Assembly: GCF_006442205.1 (NCBI RefSeq)
Contig: NZ_VFVR01000002.1
Coordinates: forward strand, 434,001 to 498,000
DNA from: Mesorhizobium sp. B2-3-12
GTDB lineage: Bacteria > Pseudomonadota > Alphaproteobacteria > Rhizobiales > Rhizobiaceae
DNA length: 64,000 nt
Reading direction: 5' to 3'
In this document: positions 1 through 64,000 of the stretch, piece by piece
Numbering within the stretch: the first letter of the stretch is position 1
Layout: each line of letters opens with the position of its first letter
Notes under the pieces: generated by a model
What the model was told of the DNA's origin: nothing
Seen by the model: only the letters and a program-made list of their open reading frames with translations
The model's database searches: none
Position numbers and translations under genes: made by a program

Positions 1-90
1 GTACGCGAGGAAGTGGCGACCATTGCCAAGGTGGAAGCCGAGCCAAAGCTCGAAGGCCGTCAGATGATGATGGTGCTGGCGCCGCGCTAA
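1..90 (+). CDS. infC: Translation initiation factor IF-3, C-terminal end (partial)
   Basis: Only the last 29 codons and a TAA stop lie in the window. The peptide ends EGRQMMMVLAPR, which matches the conserved C-terminus of IF-3 (EGRQMIMVLAPK in enterobacteria). IF-3 binds the 30S subunit and checks initiator tRNA and start codon. The identification is supported by the rpmI and rplT genes that follow, the classic infC-rpmI-rplT cluster, although here a membrane-protein gene lies between infC and rpmI. The gene is cut by the window edge and not by mutation. Confidence 0.9.
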   Translation, partial: VREEVATIAKVEAEPKLEGRQMMMVLAPR

Positions 91-184
91 GCCTGCTTTC
101 GGCTGAAATGCCAGAGATCACGGCACGGTCACGAAAAGGTTAGGCGGGCAACCGCGCTCTAAATCCGCCTGAATCGTGCTACAG

Positions 185-214
185 GGCGTCCCGGCGATCG
201 GCGGGACGCCTTGT
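185..214 (+). terminator. Probable infC terminator
   Basis: An 8-bp perfect stem (GGCGTCCC at 185-192, GGGACGCC at 203-210) with a 10-base loop is followed by a modest T-rich run. It lies between the infC stop and the next gene. Confidence 0.6.
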
Positions 215-269
215 TCTTAGCTCAAAGCCGTGATCGCCGGCAAAGCTCTTCGACGATCGGATTCCCGGC

Positions 270-917
270 ATGGCCAACGAGAAGGTTTCGGACGTCAAGG
301 ACGTCAAACACGGGCTGGGCAACTACCAGCAGATGCGCCGGCTGGTGCTTGCGGTGCTCGTGGTGGTGCTGTTTCTGGCGCTGCTGTTTGGCCAGTCGAC
401 CTTCCCGCCGGACACGCCGGTGCATGAAACGATCGAGATGTTCGGCGTGCTGTTGATTTTCCTCGGCATCGTCGGGCGCCTCTGGGCGACGCTCTATATA
501 GGCGGGCGCAAGTCGTCCGAGGTGGTGACCGGCGGCCCCTACTCGATCACCCGCAATCCGCTCTACGTGTTCTCGACCGTGGCTGCCGCCGGTGTCGGCG
601 CGCAGATCGGCTCGTTCTCCGGCATCATCCTTTTCGCCGTCCTGTGCGCCGGCGCCTTCCATATCGTCATCCTGCGCGAGGAGAAATTCCTCAAGGAAGC
701 GCTCGGCGCACCCTATGCCGACTATCTGGCGCGCGTGCCGCGCTTCTTCCCCAAGCTCTCGCTCTACCAGGAAGGCGACACCGGCAGCTTCAAGCCGCGC
801 CTGCTTTTGACCACGCTGCTCGACGGGCTGGTGTTCCTGATCGCGCTGCCGGCCTTCGAACTGATCGACGGCGCGCAACTGTCGGGCATGCTGCCGGTCT
901 GGTTCACGCTGCCCTGA
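270..917 (+). CDS. Isoprenylcysteine carboxyl methyltransferase-like membrane protein
   Basis: This 215-residue protein has hydrophobic helices near residues 24-42, 57-75 and 102-134. It carries the ICMT/phospholipid methyltransferase signature: GPYSITRNPLYV at 89-100 and, after a hydrophobic stretch, REEKFL at 136-141 and YADYLARVPRFFP at 149-161. Bacterial members are integral membrane proteins that probably methylate lipids or small molecules using S-adenosylmethionine; the substrate of this one cannot be told from sequence. A further hydrophobic stretch near the C-terminus makes it longer than minimal family members. It sits between infC and rpmI on the same strand but is isolated by the infC terminator and a 190-base gap, so it is probably transcribed on its own. 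Confidence 0.75.
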   Translation: MANEKVSDVKDVKHGLGNYQQMRRLVLAVLVVVLFLALLFGQSTFPPDTPVHETIEMFGVLLIFLGIVGRLWATLYIGGRKSSEVVTGGPYSITRNPLYVFSTVAAAGVGAQIGSFSGIILFAVLCAGAFHIVILREEKFLKEALGAPYADYLARVPRFFPKLSLYQEGDTGSFKPRLLLTTLLDGLVFLIALPAFELIDGAQLSGMLPVWFTLP

Positions 918-1109
918 TTGGGATTGCCCGTCGCGCATCGGCGCGACGGGGTGGGTGTTGCGCGCCGGCTCTGTTTGATCTATAGCACCGCCGTTCCAAG
1001 AAAACCGCCCGGCAGGGCATGCCGTGGCGGTTTCATTTGCTTTTCGGGCTTTGGTCGGCCCGAAGCGAACAAGAAGCGCGATCGTGCGCCAACAATACGG
1101 AGTAGCAAA

Positions 1110-1313
1110 ATGCCCAAGATGAAGACCAAATCAGCCGCCAAGAAGCGGTTCAAGATCACAGGTACGGGTAAAGTCCTGTCGGCTGCGGCCGGCAAGCGTC
1201 ACGGCATGATCAAGCGTTCCAACAAGTTCATTCGAAATGCCCGCGGCACGATGGTTCTGGCTGAACCGGATGGCAAGAAGGTCATCAAGAATTTTCTTCC
1301 GAACGGCCTTTAA
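1110..1313 (+). CDS. rpmI: 50S ribosomal protein L35
   Basis: A 67-residue, Lys/Arg-rich protein starting [14 protein letters not shown], the hallmark of L35, and of the usual length for the family. An upstream in-frame extension exists, but the ATG at 1110 has a GGAG at 1099-1102 with good spacing and gives the canonical N-terminus. It is followed 19 bases later by rplT, so the two are co-transcribed. L35 is a late-assembling component of the large subunit. Confidence 0.97.
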
Positions 1314-1332
1314 GTTTTAAGGAGATCATGAC

Positions 1333-1734
1333 ATGGCACGCGTAAAAAGAGGCGTCACCTCGCACGCCAAGCACAAGAAGGTCCTGAAAGCCGCCAAGGG
1401 CTTCTACGGCCGCCGCAAGAACACCATCCGCATCGCCAAGCAGGCGGTGGAAAAGTCGCTGCAGTACGCTTACCGCGACCGCAAGAACCGCAAGCGCTCG
1501 TTCCGCGCGCTGTGGATCCAGCGCATCAACGCCGCGACCCACGAGCACGGCCTGACCTATGGCCGCTTCATCGACGGTTTGAACAAGGCCGGCATCGAGA
1601 TCGATCGCAAGATCCTGTCCGACATGGCCATCCACGAGCCGCAGGCTTTCGCCGCCCTGGTCGCCAAGGCCAAGGTCGCGCTCGAATATCTGAAGAACAC
1701 CACGCCGAACGCTTTTGAAAGCGCTGTCGCCTAA
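1333..1734 (+). CDS. rplT: 50S ribosomal protein L20
   Basis: This 133-residue basic protein starts [16 protein letters not shown] and contains [17 protein letters not shown], both characteristic of L20, which binds 23S rRNA early in assembly. A GGAG ribosome binding site lies at 1321-1324. It is slightly longer than the E. coli protein because of an alanine-rich C-terminal tail. L20 represses its own operon in several bacteria; no such leader can be judged here because the operon start is outside the window. Confidence 0.97.
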
Positions 1735-1774
1735 GACCAGCGCTTCCCAAGCACTTTCGACACTTGATTTGGGG

Positions 1775-1805
1775 AACCCGCGCTGGCACGGCTGGCGCGG
1801 GTTTT
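1775..1805 (+). terminator. rplT rho-independent terminator
   Basis: A 9-bp stem (AACCCGCGC at 1775-1783, GCGCGGGTT at 1795-1803) runs into TTTTCTT. It lies between rplT and pheS, so pheS probably has its own promoter in 1806-1864. Confidence 0.8.
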
Positions 1806-1864
1806 CTTATGCCTGATGTAACCAAATTGGTGACCGGTGGTCACCCGATCGAGAGAGTTTCGCC

Positions 1865-2962
1865 GTGAACGCCACTGCTGGAAATCTTGAAGCCCTGGAA
1901 GCTTCGCTGCTCGCCGACATCGCCTCGGCCGCCGACGAGCCGGCGATCGAGGCCGTGCGTGTCGCGGCCCTTGGCAAGAAAGGCTCGGTCTCGGAAATGC
2001 TGAAGACGCTTGGCGCGATGAGCGCCGAGGAACGGCAGGTGAAGGGTCCGGCGATCAACGGTCTCAAGAACCGCGTCACCGAGGCGCTGACTGCCCGCAA
2101 GGCTGAACTCAGGGATGTGGCGATCGCCGCGCGGCTGGCGGCCGAAAAGGTCGACGTGACATTGCCGGTGCGGCAGTCGCCGGCCGAACGCGGCCGCATC
2201 CATCCGATCAGCCAGGTCATCGACGAGATCGCGGCGATCTTCGGCGATCTCGGCTTCGCCATCGCCGAAGGTCCCGATATCGAGACCGACTATTATAATT
2301 TCACCGCGCTGAATTTCCCCGAAGGCCATCCGGCGCGCGAGATGCATGACACCTTCTTCTTCCAGCCGGACGAGAAGGGCGGGCGCAAGCTGTTGCGCAC
2401 CCACACCTCGCCGGTGCAGATCCGCACCATGGAGAAGCAGAAGCCGCCGATCCGCATCGTCATTCCGGGCAAGACCTACCGCCAGGATTCCGACGCCACC
2501 CACTCGCCGATGTTCCATCAGGTCGAGGGGCTGGTGATCGACAAGTCGGCCAACGTCGCCAACATGAAGTGGGTGCTGGAAGAGTTCTGCAAGGCCTTCT
2601 TCGAGGTGCCTTCGGTCAAGATGCGCTTCCGTCCGTCCTTCTTCCCGTTCACCGAGCCCAGCCTCGAGGTCGACATCCAGTGCGACCGCTCGCGGCCGGG
2701 CGAAGTGCGCTTCGGCGAAGGCTCCGACTGGATGGAGATCCTCGGCTGCGGCATGGTCCACCCGAACGTGCTGAGGGCCGGCGGGCTCGATCCCGACGAG
2801 TATCAAGGCTTTGCCTGGGGCATGGGCATCGACCGCATCGCCATGCTGAAATACGGCATGCCGGACCTGCGCGCCTTCTTCGACGCGGATGTGCGCTGGC
2901 TGTCGCATTACGGCTTCCGGCCGCTCGACATGCCGACGCTGTTCGGGGGCCTGAGCGCGTGA
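1865..2962 (+). CDS. pheS: Phenylalanine--tRNA ligase alpha subunit
   Basis: This is the catalytic subunit of the alpha2-beta2 PheRS that charges tRNA-Phe. The 365-residue protein has an N-terminal coiled-coil region (about 1-90) that binds tRNA, followed by a class II synthetase core. The core includes REMHDTFFF, the motif 2 region [20 protein letters not shown], the glycine-rich [17 protein letters not shown], and motif 3 [17 protein letters not shown]. The start is a GTG preceded by GAGAGAG; no better ATG lies nearby. It overlaps the next small gene by 4 bases (GTGA), implying translational coupling. Length and motifs are complete. Confidence 0.96.
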
Positions 2963-3381
2963 GCCCAGTTGCCGATCCCTATGCGGACGCGGTGACCTTC
3001 CGATTCGGCGACAGCCCGGAACTGGCCGACGCGTTGCTGGCGCTGGTGCTGTCGGGCCGCAAGACGGCGACCTGCGGCGCGCTGCGCGACTATGGCGGCG
3101 CCGAGCCGGTGCCGGAGGTCGGTCGTCGTGATGTGGTGCTCGACGGCAGCGGCCGCCGGGCCGCCGTCATCGAAACGGTCGAGGCGATCGTGCGGCGCTT
3201 CGACGAGGTCGATGCCGATTTTGCCCGCGACGAGGGTGAAGGCGATTTGAGCTACGAATACTGGCATGACGCCCATCACGCCTATTTTGGGCGCAATGGC
3301 GGTTTTTCGCCCGACATGAAACTGATTTGCGAGCGCTTCCGCCTGGTCGAAGTGTTCGCGCAAGAAGACGCGAAAGTGTGA
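2959..3381 (+). CDS. ASCH domain-containing protein
   Basis: This 140-residue protein starts at a GTG that overlaps the pheS stop (GTGA) and ends 4 bases before pheT, so it is embedded in the pheST operon and translationally coupled. It has the ASCH pattern: an N-terminal [10 protein letters not shown] at residues 32-41 (the conserved K-T pair of the family), a central strand region with [14 protein letters not shown], and a C-terminal [14 protein letters not shown] segment. ASCH proteins adopt a PUA-like fold and are thought to bind RNA or modified nucleosides; some (YqfB) hydrolyse N4-acetylcytidine. A role linked to tRNA or translation fits the position but is inference. Confidence 0.85.
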
Positions 3382-3385
3382 GACG

Positions 3386-5794
3386 ATGAAATTCACCCTC
3401 TCCTGGCTCAAGGACCATCTCGAGACCGACGCCACGCTCGCCGAGATCGTTGAGCGGCTCACGTCGATCGGCCTCGAGGTCGAGCATGTCGACGACAAGG
3501 CGGGCCTGAAGCCCTTCGTCATCGCCAAGGTGCTGACGGCGGTGCAGCATCCCGATGCCGACCGGCTGCGCGTGCTGACCGTCGACACCGGTGACGGCAA
3601 GCCGCCGGTGCAGGTCGTCTGCGGCGCACCCAATGCGCGGGCGGGCCTGATCGGCGCTTTCGCCGCGCCCGGCACCTATGTGCCCGGCATCGACGTGACG
3701 CTGACGGTCGGCAGGATCCGTGGCGTCGAAAGCCATGGCATGATGTGTTCCGAGCGCGAACTGGAACTGTCGGACGAGCACAATGGCATCATCGACCTGC
3801 CGGCCGATGCGCCGGTTGGCACCAGCTTTGCCGCCTATGCCCATCTCGACGATCCGGTCATCGAGATCAATCTGACGCCGAACCGGCCCGATGCCACCAG
3901 CGTGTACGGCATCGCCAGGGACCTGGCGGCGAGCGGGCTTGGCCGCCTAGTCGGCGGCGCGATCATGCCACATGTCGGCAGCGGCATGTGCCCGGTGAAG
4001 GTGACGATCGAGGCGCCGGAGCTTTGCCCCGGCTTCGCGCTCAGGCTGGTCAAGGGCGTCAAGAACGGCCCCTCGCCGAAATGGCTGCAGCAGCGGCTGA
4101 TCGCCATTGGTCTGAGGCCGATCAGCGCGCTGGTCGACATCACCAATTACGTCACCTTCGACCGTGGCCGGCCGTTGCACGTCTTCGATGCCGCCAAGGT
4201 CGCCGGCAACCTCGTGGTGCGCCGCGCCAGGGATGGCGAGAAGGTTCAGGCGCTCGACGGGCGCGAATACACGCTGACGCCGGAGATGTGCGTCATCGCG
4301 GACGATAATGGCGTCGAATCCATTGCCGGCGTCATGGGCGGCGAACACTCGGGCTGCGACGAGAACACGACGGAGGTGCTGATCGAATCCGCCCTTTGGG
4401 ATCCGATCACCACGGCCCGCACCGGCCGCGCGCTCGGCATCATCACCGATGCGCGCTACCGCTTCGAGCGCGGCGTCGATCCCGAATTCATGGTGCCTGG
4501 TATCGAACTGGCGACCAAGCTGGTGATCGACTTCTGCGGCGGCACGCCGACGGAAACCGAAGTGGCCGGCTATGCCGGACATCAGCCGAAGATCGTTACG
4601 CTGCCGGTGTCGGAAGTGAAGCGGCTGACCGGCATCGAAGTGCCTCGGGCGGAGAGCCTCGACATCCTGTCGCGGCTCGGCTTCCACGCGCAGGGATCGG
4701 GCGACGTCGTCGACGTCACCGTGCCCTCCTGGCGCCCCGATGTCGACGGCAAGGCCGACCTGGTCGAAGAAGTGATGCGCATCCATGGCGTCGACAACAT
4801 CGCCCCGCAGCCGCTCGGCGCGCATGACGCGGTCAATGGCAAGATCCTGACGACGCTGCAGATCCGCACCCGTGCCGCCAAGCGTTCGCTCGCCGTGCGC
4901 GGCATGATGGAGGCTGTTACCTGGTCGTTCATTCCGGCCAGGCACGCCGAACTGTTCGGCGGCGGCCAGACGGCGCTGAAGCTCGCCAACCCGATCGCCG
5001 CCGACATGTCCGACATGCGGCCTTCGCTGCTGCCGGGGCTGATTTCGGCCGCGCAGCGCAACGCCGACAAGGGCATCGGCGACGTGGCGCTGTTCGAGGT
5101 CTCGGGCACCTATGAGGGCGATGGCGCCGACCAGCAACGCCGCGTCGCCGCCGGCGTGCGCCGCGGTACGGCCAGGCTCGACGGCTCCGGCCGTAGCTGG
5201 GCCGGCAATTCCGGTCCGGTCGGCGTGTTCGACGCCAAGGCCGATGCCATCGCCGCGCTCGAAGCCTGCGGCGCGCCGGTCGACCGGCTGCAGATCGAGG
5301 CGGGCGGACCGGCCTGGTATCATCCCGGCCGTTCCGGCACCATCAAGCTCGGTCCGAAGACCGTGCTCGGCACGTTTGGTGAGTTCCATCCGAAGACGCT
5401 GGAAGGGCTCGACGTCTCCGGACCGCTCTGTGGCTTCGAGGTGTTCGTCGACGCAGTGCCCGAGCCGAAAGCCAAGCCGACCAAGACCAAGCCGAAGCTG
5501 GAGCTCTCCGCCTTCCAGGCGGTGAAGCGCGATTTTGCTTTCGTCGTCGACAAGGCGGTCGAGGCGGGCACGCTTGTTCGCGCCGCACTGGCCGCCGACA
5601 AGAAGCTGATCACTGGCGTCTCGGTCTTCGATATCTTCGAGGGAGCGTCCCTCGGCGAAGGAAAAAAATCGATCGCCATCGAAGTGTCGATCCAGCCGGT
5701 CGAGAAAACACTGACCGACGAGGATTTCGAGGCGCTGGCCAAGCGCATCGTCGAGAATGTCGGCAAGCAGACGGGCGGCGTGCTGCGGGCATAG
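3386..5794 (+). CDS. pheT: Phenylalanine--tRNA ligase beta subunit
   Basis: This 802-residue protein is the second PheRS subunit. In order it shows the N-terminal segment [18 protein letters not shown], an EMAP-II/OB-like tRNA-binding domain (about 40-150), the B3/B4 editing domain (about 210-380) that removes mischarged Tyr, a B5 domain (about 400-480), the catalytic-like core, and a C-terminal ferredoxin-fold anticodon-binding domain (about 710-802) with the conserved [11 protein letters not shown] and FDIFEG segments. It starts 4 bases after the ASCH gene. The length is usual for alphaproteobacteria. Confidence 0.96.
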
Positions 5795-5840
5795 AAAGTT
5801 CAGGATTGCCGGAGCATGGCGAATCGCTCTCCAAAGGGCG

Positions 5841-6443
5841 ATGAACCATCTCCGCCATTCCGGACTGCCGTTCGAAGCGCAACGCATGGTGTTCCTCGAC
5901 ATCGTGGCGGCTGATCAGTTGCTCGCCGATACATTGGCGCGGGTGCGTGAACTCGCCTTGCCGGATTGGCTGGTCGTGTCCGGCGCTCTCTACAACAGCG
6001 TCTGGAATCACCTGACCGGCAAGCCGTTGGGCTACGGCATCAGGGACGTCGACCTTTTCTATTTCGATGACTCCGACCTGTCCTACGAGGCCGAGGACGC
6101 GGTGATCCGCCGGGCGGCGGCACATTTCGAGGGACTGCCTCTGCCGGTCGAGGTGCGCAACCAGGCCCGGGTGCATCTGTGGTATCCGCGGAAATTCGGG
6201 CAGCCTTGCCCGCGTTATGCGAGCGCCAGCGAGTCCGTCAGCTTTTTTGCCTCGAAGACGCATGCGGTGGGGGTGCGGTACGGCCGGGACAGGGAGCTGG
6301 AGTTGGTGGCACCGTTCGGGCTCGACGACATCTTCTCGTTTCGCATCACGCCGAACCGGGTGCTGGATAATCAGCGCACGCATGAAGTGAAGGGAAAGCG
6401 CGCGCGGGAGTATTGGCCGGAGATTAGCGTGGTGCCGTGGTAA
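5841..6443 (+). CDS. Nucleotidyltransferase family protein (DUF925 type)
   Basis: This 201-residue protein contains VSGALYNSVWNHLTGKPLG followed by GIRDVDLFYFDDSDLSYEAE, the pattern of the DUF925 nucleotidyltransferase-like family (a degenerate NTase fold with the acidic D-x-D at DVDLFYFD). The biochemical role of this family is not established. The ATG at 5841 (MNHLRHSG) is preferred over an upstream in-frame start that would lie inside pheT; an AAGGG lies just upstream. The gene is 46 bases after pheT and could be read through from it. A structured repeat follows it. Confidence 0.75.
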   Translation: MNHLRHSGLPFEAQRMVFLDIVAADQLLADTLARVRELALPDWLVVSGALYNSVWNHLTGKPLGYGIRDVDLFYFDDSDLSYEAEDAVIRRAAAHFEGLPLPVEVRNQARVHLWYPRKFGQPCPRYASASESVSFFASKTHAVGVRYGRDRELELVAPFGLDDIFSFRITPNRVLDNQRTHEVKGKRAREYWPEISVVPW

Positions 6444-6458
6444 GAGAACTAGGCTCGA

Positions 6459-6619
6459 GGCACTCCCCTCTGGCCTGCCGGCCATCTCCCCCGCAAGGAG
6501 GGAGATTGGCAGCTTCGTGCTCGTCGCCCACCCTGCAACGTTGGTGATTGGCGAAGGCGGCGGCGACATCGATCTCCCCCCTTGCGGGGGAGATGTCCGG
6601 CAGGACAGAGGGGGGTGCC
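6459..6619. repeat. Intergenic palindromic repeat element (RIME-like)
   Basis: Two 49-base arms (6459-6507 and 6571-6619) are inverted copies of each other with about five mismatches. Each arm contains its own small hairpin built on CTCCCCC...GGGGGAG. The 63-base middle holds no gene. This is the style of the mosaic palindromic repeats scattered through rhizobial genomes; assignment to a named family is inference. It lies between two convergent genes. Confidence 0.8.
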
Positions 6620-6664
6620 TCGCGCCAGCTTTCAACAAGATGGGGCGCCGAAGCGCCCCATTGC

Positions 6665-7660
<996 letters not shown>

Positions 7661-7756
7661 CACGCGTCTCCTTGTTGTGATGCGGCAGAAATAGCGCCTT
7701 GCAGGCCGTTCGATAATCGGCTCTTCTTAGTACGGGTCGTTCCAAGAAATAGATCA

Positions 7757-8647
7757 ATGAATCGGGCACATCTCTCACAGCTTGCGGTGCTGGCAACCGT
7801 TGCCCAATGCGGCAGTTTTCGCGGTGCGGCCAGGGAACTGGCGATCGCGCCTTCGGCGGTGAGCCATGCGGTCTCCAGCCTGGAGGCACGGCTTGGCGTG
7901 CGCCTTTTGGCGCGCAGCACGCGCAGTGTCGCCCCGACCGAGGAAGGCGCGCAATTGCTGGAGCGATTGCGCCCGGCCCTGTCCGAGATCGATCTGGCGC
8001 TGGAAACAGCGGCGGAGGCGCGCGACCGACCAGCCGGGAACCTGCGGCTGACCGTGCCGCGTACGGCCGCGCATCTGACGCTGACGCCACGGCTCGGCGC
8101 CTTTGCAGCGGCGTATCCACAGATCGTGCTGGAGATCGTCATCGAGGACCGCTTCACCGACGTGGTGGAAGGCGGTTTCGACGCCGGCGTGCGGCTCGGC
8201 GAAAGCCTGCAGCGCGACATGATCGCCGTGCGCATCGGCCCCGATCTTCGCGGCGCCGTCGTCGGCGCGCCCTCCTATTTCAAGGCCATGCCGCCGCCGC
8301 GCCATCCGCGAGAGCTGGCCGAGCACCGCTGCATCCGCTTCCGCTTTTCCAGCGGCATCCTTTACCGCTGGGAATTCGAGAAGGGCGGCGAGGAGATCGA
8401 AATCGCCGCGCAAGGGCCGCTGATCCTCGACGAGGATCATCTGATCGCCCAGGCCGCCATCGACGGCGCCGGGCTCGCCTTCGTCTTCGAGCCTTACGTG
8501 CGCGCGCCGCTTGCCGACGGCCGGCTGATCCGCGTGCTGGAGGACTGGTGCCCGTGCTTTGACGGTTTCTTCGTCTATTATCCCAGCCGCCGCCAGATGC
8601 GGCCGGCGCTGAGGGCTTTCGTCGATTTCTTCAAGGTGAGCGGATAG
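7757..8647 (+). CDS. LysR family transcriptional regulator
   Basis: This 296-residue regulator has a winged helix-turn-helix at residues 5-62 (FRGAARELAIAPSAVSHAV, then SLEARLGVRLLARSTRSV) followed by a periplasmic-binding-like effector domain. It starts MNRAHLSQLAVLATV at 7757 and belongs to the large group resembling Pseudomonas PtxR and E. coli YafC. The divergent position next to the aldo/keto reductase is the classic arrangement in which a LysR protein activates its neighbour in response to a substrate. An in-frame upstream extension would run through the intergenic region and into the reductase and is rejected. Confidence 0.92.
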   Translation: MNRAHLSQLAVLATVAQCGSFRGAARELAIAPSAVSHAVSSLEARLGVRLLARSTRSVAPTEEGAQLLERLRPALSEIDLALETAAEARDRPAGNLRLTVPRTAAHLTLTPRLGAFAAAYPQIVLEIVIEDRFTDVVEGGFDAGVRLGESLQRDMIAVRIGPDLRGAVVGAPSYFKAMPPPRHPRELAEHRCIRFRFSSGILYRWEFEKGGEEIEIAAQGPLILDEDHLIAQAAIDGAGLAFVFEPYVRAPLADGRLIRVLEDWCPCFDGFFVYYPSRRQMRPALRAFVDFFKVSG

Positions 8648-8825
8648 GCGCCGGCGAGATCGGCAGGATTATCAGCGTCGGCGCCGCCTCTCATCTGCCT
8701 GCCGGCGCCTTACTGGCGACTTCGGAGATTGGCGAAACCATCGGCGAAGGCTTCTTTCTACCCGTTTACGGGGAGAAATGCCCGGCAGGGCAATGAGGGG
8801 CAGCGCTGCCGTCCGGGAAGAAAGC

Positions 8826-9419
8826 ATGGTTCAGCAGCGTTGGTCCCACATGCGCCCGCTCACCAACACCCCCACCCGCTACAGCTGGGCAACCATCCTC
8901 CTGCACTGGCTGATCGCCCTGATTTTCATCGGTCAGTTAGTGCTCGGCTTTGTCATGGTGCGGATCGAGAGCCAGCGCGCCGCCTTCGAACTGATCCAAC
9001 TGCACAAATCGTTCGGCTTTCTGCTGCTCGGCCTCATCATCCTGCGCATCGCCTGGCGGCTCGGCAACAAGGCGCCTCCCTTGCCGCCTTCCGTTGGCGC
9101 CCTGGAGCGGCGGACGGCGCCGCTGGCGCATCTGGCGCTCTATGCCTTCCAGCTCGCCCTGCCCCTGTCCGGCTGGGCGCTGGTGTCGGTCTCGACGCTG
9201 GAAATCCCCAGCATGCCGTTCAACCTGTTCGTCATGCCGAACCTGCCGCTCATCGAATCCGACGCCGCCGAGGGCTTTTGGGCGGCGGTGCACTGGTATC
9301 TCGCCTATGCCGGCGCGGCACTTGTTGCCCTGCATGTCGCCGCGGCGCTGCGCCACCACTTCCTGCTGCGCGACCAAGTGCTCACGCGCATGATCACGCC
9401 TTCGTCAGCCGGGGAATAG
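8826..9419 (+). CDS. Cytochrome b561 family protein
   Basis: This 197-residue integral membrane protein has four predicted helices and the histidines expected to ligate two b-type haems: TILLHWLIAL near the start, LIQLHKSFGFLLLG, the loop/helix with AAVHWYLAYAGAALVALHVAA, and a final RHHF. Prokaryotic b561 proteins move electrons between the quinone pool and periplasmic acceptors; E. coli CybB oxidises superoxide. The ATG at 8826 follows GGGAAGAAAGC; other in-frame starts exist at 8778, 8793 and 8850. The following gene, yceI, is often paired with b561 genes, so the two probably form an operon. Confidence 0.88.
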   Translation: MVQQRWSHMRPLTNTPTRYSWATILLHWLIALIFIGQLVLGFVMVRIESQRAAFELIQLHKSFGFLLLGLIILRIAWRLGNKAPPLPPSVGALERRTAPLAHLALYAFQLALPLSGWALVSVSTLEIPSMPFNLFVMPNLPLIESDAAEGFWAAVHWYLAYAGAALVALHVAAALRHHFLLRDQVLTRMITPSSAGE

Positions 9420-9489
9420 AACGGGCTTTGGTCTCGTTTGTGAGGTGAGGACGCCGCAGAGCGTTGCCTCCTAAACAAGGAACACCCCA

Positions 9490-10065
9490 ATGCGTGCGCG
9501 AATCCTCGGATTGGCGGCTACCGCCGCCTGCCTTGCCATGCCCGTCTACGCGGCAGTCATGCTCGGCGATGCCGCCGGCAGCTACACGATCAGCCAGGCC
9601 GGCTCCGCGATCCGCTTCACCATCGGCAAGGCCGGTGGCGGCGGCTTCGATGGCGCCTTCGCCCGCTTCAAGGGCACGATCCGCATCGACAACAATGATG
9701 TCGGTCGCTCGAAGGTCGACCTCACCATCTATCCCGAAAGCGTCGCCACCGGCCAAGGCCGCATCGACGCCTTCCTGCGCTCCGACGCGGTGTTCGATGC
9801 CGCCAACAGCCCCGAAATCCAGTTCCGTTCGACAAGCGTGACCCGCACCAGCGACACGACGGCGCTCGTCACCGGCCGGCTGACGGCGCGCGGCAAGACG
9901 TTTGCGGAAAAATTCACCGCCGAGCTCGATGGGCTGAAGGGCGGGACGATCAAATTCCATGTCACCGGCAAGGTGCTGAGGTCGCGCTACGGCATGGATG
10001 TCGGCACGCCGCTCTATTCCAATGTCGTCGACTTCGACATGACGCTGACGGGGAAGCGAGGATAG
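9490..10065 (+). CDS. YceI family periplasmic protein
   Basis: This 191-residue protein has a signal peptide (about residues 1-22, ending VYAA) followed by a lipocalin-like YceI domain: a repeated beta-strand pattern with SYTISQAGSAIRFTIG, GTIRIDNNDV and the C-terminal VVDFDMTLTGKR. YceI proteins bind polyisoprenoids such as ubiquinone in a closed barrel. The gene starts 70 bases after the cytochrome b561 gene, and co-occurrence suggests a shared role in quinone or electron handling. The exact ligand cannot be read from sequence. Confidence 0.9.
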   Translation: MRARILGLAATAACLAMPVYAAVMLGDAAGSYTISQAGSAIRFTIGKAGGGGFDGAFARFKGTIRIDNNDVGRSKVDLTIYPESVATGQGRIDAFLRSDAVFDAANSPEIQFRSTSVTRTSDTTALVTGRLTARGKTFAEKFTAELDGLKGGTIKFHVTGKVLRSRYGMDVGTPLYSNVVDFDMTLTGKRG

Positions 10066-10080
10066 GTTCAGGGCGGGCAT

Positions 10081-10212
10081 CCGTGACTTCGTCATCCTAG
10101 GGTGGAGCAGTCGCGAAGCGACGTCGCGAAACCCCTAGGATCCATTCCGTGACCTCAAGGCATGGCGGCGCTCCAAAATTCTGCGCCGTTGCATCCTTCG
10201 GCGAAGTCACGG
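10081..10212. repeat. 132-bp element with 11-bp perfect terminal inverted repeats
   Basis: The ends are CCGTGACTTCG (10081-10091) and CGAAGTCACGG (10202-10212). Inside is a second perfect palindrome, ATCCTAGGG (10094-10102) with CCCTAGGAT (10133-10141). No reading frame is plausible. The left part (CTTCGTCATCC, then a GGAGCAG...GCGAAGC block) is shared with the element at 26222-26283, so this is a dispersed, possibly MITE-like, intergenic repeat. Confidence 0.7.
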
Positions 10213-10303
10213 ACGAAGGTGCATTGTGACCCGTGTCTTTCATTGGCTTTTCCCGCGATTTCGGGCAAACCTCGTCACCGATAAATCGACATGGAGAAGC
10301 CAG

Positions 10304-11293
10304 ATGTTCCGATGGGGTGTGTTGTCGACGGCCAAGATCGGCCGCGAGCATTTGTTGCCGGCAATGGTCGAGGCGGAGAACGGGGTGCTGTCGGCAATCG
10401 CCAGCCGCGACCTGTCGAAGGCCAAGGCCTTGGGCGAGCGCTTCGGTGCGCGCCACGCCTTCGGCTCCTATGAGGAATTGCTCGCGTCCGACCAGGTCGA
10501 CGGTGTCTATATCCCCTTGCCGACCTCGCAACATGTCGAATGGACTGAAAAAGCCATCGAGGCCGGCAAGCATGTGCTGGTCGAAAAACCGCTGGCGCTC
10601 GACGCCAAGGACATCGCACCGCTGATCAAGCTGCGCGACAGCAAGAAAGTGCTGGTCTGCGAAGCCTTCATGGTCATCTACCATCCGCAATGGATCAAGG
10701 TGCGGGACCTCATCGCCAGCGGCGCCATCGGCCGGCTGCGCCATGTGCAGGGCGCTTTCTCCTACTACAATGTCGACCCCAACAACATGCGCAACAAACT
10801 CGATCTCGGCGGCGGCGCGCTGCCCGACATCGGCGTCTACCCGACCGTGTCGACGCGGTTCTCGACCGGCAAGGAGCCGCTGCGCGTCCAGGCGACGATC
10901 GAGCGCGACAAGACATTCGGCACCGACATCTACTCCTCGATCCGCGCCGATTTCGGCGACTTCGAACTGTCCTTCTACCTGTCGACGCAGATGGCGGCGC
11001 GCCAGGTGATGGTGTTCCACGGCGAGAAGGGTTTCATCGAGGTGTTTTCGCCGTTCAATGCCGGGCTCTACGACCATCACCGCGTCGAATTGCACAACCA
11101 GAACCACAGCGAAGCGCAGGTGTTCCGCTTCCCCGGCACGCAGCAATACAGGCTCGAGGTCGAGACCTTCGCGCGGGCGGCGCAGGGCGGCAAGGAGCGG
11201 GTCTTCACGCTGGAGGAATCGGTCGCCAATCAGAAGGTCATCGACGCCATCTTCCGCGCCGGCGAAAACAAGGGCGGCTGGGAAAACGTCTAA
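10304..11293 (+). CDS. Gfo/Idh/MocA family NAD(P)-dependent oxidoreductase
   Basis: This 329-residue protein has an N-terminal Rossmann fold ([12 protein letters not shown], residues 2-13) and the family signature [10 protein letters not shown] with E94-K95-P96, where the lysine is catalytic. The C-terminal half is the alpha/beta dimerisation and substrate domain, with [12 protein letters not shown] containing the conserved Asp. Members oxidise sugars, inositols or trans-dihydrodiols. The ATG at 10304 is preferred over an in-frame start at 10226 because GGAGAAGCCAG precedes it and it gives the usual N-terminus. It is 40 bases upstream of a FAD dehydrogenase gene on the same strand, suggesting a two-gene operon for a carbohydrate-like or cyclic substrate. 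Confidence 0.9.
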
Positions 11294-11333
11294 GTCCTCG
11301 TATTAATTTGCCGGCTAATCCTGGGGAGGAAAA

Positions 11334-12992
11334 ATGGGGGACGACGCGGATGTCATCATTGTCGGCGCCGGTCTTGCCGGGCTGGTCGCCGCCGCCGAGC
11401 TTGCCGAGGCCGGCAAGAAAATCATCATCGTCGACCAGGAGCCGGAACAGTCGCTGGGCGGCCAGGCTTTCTGGTCGTTCGGTGGGCTGTTCCTGGTCGA
11501 TTCCCCGGAGCAGCGGCGCATGCGCATCCGCGACTCCCATGATCTGGCGCTCGAGGACTGGATGGGCACCGCAGCCTTCGACCGGCCCGAAGACCACTGG
11601 CCGCGCAAATGGGCGGAGGCCTATGTCGGTTTCGCCGCCGGCGAGAAGCGTTCCTGGCTGACGGAGCGCGGACTGAAGTTCTTTCCTGTCGTCGGCTGGG
11701 CCGAACGCGGCGGCGGCAATGCCATCGGCCACGGCAATTCGGTGCCGCGCTTCCACATCACCTGGGGCACCGGCCCCGGCGTGCTCGAACCTTTCGTGCT
11801 GCGCGTGCGCGAGGCGCAAAAGCGTGGATTGATCGACTTCAGGTTCCGTCACCGGGTCAATGAGCTGACGCGAACTGGCGCGTCCGTGACCGGCGTGCGC
11901 GGCGAGATCCTTGAGCCGAGCACCGTCGAACGTGGCCACAAGAGTTCGCGCGAAATATCGGGCGATTTCGAGTTTCATGCCCAATCGGTGATCGTCGCCT
12001 CCGGTGGCATCGGCGGCAACCATGAGCTGGTGCGGGCAAACTGGCCCCAGCGGCTGGGCACCGCGCCGAAGCGCATGATCACCGGCGTGCCCGACCATGT
12101 CGACGGCCGCATGCTGGCCATATCAGAAAAAGCCGGCGGCTCGATCATCAACCGCGACCGCATGTGGCACTATGTCGAGGGCATCAGGAACTGGGCGCCG
12201 CTCTGGACCGAGCATGCGATCCGCATCCTGCCCGGCCCGTCCTCGCTGTGGCTCGATGCCCGGGGGAAGCGCCTGCCGGTGCCGCTCTATCCCGGTTTCG
12301 ACACGCTGGGCACGCTGAGCCACATCATGAGCACCGGCTTCGACTATTCCTGGTTCATCCTGACCAAAAAAATCATCCAGAAGGAGTTCGCGCTGTCGGG
12401 CTCCGAACAGAACCCCGACCTGACGGGAAAAAGCTGGCGTCAGGTGCTCGGCCGCGCCACGTCGGGCATCCCCGGCCCGGTCAAGGCGTTCATGGAAAAG
12501 GGCGAGGACTTCATCGTCGAGGCCGAATTGCCGAAGCTGGTGGCGCGCATGAACGCGCTGGCCGGCGGCGAACCGCTGCTTGAGGTCGCAACGGTCGAGC
12601 GCGAAATCCGCGCCCGCGATCGGCAGCTCGACAACCCGTTCTCCAAGGACATGCAGATCACCGCGCTGCGCGGCGCCCGCGCCTATCTGGGCGACCGGCT
12701 GATCCGCACGGCCAAGCCGCACAAGATGCTCGACCCGGCGAACGGGCCGCTGATCGCCGTGCGCCTCAACATCCTGACCCGCAAGACGCTGGGTGGCCTG
12801 CAGACCGATCTCGACAGCCGCGTGCTCGATACCGACGGCCAGCCGGTGCCGGGCCTCTATGCCGTCGGCGAGGCCGCGGGCTTCGGCGGCGGCGGCGTGC
12901 ATGGCTATGCGGCGCTCGAAGGCACGTTCCTCGGCGGCTGTATTTTCTCGGGGCGCGGTGCGGGACGGGCGGCGGCGCGATCGGTGGGGTGA
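11334..12992 (+). CDS. FAD-binding dehydrogenase (3-ketosteroid dehydrogenase/fumarate reductase-like)
   Basis: This 552-residue flavoprotein begins with a dinucleotide-binding motif IIVGAGLAGLVAAAEL (GxGxxG at 11-16) and has the C-terminal FAD signature GLYAVGEAAGFGGGGVHG. The overall pattern matches the FAD-binding 2 family that includes 3-ketosteroid delta-1-dehydrogenase and fumarate reductase flavoproteins. The usual database name for this subgroup is simply FAD-binding dehydrogenase; no steroid-degradation genes are nearby, so a steroid substrate should not be assumed. A GGGGAGG site precedes the ATG. It follows the Gfo/Idh/MocA gene by 40 bases. Its stop lies 65 bases before a copy of the tRNA-Arg 3' end. 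Confidence 0.88.
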   Translation: MGDDADVIIVGAGLAGLVAAAELAEAGKKIIIVDQEPEQSLGGQAFWSFGGLFLVDSPEQRRMRIRDSHDLALEDWMGTAAFDRPEDHWPRKWAEAYVGFAAGEKRSWLTERGLKFFPVVGWAERGGGNAIGHGNSVPRFHITWGTGPGVLEPFVLRVREAQKRGLIDFRFRHRVNELTRTGASVTGVRGEILEPSTVERGHKSSREISGDFEFHAQSVIVASGGIGGNHELVRANWPQRLGTAPKRMITGVPDHVDGRMLAISEKAGGSIINRDRMWHYVEGIRNWAPLWTEHAIRILPGPSSLWLDARGKRLPVPLYPGFDTLGTLSHIMSTGFDYSWFILTKKIIQKEFALSGSEQNPDLTGKSWRQVLGRATSGIPGPVKAFMEKGEDFIVEAELPKLVARMNALAGGEPLLEVATVEREIRARDRQLDNPFSKDMQITALRGARAYLGDRLIRTAKPHKMLDPANGPLIAVRLNILTRKTLGGLQTDLDSRVLDTDGQPVPGLYAVGEAAGFGGGGVHGYAALEGTFLGGCIFSGRGAGRAAARSVG

Positions 12993-13057
12993 AAGGACGG
13001 GCCGCAAAGCCGATATCATCGACCGCGCAACCAACGAATTGAAGTCCAAGGAAGATT

Positions 13058-13075
13058 TGGCGCGCCCGAAGAGAT
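13058..13075 (-). repeat. Distal attachment-site copy of the tRNA-Arg 3' end
   Basis: TGGCGCGCCCGAAGAGAT at 13058-13075 is identical, in the same orientation, to 15780-15797, which is the CCA end, acceptor strand and T-arm of the tRNA-Arg gene. Identity stops abruptly on both sides. No other tRNA sequence is present at 13058, so this is a partial duplicate, as left by site-specific integration into a tRNA gene. Confidence 0.85.
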
Positions 13076-13263
13076 GCAGCGCACGATCCACTTACTCATT
13101 GTTCTGTTTGTCTATTTTCATCGTAACGTAGCATGCCTGGAGCATGAACCCGTGACAAATACCAGTTGCGACCGAGCTGGCACGGACTTCTTGGCAATGA
13201 CTGATTCGGGGTCGGAAGCTGCCGGTCTGCTTTATGCCGCCAGCACGGAAAGCATGCGCGGGC

Positions 13264-14181
13264 TCATGGCGCTTCCCAACCTATGGATGGCTTCAGGGTG
13301 TTGCTGGCTCCACTTTGCCGCCGCGCGAAATCGACGAACGCCTTGAAGGCAGCGGTTGGGTTGCGGCGACTGGGATAGTAGAGGCTCAAGGGAGAGAGCG
13401 TGGGTGTCCAATCTTCAAGCACGCGCACGAGGCGGCCTGCCTCGATGTCGTCGCGGACGTCGAATTCCATCGCCAGAGTGAGGCCGACGGAAGCGAGGGC
13501 GGCGGTACGTGCGAGGCTCGCTTCGTCGAGGGTGACGGGGCCCTCAACGTCGATATGGACCGATTGTCCATCCTTCTCGAACGGCCAACGGTAGATCGCG
13601 CCATCGGGAAGCCGGACGCGGAGACAGGAATGCTCGGCGAGGTCCTGGGGGATCAGGGGCGTCCCGTGCGCTTTCAAATAGCTCGGTGCGCCTACCACAA
13701 CGTTGCGCCGCGCGACACCTAACGGCAATGCGATCATGTCGGCCGGTACAAGGTCTGAGCTACGGACGCCAAGGTCGAAGCCGCCCGCTACAATGTCCAC
13801 CAGGCGACCCTCTGTGACGATGTCGATGTGGACCTGAGGGTGCACGCACAGGAACGGTAGGACGAGCCACGAGAAGATTTCCCGTGCCGCTGTCGGAAAG
13901 GCGTTGATGCGCAGCGTGCCCGAAGGGGTAGCCTGTTGAGAGCGCGCAACCTCCATCGCCTCATGAATGTCCTGCACGGCAGGTGCGACTTGCGCAACGA
14001 ACCGCTGACCTGCCTCCGTTAAGGAGACGCTTCGCGTCGTCCGGTTGAAGAGCCGTACCCCGAGCGTGCGCTCCAGCTTTCCCACCGCATTGCTGAGCGC
14101 GGTCGTTGAAACCCCTAGCTCAAGCGCAGCCGTGCGAAACTTGCCCCGGCGCGCAACCATGAGAACTGCGTTTAAGTCCAT
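13264..14181 (-). CDS. LysR family transcriptional regulator
   Basis: This 305-residue regulator has an N-terminal HTH ([20 protein letters not shown], then [18 protein letters not shown]) and a substrate-binding domain that ends with the LYYPSRR-type tail, like the other LysR protein of this window at 7757. The start at 14181 ([13 protein letters not shown]) gives the normal family N-terminus; the frame stays open upstream but reads into unrelated sequence. It is divergent from the NTF2-like/SDR pair with 146 bases between, so it is the likely regulator of that operon. It lies within the tRNA-Arg-bounded segment. Confidence 0.9.
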
Positions 14182-14327
14182 CAGGCTACTTTGCACAATT
14201 ATCCCGAACTTCGTGATGCGACATCCCGAATTGTCCTGATTATCGCGCCATTTGTCCATCGCTATCTTGGCAGGGCAAACACACTTGCAGCGTTCAAGGC
14301 TGCACCCGCAGTAAGAAGGAAAAAACA

Positions 14328-14657
14328 ATGACGCTCGAACTTCCATCGCCCATCGCCGCGTATGTCGCCGCCAACGCCCGTCTCGATGTGGACGGAATGT
14401 TGAGCCCCTTCACGCGCGACGCGGTCCTTTTTGCTGATGGAGGCCGTCACGAGGGCTACGCCGGAATGCGGGCCTTGTTCGAAGAAGCGGTGATCCCGGT
14501 CAAGGCGATCTTCACGCCGGATGCCGTTCGCCACGAGAACGGTCAGGTCGTCGTCGAAGGCCCTGCCCATGGCGACTTCAGGGGCAGCCCGATCCGCTTC
14601 ACTTACCGCTTCACACTCGAAAGCAACGCCATCAAAGCGCTGGAGATCACGGCATGA
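14328..14657 (+). CDS. Nuclear transport factor 2-like (SnoaL-type) protein
   Basis: This 109-residue protein has a small alpha+beta cone-fold pattern: N-terminal helix [20 protein letters not shown], then [27 protein letters not shown] and a C-terminal strand set ending KALEITA. Members of this superfamily include polyketide cyclases, ketosteroid isomerases and non-enzymatic small-molecule binders; no definite catalytic pair can be assigned. A GAAGGAAAAAAC site precedes the ATG. Its stop overlaps the start of the SDR gene by 4 bases (ATGA), so the two proteins are translationally coupled and probably act on the same compound. Confidence 0.8.
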
Positions 14658-15442
14658 CCATCAAGGCTGATCCGACCGAGTTCACGGGAAAGCGCGTGCT
14701 TATCAGCGGCGGCACCAAGGGTCTGGGCCGCGCCACCGTCGAACGCTTCCTGGCAGGCGGCGCCCGGGTAATCACTTCCGCCCGCGGAACCCTGGAGCCC
14801 ATCGATGGCGTCGAATTCGTACAGGCGGACCTGACCACGGCTGAGGGCGGAGAAGCCCTCGCCAGTGCGGCGCTCAAGCGTCTGGGCGGCGTCGACATTC
14901 TCGCCCATGTGCTCGGCGGCTCGACCACCCCGGGCGGTGGCTTTGTCGCCCTGACTGACGAGTACTGGCTTTCCGAGCTGAACCTGAACCTCCTGGCCAC
15001 CGTCCGCCTCGACCGGCTCCTGATTCCGCAGATGATCGAGCGAGGCAGCGGCGTGGTGGTGCACGTCACCTCCATCCAGTCGGTCCTGCCGCTTCCCGAC
15101 GCGACAACCGCCTACGCCAGCGCCAAGGCCGCACTGCGGACTTACAGCAAGTCCATCTCCAAGGAACTGGGTCCCAAAGGCGTGAGGGTCAACGTCGTCT
15201 CTCCCGGCTGGATCATGACCGAGGGGACCGATGTATTTCTCAAGCGCATCCAAGCCGCCAACGGTGGCACTATCGAGGACGCGCGCCAACTCGTCCTGGC
15301 CGGCCTTGGCGGCATTGCCATCGGGCGCGGAGCCGATCCGTTCGAAGTCGCCGAAGCCATCGCCTTTCTGGCCTCGGATCGCGCCTCTTCGATCCATGGT
15401 TCGGAGCTCGTCGTCGACGGCGGCACCGTCCCGACCGTCTGA
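14654..15442 (+). CDS. SDR family oxidoreductase
   Basis: This 262-residue classical short-chain dehydrogenase has the cofactor motif SGGTKGLGRATV (residues 18-29), the NNAG-equivalent HVLGGS, the catalytic Ser in VTSIQS, the Y-x-x-x-K in TAYASAKAAL, and a C-terminal SSIHGSELVVDGGTVP typical of the family. The usual NAG triplet is replaced by LGG. It probably uses NAD(P)H on a hydroxyl or carbonyl compound; the substrate is unknown. It is coupled to the NTF2-like gene and lies inside the tRNA-Arg-bounded segment, followed by a strong hairpin. Confidence 0.92.
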   Translation: MTIKADPTEFTGKRVLISGGTKGLGRATVERFLAGGARVITSARGTLEPIDGVEFVQADLTTAEGGEALASAALKRLGGVDILAHVLGGSTTPGGGFVALTDEYWLSELNLNLLATVRLDRLLIPQMIERGSGVVVHVTSIQSVLPLPDATTAYASAKAALRTYSKSISKELGPKGVRVNVVSPGWIMTEGTDVFLKRIQAANGGTIEDARQLVLAGLGGIAIGRGADPFEVAEAIAFLASDRASSIHGSELVVDGGTVPTV

Positions 15443-15454
15443 TCAAAGGGACCC

Positions 15455-15487
15455 GTCCACGCTTGGCCGAGTTGGCCCAGCGTGGAC
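15455..15487 (+). terminator. Hairpin after the SDR gene
   Basis: GTCCACGCT (15455-15463) pairs with AGCGTGGAC (15479-15487), and the inner GGCC blocks extend the stem with one mismatch. It lies 12 bases after the SDR stop. There is no clear T-run, so termination efficiency is uncertain. Confidence 0.55.
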
Positions 15488-15779
15488 AAACGTATGAACA
15501 TGCCCTGATGGCCTCAACCTCTGCTCTCCGGCCTCAGGAGCGACGCGGTCGCATGATCACCGGCCGCCGCGCCAAAGCTTGCGCGTTACGCGGGCCAGGC
15601 TGCGCTAACTTAGGTTACACCAGCGATGTCTTCTGGTAGCTGATACCGAATTCGAACCGATTTGCCCGCCGCTGGACCTATTTAATGCGCCCCATTTTAC
15701 GCTCCGTCAGTAGCAAACGTGCAGGTCAGAATGCTGTAAAATCAACGCTTAAAGCGATTTCAAGCACTTGCTTGAAGAG
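15488..15779. other. Non-coding part of the tRNA-Arg island
   Basis: No convincing gene is seen on either strand, and no piece of an integrase could be recognised by eye. Immediately 3' of the tRNA gene is a perfect hairpin, TCAAGCA (15760-15766) and TGCTTGA (15769-15775), which could terminate the tRNA transcript or bind a recombination protein. Confidence 0.6.
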
Positions 15780-15856
15780 TGGCGCGCCCGAAGAGATTCG
15801 AACTCCTGACCCCCAGATTCGTAGTCTGGTGCTCTATCCAGCTGAGCTACGGGCGC
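15780..15856 (-). tRNA. tRNA-Arg (anticodon ACG)
   Basis: The minus strand reads as a full cloverleaf. The acceptor GCGCCCG pairs with CGGGCGC, the D-arm is GCTC...GAGC, the anticodon stem CCAGA/TCTGG encloses the loop CTACGAA with anticodon ACG, and the T-arm is AGGAG-TTCGAAT-CTCTT. The discriminator is G, and a CCA end is encoded at 15780-15782. ACG (read as ICG after deamination by TadA) decodes the common CGU/CGC/CGA arginine codons. Its 3' 18 bases are duplicated at 13058-13075. Confidence 0.96.
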
Positions 15857-16126
15857 GCATCAGGCCATGTTTTCGACGGCCCCGCGATCCGATCCGAAAG
15901 ACCGGCCGCGAATGTGTGCAGTTCCCTAACGACTGAATTTGCGAAAAGCAAGCCGATCCGGCAAAAGTTTTGTCGCAAGCCTGTCATCCAGCGATGCCGG
16001 CGCCGATCCGGCATTCTGAAGCCGCCGTGGGCGGCCTTGATCGAGACGGCGGACGATCAGGCGAGGCCAGGCAGGAACAACGGGCATGGAAGGCGGGGAA
16101 TCCCTTGGGGAAACGGCAGGGAAGCG

Positions 16127-17614
16127 TCAGGCCGGGCGGCGCAGGCTGCCACGGGCCTGGTCGAGGCGCACCGGCTGGTCGGGGATGGTGACGGCGAATG
16201 TGGTGCGCCCGCCGATCGACTCGACCAGTTCCACCGAGCCGCCATGTGCCCGGATCAGTTCGTGGGCGATCGCCAGGCCGAGACCGGTGCCGCCGCTGCG
16301 CGCGGAGCCGCGGAAGGCCGCGAACAGGTTTTCGCGCGCCTTCGGCGGCAGGCCGGGGCCGGTGTCGGTGACGGCGATGCGGCTGACGCTGCCCATGCGC
16401 TCGGCCGATATGGCGAGCCGGCGCACGACGGCGCTTTCGGTATCGGCCGCCATCGCCTGCACCGAGTTGCGGCACAGATTGGTGAGCACCCGGAAGAGCT
16501 GGTCGGAATCGGCATCGACTTCGAAAGCCGCCTCGACGGCGTTGATGAATTCGATGCCCTCCTCGATGGCGAGCAGGCCGTGCACGTCCTCGACCAGCTG
16601 GCGCAGCCGCACCCTGCGGCGTGACGGCGGCGGTTCCTGCGTGCGGCCGTAGTGAAGCACGCCCTCCGAATAGGAGACGGCGCGGTCGAGCGCGCGCAGA
16701 AGCTTGGGCGCGAAAGCCTGCACGGTCGGATCCTTGACCTGGCGCAGGCGGTCCGACATCAGCTGGGCCGAGGCCAGGATGTTGCGCATGTCATGGTTGA
16801 TCTTCGACACGGCGAGGCCGAGGTCGGCCAGATGCTTCTGCTCGGCCAGCATCTTCTGCAGCCGCTCCTGCATCTGCGACAATTCGCGTTCGGCCACGCC
16901 GATCTCGTCGGCGCGGTCGGCTGGATGGATGATCCGCCCGGGGTCGTCGGGTGCCTCGGAGAAGGACAGCATCGAGCGCGTCATGGTGCGGATCGGGCCG
17001 ATCATGATCAGGTCGATCGCGGCGTAAACCAGCATGGCCGTGAACAGCGAGATCAGCAGCGAGACGAAGGCGACGTTGCGCGAATAGATGAGCATGGCCT
17101 TGCGCAAGGAGTAGTCCGGCATGATCAGCTCGAACTCCTTGTCGCTCTCGCCGACCGGCCCAAAGACGCGCAGCATCCTGTCGCCGCCGAAAAACAGCGT
17201 ATCCAGCGCGCCCGTCATGCCCTTGACCATGCCGACGCTGGCGAGATCGATGTGCTCGTCGACCTGTGGCGGCATGTCGGCCACCACCAGAAGCCGCGAG
17301 ACGCCGCCATCACGCACCGCGATCGCCTTGGCGCCGATCGCCATCAGCACGTCATTCTGAGCCGTGCGCGACAGCGAGGTCGACTCGCCCTGCACCAGCA
17401 CGATCGACACGGCGGCGGCCGTGCTCAGCCTCTCCTTGAGCCAGCTCAGCCTATAGCTGGCGATCCAGGGCAGGAAGATCAGCACTTCGGCCAAAAGCAC
17501 GAAAACGATGGTGAGCAGCAGCAGTTTTGTCGACAGTCCGCGCGACAGCGGCACCGTACGGACGGCGTCCGACGCCGTTCCGGTCCCTTCTCCCGCTTGA
17601 CTGGCTTCGCTCAT
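16127..17614 (-). CDS. Membrane sensor histidine kinase
   Basis: This 495-residue protein has a transmembrane helix at about 29-50, a periplasmic sensing region of about 130 residues, a second helix near 181-205, a HAMP-like linker with a coiled coil (EIGVAERELSQMQERLQKML), and a histidine kinase core. The core shows the phospho-acceptor in SKINHDMRNILASAQ, the N box NLCRNSVQAM, the G1 box DTGPGLPPKARE and the G2 box GGTGLGLAIAHEL. No response-regulator gene is adjacent, so the partner is elsewhere (orphan kinase). The H-box, HDMRN, is of the HisKA-variant type seen in rhizobial kinases. The signal sensed is unknown. Confidence 0.92.
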   Translation of the reverse strand: MSEASQAGEGTGTASDAVRTVPLSRGLSTKLLLLTIVFVLLAEVLIFLPWIASYRLSWLKERLSTAAAVSIVLVQGESTSLSRTAQNDVLMAIGAKAIAVRDGGVSRLLVVADMPPQVDEHIDLASVGMVKGMTGALDTLFFGGDRMLRVFGPVGESDKEFELIMPDYSLRKAMLIYSRNVAFVSLLISLFTAMLVYAAIDLIMIGPIRTMTRSMLSFSEAPDDPGRIIHPADRADEIGVAERELSQMQERLQKMLAEQKHLADLGLAVSKINHDMRNILASAQLMSDRLRQVKDPTVQAFAPKLLRALDRAVSYSEGVLHYGRTQEPPPSRRRVRLRQLVEDVHGLLAIEEGIEFINAVEAAFEVDADSDQLFRVLTNLCRNSVQAMAADTESAVVRRLAISAERMGSVSRIAVTDTGPGLPPKARENLFAAFRGSARSGGTGLGLAIAHELIRAHGGSVELVESIGGRTTFAVTIPDQPVRLDQARGSLRRPA

Positions 17615-17890
17615 GCGACTCGATCTTCACAATCACTTGATCAGCCAAGATTATGCGATTACGGCTTTTTTGCCAATTTCGCCCTTGGTCGGAAAAATAG
17701 ATGCTCAAAAGACGCGCGTCTTTGGCGCGCCGACGCCGGATTGACTTCCAAAACCCTTCTTTCTATAAGCCCGCTCACGCTCGGGCCATTCGTCCCGGCG
17801 CGGTTTCGATCGCGCCAAAACCGGCCCGGCAAAGCTCCTGTTACAAAGTGACAGACACAAGAAGGGCCGCACCCCGCGGTATTAAAACAA

Positions 17891-18025
17891 ATGAAGCGTA
17901 CCTACCAACCGTCCAAACTCGTCCGCAAACGTCGGCACGGCTTCCGTGCCCGCATGGCTACCAAGGGTGGCCGTGGCGTCGTCGCAGCTCGCCGCAATCG
18001 CGGCCGCAAGCGGCTCAGCGCCTAA
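17891..18025 (+). CDS. rpmH: 50S ribosomal protein L34
   Basis: This 44-residue protein begins [18 protein letters not shown] and ends NRGRKRLSA, unmistakably L34 and full length. It is the first gene of the conserved rpmH-rnpA-yidC cluster and ends 14 bases before rnpA. No strong ribosome binding site precedes the ATG (ATTAAAACAA), which is common for rpmH. Confidence 0.98.
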
Positions 18026-18039
18026 GCGAGACGAGATCG

Positions 18040-18393
18040 TTGCCCGCAACCGGCAAGCCAGTGGGTCAAAGTCCCAAGCGGCTTCTGAAACGCGCGGAAT
18101 TCCTGGCCGTCCGCCGCGGTGAAAAGCGCCGCGGGCGGTTTTTCCTCGTCGAGGTCCTTGACCGCGGCGATGGCGGGGTGCCGCGCGTCGGCTACACCGT
18201 CACCAAGAAGGTCGGCAACGCGGTTGTTCGCAACCGCGTCAGGCGGCGGCTGAAAGAAGCCGTGCGTACCCACGCCGCCGATGACATGATGCCCGGCAAT
18301 GACTATGTCATCGTCGGGCGCGACGATGCGCTGCGCGCCCCCTTCGGCCAGTTGAAGGCCGAACTCTCCCGCCGACTTCGCGGAACACGATAG
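18040..18393 (+). CDS. rnpA: Ribonuclease P protein component
   Basis: This is the basic protein subunit of RNase P, which assists the catalytic RNA in trimming tRNA 5' leaders. The RNR signature is visible as [21 protein letters not shown], with [15 protein letters not shown] near the N-terminus. The start is uncertain: TTG at 18040 (117 residues, chosen for usual length and the GAGACGAG before it) or GTG at 18061 (110 residues). It lies between rpmH and yidC, the canonical arrangement. Confidence 0.93.
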
Positions 18394-18407
18394 GCCAAGG
18401 GCTCTCG

Positions 18408-20228
18408 ATGGAAAACAACCGGAACTTCTTCATCACCATCGCGCTGTCGGTGCTGATCCTGACTTTGTGGCAGGTTTTCTACATGAACCCGCGCGTCGAG
18501 GCGCAGCGCGAGGCCGCCAAGGTCGAGCAGCAGCGCGTCGAGGACCAGAAGAAGGCGGCCGATGCCGCCAATCCGGGGGCGTCGACACCGGCGCCGGGAA
18601 CGACCGCTCCGGGCGCCATCCCCAATGCGCCCGGCGGCGACGTCGTCACCGCTGCCGGCCGCGACCAGGCGCTGGCGGCTTCCAAGCGCGTCAAGATCGA
18701 CACGCCGAGCCTCGAAGGCTCGATCAATTTGACCGGCGCGCGGCTCGACGACCTCAAGCTCAAGCATTACACCGAGACCGTCGACAAGAATTCGCCCGAG
18801 ATCGAACTGCTCAACCCGCAGGCGCTGCCCACGGGCTATTTCGCCGAGATCGGCTTTGTCGGCAACGACAAGACCGGCGCGGTGCCGGGCGCGGAAACGG
18901 TGTGGAACGTCGACGGCAATCCGACGCTGACCCCGTCGACGCCGGTGACGCTCACCTACACCAACGACAAGGGTCTGACCTTCAAGCGCACCTTCTCGGT
19001 TGACGCCAACTACATGTTCACCGTGTCGGACACGGTGCAGAACGCCGGCTCGAGCGCGGTTTCGCTGTTCAACTATGGCCGCGTCACGCGCTACGACAAG
19101 CCGGCGGTGGCCAGCACCTATGTGCTGCATGAAGGCCTGATCGGCTTCACCGGCACGGAAGGCCTGCAGGAACACAAATATGCGTCCGTCGAGAAGGACA
19201 AGCAGTACCAGCCTGGCAAGTCGACCGATGGCTGGCTCGGCATCACCGACAAATATTGGGCCGTCACGCTGGTGCCGACCGAGAAGCAGCCTTTCCAGCC
19301 GCGCTACGCCTATTTCGAGGATGGCCGCCATCGCTACCAGTCCGACTTCCTGACCGACGCCATCAATGTCGATGCCGGCCAGTCGGCGACCGTCGAGACC
19401 GAAATCTTCGCCGGCGCCAAGGAAGTCGGCAAGATCAACGCCTATGCCGAAGACCGCCACATCAAGCGGTTCGACCTTTTGATCGACTGGGGCTGGTTCC
19501 ACTTCATCACCAAGCCGATGTTCTGGCTGATCGACACGCTCTATAAATTCCTCGGCAATTTCGGCCTGGCGATCCTGGCCACCACCGTCATCGTCAAGGC
19601 CATCTTCTTCCCGCTCGCCAACAAGTCCTACGCATCGATGGCGAACATGAAGAAGGTGCAGCCCAAGATGCTTGAAATCCGCGAGAAATACGCGGACGAC
19701 AAGATGAAGCAGCAACAGGCGATGATGGAGCTGTACAAGACCGAGAAGATCAATCCGCTCGCCGGCTGCTGGCCGGTGGCGCTGCAGATCCCGGTCTTCT
19801 TCTCGCTCTACAAGGTGCTCTACATCACCATCGAGATGCGGCACGCGCCGTTCTTCGGCTGGATCCAGGATCTGGCCGCGCCCGATCCGACCTCGCTGTT
19901 CAATCTGTTCGGGCTGATCCCGGTCACCCTGCCGCACATGCTGATGATCGGCGTGTGGCCGTTGATCATGGGCGTCACCATGTTCCTGCAGATGCGCATG
20001 AACCCGACGCCGCCGGACCCGACGCAGGCCGCGATCTTCACCTGGATGCCGGTGATCTTCACCTTCATGATGGCGGGCTTTCCGGCCGGCCTGGTCATCT
20101 ACTGGGCGTGGAACAACACGCTGTCGATCCTGCAACAGGGCGTGATCATGAAGCGCCAGGGCGCCAAGATCGAACTGTGGGACAATCTGGTGGCCTTGTT
20201 CCGCAAGAAGCCTTCGCCGGCCGAATAG
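18408..20228 (+). CDS. yidC: Membrane protein insertase YidC
   Basis: This 606-residue inner-membrane insertase starts MENNRNFFITIALSVLIL, a transmembrane anchor followed by a low-complexity Ala/Pro/Gly linker (about 40-80). A large periplasmic beta domain (about 90-360) comes next, then the conserved C-terminal core of five helices with NKSYASMANMKKVQPKM, the GCWPVALQIPVFFSLYKVLY region and FPAGLVIYWAWNNTLSILQQ. It starts 14 bases after rnpA and is followed by a terminator. In related genomes engB and argB come soon after; here they are displaced by about 5 and 14 kb of accessory genes. Confidence 0.97.
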   Translation: MENNRNFFITIALSVLILTLWQVFYMNPRVEAQREAAKVEQQRVEDQKKAADAANPGASTPAPGTTAPGAIPNAPGGDVVTAAGRDQALAASKRVKIDTPSLEGSINLTGARLDDLKLKHYTETVDKNSPEIELLNPQALPTGYFAEIGFVGNDKTGAVPGAETVWNVDGNPTLTPSTPVTLTYTNDKGLTFKRTFSVDANYMFTVSDTVQNAGSSAVSLFNYGRVTRYDKPAVASTYVLHEGLIGFTGTEGLQEHKYASVEKDKQYQPGKSTDGWLGITDKYWAVTLVPTEKQPFQPRYAYFEDGRHRYQSDFLTDAINVDAGQSATVETEIFAGAKEVGKINAYAEDRHIKRFDLLIDWGWFHFITKPMFWLIDTLYKFLGNFGLAILATTVIVKAIFFPLANKSYASMANMKKVQPKMLEIREKYADDKMKQQQAMMELYKTEKINPLAGCWPVALQIPVFFSLYKVLYITIEMRHAPFFGWIQDLAAPDPTSLFNLFGLIPVTLPHMLMIGVWPLIMGVTMFLQMRMNPTPPDPTQAAIFTWMPVIFTFMMAGFPAGLVIYWAWNNTLSILQQGVIMKRQGAKIELWDNLVALFRKKPSPAE

Positions 20229-20254
20229 CCGCCCTCCTGAAGGCAAACAATGTC

Positions 20255-20282
20255 AAAAGCGCCGGCTCGTCCGGCGCTTTTT
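20255..20282 (+). terminator. yidC rho-independent terminator
   Basis: AAAAGCGCCGG (20255-20265) and CCGGCGCTTTT (20271-20281) form an 11-bp perfect stem with a CTCGT loop, ending in a T run. Confidence 0.9.
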
Positions 20283-20320
20283 CGTTCGGGCAGGCCTCTG
20301 TTCACGTTCCCGTGATCGGC

Positions 20321-20348
20321 GAAACTGCGAGCACGCGCGGGGCGTGAC
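20321..20348 (+). promoter_or_regulatory. Possible ECF-sigma promoter before the first fasciclin gene
   Basis: GAAAC (20321-20325), 17 bases, then CGTGAC (20343-20348). This resembles the GAAAC-N16-CGTATC arrangement upstream of the paralogous fasciclin gene at 30974-31531. The match to the -10 is partial, so this is weaker evidence than the other site. Confidence 0.4.
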
Positions 20349-20407
20349 TGCGTGTGCGTTTCCAAAGGCTATCAATTCCGATCAGCCCTCACCCGGAGGA
20401 AGACCAC

Positions 20408-20968
20408 ATGCGCTTGCCCATATTCAGGACCATCGCCATTTCAGCCCTTGTCGCCGGCATGGCGATTGCCGCTCCCGCCTATGCCAAGAACCCGAATGTC
20501 GGCGGCGCGCCGATGTACGCCACCAAGAACATCGTCGAGAACGCGGTCAAGTCGAAGGACCACACGACGCTGGTCGCCGCCGTCAAGGCGGCCGGCCTGG
20601 TCGACACCCTGCAGGGTGCTGGCCCGTTCACCGTCTTTGCCCCGACCAACGAAGCCTTCGCGGCGCTGCCGAAAGGCACGGTCGACACGCTGCTCAAGCC
20701 CGAGAACAAGGACAAGCTCACCAAGGTGCTGACCGCGCATGTCGTGGCGGGCAAGATCTCGGGCGCCGAGATGATGAAGAAGGCCAAGGCGATGGGCGGC
20801 AAATACGAGATGAAGACCGTCTCGGGCGACACGCTCACCGCCGAAGTCAAGAAGGGCAAGCTCTACATCATGGACGAGTCCGGTGGCGAGGCGAAGGTGA
20901 CGATCGCCGACGTCAACCAGTCGAATGGCGTCATCCATGTCGTCAACAAGGTGCTGTTGCCGAAGTAA
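20408..20968 (+). CDS. Secreted fasciclin domain protein
   Basis: This 186-residue protein has a signal peptide (residues 1-23, ending PAYA) and one FAS1 domain. The FAS1 motifs are [17 protein letters not shown] (H1 region) and GVIHVVNKVLLPK (H2 region), with NKDKLTKVLTAHVVAGK between. Bacterial FAS1 proteins are periplasmic or surface-associated and take part in adhesion or symbiosis, for example Nex18 of Sinorhizobium. The start at 20408 is set by GGAGGA at 20395-20400. It is clearly paralogous to the protein at 30974-31531, sharing long identical runs such as [18 protein letters not shown] with minor changes. A strong terminator follows. Confidence 0.92.
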   Translation: MRLPIFRTIAISALVAGMAIAAPAYAKNPNVGGAPMYATKNIVENAVKSKDHTTLVAAVKAAGLVDTLQGAGPFTVFAPTNEAFAALPKGTVDTLLKPENKDKLTKVLTAHVVAGKISGAEMMKKAKAMGGKYEMKTVSGDTLTAEVKKGKLYIMDESGGEAKVTIADVNQSNGVIHVVNKVLLPK

Positions 20969-21075
20969 CGGCTTCCGGCGAAAGGGGGCGTTGGCGGGCC
21001 GTTGGGGCTTTCTCGGTCCGCCATCCCCGCCTCACCACGAGGTGCCATGTTTCTTGGGAAGCCGTGTCGGCCAGG

Positions 21076-21114
21076 CCGGGGCCCTGTCGTCCCTCACAGG
21101 GCCCCGGTTTCCTT
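21076..21114 (+). terminator. Terminator between fasciclin and the EmrB gene
   Basis: A 12-bp perfect stem, CCGGGGCCCTGT (21076-21087) and ACAGGGCCCCGG (21096-21107), is followed by TTTCCTTT. It sits between convergent genes and may act in both directions. Confidence 0.8.
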
Positions 21115-21161
21115 TAATGCCGTGAGGACGGTCAGCATCGAAACTCGACCGCCCAGGCCGA

Positions 21162-22709
21162 TCACTCCATGACGGCGCTATGGTCGACCTTGGCCGGCGT
21201 TCCCGGCTTGCGCAGCAGCAGCACCAGCGGGATCGCCGCCAGCGACAGGATCATCATCAGCTTGAAGTCGTTCATGTAGCTGATAACAGTCGCCTGCAGT
21301 GTCACGACGCCGTCGAGCGCGGCGCGGCCGGCGGCGGTGTAGGGGTTCATCGCCTGGAAGATCGCCGGATCGCTGAACGCCTGGTTGAAGGGCGTGACAT
21401 AGGTGGCGATGTTGGCGTGGTTGATCTGCACATTCTGCGTCAGAAGCGCGGTGACCACCGATATGCCGACGCTGGAGCCGATGTTGCGCGACAGATTGTA
21501 GAGGCCGGTGCCTTCCGCGCGCCGCTCCGGCGCCAGCGTGGCGAAGGTGATGGTGGTCAGCGGCACGAACAGGAAGCCAAGCCCGGCGCCCTGGATGAAG
21601 CCGGTTGAGATGATGGTCCATTGCGAGACATCGGGCGTCCAGCCGGTCATGTCGTACATTGCCCAGGCGGTGACCAGCAGGCCGATGAGCAGCAGCCAGC
21701 GCGTGTCGACCTTGCCGATCAGCCGGCCAACCAGGAACATGCAGGCCATAGTGCCAAGCCCGCGCGGCCCCATGACGATGCCGGCCGTCACCACGGGATA
21801 ACCCATCAGCGTCTGCAGATAGGGCGTCATCAGCGCCAGCGAGGCGAGATAGGTGATGCCGATGATGAAGATGAAGACCATGCCGACGGCGAAATTTCGG
21901 TCGAGGAAAAGCCTCGGATTGACGAAGGTGTTGCGGGCGGTGAAGGTGTGGACGAGGAAGATGTAGAAGGCCGACGCGCAGATCACCGCCTCGACGATGA
22001 TCTCGGATGACGAGAACCAGTTGAGCTGCTCGCCGCGATCGAGAAACATCTGGAGGGCGGCGATGGTGATGCTGAGCATGCCGAAACCCAGCCAATCCAG
22101 CCTTGCCTTGAAGTCCAGCTTGGTTTCAAGGACGTATAGCGACACGCCGGCGAAGGCCAGCGCGCCGATCGGAACGTTGATGTAGAACACCCAGCGCCAG
22201 CTGACATTCTCGGTCAGCCAGCCGCCAATGACGGGTCCCAGCACCGGCCCGACCATCACCGAAATGCCGAACAGCGCCATGGCGGAGCCGCGCTCCTCCA
22301 CGCTGTAGATATCGAGCAGGATGCTCTGCGACAGCGGCACGAGTGCGGCGCCGAACAGGCCCTGCAGCAGGCGGAAGCCGACGATCTGCGGCAAAGACTG
22401 CGCGAAACCGCACAGAACGGAGGCAACGACGAAGCCGGTGATCGAGGTCAGAAGGATGCGCTTGCGGCCGAAGCGATTGGCAAGATAGCCCGAAGGCGGC
22501 GTCATCACGGCGGCTGCCACGATGTAGGAGGTCAGCACCCAGTTGATCTGGTCGGCGCTGGCCGAAACGCTGCCCTGGATATAAGGCAGCGCAACATTGG
22601 CGATGGTGGTGTCGAGCGCCTGCATGATGACGGCCAGGATCACGCATGCGGTGATGGCGCCGCGATTGGCGACCACCGGCGTGGCAGCTGTCGCGGACGC
22701 GCTGGTCAT
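21162..22709 (-). CDS. DHA2 family multidrug efflux MFS transporter (EmrB-like)
   Basis: This 515-residue protein has 14 predicted transmembrane helices. It contains the DHA2 motif C region GISVMVGPVLGPVIGGWLTENVSWRWVF (split across residues about 150-177), motif A GYLANRFGRKRILL, and the N-terminal MQALDTTIANVALP characteristic of EmrB/QacA drug:H+ antiporters. It overlaps the upstream EmrA-like gene by 4 bases, so the two form a coupled pair that with an outer-membrane channel would expel hydrophobic compounds. No TolC gene is adjacent. Substrates cannot be predicted. Confidence 0.93.
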   Translation of the reverse strand: MTSASATAATPVVANRGAITACVILAVIMQALDTTIANVALPYIQGSVSASADQINWVLTSYIVAAAVMTPPSGYLANRFGRKRILLTSITGFVVASVLCGFAQSLPQIVGFRLLQGLFGAALVPLSQSILLDIYSVEERGSAMALFGISVMVGPVLGPVIGGWLTENVSWRWVFYINVPIGALAFAGVSLYVLETKLDFKARLDWLGFGMLSITIAALQMFLDRGEQLNWFSSSEIIVEAVICASAFYIFLVHTFTARNTFVNPRLFLDRNFAVGMVFIFIIGITYLASLALMTPYLQTLMGYPVVTAGIVMGPRGLGTMACMFLVGRLIGKVDTRWLLLIGLLVTAWAMYDMTGWTPDVSQWTIISTGFIQGAGLGFLFVPLTTITFATLAPERRAEGTGLYNLSRNIGSSVGISVVTALLTQNVQINHANIATYVTPFNQAFSDPAIFQAMNPYTAAGRAALDGVVTLQATVISYMNDFKLMMILSLAAIPLVLLLRKPGTPAKVDHSAVME

Positions 22710-24001
22710 GACTTTTGTCCGAACAGGCCGGTGAGGTTGGTGACGAAGTCCGGCAGGCCGCGCGCATGGCCCGTGTCGACATCGACCACGGCGCTCATGC
22801 CGCCGCGCAGCGGCGGGTTGCCCTCGATACCATCGATCGTCACGCGCATCGGAATGCGCTGCACGACCTTGACCCAGTTACCGGTGGTGTTCTGCGCCGG
22901 CAGCAGCGAGAAGCTCGACGACGAGGCGGGACTTATCGAGGCGACCTTGCCGTGCCAGACGGCACCCGGATAGGTGTCGACGCTGATCGTCGCGGTCTGT
23001 CCCGGCCTGACATAGGTCAGCTCGGTTTCCTTCGGTTCCGCCGCGATCCACAGATCGGTCGACGAGACCAGGCTGAACGCCGGCTGCGAGGCCGGGAGAT
23101 ATTTGCCGACCTGCAGCGCGTCGACATTGGTGACGATCCCGTCGAACGGTGCCTTGACCACGGAATCGGCGAGGTTGCGCTGCGCATCGTCGACACCCGA
23201 CTGGGCCTGCAGGTAGAAGGGGTTCTTCTCGACCGGCTGGTTGGCGTCGCCGCCGAGCTGCGCGAGCGTGGCCTGCGCCTGCGCCTTGGCGACGGACACT
23301 TTCTGACGCGCGGCGACGAGATCGTGCTGGGCGCTGTCGAAAGAAGCCTTCGAGGCGGTGGAGGTCTTGAGCAGATCCTGCTGCCGCTGGAAAGCGGCTT
23401 CGTAATAGGGGATGTCGGCCTGCGCCTGCTCGATCTGCGACAGCGACTGCTGGTAGCTCGCCTCCAGGGTCAGAACCTGGTTGCGCACCGTGCCGAGCTG
23501 GGCCTGGGCGGCGGCGAGAGCGGTCTCGAAGGAGGCCGGCCGCAAGCGGAACAGCACATCGCCCTTCTTCACCGCCTGGTTCTCGTGCACGTCGATCTCC
23601 TGCACGGTACCGGAGACGTCGGTGGAGACGCCGAGCGACTGCGCCTGGATATAGGCATTGTCGGTCGTCATAAGCTGACCGCCGGTGACATAGTAGTAAC
23701 CGCCGACGACAAGGGCGACGGGAAGCAGGGCAAAAAGCACCGGCCGCGTCAGGCCGCGCTTTGGCTTGACCGGCACAGGGGGAGCAACAGCGACAGGAGG
23801 AGCCTGCTGTGACTGCGGCTCCTTGGCCGGAGCCTCGAGCGCCGCCGGCTCCAGGGCGACCGGCGCTTCCAGTTCGTCATTGTCGATGACGACATTGGCC
23901 CGCCGTTGTTCGCGCTCGCTGTCGAGCTGGATAATCTGGTCGGTCCGGCCCGCCGGCGTTTCTTCTCCGGCAGGCTTCTTGGGGGATGTCGAGTCAGCCA
24001 T
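22706..24001 (-). CDS. HlyD family efflux adaptor (EmrA-like)
   Basis: This 431-residue periplasmic adaptor has a long charged cytoplasmic N-terminus (about 1-88, Pro/Ala-rich from 50), one transmembrane helix (about 90-108, RPVLFALLPVALVVGGYYYV), a biotinyl-lipoyl-like domain (VSGTVQEIDVHENQAVKKGD), a coiled-coil hairpin (about 165-270), and the beta-barrel domain with SPASSSSFSLLPAQNTTGNW, a signature of EmrA. The cytoplasmic tail is longer than in E. coli EmrA. It is the first gene of the emrA-emrB pair. The leader upstream contains a 15-bp tandem repeat. Confidence 0.92.
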   Translation of the reverse strand: MADSTSPKKPAGEETPAGRTDQIIQLDSEREQRRANVVIDNDELEAPVALEPAALEAPAKEPQSQQAPPVAVAPPVPVKPKRGLTRPVLFALLPVALVVGGYYYVTGGQLMTTDNAYIQAQSLGVSTDVSGTVQEIDVHENQAVKKGDVLFRLRPASFETALAAAQAQLGTVRNQVLTLEASYQQSLSQIEQAQADIPYYEAAFQRQQDLLKTSTASKASFDSAQHDLVAARQKVSVAKAQAQATLAQLGGDANQPVEKNPFYLQAQSGVDDAQRNLADSVVKAPFDGIVTNVDALQVGKYLPASQPAFSLVSSTDLWIAAEPKETELTYVRPGQTATISVDTYPGAVWHGKVASISPASSSSFSLLPAQNTTGNWVKVVQRIPMRVTIDGIEGNPPLRGGMSAVVDVDTGHARGLPDFVTNLTGLFGQKS

Positions 24002-24385
24002 GTATTTTCTCCCGGTCGACGGCCCGATGGGTGCGAGCCGCGAACAGATTGGATTCGATCAAGCGTTGCGTTTTCAGCCGATGCCCAAGCCGCCAATGTC
24101 CAAGCGGCCGATGCCCAAAGCCCCGATGCCCAGGCCCCCGATGCCCAGGCCATTGTCGAAGCCGGCGCGCGGCGTCACGCGGCACGAAGCCGATGGTGGA
24201 TGAGGAGGGCATGATAAGGGATCGTCTGCGGACAAGTTTTCGTGAGCATGCTTATTATCATCATGCACATAATCCTGCTGGACGGCGCGCGCAAGACGCA
24301 CTAAGCCGCCCAGAAGAAAAAACTGATGGGCCACGGCACGCGGCAAGTGCCGGGCGATACGCGTTTGCCGGCAAGGATTTCGACG
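24002..24385. other. 384-base intergenic leader with tandem repeat
   Basis: No convincing gene is seen. The stretch separates the divergent emrA-like gene and the small secreted protein at 24386. It holds the 15-bp repeat at 24078-24152 and an AT-rich patch (about 24245-24275, TGCTTATTATCATCATGCAC and onward) that could hold promoters. Several frames are open across the repeat because its period is a multiple of three; none starts convincingly. Confidence 0.6.
24078..24152. repeat. 15-bp tandem repeat, five copies
   Basis: Five consecutive imperfect units of CCGATGCCCAAGCCG begin at 24078, 24093, 24108, 24123 and 24138. Differences are point changes only, with no length change. On the minus strand this lies in the 5' leader of the emrA-like gene, about 75-150 bases before its ATG. 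Confidence 0.85.
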
Positions 24386-24700
24386 ATGAACTGGATCAGG
24401 ATCGCAGCCGTCACGGCTCTGGTTGGATGCCCCGGTGCCGCTGTTGCAAAGGAAGCGGTCAGCTGCGGCGGCGCCGCCATGCTGGGCGGCGCGCAGCTCA
24501 ATTGCAGCCATGTCGAACCCAAGGCGCCGCCGCAATTCTGCACTTTTAGCTGGGATCTCCACACCATGGCGGGAGATCAGAAGGTCGTCGAAGGCAGCTT
24601 CATGCTGCCGCCCGGAGCCTCCAACGTTCAGGTCTACCAGGGCAGCGGTTTCGACAGCGCGCTGTCCAACCCGATCGTGATCTGCCGCGGCAACAAATGA
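24386..24700 (+). CDS. Small secreted cysteine-containing protein of unknown function
   Basis: This 104-residue protein starts MNWIRIAAVTALVGCPGAAV at 24386 with AAGGA upstream. It has a signal peptide of about 21 residues and a mature part with four cysteines (VSCGG, LNCSH, QFCTFSW, VICRGN), which may form two disulfides in the periplasm. No known domain was recognised. It lies divergent from the emrA-like gene. Confidence 0.65.
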   Translation: MNWIRIAAVTALVGCPGAAVAKEAVSCGGAAMLGGAQLNCSHVEPKAPPQFCTFSWDLHTMAGDQKVVEGSFMLPPGASNVQVYQGSGFDSALSNPIVICRGNK

Positions 24701-24823
24701 GCGCGGTGAGCAAGGAAGGCTCGCTCGTCAGCCGATTGGTGCTATAGGGCGGATCACGTTATTTTGACCAGGCGCGCGGATTTCCGGATCCGCGTGGCTA
24801 TCACTTCCTGGACGGACTTCGAC

Positions 24824-25462
24824 ATGGATGGACCCAATCCCGGCATCAAGCACCCGATCCCGATGCACACGCGCGTCGGCTTCCTCAGGCCTCTGGTGAC
24901 AGCGCCGAACATCGAGATCGGCGACTTCACCTATTATGACGACCCGGAGGGGCCGGACAAATTCGCCGAAAAATGCGTGCTGCATCACTATCCCTTCATC
25001 GGCGATCGTCTCATCATCGGCAAGTTCTGCGCCATCGCCGAAGGCGCGCGCTTCATCATGAATGGCGCCAATCACGCCATGTCCGGCTTCTCAACCTATC
25101 CATTCAACATTTTCGGCCATGGCTGGGAAAAGGGTTTTGACCCACAGACATGGTCGAAGGAAGTGCGCGGCGATACGATCGTCGGCAACGATGTGTGGAT
25201 CGGTATGGAGGCGGTGATCCTGCCTGGCGTGGAAATCGGCCATGGCGCCATCATCGCCGCCAAATCGGTGGTGACGCATGACGTTCCGCCCTATGCGATC
25301 GTTGCCGGCAACGCGGCCACGGTGGTCAACACGCGTTTCGACGACAGGACGATCCGGCGGCTCGTGGCGGTGGCCTGGTGGGACTGGCCGGTGGACAAGA
25401 TCGGCCGCAACCTCGATGCCATCCGGGGCTCCGATATCTCTCTTCTGGAGGCAGCAGCTTGA
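24824..25462 (+). CDS. CatB-related (xenobiotic) O-acetyltransferase
   Basis: This 212-residue left-handed beta-helix acetyltransferase of the Vat/CatB type has the start [15 protein letters not shown] matching the family N-terminus, the loop [20 protein letters not shown] with the catalytic His, hexapeptide repeats around [20 protein letters not shown], and [16 protein letters not shown] at the acetyl-CoA site. Relatives acetylate streptogramins or chloramphenicol, but many chromosomal members have unknown substrates and resistance should not be assumed. Its stop overlaps the TTG start of engB by 4 bases, coupling it to an essential gene. Confidence 0.9.
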
Positions 25463-26118
25463 ACGTTCCCAACAGCACCGCGATCCAAACCGACCTGTTC
25501 ACGCGCGGGTGGATCTTCATCCGGGGCGTGCCGGCCATGAAATTCCTGCCGCCGGAAGGACCGCCGGAGATCGCCTTTGCCGGCCGCTCCAATGTCGGCA
25601 AGTCCTCGCTGATCAACGCGCTGGTCAACCAGAAGGGGCTGGCGCGTACCTCGAACACGCCGGGGCGCACGCAGGAACTCAACTACTTCGTGCCGGACGG
25701 ATTTTCCGGCGAGGGCGCCGACCTGCCGCCGATGGCGCTGGTCGACATGCCGGGCTACGGCTATGCGAGTGCGCCCAAGGAAAAAGTCGACGACTGGACC
25801 AAGCTGGTCTTCGACTACCTCAAGGGCCGGGTCACGCTGAAGCGGGTCTATGTGCTCATCGATGCCCGCCACGGTATCAAGGCCAAGGACGACGAGGTGT
25901 TGTCGCTGCTCGACAAGGCGGCGGTGTCCTACCAGATCGTGCTGACCAAGACGGACAAGATCAAGGCCGCCGGCGTGCCGCGGCTGATCGAGGAAACGCT
26001 GGCCAAGATCAAGAAGCGTCCTGCGGCGTTTCCGTTCGTCCTGGCGACCTCCTCGGAAAAGGCCGAAGGCCTGGAGGACTTGCAGGCTGCTATCGTGCTT
26101 GCAGCCAATGGCGGTTAG
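25459..26118 (+). CDS. engB: Ribosome biogenesis GTP-binding protein YihA/YsxC
   Basis: This 219-residue TrmE-Era-EngA-YihA-type GTPase is needed for large-subunit assembly. The G1 motif is [12 protein letters not shown]2 lies around [16 protein letters not shown]3 is DMPGYGYA, G4 is LTKTDKIK, and G5 is ATSSEK. The TTG at 25459 is chosen because GGAGG lies 8 bases upstream and it overlaps the acetyltransferase stop (TTGA); an upstream in-frame ATG falls inside that gene. The protein is complete. In related genomes it follows yidC directly; here efflux genes intervene. Confidence 0.95.
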
Positions 26119-26221
26119 CAGCGCGGGACAGGGCTGATGGCGTTAGGGCCGTTGGCGGCGGGGATTATGATTTTTCCGGCGGACCGTCTCTGACATTCGG
26201 AATTGACCGAAGCCTCGCCAA

Positions 26222-26283
26222 CTTCGTCATCCACGGGCGGAGCAGGAGCGAAGCTCCGTCGCGGAGACGCGAGGATGACGAAG
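26222..26283. repeat. Intergenic palindromic element with 11-bp terminal inverted repeats
   Basis: CTTCGTCATCC (26222-26232) and GGATGACGAAG (26273-26283) are perfect inverted repeats. The interior contains GGAGCAGGAGCGAAGCTCC-type hairpins. It resembles the left half of the element at 10081-10212. It lies between convergent engB and the TetR gene. Confidence 0.75.
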
Positions 26284-26344
26284 GGATTAAGGTTCCCGCC
26301 GACCGCCAAAAGACGCGCCAGGCAAGCGACGTCCGGAACCTTGG

Positions 26345-27079
26345 CTAAGGCTTCGCCTCGATTGCGATCAGCTGGTGGCTCTCTTCCTCGGCCAGCCTCT
26401 CGGTGCCGTAGGCCTTGAGGAACATGTCGACCCCCGACCTGACAATGTGGTCGATTTCCTCCTGGCTCGGCGCCTTGGTGCGGTAGGCGAAGATGCACTG
26501 CCTGAAAAGGCCGGCCAGGCACAGTTCGGTGAATTGATAGGCGGCAAGATCGACATCGTCGATCTCAAGCAGGCCCCGTTCGATGGCGACATTGAGGAAT
26601 GTCACGACCTTGTCATGGCCGCGTTTGGGGCCGCGTTCGTAAAAACGCGCGCCCATGTCGGGTATCCGGTCGGAGGCGCCGATGACCGTGCGCTGCGCCT
26701 GGATGACCCTGGCCGAGGTGATCTTCATCGACAGCACCTTGCCGTACTTAACCAGCGTCTGGCGCAAATCGTCGGCGCGGTCGAGCACGTCATACATGTT
26801 CTTGAAGATGGTGCCGCGCTCTTCCTCGATCAGCGCCTCGAACAGCTCTTCCTTGTTGGCGAAGTAGACATAGATGGTGCCTTTCGACACCCCGGCCTCG
26901 CGCGTGATGTCGTTCATCGAAGCGGCCTCGAAGCCTTTTTCTATGAAGACACGACGGGCGCCGTCGATGATCTGGCCGCGCTTGACCGGATCCTGTCCGG
27001 CCGCCGGGCGGCCACGGCGCAGACCGTCCAGCAGGTCTTCGCAGTGGTCGGTTTCGGCATTGCTCACAGTCTCAACCAT
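26345..27079 (-). CDS. TetR/AcrR family repressor of the adjacent efflux operon
   Basis: This 244-residue regulator has an N-terminal HTH, ITREAGVSKGTIYVYFANKEELFEAL (split as ITREAGVSKGTIYVYF at about 60-75), preceded by RGQIIDGARRVFIEKGFEA. The ligand-binding C-terminal domain is all helical. The ATG at 27079 has GAGGTG upstream. It is divergent from the emrA-emrB pair at 27207 with two near-identical palindromes in the intergenic region, so autoregulation and repression of the pump are likely. The N-terminal tail of about 33 residues is longer than usual. Confidence 0.92.
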   Translation of the reverse strand: MVETVSNAETDHCEDLLDGLRRGRPAAGQDPVKRGQIIDGARRVFIEKGFEAASMNDITREAGVSKGTIYVYFANKEELFEALIEEERGTIFKNMYDVLDRADDLRQTLVKYGKVLSMKITSARVIQAQRTVIGASDRIPDMGARFYERGPKRGHDKVVTFLNVAIERGLLEIDDVDLAAYQFTELCLAGLFRQCIFAYRTKAPSQEEIDHIVRSGVDMFLKAYGTERLAEEESHQLIAIEAKP

Positions 27080-27102
27080 CAAAGTGACACCTCGAAAATA
27101 AT

Positions 27103-27120
27103 TCGAACCAACCGGTTCGA
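27103..27120. promoter_or_regulatory. TetR operator site 1
   Basis: TCGAACC-AACC-GGTTCGA, a palindrome with perfect 7-bp arms, 23 bases upstream of the tetR-like start. It shares the core GAACC-N4-GGTTC with site 2. Confidence 0.7.
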
Positions 27121-27166
27121 TTTCCCCTTGATATGGTCCTCTTTCCGCGCTATGTCAACGCCCGGA

Positions 27167-27184
27167 TCGAACCGAACGGTTCAG
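27167..27184. promoter_or_regulatory. TetR operator site 2
   Basis: TCGAACC-GAAC-GGTTCAG, 22 bases upstream of the emrA-like start. It has the same GAACC-N4-GGTTC core as site 1, so each divergent gene has one operator near its own start. Confidence 0.7.
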
Positions 27185-27206
27185 TATTATATTTTAGAGA
27201 GATGTC

Positions 27207-28397
27207 ATGTCCTCGAACACGCCCGCCACCGCCGAAGTCCGTCCTTTCCCCAACGCCAAGGTTGCCCCGGCGACGGAAGCGCCCGACGTGCATGTCCAGC
27301 CGGCTGTCGCACCGCCACCTGAAGCGGAAGCCCCGGCCAAGAAGAAGCGCTCGGTGCGCTCCCTCCTGCTGCCGATCATCGGCCTTGCCCTTTTGAGTGG
27401 CGGCGCCTGGTATGGCTATGACTACTGGACCACGGGCCGCTTCATGATCTCGACGGACGACGCCTATGTCCAGGCCGACATGGCGTTCGTCTCGCCAAAA
27501 ATTTCCGGCTATGTCGATCAGGTCCTGGTCAGCGAGAACCAGCAGGTCAAGGCCGGTGATCCGCTGCTGACGATCGATGCCGGCGACTACAAGATCGCCG
27601 TTGCCCAGGCCGAGGCGCAGATCGCCACGCTAGCCAAGACGCTCGACCGCATCGACGCGCAGACCAAGGCCGCGCAGGCTTCCCTGCAGCAGGCACAGGC
27701 GCAGAAGGTCGCCGACCAAGCCGCCGCCGACAATGCCGGCCGTGCCCAGCAGCGCGCCGCGCAACTGGTCAAGACGCATGTCGGCACGCAGGCACAGCTG
27801 GACGACGCCCAGACCGCGCTCGACCAGGCCAAGGCGGCGCTCGTCGGCGCCGACGCGCAGATCGCCGCCGCGCAGGCCAATATCGGCGTGCTCGAGGCGC
27901 AGCGCGCGGAATCCGCCAGCACGCTGGCCTCGCTGCAGCTCGGCCGCGACAAGGCCGCGCGCGACCTCTCCTTCACCGTGCTCAAGGCGCCATATGACGG
28001 CGTCGTCGGCAATCGCTCCGTCGAACAGGGCGATCTGGTCAGCCCCGGCCAGAAGCTCGCCGTCGTCGTGCCGATGGACAAGCTCTACATCGTCGCCAAT
28101 TTCAAGGAGACGCAGCTTGCCCGGCTGGTGCCCGGCGAAAAGGTCAACATCTCGGTCGACGCCATCGACGGCCAGCCCATCCAGGGGACCGTCTCCTCGC
28201 TGGCGCCGGCCTCGGGCGCGGTGTTTTCGCTGCTGCCGCCGGAAAACGCCACCGGCAACTTCACCAAGGTGGTGCAGCGCGTGCCGGTCCGCATCGACGT
28301 GCCCGCCGATGCGCTGAAGACCGGCAAGCTGCGCGCCGGCTTGAGCGTCGTCGTGGCCGTCGACAGCCGTACCGCGCCCGCCGCGACCAGCAACTAA
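27207..28397 (+). CDS. HlyD family efflux adaptor (EmrA-like)
   Basis: This 396-residue membrane fusion protein has a cytoplasmic N-terminus rich in Pro/Ala (1-47), a transmembrane helix (about 52-68, LLPIIGLALLSGGAWYGYDY), a lipoyl-like half (KISGYVDQVLVSENQQVKAG), an Ala/Gln-rich coiled-coil hairpin (about 125-245), and a barrel with SPASGAVFSLLPPENATGNF, as seen in EmrA. GAGAG precedes the ATG. It forms an operon with the EmrB-like gene 85 bases downstream and is controlled by the divergent TetR gene. Confidence 0.92.
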   Translation: MSSNTPATAEVRPFPNAKVAPATEAPDVHVQPAVAPPPEAEAPAKKKRSVRSLLLPIIGLALLSGGAWYGYDYWTTGRFMISTDDAYVQADMAFVSPKISGYVDQVLVSENQQVKAGDPLLTIDAGDYKIAVAQAEAQIATLAKTLDRIDAQTKAAQASLQQAQAQKVADQAAADNAGRAQQRAAQLVKTHVGTQAQLDDAQTALDQAKAALVGADAQIAAAQANIGVLEAQRAESASTLASLQLGRDKAARDLSFTVLKAPYDGVVGNRSVEQGDLVSPGQKLAVVVPMDKLYIVANFKETQLARLVPGEKVNISVDAIDGQPIQGTVSSLAPASGAVFSLLPPENATGNFTKVVQRVPVRIDVPADALKTGKLRAGLSVVVAVDSRTAPAATSN

Positions 28398-28482
28398 GCG
28401 CTTTTCGGAGGGCGGCTTGGTGGCTGATTGAAGCACCGAGCCGCCCGGCCTGCCTCAACGAGGCCCCAAGGAGGGCCAGGAA

Positions 28483-30078
28483 ATGGCAACCGCAACCATC
28501 ACCGCAGGATCGCCGCCGGCAATGCCGGCCGCGCCCGACACGATTTCGACGCGCCGCGTCATCGCCTTCCTGGCGATGGTGTTCGGCATGTTCATGGCGA
28601 TCCTGGACATCCAGATCGTCTCGGCCTCGCTGGCCGAGATCCAGGCCGGCCTCAGCGCAAGTTCCGACGAGATCCCGTGGGTGCAGACGGCGTATCTGAT
28701 CGCCGAGGTGGTCATGATCCCGCTGTCGGGCTTCCTCAGCCGCATGCTGTCGACGCGCGTGCTCTTCACCGTCGCGGCGGCGGGCTTCACCGCGGCCAGC
28801 GCGCTGGCCGCGACCGCCACCAACATCGACCAGATGATCGTCTACCGCGCCGTGCAGGGCTTCATAGGCGGCGGTATGATCCCGAGCGTCTTCGCCGCCG
28901 CCTTCACCATCTTTCCGCCGTCGCGCCGCGCCATTGTCTCGCCGATGATCGGCCTGGTGGCGACGCTTGCGCCGACCATCGGCCCGACCGTCGGCGGCTA
29001 TATCAGCCACGCCTTTTCCTGGCACTGGCTGTTCCTGGTCAATGTCGTGCCGGGCATTCTGGTGGCGACCGCGGCCTGGACGCTGATCGATTTCGACAAG
29101 CCCAATCTCAAGCTGTTCTCGAAGTTCGACTGGTGGGGCCTCGGCGGCATGGCGGCCTTCCTCGGCTGCATGGAATATGTGCTGGAAGAAGGCCCGAACA
29201 ATGACTGGATGCAGGACCAGGGCGTGTTCATCTGCGCCATCGTCATGACCATCGGCGCGGTGATCTTCTTCTGGCGGGTTTTCACCGCCGAGGAACCGAT
29301 CGTCGACCTCAAGGCGTTCAGCAACATCAACTTCGCCTTCGGCTCGCTGTTTTCCTTCGTCATCGGCATCGGCCTCTATGGGTTGACCTATCTCTATCCG
29401 GTCTTCCTCGGCCGTATCCGCGGCTACGATTCGATGATGATCGGCGAAGCGCTGTTCGTCAGCGGCCTGGCGATGTTCGTCACCGCGCCCATTTCCGGTA
29501 TCCTGTCCAGCAAGATGGATCTGCGGCTGATGATGATGATCGGCCTTTTCGGCTTCGCCACGGGAACGTGGTGGATGACGCATCTGACCGCCGACTGGGA
29601 TTTCTACGAGCTGCTCATCCCGCAGATCCTGCGCGGCTGTTCGATGATGCTGTGCATGGTGCCGATCAACAACATCGCGCTTGGCACCTTGCCGCCGGAC
29701 CGGTTGAAGAATGCCTCCGGCCTGTTCAACCTGACACGTAACCTCGGCGGCGCGGTCGGGCTGGCGCTCATCAACACGGTGCTGATCGACCGCAATGCCT
29801 TCCACTACGCCCGGCTCGCCGAGCACGTGCAGTGGGGCAGTGCCGCCGCGCAGACCAAGCTGCAGAACATGACGCTCAATTTCGAGCAGACCACCGGCCT
29901 GGATGCCTCAACTGCGGCGATCTCCAAGCTGTCGGGCATGGTCCAGCAGCAGGCGGCGCTGCTGTCGTTCATGGACGTGTTTTATCTGCTTACGGTGCTG
30001 TTCGGGACGCTGGGGTTCTTCACCATGCTGATCAAGAAGCCGGCCGCGCCCGGTGGTGGCGGAGGCGGCGGGCACTGA
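28483..30078 (+). CDS. DHA2 family multidrug efflux MFS transporter (EmrB-like)
   Basis: This 531-residue, 14-helix drug:H+ antiporter has MAILDIQIVSASLAEIQ in helix 1 (the D-x-x-I-V DHA2 motif), GFLSRMLSTRVLF at motif A (degenerate, lacking the usual GR-R) and LAPTIGPTVGGYI at motif C. It ends in a glycine run, GGGGGGGH. It differs widely from the other EmrB at 21162, so the two pumps are not a recent duplicate. An AAGGAGG site lies upstream. Confidence 0.93.
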   Translation: MATATITAGSPPAMPAAPDTISTRRVIAFLAMVFGMFMAILDIQIVSASLAEIQAGLSASSDEIPWVQTAYLIAEVVMIPLSGFLSRMLSTRVLFTVAAAGFTAASALAATATNIDQMIVYRAVQGFIGGGMIPSVFAAAFTIFPPSRRAIVSPMIGLVATLAPTIGPTVGGYISHAFSWHWLFLVNVVPGILVATAAWTLIDFDKPNLKLFSKFDWWGLGGMAAFLGCMEYVLEEGPNNDWMQDQGVFICAIVMTIGAVIFFWRVFTAEEPIVDLKAFSNINFAFGSLFSFVIGIGLYGLTYLYPVFLGRIRGYDSMMIGEALFVSGLAMFVTAPISGILSSKMDLRLMMMIGLFGFATGTWWMTHLTADWDFYELLIPQILRGCSMMLCMVPINNIALGTLPPDRLKNASGLFNLTRNLGGAVGLALINTVLIDRNAFHYARLAEHVQWGSAAAQTKLQNMTLNFEQTTGLDASTAAISKLSGMVQQQAALLSFMDVFYLLTVLFGTLGFFTMLIKKPAAPGGGGGGGH

Positions 30079-30084
30079 TAGCAA

Positions 30085-30116
30085 TTCCAGGAAAGCGTGA
30101 AGTGGTTTTCCTGGAA
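30085..30116. repeat. Hairpin after emrB, shared with the element after rmuC
   Basis: TTCCAGGAAA (30085-30094) and TTTCCTGGAA (30107-30116) form a 10-bp perfect stem. The left arm GCAATTCCAGGAAA recurs at 59308-59321. It is probably a dispersed rhizobial palindromic repeat that may also end transcription. Confidence 0.65.
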
Positions 30117-30191
30117 CTGCGTGAAACAAAGAAAAGTGGGCAGCGGTTTCGGGAAGCTCCTCCAGTCCACGCCCGAAGCTCTGACCCACGC

Positions 30192-30225
30192 AAAAAACTC
30201 CGGGCCGCAAAGCCCGGAGTTTTTT
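30192..30225. terminator. Bidirectional terminator between emrB and msrB
   Basis: AAAAAACTCCGGGC and GCCCGGAGTTTTTT form a 14-bp perfect stem with a CGCAAA loop, giving a T run in both directions. It suits the convergent genes on either side. Confidence 0.93.
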
Positions 30226-30241
30226 ATTGCCCTTGGTGTCG

Positions 30242-30745
<504 letters not shown>

Positions 30746-30831
30746 GACCAGTTCCTCCTGTCGTCCGTTTTGCCAAACTATACCCGCCACGCGAAAGTCA
30801 AAAGCCGGTGACGGCTGCTCTCAAACGAACC

Positions 30832-30867
30832 CCGCGCCGTTCCACGATTGACCATGGAACGGCGCGG
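30832..30867 (-). terminator. Strong hairpin after the second fasciclin gene
   Basis: CCGCGCCGTTCCA (30832-30844) and TGGAACGGCGCGG (30855-30867) form a 13-bp perfect stem with a 10-base loop. In the fasciclin direction it is followed by GGTTCGTTT, a weak T-rich tail. Confidence 0.65.
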
Positions 30868-30973
30868 AGCACGCATGTCGATAGCGGATCACGGGAGCGA
30901 GACGACGCGATCGACGGAGAGCTCTTGCAACGGGTTCGTCCGCGACAGCCTCCCCGTTACATCCTCCACCCGA

Positions 30974-31531
30974 TCACATCTTCGGGAGCAGAACCTTGTC
31001 GATGACGTGGATGACGCCGTTGGACTGTTCGACATCGGCGATCGTCACATTGGCGACATTACCGTTCTCGTCGGTGACGGTGACCTTGCCGCCATCGGCC
31101 TTGAGCGACAGTTCGCAGCCGCCGACCGTCTTGACCTTGTGTGTGCCGCCGTCGGCCTTGGCCATCGCGGCCACGTCAGCCGCCATGGCCTTGGCGCCAA
31201 TGACATGGCAGGTCAGGATCTTGGTGAGCTTGTCCTTGTTCTCGGGCTTGAGCAGCGTGTCGACCGTACCGGCCGGCAGCGCGGCGAAGGCTTCGTTGGT
31301 CGGCGCGAAGACGGTGAACGGGCCGGCGCCCTGCAAGGTCTCGACCAGGCCGGCGGCCTTGACGGCGGCGACCAGGGTCGTGTGATCCTTGGAATTGACG
31401 GCGTTGTCGACGATGGTCTTGTTGGCATACATGGCGGCGCCGCCGACCATCGGGTTTTCAGCATAAGCAGCCGTGGCAAGCGCCGAGACAGCGATCGTAC
31501 CGGCGAGCAAAAGGGTGGCGAATCTACGCAT
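30974..31531 (-). CDS. Secreted fasciclin domain protein
   Basis: This 185-residue protein has a signal peptide ([18 protein letters not shown], cleavage near AYA) and a single FAS1 domain with the same [17 protein letters not shown] and [13 protein letters not shown] motifs as the protein at 20408. The two are close paralogs. Unlike that one, it has two cysteines (TCHVIG and GGCELS) that could form a disulfide. The start at 31531 follows CGAGGAGTTTTAATACA. It lies downstream of the sigma/anti-sigma operon and has an ECF-type promoter of its own, so it is probably a target of that sigma factor. Confidence 0.92.
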
Positions 31532-31581
31532 TGTATTAAAACTCCTCGGGTTTTCTCTTCCCATCTTTGGGAACGCGAGGA

Positions 31582-31608
31582 GATACGAGACACAAACGCG
31601 TGAGTTTC
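31582..31608 (-). promoter_or_regulatory. ECF-sigma type promoter of the fasciclin gene
   Basis: On the minus strand GAAAC (31604-31608), 16 bases, then CGTATC (31582-31587), ending 50 bases before the start codon. GAAC/GAAAC-N16-17-CGT is the usual form of ECF group promoters. The neighbouring sigma factor gene makes a direct link plausible. Confidence 0.6.
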
Positions 31609-31755
31609 AGAATGTTTTTGAATTTTCAATTTAATCGTGGGGTCGAGAGAGTTATTCGACTCAATATTTTGCCGGCTTACGCGTCTGTTTAGACACGCAT
31701 GACATAAGATGCATTGGAATTATTCTGGTGACGGTTTCGCGGTGAGGAGACGAGG

Positions 31756-32478
31756 TCAGATGCTCTTCAGGTCGCCCGCGGCCACCACCGGCCCGGTGGG
31801 CTGCCCGGTAGGCGAACCACCGGCGGGCTCAAGACTGACGGCCAGCACCGCACCTTGGGCAAGCTTCTGCTGGGCTGCCGGCGAGACGACGATATGCGCT
31901 GTCGACCCGACCGGAATGACACCCATCGACACCGGCGGATTCTTGCCCTCGATCATCCAAAGTTCGAAGTCCTTGCCGGAGGCACGCTCACCGGAGACAT
32001 GCGACAGGCCAACCTCGTGATGCGCCGCATCATAAACGGCCAGATATTTGACGTCGCTGCCATCGGCAGCCAGCGAGGCGACGAGCCGAGCCTGCGGCTG
32101 TGCGACCGGTGGGTTGACGTAAGGGATCGCAATGTAGATCGCCAGTGCGGCGACCGCCGCGGCGGCTAGTCCGCGCCAGAAGGCGAGGCTGGACCACAGG
32201 CCGGCACGCGGTTCGGCAGGTGCCGCGGCGGCGGATGAAAACAGCCGGCCGTCGATCGCCGGCTTCACCGAAGCCGGCGGCTCGACTTCCGGATAGGCCG
32301 CGGCCAGCGGCGACAGGCGAACTTCCCAGCCATCGACGAGCCGCGCGAAATCGGTCTCGGCGTCGATGCGCCTGGAGGCTATCTGCCGCTCTTCGACCGG
32401 CAACACGCCAAGAACGTATTCGGCGGCGAACAGGTCGTCGCCCCCTCGTTCCGGTCCGTTGTCCTCTGCCAGCGTCAT
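31756..32478 (-). CDS. RskA-like anti-sigma factor
   Basis: This 240-residue protein has an N-terminal cytoplasmic sigma-binding domain (AAEYVLGVLPVEERQ, residues about 20-34, then a helical stretch to 80), one transmembrane helix (about 115-135, GLAAAAVAALAIYIAIPYV), and a periplasmic RskA C-terminal domain with DFELWMIEGKNPPVSMGVIP. It overlaps the sigma gene by 4 bases (ATGA) if the ATG at 32478 is used; an ATG at 32490 is also possible. It should hold the sigma factor at the membrane until a periplasmic signal releases it. Confidence 0.88.
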   Translation of the reverse strand: MTLAEDNGPERGGDDLFAAEYVLGVLPVEERQIASRRIDAETDFARLVDGWEVRLSPLAAAYPEVEPPASVKPAIDGRLFSSAAAAPAEPRAGLWSSLAFWRGLAAAAVAALAIYIAIPYVNPPVAQPQARLVASLAADGSDVKYLAVYDAAHHEVGLSHVSGERASGKDFELWMIEGKNPPVSMGVIPVGSTAHIVVSPAAQQKLAQGAVLAVSLEPAGGSPTGQPTGPVVAAGDLKSI

Positions 32479-33014
32479 CTTTCCAGACATTCTCTCAGTT
32501 TCATCAGGCTGCGGCGCAGCCAGGTACGCATCGTGTTCAACGGCACGCCGTGGCGTTCCGCCAGTTCGGCATAGCTTTCGCCCTTGAGATAAGCGCCCCG
32601 GACGGCCGCCGCCCGGTCTTTTTCCAACTCGTCGAGACAATGATGGATACGCTCGGATTCGTCGCCCGCCACCACCATCGCTTCAGGCCCCGGCGCCGGA
32701 TCGGCCACGTCGAGCGCGGCATCGATATCGGCGGCGGGCTTGCGCCGCGCCCTGATGCGATCGATCGCATGATTGCGCGCGATCGCTACCAACCAGGAGA
32801 TCGGGCTCAGATCGGATACAGCAAAGCGATCCGCCTTCGTCCATATCTTGACGAAGACTTCCTGCAGCGCTTCTTCAGCATCTCCCCGGTCGTTCAATAC
32901 ACGAAGGCATACGCCGAAAAGTTTCGCACTGGTCTGTCGGTAAAGCAGATCGAACGCTGCCCGATCCTTCATCGAAGTCCGGACGATCAGCTTGGTAATG
33001 TCCTGCGGCGTCAT
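32475..33014 (-). CDS. ECF RNA polymerase sigma factor (SigK/RpoE-like)
   Basis: This 179-residue sigma-70 family member has region 2 (AAFDLLYRQTSAKLFGVCLR, GDAEEALQEVFVKIW, and SWLVAIARNHAIDRIRARR, the -10 reading part) and region 4 (YLKGESYAELAERHGVPLNT followed by MRTWLRRSLMKLRECL, the -35 reading HTH). Regions 1 and 3 are absent, as in ECF factors. The ATG at 33014 gives the family N-terminus. It is coupled to the RskA-like gene. Candidate targets are the fasciclin genes and perhaps msrB. Confidence 0.92.
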   Translation of the reverse strand: MTPQDITKLIVRTSMKDRAAFDLLYRQTSAKLFGVCLRVLNDRGDAEEALQEVFVKIWTKADRFAVSDLSPISWLVAIARNHAIDRIRARRKPAADIDAALDVADPAPGPEAMVVAGDESERIHHCLDELEKDRAAAVRGAYLKGESYAELAERHGVPLNTMRTWLRRSLMKLRECLER

Positions 33015-33151
33015 GCGAGCCAAATTAGGCGATTGCGTTGTATTTGCAACGCCGGAAATATGCTGTGCACCTAAAGTTCGGCGCCACGCGCAGGCTGCGA
33101 TTGCCAAGGAAATTGCCGCTCACTAGCGTGGCGGCAAACGGGGGAGCGCGC

Positions 33152-34651
33152 ATGTCGGTCGAACGGGTCCTGTGGGAAGAAGACGCAACCGGCCTTGCCG
33201 GCCTGGTGCGCAAGGGCGAGCTGACAGCGATCGAGCTGACTGAAGCGGCGATCGCCCGCGCGGAGGCAACAAGGCCCGCAATCAACGCCACGGCGGAGCC
33301 GCTCTATGAAGCGGCACGGGTCCGGGCGAAGAGCATCGACCGTTCGCTGCCGCTGGCCGGCGTGCCCTTTGCCATCAAGGATCTCGGCATCGCCATCAAG
33401 GGCGTGCCCACGCATGGCGGCAGCCGCATTCCCGCCTGGGTGCCCGATTTCAACTCGGTGATGACAGAGCGCTACCTCGCCGCCGGACTGATCCCGATCG
33501 TCACCTCGACATCGCCGGAACACGGGCTGCGGCTGATGACCGAGTCGAAAGCCTTCGGCATCACCCGCAATCCCTGGAACACCGGCCACACCACCGGCGG
33601 ATCGTCCGGCGGCGCGGCAGCCCTGGTCGCCGCCGGCGTCGTGCCGGTGGCGCATGCGTCGGATGGCGGCGGCTCGATCCGGGTGCCGTCCGCTTGCAGC
33701 GGGCTTGTCGGCCTCAAGACCTCGCGCGGCCGCATTCCGCTGTCGCCGCTGGTAAGTGAAAGCTGGTACGGCATGGTCGTCGATCACGCCGTCACCCGCT
33801 CGGTGCGCGACTGCGCCCTGCTGCTCGACCTCACCCACGGTCCCGATCCGCTGGCGCCTTATGCCGCGCTGCCGCCCAAGGGCCCGTTCGCCGCGGCCGC
33901 CGCGCGTGATCCCGGCAAGCTCAAGCTGGCGGTGTACCGCAAATCACCCCTCGGTCTGCCGATCTCGGCCGAGACGCTCAAGGCGCTCGACATTGCAGTG
34001 GCGCTCGCCCGCGAGGGCGGCCATACCGTCGAGGACATCGAGCTGCCCTTCATCGGCCGCGAGTTCTTCGCCGATTTCTGCACGACGGTCGCCTCCGCCG
34101 TTGCCGGTTCATTGCGGGGTGAAGCGCTGCGCGTCGGCCGCTCCGTGACGGGCGACATCGAGCGCGCCACGCGGGTGCTCGGCCGGTTGGGCGAATTGGT
34201 CTCGGCCGGCGAGGTCTATGCCGGCCTGCAGCGGCTGCATGCCGCCTCACGGCGGATGATCGAGGAAACCGCGCGGTACGACGCCGTCCTCATGCCCATC
34301 ATCGCGCACCCGCCGCTTCCCTGCGGCGCCATGGATCCCAAAGGCGCCGACGAACTGATCGAAAACCTGCTCGACAAACTCCACCTGACCCCGTTGCTCA
34401 GGATCAAGCCCCTGTTCGGCCAGTTGATGGACAAGAGCCTTTGGTTCACGCACTGGCCGGCGATCCACAATGTCAGCGGCCAGCCGTCGATCGCGTTGCC
34501 CGTCCATGTCACGGCGGCCGGCCTGCCGCTCGGCATCCAGGCCGCCGGCCGGCCGGGCGACGAGGAAACGCTTTTGTCGTTCGCCGCGCAGATGGAGAAA
34601 ATCTCGGGCTGGCTTGGCCGCAGGGCGCCGCTGATGGTGCCGTCACAATGA
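33152..34651 (+). CDS. Amidase signature family protein
   Basis: This 499-residue hydrolase has the Ser-cisSer-Lys triad visible: Lys in VPFAIKDLG, cis-Ser in HASDGGGSIRVPSACSG, and nucleophile Ser within the GSIR segment, with the Gly/Ser-rich TGGSSGGAAALVAAG stretch before it. It may hydrolyse amides such as 6-aminohexanoate dimers, or act as an accessory to nitrogen scavenging; the substrate is unknown. The start at 33152 is set by GGGGGAG upstream; a longer in-frame version would overlap the sigma gene promoter. The upstream sigma gene is divergent with 137 bases between. Confidence 0.92.
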   Translation: MSVERVLWEEDATGLAGLVRKGELTAIELTEAAIARAEATRPAINATAEPLYEAARVRAKSIDRSLPLAGVPFAIKDLGIAIKGVPTHGGSRIPAWVPDFNSVMTERYLAAGLIPIVTSTSPEHGLRLMTESKAFGITRNPWNTGHTTGGSSGGAAALVAAGVVPVAHASDGGGSIRVPSACSGLVGLKTSRGRIPLSPLVSESWYGMVVDHAVTRSVRDCALLLDLTHGPDPLAPYAALPPKGPFAAAAARDPGKLKLAVYRKSPLGLPISAETLKALDIAVALAREGGHTVEDIELPFIGREFFADFCTTVASAVAGSLRGEALRVGRSVTGDIERATRVLGRLGELVSAGEVYAGLQRLHAASRRMIEETARYDAVLMPIIAHPPLPCGAMDPKGADELIENLLDKLHLTPLLRIKPLFGQLMDKSLWFTHWPAIHNVSGQPSIALPVHVTAAGLPLGIQAAGRPGDEETLLSFAAQMEKISGWLGRRAPLMVPSQ

Positions 34652-34754
34652 CGACACCGTGAACCGACTATGACAGCAATGCCATTTGCGGCTCGCGTCA
34701 ATTCCCGCTAAGACGCCGCCGTCCTTAGCTAGTATTATCCAGGGAACCACGCCG

Positions 34755-35648
34755 ATGACGGACGTCGCCGCCACCGCCGAAATGCAGGCCGCCCTCTTGT
34801 CGCGCGCGCTGCCTTACATGCAGCGCTACGAGCACAAGACGGTCGTGGTGAAATATGGCGGCCATGCCATGGGCGATCTCGAACTCGGCAAGGCCTTCGC
34901 CCGCGACATCGCTCTGCTCAAGCAGTCCGGCGTCAATCCGATCGTCGTCCATGGCGGCGGCCCACAGATCGGCGCCATGCTGGCCAAGATGGGCATCGAA
35001 TCCAAGTTCGAGGGCGGACTGCGCGTCACCGACCAGAAGACGGTCGAGATCGTCGAGATGGTGCTGGCCGGTTCGATCAACAAGGAGATCGTGGCGCTGA
35101 TCAACGCCGAGGGCGAATGGGCGATCGGCCTGTGCGGCAAGGACGGCAACATGGTTTTCGCCGAAAAGGCGCGCAAGACCATGATCGATCCCGACTCCAA
35201 CATCGAGCGCGTGCTCGATCTCGGCTTCGTCGGCGAGCCGGTCGAGGTCGACCGCACGCTGCTCGATCTTCTGGCCCGCTCCGAAATGATCCCGGTGCTG
35301 GCGCCGGTGGCGCCCGGCCGCGATGGCCACACCTACAACATCAACGCCGACACCTTCGCAGGTGCCATCGCCGGCGCCTGCAAGGCTTCGCGCCTTTTGT
35401 TCCTCACCGACGTGCCCGGCGTGCTCGACAAGAACAAGAAGCTGATCGATGAGCTGACGGTCGCCGAGGCCAAGGCGCTGATCAAGGACGGCACGGTGTC
35501 GGGCGGCATGATCCCCAAGGTCGAGACCTGCATCGAGGCCATCGAGCGCGGCGTCGAGGGCGTCGTCATCCTCAACGGCAAGACGCCGCATTCGGTGCTG
35601 CTCGAACTGTTTACCGAGCACGGCGCCGGCACGCTGATCGTGCCGTAG
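34755..35648 (+). CDS. argB: Acetylglutamate kinase
   Basis: This 297-residue enzyme phosphorylates N-acetylglutamate in arginine synthesis. It has the N-terminal [10 protein letters not shown] (phosphate-binding Lys and Gly-Gly), [13 protein letters not shown], the substrate Arg in [15 protein letters not shown], and the C-terminal ATP site with [25 protein letters not shown] and [18 protein letters not shown]. The ATG at 34755 gives the family N-terminus; an upstream in-frame extension has no support. The length suits the arginine-inhibited class that has an extra N-terminal helix ([17 protein letters not shown]). Confidence 0.96.
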
Positions 35649-35655
35649 CCGACGA

Positions 35656-37224
35656 TCAGCCGGCTAACTTCGGTTCTCCTGGCACCTGACTGCCCTCGAG
35701 GACGGGGACAGCCAGCTTTCGCGCCGGGCGTGAAACCCTCATCGATTCCTCTTCGGCGTCCTGCGGCGCGCCCCAGAATTCGGCCAGCGTCGGGCCATCC
35801 TTCACACGGCGGTCCGTCGCCAGAAACCCCCAGACCTCGCGGAACCAGACGCGGCGGCCCATTTGTGTGTACCAGCGCATCGAGTGCCGCTGCTCGGGAT
35901 CGGGATGGAACAGGATGCGTGCCAACGCCTTCGGCCGCGACTGCACGGCGAGTTCGATCAGCTTGACGCAGAAGAACAGCATCCATGGCTTCAGCCGGCT
36001 CATGTGCAGCACCTGGTGCTTGTAGTCCCACAGGCGGGCGTCCTTTTGGATGACCCTGCGGTCGCGCGCGATGCGGAAGAACGGCGTCCAGCGGTGCGGC
36101 GTCACATAGAGCGCCTGGATCTGGTCCGGGTCATAGGCGAGGAGCTGACGAAAGCCGCGCCACAGATCGCGAAAACCCTCGTCCTCGAAGCCGGCCACCC
36201 AGGTCGCCATCGACAGGATGCCATGTTTTCGCAGCAGCCTTATCGCCTCCCGGTCGGACGAGGTGCTGCCGCCCTTGCGGATCAATTGCAGCGTCTGCTG
36301 GTCGGTGTTTTCCATGCCGAGCAGCCAGCGGATGACGCCGGCCTTGCGGTAGAGATGCAGCATGTCGGCATCGCGAACGATGTCGTCGGCGCGTGTCGAG
36401 CCGACGATCAGCACCGGCACGTTCTCGGCGATCATCGCATCCAGGAAAGCGCGCCAGGCCTTCTTCGAGACGGTCGGGTTCTCGTCGGCGAGGTTGACCA
36501 GCTCGACGCCGTGCTCGCGGTGCAGCCAGGCGATCTCCTGCGCGAATTTCTTGGGGTCGCGGTGCCGCCAACGGGTCCAGAAGCCGCGCTGGCCGCAATA
36601 ATTGCACAGATGCGGGCAGCCGCGCGAAAACTGCATGACCACGGCACGCTTGCCGCCCCAGTAACTGTATCTGCGGTGGTCGATCAGTTCCCAGCCGACG
36701 CGGTAGGCATCGAGATCGGCAATGGTCATCGCGGCCTGCGTGGCGAAGGGACGGCGAAGATCGTCGCGATAGGCGATGCCGGCAACGCTTGCAGGCGGCT
36801 GGTGCATTTCCAGCGCCTCGACCAGCGCCATCACGGTCGCTTCGCCCTCGCCGCGCACGATGAAGTCGAAAACGTCCGCTTCTGCCAGTATGTCGCGCCA
36901 ATGATAGGTCGGGAAGACGCCGCCATAGATGACGATCGTCGCCGGCGCGCGCGCCTTGATCATGCCGGCGATCAACAAGGCGGTCGGATGCGCCGAAGTG
37001 GATCCGGAATGGCCGATCAGGACGAAGTCGGGACAGTCCTCCAAGGCTTCCGCGACGACTGTGGCAAGCGGCATCGGCCCGAACTCGGCATCGACGAGCC
37101 GCACCTGGTGGCCGGCATCGATCAGCGGGCCGCCGATGGCCAGCAGGCCGAGCGGCGGCAGGTGATCGTCGGGCACGCGGCTGCCGATGGCGGTATGCGG
37201 CGGATTGATCAGGACGATTTTCAT
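35656..37224 (-). CDS. B12-binding domain radical SAM protein (BchE-like)
   Basis: This 522-residue protein starts MKIVLINPPHTAIGSRVPDD and has an N-terminal cobalamin-binding-like Rossmann domain (to about 140, with FIVRGEGEATVMALVEAL). The radical SAM cluster motif C-x3-C-x2-C is seen in SRGCPHLCNYCGQRGFW, followed by the GMENTDQQTLQLIRKG segment typical of B12-radical SAM enzymes. The classical DxHxxG cobalamin motif is not evident. The best-known relative is BchE, the anaerobic Mg-protoporphyrin cyclase, but no other photosynthesis gene is in the window, so that role should not be assumed. Methyl transfer or cyclisation of an unknown substrate is possible. Confidence 0.85.
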   Translation of the reverse strand: MKIVLINPPHTAIGSRVPDDHLPPLGLLAIGGPLIDAGHQVRLVDAEFGPMPLATVVAEALEDCPDFVLIGHSGSTSAHPTALLIAGMIKARAPATIVIYGGVFPTYHWRDILAEADVFDFIVRGEGEATVMALVEALEMHQPPASVAGIAYRDDLRRPFATQAAMTIADLDAYRVGWELIDHRRYSYWGGKRAVVMQFSRGCPHLCNYCGQRGFWTRWRHRDPKKFAQEIAWLHREHGVELVNLADENPTVSKKAWRAFLDAMIAENVPVLIVGSTRADDIVRDADMLHLYRKAGVIRWLLGMENTDQQTLQLIRKGGSTSSDREAIRLLRKHGILSMATWVAGFEDEGFRDLWRGFRQLLAYDPDQIQALYVTPHRWTPFFRIARDRRVIQKDARLWDYKHQVLHMSRLKPWMLFFCVKLIELAVQSRPKALARILFHPDPEQRHSMRWYTQMGRRVWFREVWGFLATDRRVKDGPTLAEFWGAPQDAEEESMRVSRPARKLAVPVLEGSQVPGEPKLAG

Positions 37225-37335
37225 GACGGACCTCCGGGGAAGTTGGTCCGCGCATGCTGGGTGGCGATCGTGCCGCCCGATTGGCCCGTTTCAGCAGTTT
37301 GCTTGCAGCTTTTCCGCAGAAACGGGGAAGCGCCC

Positions 37336-37812
37336 TCACCGCCTCAGATGCGCGAGCGGCACGTGGCCGGGTCCCTTGATGTTTTGCAGCACCAGCTGCG
37401 TGTGGACGTCGCGCACCCCGTCAAGCCGCATCAGCCGGTGCATGACGAAGGCGTTGAGTTCGTCGACCGAGGGCACCATGACATGCAGCAGGAAATCGTG
37501 GTCGCCGGTCATCGTCCAGCACGACGACACCTCGTCCATGCGCTGCACGGCGGCAATGAAGCTTTCGGGCGAGCCGTCGCTGTGGCTGACCAGGCGCACC
37601 TGGATGAACACCTCGACCATCAGGCCGACCGCGCGGCGGCTGATCACGGCGGCAAATCCCTTGATGATGCCGGCTTCCTGCAGCGCCTCGAAGCGCCGCG
37701 CGCAAGGCGTGGTCGACAGGCCGATCTCCTGTGCCAGCTCGGAGACGGGCTTGCGCCCATCGCGTTGCAGGACATCGAGCATCTTGATCTCGAAGTCGTC
37801 AAATTGAGGCAT
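37336..37812 (-). CDS. Lrp/AsnC family regulator of phenylalanine hydroxylase
   Basis: This 158-residue protein has an N-terminal HTH (MLDVLQRDGRKPVSELAQEI, then GLSTTPCARRFEALQEAGII) and a C-terminal ligand-binding RAM domain ending around VRDVHTQLVLQNIKG. The ATG at 37812 has AGGGGAG at the right distance; a GTG two codons earlier is less likely. It is divergent from phhA with 136 bases between, so it probably senses an aromatic amino acid and controls phhA. Confidence 0.92.
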   Translation of the reverse strand: MPQFDDFEIKMLDVLQRDGRKPVSELAQEIGLSTTPCARRFEALQEAGIIKGFAAVISRRAVGLMVEVFIQVRLVSHSDGSPESFIAAVQRMDEVSSCWTMTGDHDFLLHVMVPSVDELNAFVMHRLMRLDGVRDVHTQLVLQNIKGPGHVPLAHLRR

Positions 37813-37948
37813 TTTCACTCCCCTGATGCGAATTATGAGTGAATATTATCCCGATTGCCGCCAGCGAGCCATCATCAAAACCGATTTGCCTCGGCAAATC
37901 CGGTTAACCTCTTCTCAGCCATTGATGATTTGCGAGGGAGAGAAAGCC

Positions 37949-38785
37949 ATGACGACGATGAGCGTTGCCGAATATGCCCGCGACTGCGCGGCACAGGGTT
38001 TGCGCGGCGACTATTCGGTCTGCCGCGCCGATTTCACCGTGGCGCAGGATTATGACTACAGCGCCGAGGAGCAGGCCGTGTGGCGCACGCTCTGCGACCG
38101 CCAGACCAAGCTGACGCAAAAACTCGCCCATCATTCCTATCTCGACGGCGTCGAGAAGCTTGGCCTGCTCGACCGCATCCCCGATTTCGCTGACGTCAGC
38201 GCCAGGCTGCGCGAGCTGACCGGCTGGGAGATCGTCGCCGTGCCGGGCCTCATTCCGGCCGCACCCTTCTTCGATCACCTTGCCAACCGCCGCTTCCCGG
38301 TCACCAACTGGCTGCGCGCCAGGCAGGAACTCGACTACATCGTCGAGCCGGACATGTTCCACGATTTCTTCGGCCATGTGCCGGTGCTGTCGCAGCCGGT
38401 GTTCGCCGACTTCATGCAAATGTATGGCAGGAAGGCCGGCGACATCATCGCGCTCGGCGGCGACGAGATGATCACACGGCTCTACTGGTACACAGCCGAA
38501 TACGGCCTGATGCAGGAGGCCGGCCAGCCGCTGAAGGCCTTTGGCGCCGGGCTGATGTCGTCCTTTACCGAACTGCAGTTCGCCGTCGAAGGCAAGGACG
38601 CCCACCATGTGCTTTTCGACCTGGAAACGGTGATGCGCACCGGCTACGAGATCGACAAGTTCCAGCGCGCCTATTTCGTGCTGCCGTCCTTCGACGCCTT
38701 GCGCGATGCCTTCCAGAACGCGGATTTCGAGGCGATCGTCGCGCGCCGCAAGGGGCAACCGGCGCTCGACCCGGCGACGGTCTAA
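37949..38785 (+). CDS. phhA: Phenylalanine 4-monooxygenase
   Basis: This 278-residue enzyme converts phenylalanine to tyrosine with tetrahydrobiopterin and O2. It contains the iron ligands: two His in DMFHDFFGHVPVL and the Glu in YWYTAEYGLM. GAGLMSSFTELQFAV is part of the cofactor pocket. The ATG at 37949 is preceded by GGGAGAG; an in-frame upstream extension to 37826 has no ribosome binding site. The protein is the monomeric bacterial form and lacks the regulatory ACT domain. It is divergent from an Lrp-type gene. Confidence 0.95.
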   Translation: MTTMSVAEYARDCAAQGLRGDYSVCRADFTVAQDYDYSAEEQAVWRTLCDRQTKLTQKLAHHSYLDGVEKLGLLDRIPDFADVSARLRELTGWEIVAVPGLIPAAPFFDHLANRRFPVTNWLRARQELDYIVEPDMFHDFFGHVPVLSQPVFADFMQMYGRKAGDIIALGGDEMITRLYWYTAEYGLMQEAGQPLKAFGAGLMSSFTELQFAVEGKDAHHVLFDLETVMRTGYEIDKFQRAYFVLPSFDALRDAFQNADFEAIVARRKGQPALDPATV

Positions 38786-38823
38786 TGCGTTTCGGTCAAA
38801 AATGACCTCGCCATTAGGGTAGA

Positions 38824-38867
38824 CTAAGGCGCGTCGCATGAGTCCCTCTCGACGCGACGCGCCTTAG
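38824..38867. terminator. Long perfect hairpin between convergent genes
   Basis: CTAAGGCGCGTCGC (38824-38837) and GCGACGCGCCTTAG (38854-38867) form a 14-bp perfect stem with a 16-base loop. It lies between phhA and the convergent VOC gene. There is no T run, so it may be a dispersed palindromic repeat that also blocks read-through. Confidence 0.65.
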
Positions 38868-38886
38868 ACGCTTTGATCCCGACAGA

Positions 38887-39291
38887 TTATTGCAGGGCGG
38901 CGGGGTTCATCCACAGGAACTCCCAGACGTTGCCGTCAGGGTCTTCGATGTGGCGGTTGAACATGAAGCCGAGATCCTGCGCCGGATTGGGATCAGCGCG
39001 GCCGCCTGCCGCCACGCCCTTCTCGATCACGGCATTGACGTCGTCCTTGCTGTCGGTGGTGAGAGCGATCAGCATCTGGCTTTCACGCTTGGGGTCGCCG
39101 ATCTGCCTTGCCGTGAACTGGCCGTAATGCTGATGCGTAAGCAACATGACTCCAATGGAGTCCGAGAACATGATCGAGCTGGCCTGGTCGTTCGAGAACT
39201 GCGGATTCAGCGTGCCCCCGATCGCGAGATAAAAGTTGGTCGCTGCCTGCAGATCGCGCACCGGCAGATTTATGAAGATCATCTTGGTCAT
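38887..39291 (-). CDS. VOC family (glyoxalase/bleomycin-resistance fold) protein
   Basis: This 134-residue protein has the VOC beta-alpha-beta-beta-beta pattern: MIFINLPVRDLQAATNFYLA at the N-terminus and HIEDPDGNVWEFLWMNP at the C-terminus, where the metal-ligand Glu is found. It belongs to the subgroup of VOC proteins usually annotated as lactoylglutathione lyase-like or extradiol dioxygenase-like, with no defined substrate. It is divergent from a TetR gene 102 bases away that probably represses it. Confidence 0.88.
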   Translation of the reverse strand: MTKMIFINLPVRDLQAATNFYLAIGGTLNPQFSNDQASSIMFSDSIGVMLLTHQHYGQFTARQIGDPKRESQMLIALTTDSKDDVNAVIEKGVAAGGRADPNPAQDLGFMFNRHIEDPDGNVWEFLWMNPAALQ

Positions 39292-39318
39292 CGGTCTAAA
39301 GCCTTGCCTTCGTTGACA

Positions 39319-39382
39319 GGTACTAGTCAGTCCAGTACCGTTTGACGACTATCACGCGGGAACGGTACCGTCTAGTACTGGT
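39319..39382. promoter_or_regulatory. Probable TetR operator region (two dyads)
   Basis: GGTACT-N9-AGTACC lies at 39319-39339, and the related GGTAC-N5-AGTAC lies at 39364-39378. Read in opposite orientations, both contain the half-sites ACGGTAC and TAGTAC. They lie between the VOC gene and the TetR gene. Confidence 0.5.
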
Positions 39383-39393
39383 AAAGGAGCGCC

Positions 39394-40026
39394 ATGCAAA
39401 TCGAAGGGGAGACCAGATCGGCACGCAAGGATCGTGAAATCATCCAGGCGGCCACGGCGGCGTTCATCGCCAAGGGCTATGATGGAACCAGCATGGAGGA
39501 AATCGCCACCAGGGCGGGAGCTTCCAAGCAGACTGTCTACAAGCATTTCACGGACAAGGAGACGCTTTTCGCCGAAGTCGTTCTATCAACCGCGACCCAG
39601 GTCAACGATATCATCGAGTCCGTGACGACACTGCTTTCAGAGGCGAAATTCATGCAGGGTGGCCTGCAGCAGCTTGCCCGACGTTTGATAACGCTGCTCA
39701 TGGATGAAGAGTTGTTGAAGCTGCGACGCCTGATCATCGCCAATGCGGATCGAATGCCGCAGCTTGGTCGCAGCTGGTACGAAAAAGGTTTTGAGCGCAT
39801 GTTGGCCTCGATGGCGTCGTGCTTTCAAAAGCTCACCAATCGGGGACTGATGCAAACCAGCGACCCCCATCTGGCAGCCAGCCATTTGTTTGGAATGCTT
39901 CTCTGGATCCCCATGAATGAAGCCATGTTCACTGGGAGCAACCCGCGCTCCAAGGCCGAACTTGAACGGCACGCGGATGCCTCGGTAGAGGCGTTTCTTG
40001 TCGCCTATGGCGTCCAGCCTAAATAG
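39394..40026 (+). CDS. TetR/AcrR family transcriptional regulator
   Basis: This 210-residue regulator has an N-terminal DNA-binding domain: REIIQAATAAFIAKGYDGTS followed by the HTH MEEIATRAGASKQTVYKHF and TDKETLFAEVV. The C-terminal domain is helical (TetR_C-type, with PQLGRSWYEKGFERMLASMA). GGAG precedes the ATG. It is divergent from the VOC gene and flanked by dyads matching a TetR operator, so it probably controls itself and the VOC gene. Confidence 0.92.
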   Translation: MQIEGETRSARKDREIIQAATAAFIAKGYDGTSMEEIATRAGASKQTVYKHFTDKETLFAEVVLSTATQVNDIIESVTTLLSEAKFMQGGLQQLARRLITLLMDEELLKLRRLIIANADRMPQLGRSWYEKGFERMLASMASCFQKLTNRGLMQTSDPHLAASHLFGMLLWIPMNEAMFTGSNPRSKAELERHADASVEAFLVAYGVQPK

Positions 40027-40093
40027 TCCGTCGCCCGCCGACGTTTGCGGCAAAGCCGGCCGGGTGTTGGCCGCGGAGGCGTCCCGCCACGCG

Positions 40094-40540
40094 CTACAAT
40101 GCGTAGATGGTGCGGTTGAACTTCGTCTCCATCACCACATGGGAAGCGGTTTTGACGACGCCGCTGATTTCATTGACGGCATTCACCTCCCGGTTCAGCT
40201 TCTCGAGCGTCTCGGCGGCGAGGTGAATGATCAGGTCCCACTCGCCGGTTATGGCGTAGACCGCCTGGATCGAAGGCATCGCCTTGATCTTCCTGGAGAC
40301 GTCCGGATAGCTCTTGTTGTTCAAGGCGGCGAGCGTGAAACAGTGGACCGCGTTCTGGGTCACCGCCTTGGCCAGCCGCACGGTATAGCCTTCGATAATG
40401 CCGCCGGCCTCCAGCTTCTGTATCCGCTCCTGCAGCGCAGTCCGCGATACGCCGAGCTGCCGTGCCAGTGAAGCGACCGGCTCACGCGCATTCTTCTGCA
40501 TGAGCGCGAGCAGCTGACGATCCTTCTCGGTCAATTCCAC
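40094..40540 (-). CDS. Lrp/AsnC family transcriptional regulator
   Basis: This 148-residue protein has an N-terminal HTH (LLALMQKNAREPVASLARQL, then GVSRTALQERIQKLEAGGII) and a C-terminal RAM domain (TGEWDLIIHLAAETLEKLNR). The start is probably the GTG at 40540, which has AGAGGAT 7 bases upstream; a TTG at 40546 lies too close to that site. It is divergent from the amino-acid uptake operon beginning at 40900, so it is the likely regulator of that operon. Confidence 0.9.
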   Translation of the reverse strand: MELTEKDRQLLALMQKNAREPVASLARQLGVSRTALQERIQKLEAGGIIEGYTVRLAKAVTQNAVHCFTLAALNNKSYPDVSRKIKAMPSIQAVYAITGEWDLIIHLAAETLEKLNREVNAVNEISGVVKTASHVVMETKFNRTIYAL

Positions 40541-40899
40541 AAACAAATCCTCTCGCTCGATCCGCGCTGTAACCGCCGCGCGATCCTATCGGCTGAACCG
40601 CCTCCGCGACAATCGGGAAGACTGGCTGGAAGACTGGCCGGGGCGAACAGCACAAGGCGAACCTTTCAGGCACTTTGCCGTCTCAAGGCACGCAATGACT
40701 GCGTAATCGCCATTATCGCGCATTTCGCCGGGTGGAAGCCTGCTTTTTGCGACCTGACTGTCTGGGGCACAAACGCCGGTCCATCAGGGGGAACAAGCCC
40801 CGGCGTGGGGCACAAACCAATCCGCGTTGGACTTGTGCAGAAGCGCTGAGGTCCAACGTTACGCATCCTATCAGTTTCAACCACAAGGGAGGGATAACT
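40541..40899. other. Divergent promoter region, no gene seen
   Basis: This 359-base gap separates the Lrp gene and the substrate-binding protein gene. No convincing open frame with a start site is present, and no palindrome stands out. It should hold the promoters of both sides and Lrp binding sites, which are hard to see by eye. Confidence 0.5.
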
Positions 40900-41727
40900 T
40901 TGAAAAAGCTGCTCGATTTAGCCATTCTTGCCGCCGCGACATTCGCGATCACGACGGCCGCCATGGCCGGGGAAACCCTGGACCGCGTCACGTCGAAAAA
41001 GGCGATGGTCATCGCCACCAACGCCGCCTGGCCGCCACAGAGCTTCCTCAACGACAGCAACGAACTCGCCGGTTTCGACATCGACGTCTCGCGCGAGATC
41101 GGCAAGCGGCTTGGTGTCGAGGTCTCGTTCGAAACGCCCGACTGGGCGACGCTGACCGGCGGCCGCTGGCAGGGACGCTACGACCTCGGCGTCGGATCGG
41201 TCACCCCGACCAAGGCCCGTTCCAAGGTGATCGACTTTGTCGGCATCTATTATTACAGCCCTTATGTCTATGTCGTGCACAAGGACAGCGGCGCGAAGTC
41301 GGTCGCCGATCTCAACGGCAAGATCATCGGCGTCGAGACGGCCACCACCTCGGAGGATTTCATCCGCCGCAAGCTCGAAATCGACGCACCCGGCCTGGCT
41401 CCCATCGAATACAAGCTCGAACCGGGCGAGGTCCGCACATACGCGGATTCGATGCTTCCCTTCGATGACTTGCGGCTTGGAGACGGCGTGCGCCTGAACG
41501 CCGTGATCGCGCCTGAGCAGACGGCGCAGAACGCCATCAAGAACGGTTATCCCGTGAAGATCCTGGAAGGCGAGTACGCCTTCCGCGAGCCGCTCGTCGT
41601 CATCGCCGAGAAGAAGGATCCCGAGTGGACCGCAAAGGTCGCTGGCATTATCACCGGGATGAAGACCGATGGCACGCTCGCCGCGCTGACCACGAAGTGG
41701 TACGGCAAGGACTACAGCGCCAAGTGA
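40900..41727 (+). CDS. Amino-acid ABC transporter substrate-binding protein
   Basis: This 275-residue periplasmic protein has a signal peptide (residues 1-23, ending AMA) and a type II solute-binding fold (SBP_bac_3): AWPPQSFLNDSNELAGFDID, then VSREIGKRLGV, YDLGVGSVTPTKARSKVIDF and GKIIGVETATTSEDF. These are typical of polar amino-acid or opine binding proteins. The start is a TTG with a strong GGGAGGGA site 5 bases upstream; no ATG fits. It heads a cluster with an FAD oxidoreductase and a permease, but no ATPase gene. Confidence 0.92.
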   Translation: MKKLLDLAILAAATFAITTAAMAGETLDRVTSKKAMVIATNAAWPPQSFLNDSNELAGFDIDVSREIGKRLGVEVSFETPDWATLTGGRWQGRYDLGVGSVTPTKARSKVIDFVGIYYYSPYVYVVHKDSGAKSVADLNGKIIGVETATTSEDFIRRKLEIDAPGLAPIEYKLEPGEVRTYADSMLPFDDLRLGDGVRLNAVIAPEQTAQNAIKNGYPVKILEGEYAFREPLVVIAEKKDPEWTAKVAGIITGMKTDGTLAALTTKWYGKDYSAK

Positions 41728-41775
41728 GGTCATTGCGCCGGCTGCCCTCGGCAGCCGGCGGCGTTATCCCACAAA

Positions 41776-43104
41776 ATGAACCACCACTCACAGCAAAAGT
41801 CGCCGATGGCCTATCCGGACACCTATTACGCCCGCACCCTGACCGACCGGAAGACGAGGCCGCCGCTGCAAGGCGAGGCGCGATGTGACGTGGCCGTCGT
41901 CGGCGCCGGGTTGGCCGGGCTGACGACGGCGCTGCAGCTGGCGCGCGCCGGACTGCATGTCGCCGTGCTGGAAGCCCAGCTCGTCGGTTTTGGCGCTTCG
42001 GGCCGCAATGGTGGTTTCGTGACGCCCGGCTTCGCCACCGGCGGCGACAACATCGCCGCACGTGTCGGCGGCGAGGCAGCGCGCGACCTGCACCGGCTGT
42101 CGATCGAAGGCGTCGAATTCGTGCGCGACATCATAGAGGCGCTCGCAATATCGTCTGCCGAGCCGCGCGCCGGCCTGCTCAGCGTCCTGCGCTACGACGA
42201 TGGCGACGCGCTGAAGGCCTATGCCGACCAGATGGCACGCGACCATGGTTACGAGCTTCAATATCTGCGCCGGGAAGACGTCCGATCAGCGCTGAAGTCC
42301 GCCCGCTATTACCAGGGCCTGCGCGACCCAAACGCCTTTCACATCCATCCGCTCAACTATCTCCGTTGCCTGGCCGACGAAGTCGAGCGCCTGGGTGGCA
42401 AGATCCATGAGAGCTCCGAGGTCGTGCAATGCGACCTGTCGGGAACGCAAAAGATGCTGCGCACCAGACAGGGCACGCTTCGGGCGCCCCAGATCGTGCT
42501 GGCGACCGGCGGCTACACCGGGCCGGTGTTCGGCCAGCTCTACCGCGCCTTCCTGCCGATCGCGACCTATGTGATGGTTTCCGAGGCGGCTCCCCGCCTC
42601 ATCGCGCAGGCCATCGCCACCACGGATGCCGTCGGCGACAACAGGCGGGCCGGCGACTATTATCGTCTGGTCGAGAGCGGCAATCGCCTTTTGTGGGGCG
42701 GGCGCATCACCACGCGCCCCGCTTCCGCCGACGCGCTGGCGCGCGAGTTGCGCCGCGAGATGGTCGGCACCTACCCGCAGCTTGCCGGTCTCAAGACCGA
42801 ATTGGCCTGGTCGGGTCTGATGTCCTATGCCCGGCATCTGATGCCCCAGATCGGCGCGCTGCAGCCGGGCGTCTGGTACTGCACCGCTTTCGGTGGCCAT
42901 GGCCTCAACACCACGGCGATTGCCGGAAAAGTCGTCGCGGAAGGTATTCTGGGCGCTTCGGATCGCTACCGGCAGTTCGCGCCGTTCGGATTGAACTGGG
43001 CCGGCGGCGCCGCCGGCCTGGCCGCCGCGCAGCTCACCTACTGGAAGCTGCAGGCGCAGGACTGGTGGCGGGAACGCAACGCCACCGCCAAGGTGGTGGC
43101 ATGA
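41776..43104 (+). CDS. FAD-dependent oxidoreductase (DAO family, DadA/PuuB-like)
   Basis: This 442-residue flavoprotein has a dinucleotide-binding motif VAVVGAGLAGLTTALQLARAG (GxGxxG at 43-48), then ASGRNGGFVTPGFATGG, a D-amino-acid-oxidase family hallmark, and the C-terminal PGVWYCTAFGGHGLNTTAIAG. Relatives oxidise D-amino acids, gamma-glutamylputrescine, sarcosine or opines. It ends in an ATGA overlap with the permease gene, so enzyme and transporter are made together and probably act on one amine or amino acid. The ribosome binding site is weak; a second ATG lies 10 codons in. Confidence 0.9.
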   Translation: MNHHSQQKSPMAYPDTYYARTLTDRKTRPPLQGEARCDVAVVGAGLAGLTTALQLARAGLHVAVLEAQLVGFGASGRNGGFVTPGFATGGDNIAARVGGEAARDLHRLSIEGVEFVRDIIEALAISSAEPRAGLLSVLRYDDGDALKAYADQMARDHGYELQYLRREDVRSALKSARYYQGLRDPNAFHIHPLNYLRCLADEVERLGGKIHESSEVVQCDLSGTQKMLRTRQGTLRAPQIVLATGGYTGPVFGQLYRAFLPIATYVMVSEAAPRLIAQAIATTDAVGDNRRAGDYYRLVESGNRLLWGGRITTRPASADALARELRREMVGTYPQLAGLKTELAWSGLMSYARHLMPQIGALQPGVWYCTAFGGHGLNTTAIAGKVVAEGILGASDRYRQFAPFGLNWAGGAAGLAAAQLTYWKLQAQDWWRERNATAKVVA

Positions 43105-44075
43105 TCGGCCGGCTGATGCTCTCCCATCCAGGGCTCGCCCGCCGTGCGGCCGCGGTGTTTTTTCCGGCGCTGCTGGCCGCGGCCCTCTACGCCATGGGCA
43201 TCAAGTCGAGCTGGCTCGCTACGTTGATGCCCGACGCATCCGACTGGGTGCGGGCCAACCCCGCCTTGTCGCAGGCCCTCTCCGCCGTATCGATCGCGCT
43301 GCTGGTGCTGGTGAATTGCAAGCTGCTGCTCCTCCTGCCCCGGCGCCAGCAGATCGTCGGCGTCTGGATCGAGCTGTTCGCGCTGCTGATGCTGTTCTTC
43401 TATTCCTTCGACCTCTCGCTCGCCTTCATCGCCAGAAAGATTGGTTTCCTGGTCACGCAGGGCGTCACCACGACGCTTTACATTTCGGCGATCTCGATCC
43501 TGATCGCGACCGTCATCGCGCTGGTCGGCGCCATCGCCAAGCTGACCGGAAACGGCATCGTCTACGGGCTGGCCACCTTCTACACGTCGCTGTTTCGCGG
43601 CCTGCCTCTGCTGATGCAGATCTACATCATCTATCTCGGCCTGCCGCAGGTCGGCTATGTGATCGGCGCGGTGCCGGCGGGCATCGTGGCGCTGTCGCTG
43701 TGCTACGGCGCCTACATGACCGAGATTTTCCGCGCCGGCATCGAAAGCATCCCGCGCGGCCAAAGCGAAGGAGCCACGGCGCTCGGCCTGAGCCCGGGCC
43801 AGACCATGGCGCTGGTCATCCTGCCGCAGGCCATGCGGGTCATCATCCCGCCGACCGGCAACCAGTTCATCGCCATGCTGAAGGATTCCTCGCTGGTGTC
43901 CGTCGTCGGCGTTTGGGAGATCATGTATCTCGCCCGCACGATGGGCCAGACGGAGTTCCGTCATATCGAGATGCTGATCACCGCCTCGATGATATACTGG
44001 GCCCTGTCGATCGCGCTCGAATTCGGCCAGGCCTATCTCGAACGGCGTTTCGGCCGATCGGGTCGCCAGGTGTGA
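43101..44075 (+). CDS. Amino-acid ABC transporter permease with N-terminal extension
   Basis: This 324-residue permease of the HisM/GlnP type has the ABC-interaction EAA loop GATALGLSPGQTMALVILPQA and the TM region VTTTLYISAISILIATVIALVG at the start of the standard domain. Usual members are about 220-240 residues; here about 105 extra residues precede the domain, including helices near 18-37, 56-75 and 88-105. The start overlaps the oxidoreductase stop by 4 bases. No ABC ATPase or second permease gene is adjacent, so ATP hydrolysis must be supplied by a gene elsewhere. Confidence 0.9.
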   Translation: MIGRLMLSHPGLARRAAAVFFPALLAAALYAMGIKSSWLATLMPDASDWVRANPALSQALSAVSIALLVLVNCKLLLLLPRRQQIVGVWIELFALLMLFFYSFDLSLAFIARKIGFLVTQGVTTTLYISAISILIATVIALVGAIAKLTGNGIVYGLATFYTSLFRGLPLLMQIYIIYLGLPQVGYVIGAVPAGIVALSLCYGAYMTEIFRAGIESIPRGQSEGATALGLSPGQTMALVILPQAMRVIIPPTGNQFIAMLKDSSLVSVVGVWEIMYLARTMGQTEFRHIEMLITASMIYWALSIALEFGQAYLERRFGRSGRQV

Positions 44076-44282
44076 TCCGGCGGCCTAAAGTGTGCCGGAA
44101 CGGTCCATGCGACATTTTTAGCGCGCCGGGGCACCTCGGCCTTCAGCCGCTTGAGCTGGGCGCGTTGCAGGTCGAGCGCGCTGGCGGCCGCCGCCGTTCT
44201 GGTGCGCATCGCCGTCCAAGGCTTTTGAAGCCGCTGCCGGCGCCATCATTGGCGCCGGGCTTGCCGGCCGATGCGATTCGGC

Positions 44283-44301
44283 GGGCCGACTTTGTCGGCC
44301 C
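44283..44301 (-). terminator. Hairpin right after the GMC oxidoreductase gene
   Basis: GGGCCGAC-TTT-GTCGGCCC, an 8-bp perfect stem directly after the stop codon of the minus-strand GMC gene. There is no T run. The rest of 44076-44282 holds no recognised gene. Confidence 0.5.
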
Positions 44302-45741
44302 TCAGACGAAAACCACCTTGCTCAGGTGCTCGCCCAACCGGCAGGCGAGCGCGGTGATGGTCGTCGTCGGGTTGGCTTGGCCCGACGTGCAGAACACCGA
44401 AGAGCCACCGACATAGAGATTGTCCATGCCATGCACCTTGCAATTGGCATCCACCACGCTCCTGGTCACGTCGGTGCCCATGCGCGTGCCACCCATATGA
44501 TGGTGCCCCGCCGTTTCTTCGTCGGTCGGATAGTCCGCGCCATTGCCGATCCAGTCGGCGATGCGCACACGGCCCAGGTTCTTCTCGATCAGCGTGGCGC
44601 CGAACAGCCTCAGCCCTTCGAGCAGCGTGCGCCGTTCCAGCTCCGATTTCTTCCAATGCAGCTCGATGCGCGGCACACCGGCATGATCGACATCGGTTTT
44701 CGACAGTTCGATCTGGTTGGAGGCGAGCGGCGCCTGCTCCCAGGCGACATAGAGCTGCGCGGCACAGCGCAAATTCTGGCTGAGCTTGGATGACATCCAT
44801 TCGGCCATGTTTGGCGCCGTGCAGGCGAGATCGGCGATGAGGTTCTTGACGCCAGGATATGGCTTCTCGATCAGCCTGATACCGAAATTCATGATCCGCA
44901 GCCGCTCCATCGCGGCAAGCGTCGGCGAGAAGAAGGCCTCGTTGACGGCATCGACCTCGAAGGCACCATAATTGCCCAGGATGGCATCGCCGCCCTCGAA
45001 GGTCGGATGCTCCATCCAATAGCGGCCGAGGGCCGTGGCGTTCGGCACCACACCGCCATTGGAGCGCTGGTTCGACCATAGAAGCAGCCGCGAGTTCTCC
45101 AGACCGCCGGTGCAGACGATGAAGTAATCGGCCGCGAACGAGCCGGCGTCCTGCCCGTTGGACCACAGCCTGGCGCCCGTCACCCGCTTGCCGTCGCCGG
45201 CGAGCTCGGTGGCGTAGGTGTTGAGCACGACGGCGATGTTCTTGCTCTTGTCGAGCTCGTCGGCGAATTTTTCGGCGAACCGCACCGCCGGGCTCTTGAT
45301 CAGCTGCACCCAGCGAATGTCATCCGAGATCGGCACGTCGGGCCGGAAATCGGGAAGGTCGAGGATGTCGCGCACCTCCGGCAGGTAAGGTTCGATATCG
45401 GCGCGGCGGATCGGCCAGCCCGTGTCGGGCGCCCAAGCCTTCGGCTCGAAATCCTGTTTGTCGAGCACGCGGCACCAGCCGGCCCAGTGATTGGAGCTGC
45501 CGCCCATGAGCCGCAGCCGGGTGATGTCGAGATCGAAATAGAAATCGCCGACCGTGGTGCCGCGGTAGAAGTCCTGGGACTCGTCGCTGAAATCCCGCGA
45601 GCCGGCTTCCATCACCACGACCGGGATGCCGGCCGCACCAAGTTTTCTAGCGATCGTGGTGCCGGCCGGACCGGAACCAAGGATGCAGACCTTCGGCGCG
45701 AAATTGGCGGCGCGATACGCCTCGTAGCTGTCGAAGATCAT
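44302..45741 (-). CDS. GMC family oxidoreductase
   Basis: This 479-residue flavoprotein has the N-terminal FAD motif VCILGSGPAGTTIARKLGAA (GxGxxG at 22-27), a GGSSNHWAGWCRVLD segment, the substrate-domain GGLENSRLLL, and the C-terminal HHHMGGTRMG with DNLYVGGSSVFCTSGQANPT, which contains the catalytic His/Asn region of glucose-methanol-choline oxidoreductases. It has no signal peptide of its own, but it overlaps by 4 bases a tiny upstream gene encoding an RR-signal protein. That arrangement recalls gluconate/fructose dehydrogenases, in which a small subunit carries the Tat signal. The substrate is probably a sugar or alcohol. Confidence 0.92.
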   Translation of the reverse strand: MIFDSYEAYRAANFAPKVCILGSGPAGTTIARKLGAAGIPVVVMEAGSRDFSDESQDFYRGTTVGDFYFDLDITRLRLMGGSSNHWAGWCRVLDKQDFEPKAWAPDTGWPIRRADIEPYLPEVRDILDLPDFRPDVPISDDIRWVQLIKSPAVRFAEKFADELDKSKNIAVVLNTYATELAGDGKRVTGARLWSNGQDAGSFAADYFIVCTGGLENSRLLLWSNQRSNGGVVPNATALGRYWMEHPTFEGGDAILGNYGAFEVDAVNEAFFSPTLAAMERLRIMNFGIRLIEKPYPGVKNLIADLACTAPNMAEWMSSKLSQNLRCAAQLYVAWEQAPLASNQIELSKTDVDHAGVPRIELHWKKSELERRTLLEGLRLFGATLIEKNLGRVRIADWIGNGADYPTDEETAGHHHMGGTRMGTDVTRSVVDANCKVHGMDNLYVGGSSVFCTSGQANPTTTITALACRLGEHLSKVVFV

Positions 45742-45923
45742 GCCAGGTCGCTCCGCTTCAGGATCCAGCCATTGACCTCGACGATTTCGTCAGGGTCGGC
45801 CCGCGACGGACCGGCATGATCGGCATTGGCATCCGGCCGATTGCGGAACAAGGACAGGGCAGGCAGGGCAATCAGCGTCTGCACGAGCGTGCGGCGCGAC
45901 ATTCTTTTGATGAAGAAACTCAT
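45738..45923 (-). CDS. Small RR-signal protein, putative partner of the GMC oxidoreductase
   Basis: This 61-residue protein starts MSFFIKRMSRRTLVQTLIAL, a twin-arginine motif (SRRTLVQ) and a hydrophobic stretch (LIALPALSLF), followed by a short polar tail ending VNGWILKRSDLA. GAGAGG precedes the ATG. It overlaps the GMC gene by 4 bases (ATGA). It is shorter than the small subunit of known membrane-bound GMC dehydrogenases. Carrying the GMC enzyme through Tat is an inference from synteny and signal type only. Confidence 0.7.
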   Translation of the reverse strand: MSFFIKRMSRRTLVQTLIALPALSLFRNRPDANADHAGPSRADPDEIVEVNGWILKRSDLA

Positions 45924-46108
45924 GACAGGCCTCTCGGGGCAGGGCTTCGATGCGCGCATGACGTTCCCCGAACGGCACACGCATCGTCACGCAAGCCAGT
46001 ATCGTGCCACGCATGGCCTCAACGCGGTGAAAAGGCTGATAAGCGGTACAACCGAATGCAAACAGGGTTAGAAATTCCTTAACGGGCCGAGTGTATCGAC
46101 CCGCCGGC

Positions 46109-46870
46109 TCACGCGGCTGCGGAAATGTCCGTATCCAGCATCGTGAGGTTGCGGCCGGCATGCTTGGCCTGATAGAGGCGGCGGTCGGCGGCCCGCATCA
46201 GTTCGGAGACGTTGGCCTCCTCGCCGCAGACGGTGCCGCCAATGCTGACAGTGAGCGGAATGGTCCTTTCGTCGACCGGCCGGAAGCGGATCAGCTCGAC
46301 CTCGCGGCGAATGCGCTCGGCGACGCGTTTGGCCTCCTGCTCGGTGGCTCCGACCAGATACGCGCCGAACTCCTCGCCGCCGATGCGGCCGAGCACGTCA
46401 CCGTTGCGCACGCCGCGCTCGATGGCGCTGGCGATCAGCAGCAGCGCATCATCTCCGGTCAGGTGGCCGAAACTGTCATTGATCGCCTTGAAATGGTCGG
46501 CGTCGATGATCAGCAGCGCGCCGCGGTCGGACTTGCGCCGGGAGCCGTCCAGCGCGGCAAAGAAGCTCTCCCGGTTGAGCATGCCGGTCATGTCGTCGCG
46601 GCTCGCCTTTTCCGCCAGGCGGCGGTGCGCGGCGGCGAGCTGGGCATGGGCGCGGGCAAGTTCGCGATGCGCGTTCTTCAGCCTGTCGCTCTGCCAGAAC
46701 GTGCTGGCGCAGGCTGCCCAGGCAAGGACCAGCGGACAGAGGGTCGAGGTCAGCCAGATCGTGCGCGTTATCGGGAATCCCATGGCTGGGACGATGATCA
46801 ATGTCAGCAGGAGGGAAGCGGCTACGGAGGCGAAAGCGATGGCGGCGGATCTCAGTATAATGCTGTTCAT
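46109..46870 (-). CDS. Membrane diguanylate cyclase
   Basis: This 253-residue protein has two N-terminal transmembrane helices (about 6-33 and 36-56), a coiled-coil linker (LKNAHRELARAHAQLAAAHR), and a GGDEF domain with DDMTGMLNRESFF, LIIDADHFKAINDSFGHLTG and the active-site GRIGGEEFGAYL. An RNGD inhibitory I-site lies five residues before GGEEF, so it should be product-inhibited. Synthesis of c-di-GMP is expected. GGGGAG precedes the ATG at 46870. No EAL domain is present. Confidence 0.93.
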   Translation of the reverse strand: MNSIILRSAAIAFASVAASLLLTLIIVPAMGFPITRTIWLTSTLCPLVLAWAACASTFWQSDRLKNAHRELARAHAQLAAAHRRLAEKASRDDMTGMLNRESFFAALDGSRRKSDRGALLIIDADHFKAINDSFGHLTGDDALLLIASAIERGVRNGDVLGRIGGEEFGAYLVGATEQEAKRVAERIRREVELIRFRPVDERTIPLTVSIGGTVCGEEANVSELMRAADRRLYQAKHAGRNLTMLDTDISAAA

Positions 46871-47031
46871 CGCGAACTCCCCACAGGACTGTCTCTGTGC
46901 CAGCAAGCCCTGAAGGCCACCTTTCCCGGATGGTTAAAATTTGAATCGTCAGGCCATTTCTGCAACCTCAACGGGCAGAAGTTGTGGATAAAGTCCCTTT
47001 CGGAATCCCTGTTTCATGCCATAAGGAGCCC

Positions 47032-47736
47032 ATGACGACGCTTCCCGATCCCACCCGCTTCGCCCACGTCACCGACTGGGTGTTCGACCTCGACAACACG
47101 CTCTATCCGCACCACTCGAATCTGTTCTCGCAGATCGACGTCAAGATGACTGCCTATGTCGGGGAGTTGCTGGCGTTGCCGCGCGAGGAGGCGCGCAAGC
47201 TGCAGAAGGAGCTCTATCGCGAATATGGCACGACGCTGAACGGGCTGATGACGCGCCACGGCATCGATCCGGACGACTTTCTCGAGAAGGTCCATGACAT
47301 CGACTATTCGTGGCTGGTGCCAGATCCCGTCCTGGGCACCGCCATTCGCCAGCTTCCCGGCCGAAAGTTCATCTTCACCAATGGCGACCGCAGGCATGCC
47401 GAACGCACCGCTCGCCAGCTCGGCATCCTCGACCATTTCGACGACATCTTCGACATCGTCGCCGCCGGCCTCAATCCCAAGCCGGCGCGCCAGACCTACG
47501 AGAAGTTCGCCGAGCTGCACGCCGTCACCGGCCACAACGCGGTGATGTTCGAGGATCTCGCGCGCAACCTGGCGGTGCCTAAGTCGCTGGGCATGACCAC
47601 GGTTCTCGTGGTGCCGCGCAATTTCGAGCCGACCTTTTCCGAGATCTGGGAACGCGATCCGGCGCAGGAGGACGATGTCGACTATGTCACCGACGACCTG
47701 GCGACGTTTCTCACGGCGATTGTGGAGAAGGAGTAG
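47032..47736 (+). CDS. Pyrimidine 5'-nucleotidase (HAD superfamily)
   Basis: This 234-residue HAD hydrolase has motif I VFDLDNTLYPHHSNLF, motif II FIFTNGDRRHAERTA, motif III Lys around GLNPKPARQTYEKF and motif IV HNAVMFEDLARN. It matches the SDT1/pyrimidine 5'-nucleotidase subgroup, which dephosphorylates UMP and CMP. AAGGAG lies directly before the ATG at 47032. It is convergent with the LOG-family gene, with a large inverted repeat between them. Confidence 0.9.
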   Translation: MTTLPDPTRFAHVTDWVFDLDNTLYPHHSNLFSQIDVKMTAYVGELLALPREEARKLQKELYREYGTTLNGLMTRHGIDPDDFLEKVHDIDYSWLVPDPVLGTAIRQLPGRKFIFTNGDRRHAERTARQLGILDHFDDIFDIVAAGLNPKPARQTYEKFAELHAVTGHNAVMFEDLARNLAVPKSLGMTTVLVVPRNFEPTFSEIWERDPAQEDDVDYVTDDLATFLTAIVEKE

Positions 47737-47874
47737 GGGAATTAGGGAATTGGAGAACTGAGGAACTGAGGAACTGAGGAACGATCCGGCCCCCTTTTTT
47801 CTTCAATTCTTCAATTCTTCAATTCTTCAGTTCTTCAATTCCCCAGTTCAATTCCCCAGTTCCCACCCCTACTC
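47731..47874. repeat. Giant imperfect inverted repeat at convergent gene ends
   Basis: GAGTAGGGG (47731-47739) is the perfect inverse of CCCCTACTC (47866-47874), and the space between is filled with GAACTGAGG units on the left and CTTCAATT/CCCCAGTTC units on the right. These pair as a long imperfect hairpin with arms of about 55 bases. Both convergent genes end with GAG-TAG inside the arms. It includes a 9-bp tandem repeat (GAACTGAGG, 3 copies). Confidence 0.75.
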
Positions 47875-48714
47875 CCCTAACTTGTAAAACCGGCTGATGA
47901 TGCCCCAGGCCTCGTCGGCCGTGTCGACGAAATCGATGATGTCCTGGTCGCCGGGGCTGATCGTGCCCTGCTCGGCGAGGAAGTCGAGGTCGATCGCCCG
48001 CTTCCAGAAGGACTTGCCAAACAGGATCACCGGCACGCGCTCCATGCGCCCGGTCTGGATCAAGGTCAGGGTCTCGAAGAACTCGTCCATCGTGCCGAAG
48101 CCGCCGGGAAACACCGCCACCGCCTTGGCGCGCATGACGAAGTGCATCTTGCGGATGGCGAAATAGTGGAAGTTGAAGCACAGTTCCGGCGTCACATAGG
48201 CGTTCGGCGCCTGCTCGTGCGGCAGCACGATGTTGAGCCCGATCGACGGCGCGCCGACATCGTCGGCGCCGCGGTTTCCGGCTTCCATGACACCTGGACC
48301 GCCACCGGTCACCACGACGTATTCACGGTAATATGAGGCGGCCGACTGCTGCGAGCAGAGGCGGGCGAATTTGCGCGCCTCCTCGTAATATTTGCTGTTT
48401 TCCTCTAGGTTCTTCTTCTGCGTCTCGTTCTTGGCCGCCCAGGCCTCGCCACCGGGCTCCGGCAGACGCGCGCCGCCGAACAGGATCACCGTCGAACGGA
48501 TGCCACGCTCGGCCAGGATCATTTCCGGTTTCAGCAATTCGAGCTGCAGCCGGACCGCGCGCAGTTCGCGGCGCGTCATGAAGTCGGGATCGTTCCAGGC
48601 CAGGCGATAGGTCTCGGCCCGCGTTTGCGGCGTGTCCGGCACGCTTTTCGACCGCTCCAGATCCTCGTCCGAATGCGGCAGCGGCGTCCATCCCGCCTTT
48701 TCCATGGGAGTCAT
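47869..48714 (-). CDS. LOG family protein (Rossmann-fold, TIGR00730 type)
   Basis: This 281-residue protein has the LOG signature pair GGGPGVMEAGNRGADD and FPGGFGTMDEFFETLTL (PGGxGTxxE), used by cytokinin-activating phosphoribohydrolases to cleave nucleoside 5'-monophosphates. It is longer at the N-terminus than plant and short bacterial LOGs (about 70 extra residues) and belongs to the larger class once called lysine decarboxylase-like; no decarboxylase activity should be assumed. Starts at 48714 (ATG) or 48723 (GTG) are possible. In rhizobia such proteins are candidates for cytokinin production, which is inference here. Confidence 0.88.
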   Translation of the reverse strand: MTPMEKAGWTPLPHSDEDLERSKSVPDTPQTRAETYRLAWNDPDFMTRRELRAVRLQLELLKPEMILAERGIRSTVILFGGARLPEPGGEAWAAKNETQKKNLEENSKYYEEARKFARLCSQQSAASYYREYVVVTGGGPGVMEAGNRGADDVGAPSIGLNIVLPHEQAPNAYVTPELCFNFHYFAIRKMHFVMRAKAVAVFPGGFGTMDEFFETLTLIQTGRMERVPVILFGKSFWKRAIDLDFLAEQGTISPGDQDIIDFVDTADEAWGIISRFYKLGE

Positions 48715-48792
48715 CAAATCCACCCGTCCAATTCCTTCACTTACGTCGTCCCGTGACGCAGCCGCGATTGACCCTCATTAAGCCTTAACATA

Positions 48793-48879
48793 AGCAGGTT
48801 CCGCAAACGTGTCCGGCGGTTTTGCGACAAGAACCTGCTACATGCAAAGACCCAGGCATGCAAAGCATGCCAGGGGTCC
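48793..48879 (+). promoter_or_regulatory. Structured 5' leader upstream of dapD
   Basis: Hairpin A: AGCAGGTTC (48793-48801) pairs with GAACCTGCT (48831-48839), with an inner CGCAAA/TTTGCG stem (48802-48807, 48821-48826) and an ACAA bulge. Hairpin B: GGCATGC (48855-48861)-AAA-GCATGCC (48865-48871), extended outward by ACCC/GGGGT. Both lie 60-150 bases before the dapD start. No known riboswitch class was recognised. Confidence 0.5.
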
Positions 48880-48939
48880 GCGCGACTTTAAAACAGGTTA
48901 AGGCGCAGCCCCTTAACAGCTTGGTAATGGAGCAAATTC

Positions 48940-49794
48940 ATGTCGAAGCCCGATCTGGCGAGCCTCGAAAAGACCATCGACAAGGCCTTCGAGGAACGCG
49001 ACGCCATTTCGACCGCGACCCGCGGCGAAGTGCGCGACGCCATCCAGGCGGCGCTCGACCTGCTCGACCACGGCACCGTCCGGGTCGCCGAGCGGCAGGC
49101 CGACGGCAAATGGCATGTCAATCAGTGGCTGAAGAAGGCGGTGCTGCTCTCCTTCCGGCTCAATCCGATGGAAATCATCAAGGGCGGCCCCGGCGAGGCC
49201 GTGTGGTGGGACAAGGTAGCGTCCAAGTTCGACGGCTGGAGCGCCGTCGATTTCGAAAAGGCTGGCTTCCGCGCCGTGCCGTCGTCGATCGTGCGCCGTT
49301 CGGCCTATGTCGCACCGGGCGCCGTTTTGATGCCGTCCTTCGTCAATGTCGGCGCCTATGTCGATAGCGGCACCATGGTCGACACCTGGGCCTCGGTCGG
49401 CTCCTGCGCCCAGATCGGCAAGAACGTCCACCTTTCGGGCGGCGTCGGCATCGGCGGCGTGCTGGAGCCGATGCAGGCCGGCCCGACCATCATCGAGGAT
49501 AACTGCTTCATCGGCGCGCGCTCCGAAGTCGTCGAGGGCTGCATCGTGCGCGAAGGCTCGGTGCTCGGCATGGGCGTTTTCATCGGCCAGTCGACCAAGA
49601 TCGTCGACCGCGCAACCGGCGAGATCTTCTATGGCGAGGTGCCGCCGAATTCCGTCGTCGTCGCCGGCTCGATGCCGGGCAAGGCGTTTCCGAACAACGA
49701 GCCGGGTCCGGGCCTCTACTGCGCCGTCATCGTCAAGCGCGTCGACGCCAAGACCCGCTCCAAGACCTCGATCAACGAATTGCTGCGCGATTGA
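48940..49794 (+). CDS. dapD: 2,3,4,5-tetrahydropyridine-2,6-dicarboxylate N-succinyltransferase
   Basis: This 284-residue enzyme performs the succinylation step of lysine and diaminopimelate synthesis. It has an N-terminal helical domain (about 1-100, with [18 protein letters not shown]) and a left-handed beta-helix with the DapD hallmarks [39 protein letters not shown] and [21 protein letters not shown] precedes the start. It shares the lysine pathway with dapE 3 kb downstream, although small membrane protein genes lie between them. Confidence 0.96.
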
Positions 49795-49866
49795 TCTTTC
49801 AGCCCGGCAAGCGCACCTTCCGCCGGCGCGACGATCGGTCGCGCTGGTTCAACATGGAGGGGTGAC

Positions 49867-50220
49867 ATGGACTGGAAATATCTGCTGACCAGCTATGAGG
49901 GCCGCATCAACCGCGCAAAATTCTGGGCATGCGTGGGCGTCATTTTCGTCGGCGCGGTGATCGCGATGATCCTCGACAACATACTGGGCACCACATTCAA
50001 CCAGATGCCTTACGGCTTTATCTATTTGCTCTACTCGCTCGCCATGCTCTATTCGATCTTCGCCGTCTATGCCAAGCGTTGGCATGATCGCGACAAATCC
50101 GGCTGGTGGACCCTGATCATCCTGGTGCCTGTCATCGGCGCGATCTGGTTCCTGGTGGAGTGCGGCATTCTCGAGGGCACCAAGGGTGCCAATCAATACG
50201 GACCGGACCCGCTTGCCTGA
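49867..50220 (+). CDS. DUF805 family membrane protein
   Basis: This 117-residue protein starts MDWKYLLTSYEGRINRAKFW, the R-x-x-R-x-x-F/Y-W motif of DUF805 proteins, with three or four transmembrane helices and the conserved YAKRWHDRDKSGWWTL loop. Function unknown. ATGGAGGGGTGAC lies before the ATG. The following gene is a second member of the same family. Confidence 0.88.
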   Translation: MDWKYLLTSYEGRINRAKFWACVGVIFVGAVIAMILDNILGTTFNQMPYGFIYLLYSLAMLYSIFAVYAKRWHDRDKSGWWTLIILVPVIGAIWFLVECGILEGTKGANQYGPDPLA

Positions 50221-50590
50221 CAGATCAGATCTCACCTGGCTTTTCTTCAAGACATCGGGCCGCGTCAGCCGCGCGGCCTATTTCCTCGGCGGATTGCTCG
50301 TCGCCATAATCCAGGCGTTCCCGCTGTACCGTTTCACACTGGTGCCGGAGGGCTCGCCCGAGAGCAACATGTGGTCGTTCATCTTCTTCATCGCCTTCAT
50401 CGCGTCGCTGTGGTCCAACATCGCGCTGGCGGTGAAGCGGCTGCACGACCTCGACAAGCCGGGCATTGCCGCGCTGATCCTGTTCGTGCCGGTCGTGTCG
50501 ATTGTCGCCTTTATTGTCTTGTGCCTGTTTCCAGGGCAGCCTGGACCCAATCGCTATGGCCGGCGCACCAACGAGCCGGCGCAACCCTGA
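50186..50590 (+). CDS. DUF805 family membrane protein, second copy
   Basis: This protein (up to 134 residues) has FFKTSGRVSRAAYFLGGLLV at the start and the loop LAVKRLHDLDKPGIAAL, matching the adjacent DUF805 protein, with several hydrophobic helices and a GPNRYG end. It overlaps the first gene by 35 bases if the GTG at 50186 is used, or by 8 if the TTG at 50213 is used; the second would give a more typical N-terminus. The two genes look like a tandem duplication that has diverged. Function unknown. Confidence 0.8.
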   Translation: MPINTDRTRLPDRSDLTWLFFKTSGRVSRAAYFLGGLLVAIIQAFPLYRFTLVPEGSPESNMWSFIFFIAFIASLWSNIALAVKRLHDLDKPGIAALILFVPVVSIVAFIVLCLFPGQPGPNRYGRRTNEPAQP

Positions 50591-50620
50591 GGCCCGATTC
50601 ATGGGGTCGGATATCTCGCC

Positions 50621-51394
50621 ATGCGCTACCGCACGCTTGATCCGAAACTGATCATCGAAACCGCCGAGCGGCTTGAAGGCCGCGTCGCCGAGCGTTTCCC
50701 GGACGCCGGGTTGCGCGGCGTCGCGGCCGAACTGGTGTCGCTGTCGCGCGATCTGGCCAAGGCGGCTCAGGCGCTCGAAGCGCCGATCTGGTGGCTGCGC
50801 GGCATTATCGTCGCGGCCGTCATCGCCGGCGCGTTGATCTTCCTGTTCGTCGGCACCATCCTGCCGCTCATTCACATCTCCCAGGCCGACGACGCGGTGC
50901 AGTCGGTGCAAGGCATCGAAGCCACGATCAACATGATCATCCTCGCCGTGCTCGGCTTCCTCGCCCTGATCCGCACCGAGGAGCGCATCAAGCGCAAGCA
51001 GGTGTTTCGCCAGCTGCATGGCCTCAGATCGCTGATCCACGTCATCGACATGCACCAGTTGACCAAGGATCCGGCGGCGCTGTCGGCCAGTTTCAAGCCG
51101 ACCTCGCACTCTCCGGCGCGCATCACCAATGCCCCGGATCTCGCGCGCTATCTCGACTATTGCTCCGAAATGCTGTCGATCACCGGCAAGATCGCGGCGC
51201 TGTTCGCTCAGTCCGTCAATGACGACGTGGTGATCGACGGCGTCAACGATATCGAGAACCTGGCGTCCAACCTGTCGCGAAAGATCTGGCAGAAGATCAC
51301 GCTGATCGAGAGCCATCCGGCGGCGCTACCTGTCGCGGCGCCAGGCCCGGCGAGCCAAGCCGTTCGGCTTCCGCCGCGCGCACCAAGGCGCTGA
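50621..51394 (+). CDS. Conserved membrane protein of unknown function
   Basis: This 257-residue protein has two hydrophobic helices (about 58-82, WWLRGIIVAAVIAGALIFLFVG in part, and 104-116) between helical cytoplasmic parts: DPKLIIETAERLEGRVAERF before and KRKQVFRQLHGLRSLIHVID after. The C-terminal half is predicted to be helical and ends in an Ala/Pro-rich tail. No domain was recognised. Its last 98 bases overlap the end of the convergent ketopantoate reductase-like gene. Confidence 0.75.
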   Translation: MRYRTLDPKLIIETAERLEGRVAERFPDAGLRGVAAELVSLSRDLAKAAQALEAPIWWLRGIIVAAVIAGALIFLFVGTILPLIHISQADDAVQSVQGIEATINMIILAVLGFLALIRTEERIKRKQVFRQLHGLRSLIHVIDMHQLTKDPAALSASFKPTSHSPARITNAPDLARYLDYCSEMLSITGKIAALFAQSVNDDVVIDGVNDIENLASNLSRKIWQKITLIESHPAALPVAAPGPASQAVRLPPRAPRR

Positions 51395-52349
51395 CCCGCC
51401 GGATCGTCGGCGCCGGCGTGCCGGCTTTTTCGGCCAGTAGCAAGACAGCACCCTGCAGTTCGTCGATCTCGGTCGGCCGGCCACGCTGCAAATCGTCCCA
51501 CATCGACGAGCGGGCCTCGGGGTCGATAGCCAGCATGCGCCGCGCCAGCAATTTGAACAGCCAGTCGGGCAACCTCAGCACTGTCGGCAGCAGCGCTGGC
51601 CGCAGGCCGGCGATGCGCGCCGGCTCGATGCCGGAAGCCTTCATCGCCCGCAAGGCCTCGTCGATCTGGCCGGCCAGGATCAGCCGCCAGCGCCTGTCGG
51701 CGAGTTCGGTCGCCAGCGGCAGGTCCGACAGCGCCACCAGCGCATTGTTCAGGTTCATCAGCAGCTTGCCCCACAGCACGGCCTTCATGTCGCCATGCGT
51801 TTCGACGGCGAGGCCATCGACATCAAGAAAACCGGCGATATCGAGAAGCCCGGCAGGTCCCCGGTCCTCGACCATTACGTTGCCGTCGCTGGCACGGTGG
51901 ACGCGCAGCGGCGGTTCGCCGTCGGGCGACTGCACGACATTGAACGGCACCATGCCGGCCAGCACCGTTCGTTGGCCAAGCGCGGCGCGCAGCCTGTCGG
52001 CATTGTCGACGCCGTTCTGCAGGCTCACCACCACGGCTTCGGGACGGGCATGGGCCTTGATCAGTGCCGCCATATCCTGCGTCGCGCCGCTCTTGACGGT
52101 GACCAGGATCACATCGGCCTCCGGCAAGGCAGCGGCCGGATCGGTGGTGACGACGAGCTGTTCCGGCTTGATCAGGCGATCACGGCCCTCCAGGTCGCTG
52201 ACACGCAATCCGCCCTGCCGCAACGCTGCCTCGATGCGCGGCCGGGCGAGCAGGACAACCTGTCGCCCGGCGAGTGCCAGGCAGCCGCCGGCATAACAGC
52301 CAATGCTGCCGGCGCCGGCAATGACGATCCTGTTTCCCCCGTTTGCCAT
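51297..52349 (-). CDS. Ketopantoate reductase family protein
   Basis: This 350-residue NADPH-dependent reductase has the N-terminal Rossmann motif IVIAGAGSIGCYAGGCLALA (GxGxxG), VSLQNGVDNADRLRAAL and the catalytic Lys in HGDMKAVLWGKLLMNLNNAL, which lie in the ApbA domains typical of 2-dehydropantoate 2-reductase (panE). It is longer than E. coli PanE (about 300 residues) and resembles the paralogs of unknown substrate common in rhizobia, so pantothenate synthesis is not certain. The start at 52349 (MANGGNR) is chosen for its normal N-terminus. Confidence 0.88.
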   Translation of the reverse strand: MANGGNRIVIAGAGSIGCYAGGCLALAGRQVVLLARPRIEAALRQGGLRVSDLEGRDRLIKPEQLVVTTDPAAALPEADVILVTVKSGATQDMAALIKAHARPEAVVVSLQNGVDNADRLRAALGQRTVLAGMVPFNVVQSPDGEPPLRVHRASDGNVMVEDRGPAGLLDIAGFLDVDGLAVETHGDMKAVLWGKLLMNLNNALVALSDLPLATELADRRWRLILAGQIDEALRAMKASGIEPARIAGLRPALLPTVLRLPDWLFKLLARRMLAIDPEARSSMWDDLQRGRPTEIDELQGAVLLLAEKAGTPAPTIRRVSALVRAAEAERLGSPGLAPRQVAPPDGSRSA

Positions 52350-52474
52350 CTCTTGCTCCGCACCAGTCCGACTATACGACATGAAAACCATAATGTCGGC
52401 GGCATCGTCGGCGATAGGGCTGGCCCCTACGTCTGGCCGTGACAGGCCCTCAGCTTTCGACTATCGCTTTTGCC

Positions 52475-53668
52475 ATGACGCTGCCGACCGATCCCGCCGC
52501 AAACCTTGCCTCCCTCATCCGCTGTGCCTCGGTGACCCCAGCCGAAGGCGGCGCGCTCACCGCGCTGGAGGCGATGCTGAAACCGCTCGGCTTCCTCGTC
52601 GACCGGCCGGTGTTCTCCGAGGACGGCACGCCCGATATCGAGAACCTCTATGCAAGGCGTTCCGGCAACGGCCCGCATCTGATGTTCGCCGGCCATACAG
52701 ACGTGGTGCCGGTCGGCGACGAAGCCGCCTGGACGCATCCGCCCTTCGCCGCAGAGATCGCCAATGGCGAGATGTATGGCCGCGGCGCGGTCGACATGAA
52801 GGGCGGCATTGCCTGTTTCATCGCGGCGGTGGCGCGCCATGTCGAAGAGAAGGGCGGCCCGAAGGGCTCGGTCTCGCTGCTGATCACCGGCGACGAGGAA
52901 GGGCCGGCCATCAACGGCACGGTCAAGCTGCTCGAATGGGCCGCGTCCAAAGGCGAGAAATGGGACGCCTCGATCGTCGGCGAGCCGACCAATCCGGATG
53001 CGCTCGGCGACATGATCAAGATCGGCCGGCGCGGCTCGATGTCGGGCGGCATCACCGTCAATGGCCGCCAGGGGCACGCAGCCTATCCGCAGCTCGCCGA
53101 CAATCCGGTGCGCGGGCTGATGAGCCTCGTCGACGCCTTGCTGCATCCCGTCTTCGACAAGGGCACGAAGGATTTCCAACCGACCAATCTGGAGGTGACC
53201 TCCATCGATGTCGGCAACCCGGCCACCAACGTCATCCCGGCCAAGGCGACCGCCACCTTCAACATCCGCTTCAACGACAGCTGGACGGCCGAGACGGTCC
53301 AGGCGGAAATCCACAACCGCCTCGACCAGGCGGCAGGGCGCAAGAAGTACCGGCCAGGCAAGACAACGCCGGTCGACTATGAGCTGGTCTGGCGCGACCG
53401 GCCAAGCCATGTCTTCCTGACCCGCGACGACAGGTTGGTCGAGACGCTGAGCGGTTCGGTCGGCGCGGTGGTCGGCAAAAAGCCGGCTTTGTCCACCTCC
53501 GGCGGCACATCGGATGCGCGTTTCATCAAGGATCATTGTCCGGTGGTCGAGTTCGGCCTGGTCGGCAAGACCATGCACATGGTCGACGAGCGTGTCGCCA
53601 TCGCCGATCTCGAAACGCTGACTCAAATCTACCAGCGCTTCATCGAAGACTGGTTCGGACAGGGCTGA
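52475..53668 (+). CDS. dapE: Succinyl-diaminopimelate desuccinylase
   Basis: This 397-residue M20 family zinc peptidase of the lysine pathway has the metal ligands in [26 protein letters not shown] (Asp), and the catalytic/metal Glu pair in [13 protein letters not shown], with the dimerisation domain around [17 protein letters not shown] and a C-terminal HMVDERVAI. The ATG at 52475 gives the usual N-terminus. It acts two steps after DapD. Confidence 0.95.
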
Positions 53669-53673
53669 CCAGC

Positions 53674-54306
53674 ATGCTTTCGGCGGACGAAACCCAAGCT
53701 TCGCTGACGGGCGCCTGGCGGCTGATGCTCGGCAAGGTCGACGGCCTGCGCCTGCTCGACCTGTCGGCGGATGGTTTCTGGAACTCGTTCTTCGCCATCA
53801 TCGTCGCGGCTCCGGCGCTCATCGTCGGCTGGGTCGGCATCGCCAACGAGATCGGCGACCCCGATGCCTTCGCCGGCCGCTTCTCCATGCTGGTGCGCCT
53901 GGCGACGGTCGATATCGGCTCCTGGGTGCTGCCGTTGGTGGCGCTAGCCTTGGTGGCGCCGCGCGCCGGCATTGGCGGGCGCTTCGTCCACTATGTCGTC
54001 GCCAGCAACTGGGCCTCGGCAATCACCGCCTGGCTGATGCTGCCCTCGGCGCTGATCAGGCTCTTCCTGTCGTCGGCAAGCCAGGTCTCGAGCCTGGTGT
54101 CGCTGCTGTTGTTTGCCCTGTCGATGGTGCTGACCTGGCGCATGACCAATGTCACGATCGGCAAGGGGGCAGCCGTCGGCACAGCCGTTTTCGTCGGCAT
54201 GTTCATCGCTTCGCTGCTGGTGTTGTTCGGGCTGCAGATGGTGCTCGGCATCAGCGTGCCGGACGATGTCGGGGCGCAGAGCCTGTCGGGACTCTATCCG
54301 GGGTAG
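53674..54306 (+). CDS. Integral membrane protein of unknown function
   Basis: This 210-residue protein has five likely transmembrane helices and an N-terminal polar segment MLSADETQASLTGAWRLMLG followed by KVDGLRLLDLSADGFWNSF. It starts 5 bases after dapE and may share its transcript. The pattern is weakly similar to Yip1-like integral membrane proteins, but no firm domain can be claimed. It ends next to tandem palindromes and converges with truA. Confidence 0.75.
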   Translation: MLSADETQASLTGAWRLMLGKVDGLRLLDLSADGFWNSFFAIIVAAPALIVGWVGIANEIGDPDAFAGRFSMLVRLATVDIGSWVLPLVALALVAPRAGIGGRFVHYVVASNWASAITAWLMLPSALIRLFLSSASQVSSLVSLLLFALSMVLTWRMTNVTIGKGAAVGTAVFVGMFIASLLVLFGLQMVLGISVPDDVGAQSLSGLYPG

Positions 54307-54323
54307 GCTGGGTGCTTGTCTCC

Positions 54324-54361
54324 GATGGAACCGGGTTCCATCGATGGAACGGGGTTCCATC
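54324..54361. repeat. Two tandem 19-bp perfect palindromes
   Basis: GATGGAAC-CGG-GTTCCATC (54324-54342) and GATGGAAC-GGG-GTTCCATC (54343-54361) follow each other directly. They fill the gap between the convergent membrane protein gene and truA; the second touches the truA stop codon. There is no T run. They could end transcription in both directions or bind a protein. Confidence 0.8.
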
Positions 54362-55106
54362 AGGGGTAATCGACGCCTATCAGGAAAAGTCCGTCGGGCG
54401 GCGCCACCTGGCCGCAGGCGGCGCGGTCGCGCGCCTCGAGCGCGGCCTTGAGGTCGCCTGATGTCCAGCCGCCGTCGCCGACCCGCTTGAGCGAGCCGAC
54501 CATGGAGCGCACCTGATTGTGCAGAAAGGAGCGCGCCGAGGCTCTTACCTCGATCACGTCGCCCGTCCGGCTGACATCGAGCCGCTCCAGCGTCCTGACC
54601 GGGCTGTTTGCCTGGCACTGGGTCGAGCGGAAGGTGGTGAAGTCGTGTCGTCCGAGCAGGAGCTTCGCGGCTTCATGCATGGCGGCTGCATCGAGCCGCT
54701 TCGGTACCCACCACACCTTGCCCTTTTCCAGTGCCGAGGGCGCGCGCCGGTTGAGGACACGGTAGAGATAGTGCCGGCCGGTGGCCGAGAAGCGGGCGTC
54801 GAATTCGTCGGGGACGACCGCGGCCTTCAGCACGGCAATGCGCGCGCCGGCCGCCTGCAGATGGGCGTTGATGGCGTCGCGCACCTTGTCGCCCGACCAT
54901 GCCTTGGCAAGGTCGACATGCGCGACTTGGGCGGTCGCATGCACGCCGGCGTCGGTGCGGCCGGCGGCGCGCAAGCGGACCTCTTCGCCGCTGAATTTCT
55001 CGACGGCCTGCTCGATCGCCTGCTGCACCGAAGGCTGATCAGCCTGGTGCTGCCAGCCGGCAAACAGGCTGCCGTCATATTCGATATCGAGGCGAAAACG
55101 CGGCAT
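54360..55106 (-). CDS. truA: tRNA pseudouridine(38-40) synthase TruA
   Basis: This 248-residue enzyme modifies the anticodon stem. The catalytic Asp is D52 in [15 protein letters not shown]. It starts [19 protein letters not shown] and includes HYLYRVLNR and [17 protein letters not shown], all typical. It is the last gene of a minus-strand series def-vapBC-fmt-GNAT-truA. Confidence 0.96.
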
Positions 55107-55129
55107 GCCGGTCGGCTATACGCTCTCGC

Positions 55130-55636
55130 CTAGGCGGCGAGAGCGGTGAAGGCGGAGGCGTAGACCAGCCTGCCGGCTTCGGGCGCGTCGCCCCAGGCAA
55201 GCGCCTGCAGCGCTTCGCCCTGGTATTCGCTTTCGAAGTTCTCGGCACGCGCATGGCTGTAGCCGAAACGGCCGTAATAGGCCGGATCACCCAGCACCAC
55301 GGCCAACGTCTCGCCAGCGTCCTTGAGCCGGATGTGAGCCTCGCGGATCAGCGCGCCGCCAATGCCGGAGCCGTGAAAAGACGGTTCCACCGCCAATGGC
55401 GCCAGCGCCACGGCGGCGAAGCTCTTGCCGCCGCTCTGGACGAACAGCCGCGAAAACAGGATGTGGCCGACGGCCTGGCCGTCTTCTTCCGCCACCAGTT
55501 CGACGACGGCATCACCGCCCGTCACCAACGCGTCGACCAGCCCGGCCTCCGCCTGCTGGCCGAACGCGTGTTCCTCGACGAGGCGAATGGCCTCGCGGTC
55601 CCGCGGCGTCGCCGCGCGTATCGACATCATGCTCAT
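55130..55636 (-). CDS. GNAT family N-acetyltransferase
   Basis: This 168-residue GCN5-type acetyltransferase has the acetyl-CoA P-loop region [20 protein letters not shown] (Q/R-x-x-G-x-G/A in the form HGSGIGGAL) and a following [14 protein letters not shown]. It is similar to the E. coli YhbS/predicted acetyltransferase subgroup. Its start overlaps the fmt stop (ATGA), so it is coupled to fmt. Substrate unknown. Confidence 0.88.
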
Positions 55637-56586
55637 GAGAATTTCAGTCCTTTTTCGATCTTGGCTCCGCGCAGGAATTCCGACGCGGCGGCGGGCTTTC
55701 CGCCCGCACGTTGAACTTCGACCAGCCTGATCGCGCCTTTTCCGCAGGCGACCGTCAGCCGGTCATCGAGAATTCCTCCCGACTCGCCCAAATCTTCCGA
55801 AAGCGACAGGCCCCCGGACAGCGTCGAGCGAAGCAGCTTCAGCCGCTCCATGCGGCCGCCAATTTCAATCTCGGACCAGGCGCCGGGAAAGGGCGACAGG
55901 CCGCGAACGCTATTGTGGACCTCGACAGCAGGCCGTGTCCAATCCAAGCGCGTCTCGGATTTATCGATTTTCCTGGCGTAAGTCACCCCGTCTACCGCCT
56001 GCGCGGTAAATGTCAGGGTGCTCTCTTCCAGCCGCGCCAGCGCTTCCACCATCAGGGCCGCGCCAATGCTCATCAACCGATCATGCAGATCGCCGGCTGT
56101 CATATCGGGGTCGATGGCGCATTTTTCAAGCAATCCCACCGGACCGGTGTCGAGGCCCTCCTCCATGCGCATCACCATCATGCCGGTCTCCGTGTCGCCG
56201 GCCATGATGGCGCGCTGGATGGGAGCGGCGCCGCGCCAGCGCGGCAAGAGCGAGGCGTGGCCGTTGACGCAGCCAAGCCGGGGCGCCCCCAAAACCGCCT
56301 TCGGCAACAGCAAGCCATAGGCGACCACCACGGCGATATCGGCGTCGAGCGCGGCAAAAGCGGTCTGCTCGGCCTCGCCTTTCAGAGATGTCGGCGTGCG
56401 CACCTCGATGCCCAGTCGCTCGGCCTCGCGCTGCACAGGAGATGGCGTCAGTTCCAGCCCGCGCCGGCCCGCGGCGCGCGGCGGCTGCGTATAAACAGCT
56501 GCTATCTCATGTCCGGCTTCAGCAATGGCGCGCAGCGTCGGCACCGAAAACTCCGGCGTGCCCATGAAGATGACGCGAAGGGGCAT
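55633..56586 (-). CDS. fmt: Methionyl-tRNA formyltransferase
   Basis: This 317-residue enzyme formylates initiator Met-tRNA using 10-formyltetrahydrofolate. It has [20 protein letters not shown] at the N-terminus, the catalytic region [20 protein letters not shown] with its Asn-His, [15 protein letters not shown] and the C-terminal tRNA-binding beta domain around [14 protein letters not shown] precedes the ATG at 56586. Its usual upstream partner def is separated here by a toxin-antitoxin pair. Confidence 0.96.
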
Positions 56587-56624
56587 TTTTCTTCCGTGGT
56601 CTTTCTCTGCTTGCACGAGCCGGT

Positions 56625-57050
56625 TCAGGCAACCGCTTCAAACGGGTTTACGAGCTTCAGGTCAAGCCCGTCGAAGTCGCGGACATTGCGGGTCGCCAGC
56701 GTAGCGTCATGCGCGAGGCAGATCGAGGCGATCATGGCGTCCGGAAGGCTGATAGGGCGGCCGATCCTTTCCCGCGCCGCCCGGAGCTTGCCGGCAAGAC
56801 GGGGGATGGAGCCAGCAAATTCGACGACGCGACCGGAGAACTGCTTCGAGATCAGGTGATCGAGAGCACGGACATGACGATCGGAACCGGTCTTGTTCAG
56901 AAACCTTTCGGCACCGAAGGATTGCTCCATGACGACGGGGCCGCACAGATACAAGTCGAGCAACTCCTGTTTGCGAAACCATTCGACCACGTTCGCATCG
57001 GGTGCCATCCTGCTCGTTTCGGAAATGACGTTGGTATCGAGGACGATCAC
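56625..57050 (-). CDS. VapC/FitB-type PIN-domain toxin
   Basis: This 141-residue PIN ribonuclease has acidic active-site residues visible in [14 protein letters not shown] (Asp), FGAERFL (Glu) and [15 protein letters not shown] (Asp), then [10 protein letters not shown] (Asp). Such toxins cut tRNA or rRNA when freed from the antitoxin. The start is a GTG at 57050, overlapping the antitoxin stop by 4 bases (GTGA). The motif set matches the FitB subgroup. It is followed 38 bases later by fmt. Confidence 0.9.
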
Positions 57051-57334
57051 TCGAAATCCTCGACCGCTCGCCCGAAGTCGCGTTTTCTCTCCGCTTCGAT
57101 TTCTTCCATGATCTCGGCGAACTCGTCGTCGACCGCATTCTCGGCCGCGAACGCGGAGCGAATGTTGTCCCATGCCGACAGACCAGGCTCTGGCTTGGCC
57201 TCCTTTTCGGCGACCATGCCCTTACGCAAAAGATCGATCGCCTTGCCGGATAAGCTTTGGCCGCCGCTTCGCGCAGCTTGTTCGATTTCGCGTTTCAACG
57301 GTTCGGGGATGTCCCTGATCAGCATATCGCCCAT
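57047..57334 (-). CDS. FitA/VapB-type antitoxin (ribbon-helix-helix)
   Basis: This 95-residue protein has an N-terminal RHH DNA-binding region (MLIRDIPEPLKREIEQAARS) and a C-terminal acidic tail (about 55-95, rich in Glu/Asp) for toxin binding. GGAGGG lies just before the ATG at 57334; a second Met lies three codons in. A perfect palindrome, TGATATC-GGT-GATATCA, lies 15 bases upstream and is a likely autoregulatory operator. Confidence 0.88.
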   Translation of the reverse strand: MGDMLIRDIPEPLKREIEQAARSGGQSLSGKAIDLLRKGMVAEKEAKPEPGLSAWDNIRSAFAAENAVDDEFAEIMEEIEAERKRDFGRAVEDFE

Positions 57335-57349
57335 GCAACCCTCCAGCGT

Positions 57350-57366
57350 TGATATCGGTGATATCA
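57350..57366. promoter_or_regulatory. Operator of the toxin-antitoxin pair
   Basis: TGATATC-GGT-GATATCA, a perfect 17-bp palindrome just upstream of the antitoxin start. RHH antitoxins of this class bind such sites with the toxin to repress their own promoter. Confidence 0.75.
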
Positions 57367-57412
57367 CGATAAGGGTTGCGGCTCAATGGGAGTCTACGCT
57401 GTCGATCCGCGC

Positions 57413-57943
57413 CTATCCGACCAGCTTGCCAGGCGCCTTGTCCTTGGCGAGCTTCCTGAACTTCTTCACCACCATGTCGCGCTTCAGCTTCGAGATGTGG
57501 TCGATGAACAGTACGCCGTTAAGATGGTCGATCTCGTGCTGCAGGCAGGTCGCCATCAGCCCTTCGGCCTGCATCTCCCGCAGCGTGCCGTCGCGGTCGA
57601 GATATTTGACCCGCACCGAAGCCGGGCGTTCGACCTCGGCATAATAGTCCGGGATCGACAGGCAACCTTCCTCGTAGACGGACCGCGCGTCGGCGCTTTC
57701 GAGAATTTCGGGGTTGATGAAGACGTGGGGCGCGGGCGTTTCGTCTTCCTTGGCGAGGTCGATCACCAGCATGCGCAGCGGCTCGCCGATCTGGATCGCC
57801 GCCAGCCCGATGCCGGGCGCGTCATACATGGTCGCCAGCATGTCGTCGGCCAGTTTGCGCAAGGGCGCATCGACGCGCTCCACCGGCTTGGAAACCTGGC
57901 GCAGGATGGGGTCGGGAAGGATGATGAGCGGCTTGATCGGCAT
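57413..57943 (-). CDS. def: Peptide deformylase
   Basis: This 176-residue metal-dependent enzyme removes the formyl group from new proteins. The three motifs are complete: GIGLAAIQ (44-51), EGCLS with C96, and QHEIDHLNG with H138, E139 and H142. It lies first in the minus-strand series, before the toxin-antitoxin pair and fmt. The length is usual for class I enzymes. Confidence 0.96.
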
Positions 57944-58046
57944 GGCGCTTCACCTAAGACCTCCAAGGAAAGGCGTCAACCGGTGCGCCTGCGTCTCGTT
58001 CACGTTTTGATCTGTGCCAGCGTGCCGAATCGGTTATGCTGTCCAC

Positions 58047-59300
58047 ATGAATGATCTGAGCACCATCCTTTCGGAGCCCGTCGCGCGGCTTGGCGCCTCG
58101 ACAATCACGCTCGGCCACGCACTGGCCTTCGGCGCGTTGCTGTTTCTCGGCTTGTTCATAGCGCTCGTCGTTGCGCTGTGGCGGTCGGCCAAGGCCCGCA
58201 CGGTGGCTGCCGCGGAAGCCGCCGACCATGCCCGTGACGCCGAGGCGCGGATGGCCGGCATTCTCCAATCCCAGGCCGAGATGCAGGGCCGCATGGGCGC
58301 CATCGCCGAAGTGTTCGGCGCCCGCCAGGCCGAATTGACGCAGTCGATCGGCCAGCGTCTCGACGCCATGACCGGCCGCATCGGCCAGACCATGACAGAA
58401 CAGACCAAATCCACCCATGAAAGCCTGGCGAAACTGCAGGAGCGGCTGGCGGTCATCGACACCGCGCAAGGCAACATCCAGTCGCTGGCCGGCCAGGTGG
58501 TGCAACTGCAGGCGATCCTCTCCAACAAGCAGACGCGCGGCGCCTTCGGCCAGTCGCGCATGGAGGCGATCGTCGCCGACGGCCTGCCGCACGGCGCGTA
58601 TGAATTCCAGGCGACACTGTCGAACGGCAGCCGGCCGGATTGCCTGGTGAAAATGCCGAACGGCGCGCCGTCGCTGGCCATCGACGCCAAATTTCCGCTG
58701 GAGGCTTGGAATGCCATCCGCGCCGCCGATGGCGTCGACCTGCAGAAGGTCGCGGCCCAGGCGTTTCGCCGCGATATCGAGATCCACGTCCGCGACATTT
58801 CGGAAAAATACCTGCTCCAGGGCGAAACCCAGGACACCGCCTTCATGTTCGTGCCGTCGGAATCGGTGTTTGCCGAGATCCACGAGAATTTCGAAGCGGT
58901 TGTCCAGAAGGCGCACCGCGCCCGCGTCGTCATCGTCTCGCCTTCTCTCTTGATGCTGTCGATCCAGGTCATCCAGTCGATCCTCAAGGATGCCCGCATG
59001 CGCGAGCAGGCGCATCTTATCCAGGGCGAAGTCATCCGGCTGATGGAGGACGTCCAGCGTGTCGACGAGCGGGTGCGCAAATTGCAGGGCCATTTCGGCC
59101 AGTCTGCCAAGGACATCGAAGACATCCTCGTCTCGACCTCGAAAGTGACCAAGCGCGGCCAGAAGATCGAGGCGCTGGAATTCGGGGAAGGCGAGCCCGA
59201 CGCCCCGCGCGGCGGCGCCACCAAAGTGGAGGCCGCACCGCGGGTGGCCGATTCCAAGACCGGACAGCTGAGGTTGAGGGTCGTCGAAGGCGACGACTGA
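58047..59300 (+). CDS. rmuC: DNA recombination protein RmuC
   Basis: This 417-residue protein has an N-terminal transmembrane helix (about 25-50), a coiled-coil region (60-150, with AEADHARDAEARMAG-type heptads), and the RmuC nuclease-like domain: LAIDAKFPLEAWNAI, FMFVPSESVFAEIHENF and SPSLLMLSIQVIQSILKDA. RmuC limits recombination at inverted repeats in E. coli by an unknown mechanism. The ATG at 58047 is used; a longer in-frame version has no support. A structured element follows. Confidence 0.93.
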   Translation: MNDLSTILSEPVARLGASTITLGHALAFGALLFLGLFIALVVALWRSAKARTVAAAEAADHARDAEARMAGILQSQAEMQGRMGAIAEVFGARQAELTQSIGQRLDAMTGRIGQTMTEQTKSTHESLAKLQERLAVIDTAQGNIQSLAGQVVQLQAILSNKQTRGAFGQSRMEAIVADGLPHGAYEFQATLSNGSRPDCLVKMPNGAPSLAIDAKFPLEAWNAIRAADGVDLQKVAAQAFRRDIEIHVRDISEKYLLQGETQDTAFMFVPSESVFAEIHENFEAVVQKAHRARVVIVSPSLLMLSIQVIQSILKDARMREQAHLIQGEVIRLMEDVQRVDERVRKLQGHFGQSAKDIEDILVSTSKVTKRGQKIEALEFGEGEPDAPRGGATKVEAAPRVADSKTGQLRLRVVEGDD

Positions 59301-59308
59301 GAGGGGAG

Positions 59309-59374
59309 CAATTCCAGGAAAACCGCGCTGCGGTTTTCCCGGAAGAAGCGCGTAGCGCTTCCCCTTGGGAATTG
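59309..59374. repeat. Structured element after rmuC (outer stem plus two hairpins)
   Basis: The outer arms CAATTCC (59309-59315) and GGAATTG (59368-59374) enclose two hairpins: GGAAAACCGC-GCT-GCGGTTTTCC (59317-59339) and AAGCGC-GTA-GCGCTT (59346-59360). The left end is shared with 30081-30094. It is a dispersed rhizobial palindromic repeat by appearance, and may terminate rmuC. Confidence 0.75.
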
Positions 59375-59389
59375 GGTGAGAGACAGGAG

Positions 59390-59794
59390 CTACTGCTCCT
59401 CCACCGTCGTCATGCCCTCGAATTCCGGAAGCCAGTGCAACGCCGACCGGTGCCATTTCTGGTGTCTGGGGATCAAGTCCTGGCGCTGCCGCGAGGTGCC
59501 GACCCTGATCCCATAGACCTTCGGACCGTCGCCGACCGATGTCGCATAAAGGTGCGAACCGCAGTCGGCGCAAAAAGCCTGGGTTCGCCTGGCGCCGCTC
59601 GCCACGATCTTGATATAGATTTTCGGTGTACCCCTTGTGATCCGGTACTGATCCTCCGGCGCGGGAACGGTGACGCGAAACGCCGTGCCGGTCAGTTGTT
59701 GGCAATCGGTACAATGACAGATGGAGGTCTTTTCCGGGTCGACCTCCGCCTCATAGGCGATGGCACCACAATGACAGCCGCCGTCAATCTTCAT
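59390..59794 (-). CDS. GFA family (glutathione-dependent formaldehyde-activating-like) protein
   Basis: This 134-residue zinc-binding protein has GGCHCGAIAYEAEVD at the N-terminus, SICHCTDCQQLTGTAFRVTV in the middle and FCADCGSHLY toward the end, the cysteine pattern of the GFA fold. Most such proteins have unknown functions despite the name. The ATG at 59794 (MKIDGGCHC) is used because GGAGGA lies 6 bases before it; an ATG two codons earlier lies too close to that site. Confidence 0.92.
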   Translation of the reverse strand: MKIDGGCHCGAIAYEAEVDPEKTSICHCTDCQQLTGTAFRVTVPAPEDQYRITRGTPKIYIKIVASGARRTQAFCADCGSHLYATSVGDGPKVYGIRVGTSRQRQDLIPRHQKWHRSALHWLPEFEGMTTVEEQ

Positions 59795-59907
59795 CGTCAT
59801 TCCTCCAAATCGTTTGGCTGATCTTAGCGGCGCAGGGAGGCGAGGCAACGGCGCGGCGCTGGTCCAGAGGCCAGGGCATGATCACGAAGAGGGTTTCGGG
59901 GTCATGC

Positions 59908-60867
59908 TCAACTTTCTCCTGACGCGGATTCGATCACCTTGCGCCGTTTTTCCCAGGTGCCTGACGTCTGCGGTTTGACGAACAGCCGCGTGATCTCAGG
60001 CATTTCCTTCCTCAGCCGCGCCTCGATGCGCTCGACACAGGCCTCGATCTCCGGCGCCGCCAGATGGTCCTCGAACTCGACGCTGAGGGCGGCAACGATC
60101 TCTTCCGGTCCCATATGCACCGTCAGCACACCGTTCGCTCGCTGCACCGCCGGATCCTGCTGGACGATTGCCAGCACCTTCCTCTGCACCTCGGGCGAGG
60201 CCGGCTCGCCGATGAGCAGGCCCTTGCTTTCGCGCGCCAGGAAAATCGCCGTGGCGCCGAGTATGAGGGCGATGCCGATGGAGGCGGCGCCGTCGATTTC
60301 GGGCATTTCCAGCAGTTCCGCCGCAAGGATTCCGGCGAAGGCGACGATCAGGCCGAGCAGGGCGGCGCTGTCCTCGAACAGCACCGTGTAGACGCTCGGA
60401 TCCTTGCTCGACTGCACCGCTGTCAGCCAATCCTGCTTGCCCTTCTGCTTGCGGAATTCCTTCAGCGCCACCAGCCAGGAGCTGCCTTCGAACAAAAAGG
60501 ACAGGCCGAGCACGATATAGTTGACCTTGACGTTGGCGACCGGTTCAGGCGCCATGATGTGGGTGATGCCCTCGTAGAGCGACACGCCGGCGCCCAGCGC
60601 GAAGACGAGAAGGGCGACGATGAAGCTCCAGAAATAGAGTTCGCGGCCATGGCCAAGCGGATGCGTACGGTCGGCTGGGCGCGCGGCCCGGTGCATGCCG
60701 TAGAGCAGCAGGCCGCCATTGCCGGTATCGACCAGCGAATGCACGCCTTCCGACAGCATTGCCGAACTGCCGGTGAAAAAGGCGGCGGCGAACTTGGTCA
60801 GCGCTATGGCAAGATTGCCGGCCAGCGCCGCATAGATGACCGTTTTGGAGCCGCCGTGCCCTGCCAT
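59908..60867 (-). CDS. Cation diffusion facilitator family transporter
   Basis: This 319-residue protein has six hydrophobic helices and the CDF-type SSAMLSEGVHSLVDTGNGGL in helix 2 with the metal-binding His/Asp pattern, and TVLFEDSAALLGLIVAF in helix 5, then a C-terminal cytoplasmic domain (about 230-319) with TVHMGPEEIVAALSVEF. It resembles the ZNT9-like subgroup. It probably exports a divalent cation such as zinc, cobalt or manganese; specificity is not readable. Confidence 0.9.
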   Translation of the reverse strand: MAGHGGSKTVIYAALAGNLAIALTKFAAAFFTGSSAMLSEGVHSLVDTGNGGLLLYGMHRAARPADRTHPLGHGRELYFWSFIVALLVFALGAGVSLYEGITHIMAPEPVANVKVNYIVLGLSFLFEGSSWLVALKEFRKQKGKQDWLTAVQSSKDPSVYTVLFEDSAALLGLIVAFAGILAAELLEMPEIDGAASIGIALILGATAIFLARESKGLLIGEPASPEVQRKVLAIVQQDPAVQRANGVLTVHMGPEEIVAALSVEFEDHLAAPEIEACVERIEARLRKEMPEITRLFVKPQTSGTWEKRRKVIESASGES

Positions 60868-60985
60868 GCAGGTTTGTCCCCTTCAAGTACAGTGTAGCTG
60901 CCCCGCCGCCGAAGCTCCACAGCCATCACAACGCACCAATCCCCGGGTCGTTCAAAGTCTTCGAAAAATCCGAAGGAACCGCCGG

Positions 60986-61795
60986 CTATTCCTGAATCTC
61001 GTCGGTCCACACCTTGAAGCCGGCGAGTGTCCCTGGTCCGAAAATATGGGTCAGCGGCACATCAGCGGCGTCGCGCCCGGAGGCGATCAGGATGCGCCCG
61101 ATACGTGGCGCGTTATTGCGTGGATCGAAAGCGTGCCAGCGGCCGCCGAGATAGACTTCCATCCAGGCGCAAAAATCCATGCTCGCCCAGGGCTTGGGCA
61201 TGCCGATGTCGCTAATATAGCCTGTGCAGTAGCGCGTCGGGATGTTGAGTGCCCGGCAGAAGGTGACGGCGAGATGCGCGAAGTCGCGGCACACGCCGCT
61301 CCGCTCGCGCCAGGCTTCGGCGGCGGTGCGCGTCACCCGTGCGTTGCCGTAGTCGAAGACGATGTGGTCATGGACGAAATCGCACACCGCCTGTACGCGC
61401 GGGATGCCGAGCGGCGTGTGGCCAAACAGCCGCCATGCCTCGTTTGCCAAGAGGTCGCTTTCGCAAAACCGGCTGGGCAGCAGGAACAGCAGTGTCTCCG
61501 CCGGCAGGTCGCGCACCTCGTGCTGCCACGCTGTGAGTTCGCCCATCTCGAATGTGCCGGGATCGCGAATCACCGCATCCGTGCCGAAAGTGAAACGCCC
61601 GGGGGGCGCGACGAACCGGTTGCACCAGTTGCCGAAACTGTCGCGATAACCCTGAATCGGGACTGGCGGGTTGGAGGTAAGGAAATCCGGGCGCTCGAGA
61701 TCGGAGGCACGGGAATAGTGGACATTGAGCATCGCGATGAGCGGCGTTTCCTGCGGAAAGTCGAAGCTCATCTCGCAGCCGATATGGATCCGCAT
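60986..61795 (-). CDS. Transglutaminase-like cysteine protease domain protein
   Basis: This 269-residue protein has an N-terminal beta domain with FVAPPGRFTFGTDAVI and a transglutaminase core in which the nucleophile is in ERSGVCRDFAHLAVTFCRAL and the His-Asp pair is in GGRWHAFDPRNNAPRIGR. Bacterial members usually act as proteases or peptide modifiers; no signal peptide is seen. Function unknown, class certain. Confidence 0.9.
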   Translation of the reverse strand: MRIHIGCEMSFDFPQETPLIAMLNVHYSRASDLERPDFLTSNPPVPIQGYRDSFGNWCNRFVAPPGRFTFGTDAVIRDPGTFEMGELTAWQHEVRDLPAETLLFLLPSRFCESDLLANEAWRLFGHTPLGIPRVQAVCDFVHDHIVFDYGNARVTRTAAEAWRERSGVCRDFAHLAVTFCRALNIPTRYCTGYISDIGMPKPWASMDFCAWMEVYLGGRWHAFDPRNNAPRIGRILIASGRDAADVPLTHIFGPGTLAGFKVWTDEIQE

Positions 61796-62006
61796 TGTCG
61801 TCCTGACCGGCCTGCCTGACGATCACCCGGCGGTGCGCGGGTCGATGCTGCAGCGCGAAGACAACCATGGCATGGACCGCCGGGGTTTACGAGCAAATTA
61901 GAAACCGGTTGAAAGCGGCCGGCCGGGGGCCGTGACAGGCGCTCCCCCCTTGCGGCAAAGCGTTTCTCTTGTTTCACTTCGCTTCCCGCAACTGGAGGAA
62001 CGAATC

Positions 62007-62132
62007 ATGGCTAAAGGTGCGATGAAGGCAGGCAAGGAAGCCCGCAAACCAAAGAAAGACGCCAAGAAGCCTGTAGCCGCTCCGGCCCTGAAGGCGCCGC
62101 CGGTCAAGGCAATGAGGATCAAGGAAAAATAG
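62007..62132 (+). CDS. Short lysine/alanine-rich basic protein
   Basis: This 41-residue protein starts MAKGAMKAGKEARKPKKDAK and ends VKAMRIKEK, with a strong GGAGGAA site 6 bases upstream. The composition (Lys, Ala, Pro) resembles small nucleic-acid-binding or histone-like tails. No domain is recognised; whether it is a conserved protein cannot be told here. The clear ribosome binding site and following hairpin support a real gene. Confidence 0.65.
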   Translation: MAKGAMKAGKEARKPKKDAKKPVAAPALKAPPVKAMRIKEK

Positions 62133-62158
62133 ATCTCGTCAAGCGCGCATGGATTTCA

Positions 62159-62183
62159 CCGGCGGCGTTCCGAATGCCGCCGG
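62159..62183 (+). terminator. Hairpin after the short basic protein gene
   Basis: CCGGCGGC (62159-62166) and GCCGCCGG (62176-62183) form an 8-bp perfect stem with a 9-base loop; a weak T-rich stretch (GTTGTTGATT) follows. Confidence 0.6.
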
Positions 62184-62224
62184 CGAGTTGTTGATTGGGC
62201 GTTCAGACACCCTAGATCGACGAT

Positions 62225-62272
62225 GCGGGGACGACCTCGCATTTCCCGAAAATCCGGTTGGGACGGCCCGCC
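62225..62272 (+). promoter_or_regulatory. Guanidine-II (mini-ykkC) riboswitch candidate
   Basis: Two short hairpins have the ACGR tetraloops that define this class: GCGGGG-ACGA-CCTCGC (62225-62240) and GGG-ACGG-CCC (62260-62269), extended by outer GG/CC pairs (62256-62257, 62271-62272), with a 15-base linker. They lie 55-100 bases before a SugE/Gdx gene, the commonest target of this class. Guanidine binding by the two loops would turn on expression. Confidence 0.75.
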
Positions 62273-62326
62273 ATGGTTTGATTGAACAGCCGAAGACCTT
62301 TCGGATGTTCTGGATGGAGCGTTTCG

Positions 62327-62641
62327 ATGTCATGGATTCTTCTGTTTTTCGCCGGCCTGTTCGAAATCGGCTGGGCGATTGGCCTCAAATATACCGACGG
62401 CTTCACCCGGCTGGTTCCGACCGTGCTCACGGTCGCTTCGATGATCGTCAGCCTCACCTTGCTCGGCCTGGCGCTGAAGGCGCTGCCTGTCGGCACAGCC
62501 TATGCGGTGTGGACAGGCATCGGCACCGTCGGCACGGCGCTGCTCGGTATCTGGCTGCTGGGCGAGCCGGCGACGGCGATCAGGCTCGGCTGCATCGCGT
62601 TGATCGTCTGCGGTATCATAGGGCTGAAATTCGCGGCCTGA
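62327..62641 (+). CDS. gdx: SMR family guanidinium exporter (SugE/Gdx type)
   Basis: This 104-residue, four-helix small multidrug resistance protein starts [20 protein letters not shown], very close to E. coli SugE. The substrate-binding E13 and W16 are present, with S42 in the ASMIVS helix and the [15 protein letters not shown] stretch. The Gdx subtype exports guanidinium ion and not quaternary drugs. The start at 62327 has GGAG upstream. A guanidine-II riboswitch-like leader precedes it, which supports the subtype. Confidence 0.92.
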
Positions 62642-62779
62642 ACGGCCTTGGCCGCCGACAGACGATATCGATCGACATCCCTGGACGCAGGGAGGCTTCC
62701 CGTGGGCAACACCGACAAACGCGAAAAAGGGCCGCGCCTTGGCGCGTCCCTCATTCATCATCCGTCGAGGCGAGCGCTC

Positions 62780-63208
62780 CTAGCGACCCGTAAAGCCGGG
62801 CGGCGTCCTGCCGGTGCGCTGCTTGCGTGCCGCATAGCGCGCATCGCGCTTTGCCTTTCGCTCGGCTTCGTCGGCAAGCAAGCGAGCAATGCGCTCGGTC
62901 TCTTCAGCCTCCCGAACCTTGGCCTCGGCTTCCGCTGCCTCTTCGGCGGCGATGCGCGCCGCTTCGGCGGCGGCCTCGCGCTGGGCCTTCTCGGCCGCCT
63001 CGCGTGCCAGCTTTTCCTGCTTCAGCCTGGCCTTTTCGGCCTCGCGGATTTCACGGGCCGCAAGGATCGCCTTGCGTTCGGCCTGTCGCGCCAGCACGGC
63101 GGGATCGTCTGCTGCCGGCTTTGACTTGAAGCGCTCCAGAAGCGCCTTCTTTGCCTCGGTCGCGGCATTGCGCCGCTCGAAAATGTCTTTTTCCCTGTAG
63201 ATAGCCAA
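62780..63208 (-). CDS. Alanine/glutamate-rich coiled-coil protein (DUF6481-like)
   Basis: This 142-residue protein is predicted to be one long charged helix: Ala, Glu, Lys and Arg dominate, with segments such as EAEKARLKQEKLAREAAEKA and RLLADEAERKAKRDARYAAR. No signal peptide. The start is uncertain: TTG at 63208 has AAGGA at good spacing, while GTG at 63214 lies too near it. It resembles the DUF6481 family of rhizobia; function unknown. Confidence 0.7.
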   Translation of the reverse strand: MAIYREKDIFERRNAATEAKKALLERFKSKPAADDPAVLARQAERKAILAAREIREAEKARLKQEKLAREAAEKAQREAAAEAARIAAEEAAEAEAKVREAEETERIARLLADEAERKAKRDARYAARKQRTGRTPPGFTGR

Positions 63209-63429
63209 GTCCACTTCCTTGAAGTCTATTCGCGACGCTTACATACGCGCGAAAACCCGGAGTTCAAGCGCCAAAACGGTATGCCAGCCATGAAATTCCG
63301 GGATGTTGCACCGGGGAGACGCATTTCCCGCCGAAATCGACATGCACTGTTCACCAGCGGCCCTCTGGCGGCGCGATGGACGCGCCGCTACCTCTAGCGC
63401 AACAATCAACACACTGGGATGACATCCAA

Positions 63430-64000
63430 ATGGAACTCGGCCTCTACACTTTTGCCGATGTGAGCCCTGTGCCGGGTCCCGGCGCCATCGGCCCGCACGA
63501 GCGGCTGCGCAACCTGATCGAGGAGATCGAACTGGCCGACCAGGTCGGGCTCGATGTCTTTGGCCTCGGCGAACACCATCGGCCCGATTATGCCGCCTCG
63601 GCGCCGGTCGTGGCTTTGGCCGCGGCCGCGGAGCGTTCGAAGCGCATCAAGCTGACCAGTGCGGTCACCGTGCTCTCCTCCGACGACCCGGTGCGCGTCT
63701 TCCAGCAATTCGCCACGCTCGACCTTCTGTCCGGCGGCCGGGCCGAGATCATGGCCGGGCGCGGTTCATTCATCGAATCCTTCCCGTTGTTCGGCTACAA
63801 GCTGGAAGACTATGACGAGCTGTTCGCCGAAAAGCTCGACCTTCTGCTTGCCATCCGCGATCAGGTGAAGGTCACCTGGTCGGGCAGTCTGCGGGCGCCG
63901 ATCAACGATCGCGGCGTCTATCCCAGGCCCTTCCAGGACAGGCTGCCGGTCTGGATCGCCATTGGCGGGACGCCGCAATCGGCCGCTCGCGCCGGCGCGC
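63430..64000 (+). CDS. LLM class flavin-dependent oxidoreductase (partial)
   Basis: The first 190 codons of a luciferase-like monooxygenase: [18 protein letters not shown], then [20 protein letters not shown] (the conserved EHH of the family), [39 protein letters not shown] and [19 protein letters not shown]. The gene continues past the window edge. The Atu/MsuD-like group uses FMN or F420-type cofactors; FMNH2 from a partner reductase is likely. Substrate unknown. Confidence 0.92.

Follow-up and report, generated by a model that had tools for sequence, protein, structure and literature searches.

Positions 13058-15797 of the window (the whole 64-kb stretch of DNA analyzed here) very probably represent an element that was integrated site-specifically and no longer has its recombination gene; the remnant consists of attachment arms plus cargo. 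Its order is att core, distal arm, LysR/NTF2/SDR cassette, integrase stump, tRNA-side arm and att core (Table 1), with attL and attR still present as a direct repeat at its two ends. An element with a DUF6538-type tyrosine recombinase would have entered the 3' end of the tRNA-Arg(ACG) gene, and recombination at the 18-bp core would have left an exact copy at each end, as suggested by the att copies, the empty sites in relatives and the homologous arms. The integrase gene would have sat directly inside the tRNA-side arm, where genome G246, a relative in the family, still has an intact one; in the window only the first 26 codons are left, interrupted by a stop and a frameshift. I regard the result as a clear but ordinary decayed mobile element: 2.7 kb of foreign DNA with a three-gene cassette.

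Table 1. Features of the element and its chromosomal flanks, in window coordinates.
Feature	Position	Strand	Remarks
FAD-dependent dehydrogenase (PF00890)	11334..12992	+	Chromosomal flank, distal side
att core, distal copy	13058..13075	-	Exact 18 bp, direct orientation
Distal attachment arm	13076..13219	-	Homologous to distal arm of the G024 25.1-kb island
LysR-type regulator (PF00126/PF03466)	13264..14181	-	Divergent from operon; ORF to 14346; start uncertain, 14181 or ~14196 by annotated homologues
NTF2/SnoaL-like protein (PF12680)	14328..14657	+	109 aa
Short-chain dehydrogenase/reductase (PF13561)	14654..15442	+	262 aa; above NF005095 cut-off
Hairpin just 3' of SDR	15455..15487	+	Possible operon terminator
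Segment between integrase relic and last cassette homology	15543..15618	.	~76 bp
Integrase-gene 5' relic	15619..15695	-	26 codons; TAG at codon 6 (15678-15680); one-base frameshift near codon 16
tRNA-side attachment arm	15696..15779	-	Homologous to arm in G024, G356, G246, L046
att core, tRNA-side copy	15780..15797	-	18 bp, last 18 nt of the tRNA gene incl. CCA
tRNA-Arg(ACG), intact	15780..15856	-	ARAGORN; 3' end is the integration target
Sensor histidine kinase	16127..17614	-	Chromosomal flank, tRNA side

The tRNA-Arg(ACG) gene is the only tRNA that ARAGORN finds in the window. The 18-mer TGGCGCGCCCGAAGAGAT, read on the forward strand, occurs exactly at 15780-15797 and at 13058-13075, with a spacing of 2,722 bp; this exact-match search confirms the copy of the tRNA 3' end, in direct orientation, on which the original prediction was built. 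No third match with up to three mismatches is present in the window (a shuffle control at this threshold gave a mean of 0.33 matches, and two or more in three of 100 shuffles). When the strain's own genome (G000, 6.2 Mb) was searched at up to two mismatches, the exact 18-mer was found at two places only; two further sites carry one and two mismatches, and ARAGORN predicts no tRNA at either. A common dispersed repeat, which had been named as one of the observations that should overturn the prediction, is ruled out by there being only two exact copies genome-wide.

An empty site is found in at least three of 146 genomes of the genus (G005, G044 and G108; query 12400-16600). There, on one contig, the FAD-side match runs to query base 676 (window 13075) and the tRNA-side match starts at base 3381 (window 15780). 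These matches overlap by exactly 18 bases, so the flanks meet through a single copy of the core. The joined flanks of the window are 89-90% identical to the three empty sites, with a largest internal gap of 22 bp, and the tRNA and core are identical. The tRNA gene is left whole and relatives possess the empty site, as for a tRNA-targeted element in the broad sense. It had been predicted that such a site should join the 3' region of the FAD dehydrogenase straight to tRNA-Arg; this is the arrangement in all three genomes, which belong to other Mesorhizobium species and support site-specific integration into the tRNA gene.

Named loci were reached through the neighboring histidine kinase, and the best 80 of 144 were considered. 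A direct FAD-tRNA junction is present in two of these 80, from Mesorhizobium sp. B2-3-4 and WSM3626, whose sequences are those of G108 and G044. Eight others have an FAD match no more than about 10 kb away and separated from the tRNA by other DNA; the remaining 70 show no FAD match in the stretch examined, some of these stretches being short. No second att copy at up to three mismatches was detected in the stretches of L035, L066, L067, L096, L097, L100, L108 and L114. The 25 bases directly past tRNA-Arg differ in each of the 79 named loci readable there and, with the FAD gene adjacent in only two of 80, this makes tRNA-Arg(ACG) look like an integration hotspot in Mesorhizobium.

Both termini of the element are homologous to those of a larger island in G024, another species of the genus. 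The tRNA-side terminus is 81% identical over its first 180 bp, att included, to the DNA straight downstream of the G024 tRNA-Arg, and the distal terminus (13058-13179) is 85% identical over 123 bp, att included, to a place 25.1 kb further on; an additional 29-bp piece of the distal arm (13191-13219, E 0.002) is also shared. The distal end of the G024 island is a core copy with one mismatch, past which 396 of 400 bases equal the sequence directly after tRNA-Arg in G027. Without its island G024 thus equals G027, and the 25.1 kb are a clean insertion at the same tRNA-Arg site. In the scanned part, the G024 cargo is metabolic, comprising E1 dehydrogenase and transketolase-type subunits, a ketopantoate-reductase type, a peptidase M24, CobW, ABC transport components and oxidoreductases. 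No relaxase or conjugation family was found in 15 proteins of this island (five scanned at E 0.01 and ten at E 1e-10; five of the 19 picked ORFs lie outside the scan).

The tRNA-side arm is also present in L046 (Mesorhizobium sp. ES1-1) and in G356, a member of another genus whose contig starts within the tRNA gene, so that only the 3' part of that gene is present. In a family draw of 297 genomes, five including G000 match the tRNA-side end (G356 and G360 on the arm, G168 and G298 with short matches off the arm), and four including G000 match the distal end, the other three none clearly on the arm. Among the 146 genus genomes, the tRNA-side end is matched in seven including G000 (G024 on the arm, the others at the cassette end or over 26 bp), and the distal end in G000, G024 and, weakly, G027.

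Two further arrangements of these sequences were observed. In G360 (L143:4667-4801, contig C1), a junction of distal arm, core and tRNA-side arm lies ~34 kb downstream of tRNA-Arg, its distal-arm part matching weakly (E 0.008); the order is attP-like and resembles the joint of two tandem elements. On contig C29 of G027 (L144:10687-10788), a distal arm leads into a core with divergence beyond ATCTCTTC, which may be an old attachment site or a different one.

The arms carry short motifs that may be recognized by the integrase. TGCTAC occurs as a single copy in the tRNA-side arm (15710-15715), where it is a putative arm-type site. The distal arm has a TGCTCC/TGCTAC pair 11 bp apart (13128-13144), the sole such TGCTNC pair in the window on either strand; on inspection, G024 and G027 also show TGCTAC-like pairs at this spacing. 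In G246, G356 and L046, the tRNA-side arm contains TGCTAC-like pairs with a 13-bp spacing, one unit of which is missing in the window and in G024. The TGCTNC-type pairs are putative integrase arm sites.

Just inside the tRNA-side arm, the relic MGRIK*VQRRANRFEF / RYQLPEDIAG aligns with MARMKYVQRRANRFEF / RFPLPDDLAG of the intact G246 integrase, with 13 of 16 residues identical, then a one-base shift, then six of ten identical. In a tblastn search of the 64-kb window with the 30-residue N-terminus of the G246 protein, the relic ranks first (E 6e-5); its own continuation comes next (E 0.18), and the best unrelated match has an E-value of 0.34. The relic thus matches the N-terminus of an intact DUF6538-type tyrosine recombinase, in the expected place and orientation. 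The prediction that no integrase is visible holds in that the element contains no functional integrase gene, but it overlooked this 26-codon 5' remnant on the reverse strand.

The integrase gene of G246 encodes 594 amino acids and starts ~100 bp downstream of tRNA-Arg, where the core differs at two bases. Its product falls just below the Pfam cut-offs for DUF6538 (26.9 vs 27) and Phage_integrase (25.8 vs 27.1), and has no NCBIfam match. It is the only intact integrase among the members compared. G024 has a DUF6538-like integrase gene piece just within its arm (E 1.2e-4, below cut-off); this genome, the sole relative with both arms, has a broken integrase as well as a different cargo, and since the G246 contig stops before any distal arm, no intact two-ended member of the family was seen. 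The N-terminus of the G024 integrase finds only G024 itself among the 146 genus genomes, with no match in G000. Of 394 genomes in the family draw it finds seven, strongly in G246, G360 and G363 and weakly in the other four. In L046, an 18-codon stump of the same integrase family (L046:11875-11928, 94% identity) lies beside tRNA-Arg, with transport, regulator and other genes beyond it. G363 (L209:14439-16189) has an integrase relative with an early in-frame stop and a frameshift.

With the full 594-residue query (E 1e-3), a search of 118 tRNA-downstream segments, several per genome, listed G024, L046 and G246, and the window relic was absent. A comparison restricted to the island, with composition correction off, aligned residues 521-579 with the antisense strand of the LysR gene (27%, E 0.001); I take this as a chance match, which means that E-values of this size are not decisive alone in that comparison. 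No paper pairing DUF6538 with integrase was found in a literature search on both terms.

Profile matches confirm the predicted LysR-(NTF2-SDR) cassette within the 2.7 kb (PF00126/PF03466, PF12680 and PF13561). The nearest solved chain by sequence is 4h15 for the SDR, and 4u13, the putative polyketide cyclase SMa1630, for the NTF2-like protein. The three genes are the only ones in the element, and no transfer, relaxase or conjugation gene is found there. The most likely reading of the cassette is a two-gene redox operon under LysR control, which is also carried in other mobile contexts. It occurs elsewhere at 85-89% identity, in four other species of the genus (G094, G019, G076 and G136, at 86-89%) and on Rhizobium and Bradyrhizobium plasmids. 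The ten neighboring proteins scanned place an integrase-like gene next to the G094 copy, and IS4/5-type transposase genes next to those of G019 and G136. The fetched stretches around these four copies contain no match to the arm profiles better than E 0.1, and thus give no sign of the same element. Homology with other copies begins near 13260-13305 and extends no further than 15542, so a deletion or insertion junction probably lies within the ~76 bp next to the relic. Partial matches occur in 274 plasmid records; 15 are at 80-90%, among them Rhizobium sp. NXC14 and Bradyrhizobium plasmids. No record covers 80% of the whole element, as expected if the cassette alone is common. In pNK6a (L212:5269-8589), the cassette is flanked by a directly oriented pair of related DNA-invertase genes, of which the second is shorter and, over the shared part, near-identical. 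A literature search on the cassette returned nothing specific.

That the 18-bp copy arose by chance or belongs to an unrelated repeat, the cassette being native, is extremely improbable. The GC content of the cassette (0.629) is like that of the window (0.636), which agrees with this view; overall composition is hence no mark of foreignness, though this is weak evidence, and the end stretches are lower (0.54-0.55). In the comparison of composition proposed with the original prediction, third-position GC is lower in the LysR (over-long ORF), NTF2 and SDR genes (0.69-0.80) than in the four other genes tested (0.85-0.90). The three species with empty sites contradict a native cassette, as do the homologous arm at each end and the relic of the integrase gene. 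A variant that is compatible with integration followed by loss of the integrase, and which I consider less likely than not, is that the element was always small: an integrase plus cassette of ~4.4 kb would have lost ~1.7 kb of integrase, and no large island would have shrunk. The arms, stump and cassette indeed fill nearly all of the 2.7 kb, with unassigned remainders of ~40-50 bp and 76 bp on the two sides; however, the relative with both ends, G024, is 25.1 kb long with other cargo, and no member with integrase plus cassette was seen.

The prediction had left a choice between a mobilized and a decayed element, and decay is favored by the truncated relic at the expected place. The seven PF00589 integrases found in G000 include no close relative of the relic's integrase, the best match to the G246 protein being 24% over 128 residues of the catalytic part (E 7e-4). 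A trans-acting partner is therefore not evident, and the element is probably immobile now. It is unlikely that it is instead a cis-mobilizable element still in use, whose functional arms would allow excision and movement, in trans or by accretion, once another element brought in an integrase. In keeping with such use, the two core copies match exactly and each arm is conserved when compared with G024, and the G360 junction, weak as its distal-arm part is, suggests that the site is used in tandem elsewhere. The available text of PMC5704250, in which a CIME is an element that has lost its integration and transfer genes and kept attL, attR and cargo, also describes movement of CIMEs with ICEs. 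Continued mobility is at odds not only with the lack of a close integrase in G000 but also with the missing unit of the tRNA-side motif pair, and the two ends recur together in none of the searched genomes besides G024.

The extent of the retained stump varies, with 26 codons in the window, 18 in L046, and only the arm and start-codon region in G356. It is conceivable, but quite doubtful, that reduction to arms plus cargo, with the first integrase codons kept, happens repeatedly in elements of this integrase family. If it were true that rare intact integrases move such arms-only forms in trans, they would constitute a recurring minimal class of cargo carrier at this gene. The decayed element itself is of a known kind and well resolved. 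It is a small case in which the empty site, both arms, the integrase stump and a cargo known from other mobile settings are nearly all accounted for, and it illustrates how a three-gene cassette can stay in place as the residue of a tRNA-targeted island. Scans based on integrase genes would miss such an element.

ICEs and IMEs adjoining tRNA-Arg have already been reported in Mesorhizobium (PMC8627217), and the element described here shares with them the genus and the kind of target gene. In the part of PMC8627217 available, those elements are conjugative or are relaxase-bearing IMEs, the IMEs being at least 5.8 kb, whereas the present element has no transfer gene or working integrase. Lacking relaxase and conjugation genes as well as an integrase of its own, it is neither an IME nor an ICE. 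A second comparison is offered by Dehalococcoides, a bacterium of a different phylum. Some of its ssrA islands are without an integration module and were suggested to be cis-mobilizable, according to the available sections of PMC3146451; they are alike in using a single RNA gene as target and in being integrase-less in some cases, but differ in their serine-recombinase system and their cargo. The closest description is that of a CIME as given in the accessible text of PMC5704250: in its anatomy the element is a CIME, retaining attL, attR and cargo with the integration and transfer genes gone, and the likeness is an anatomical one.
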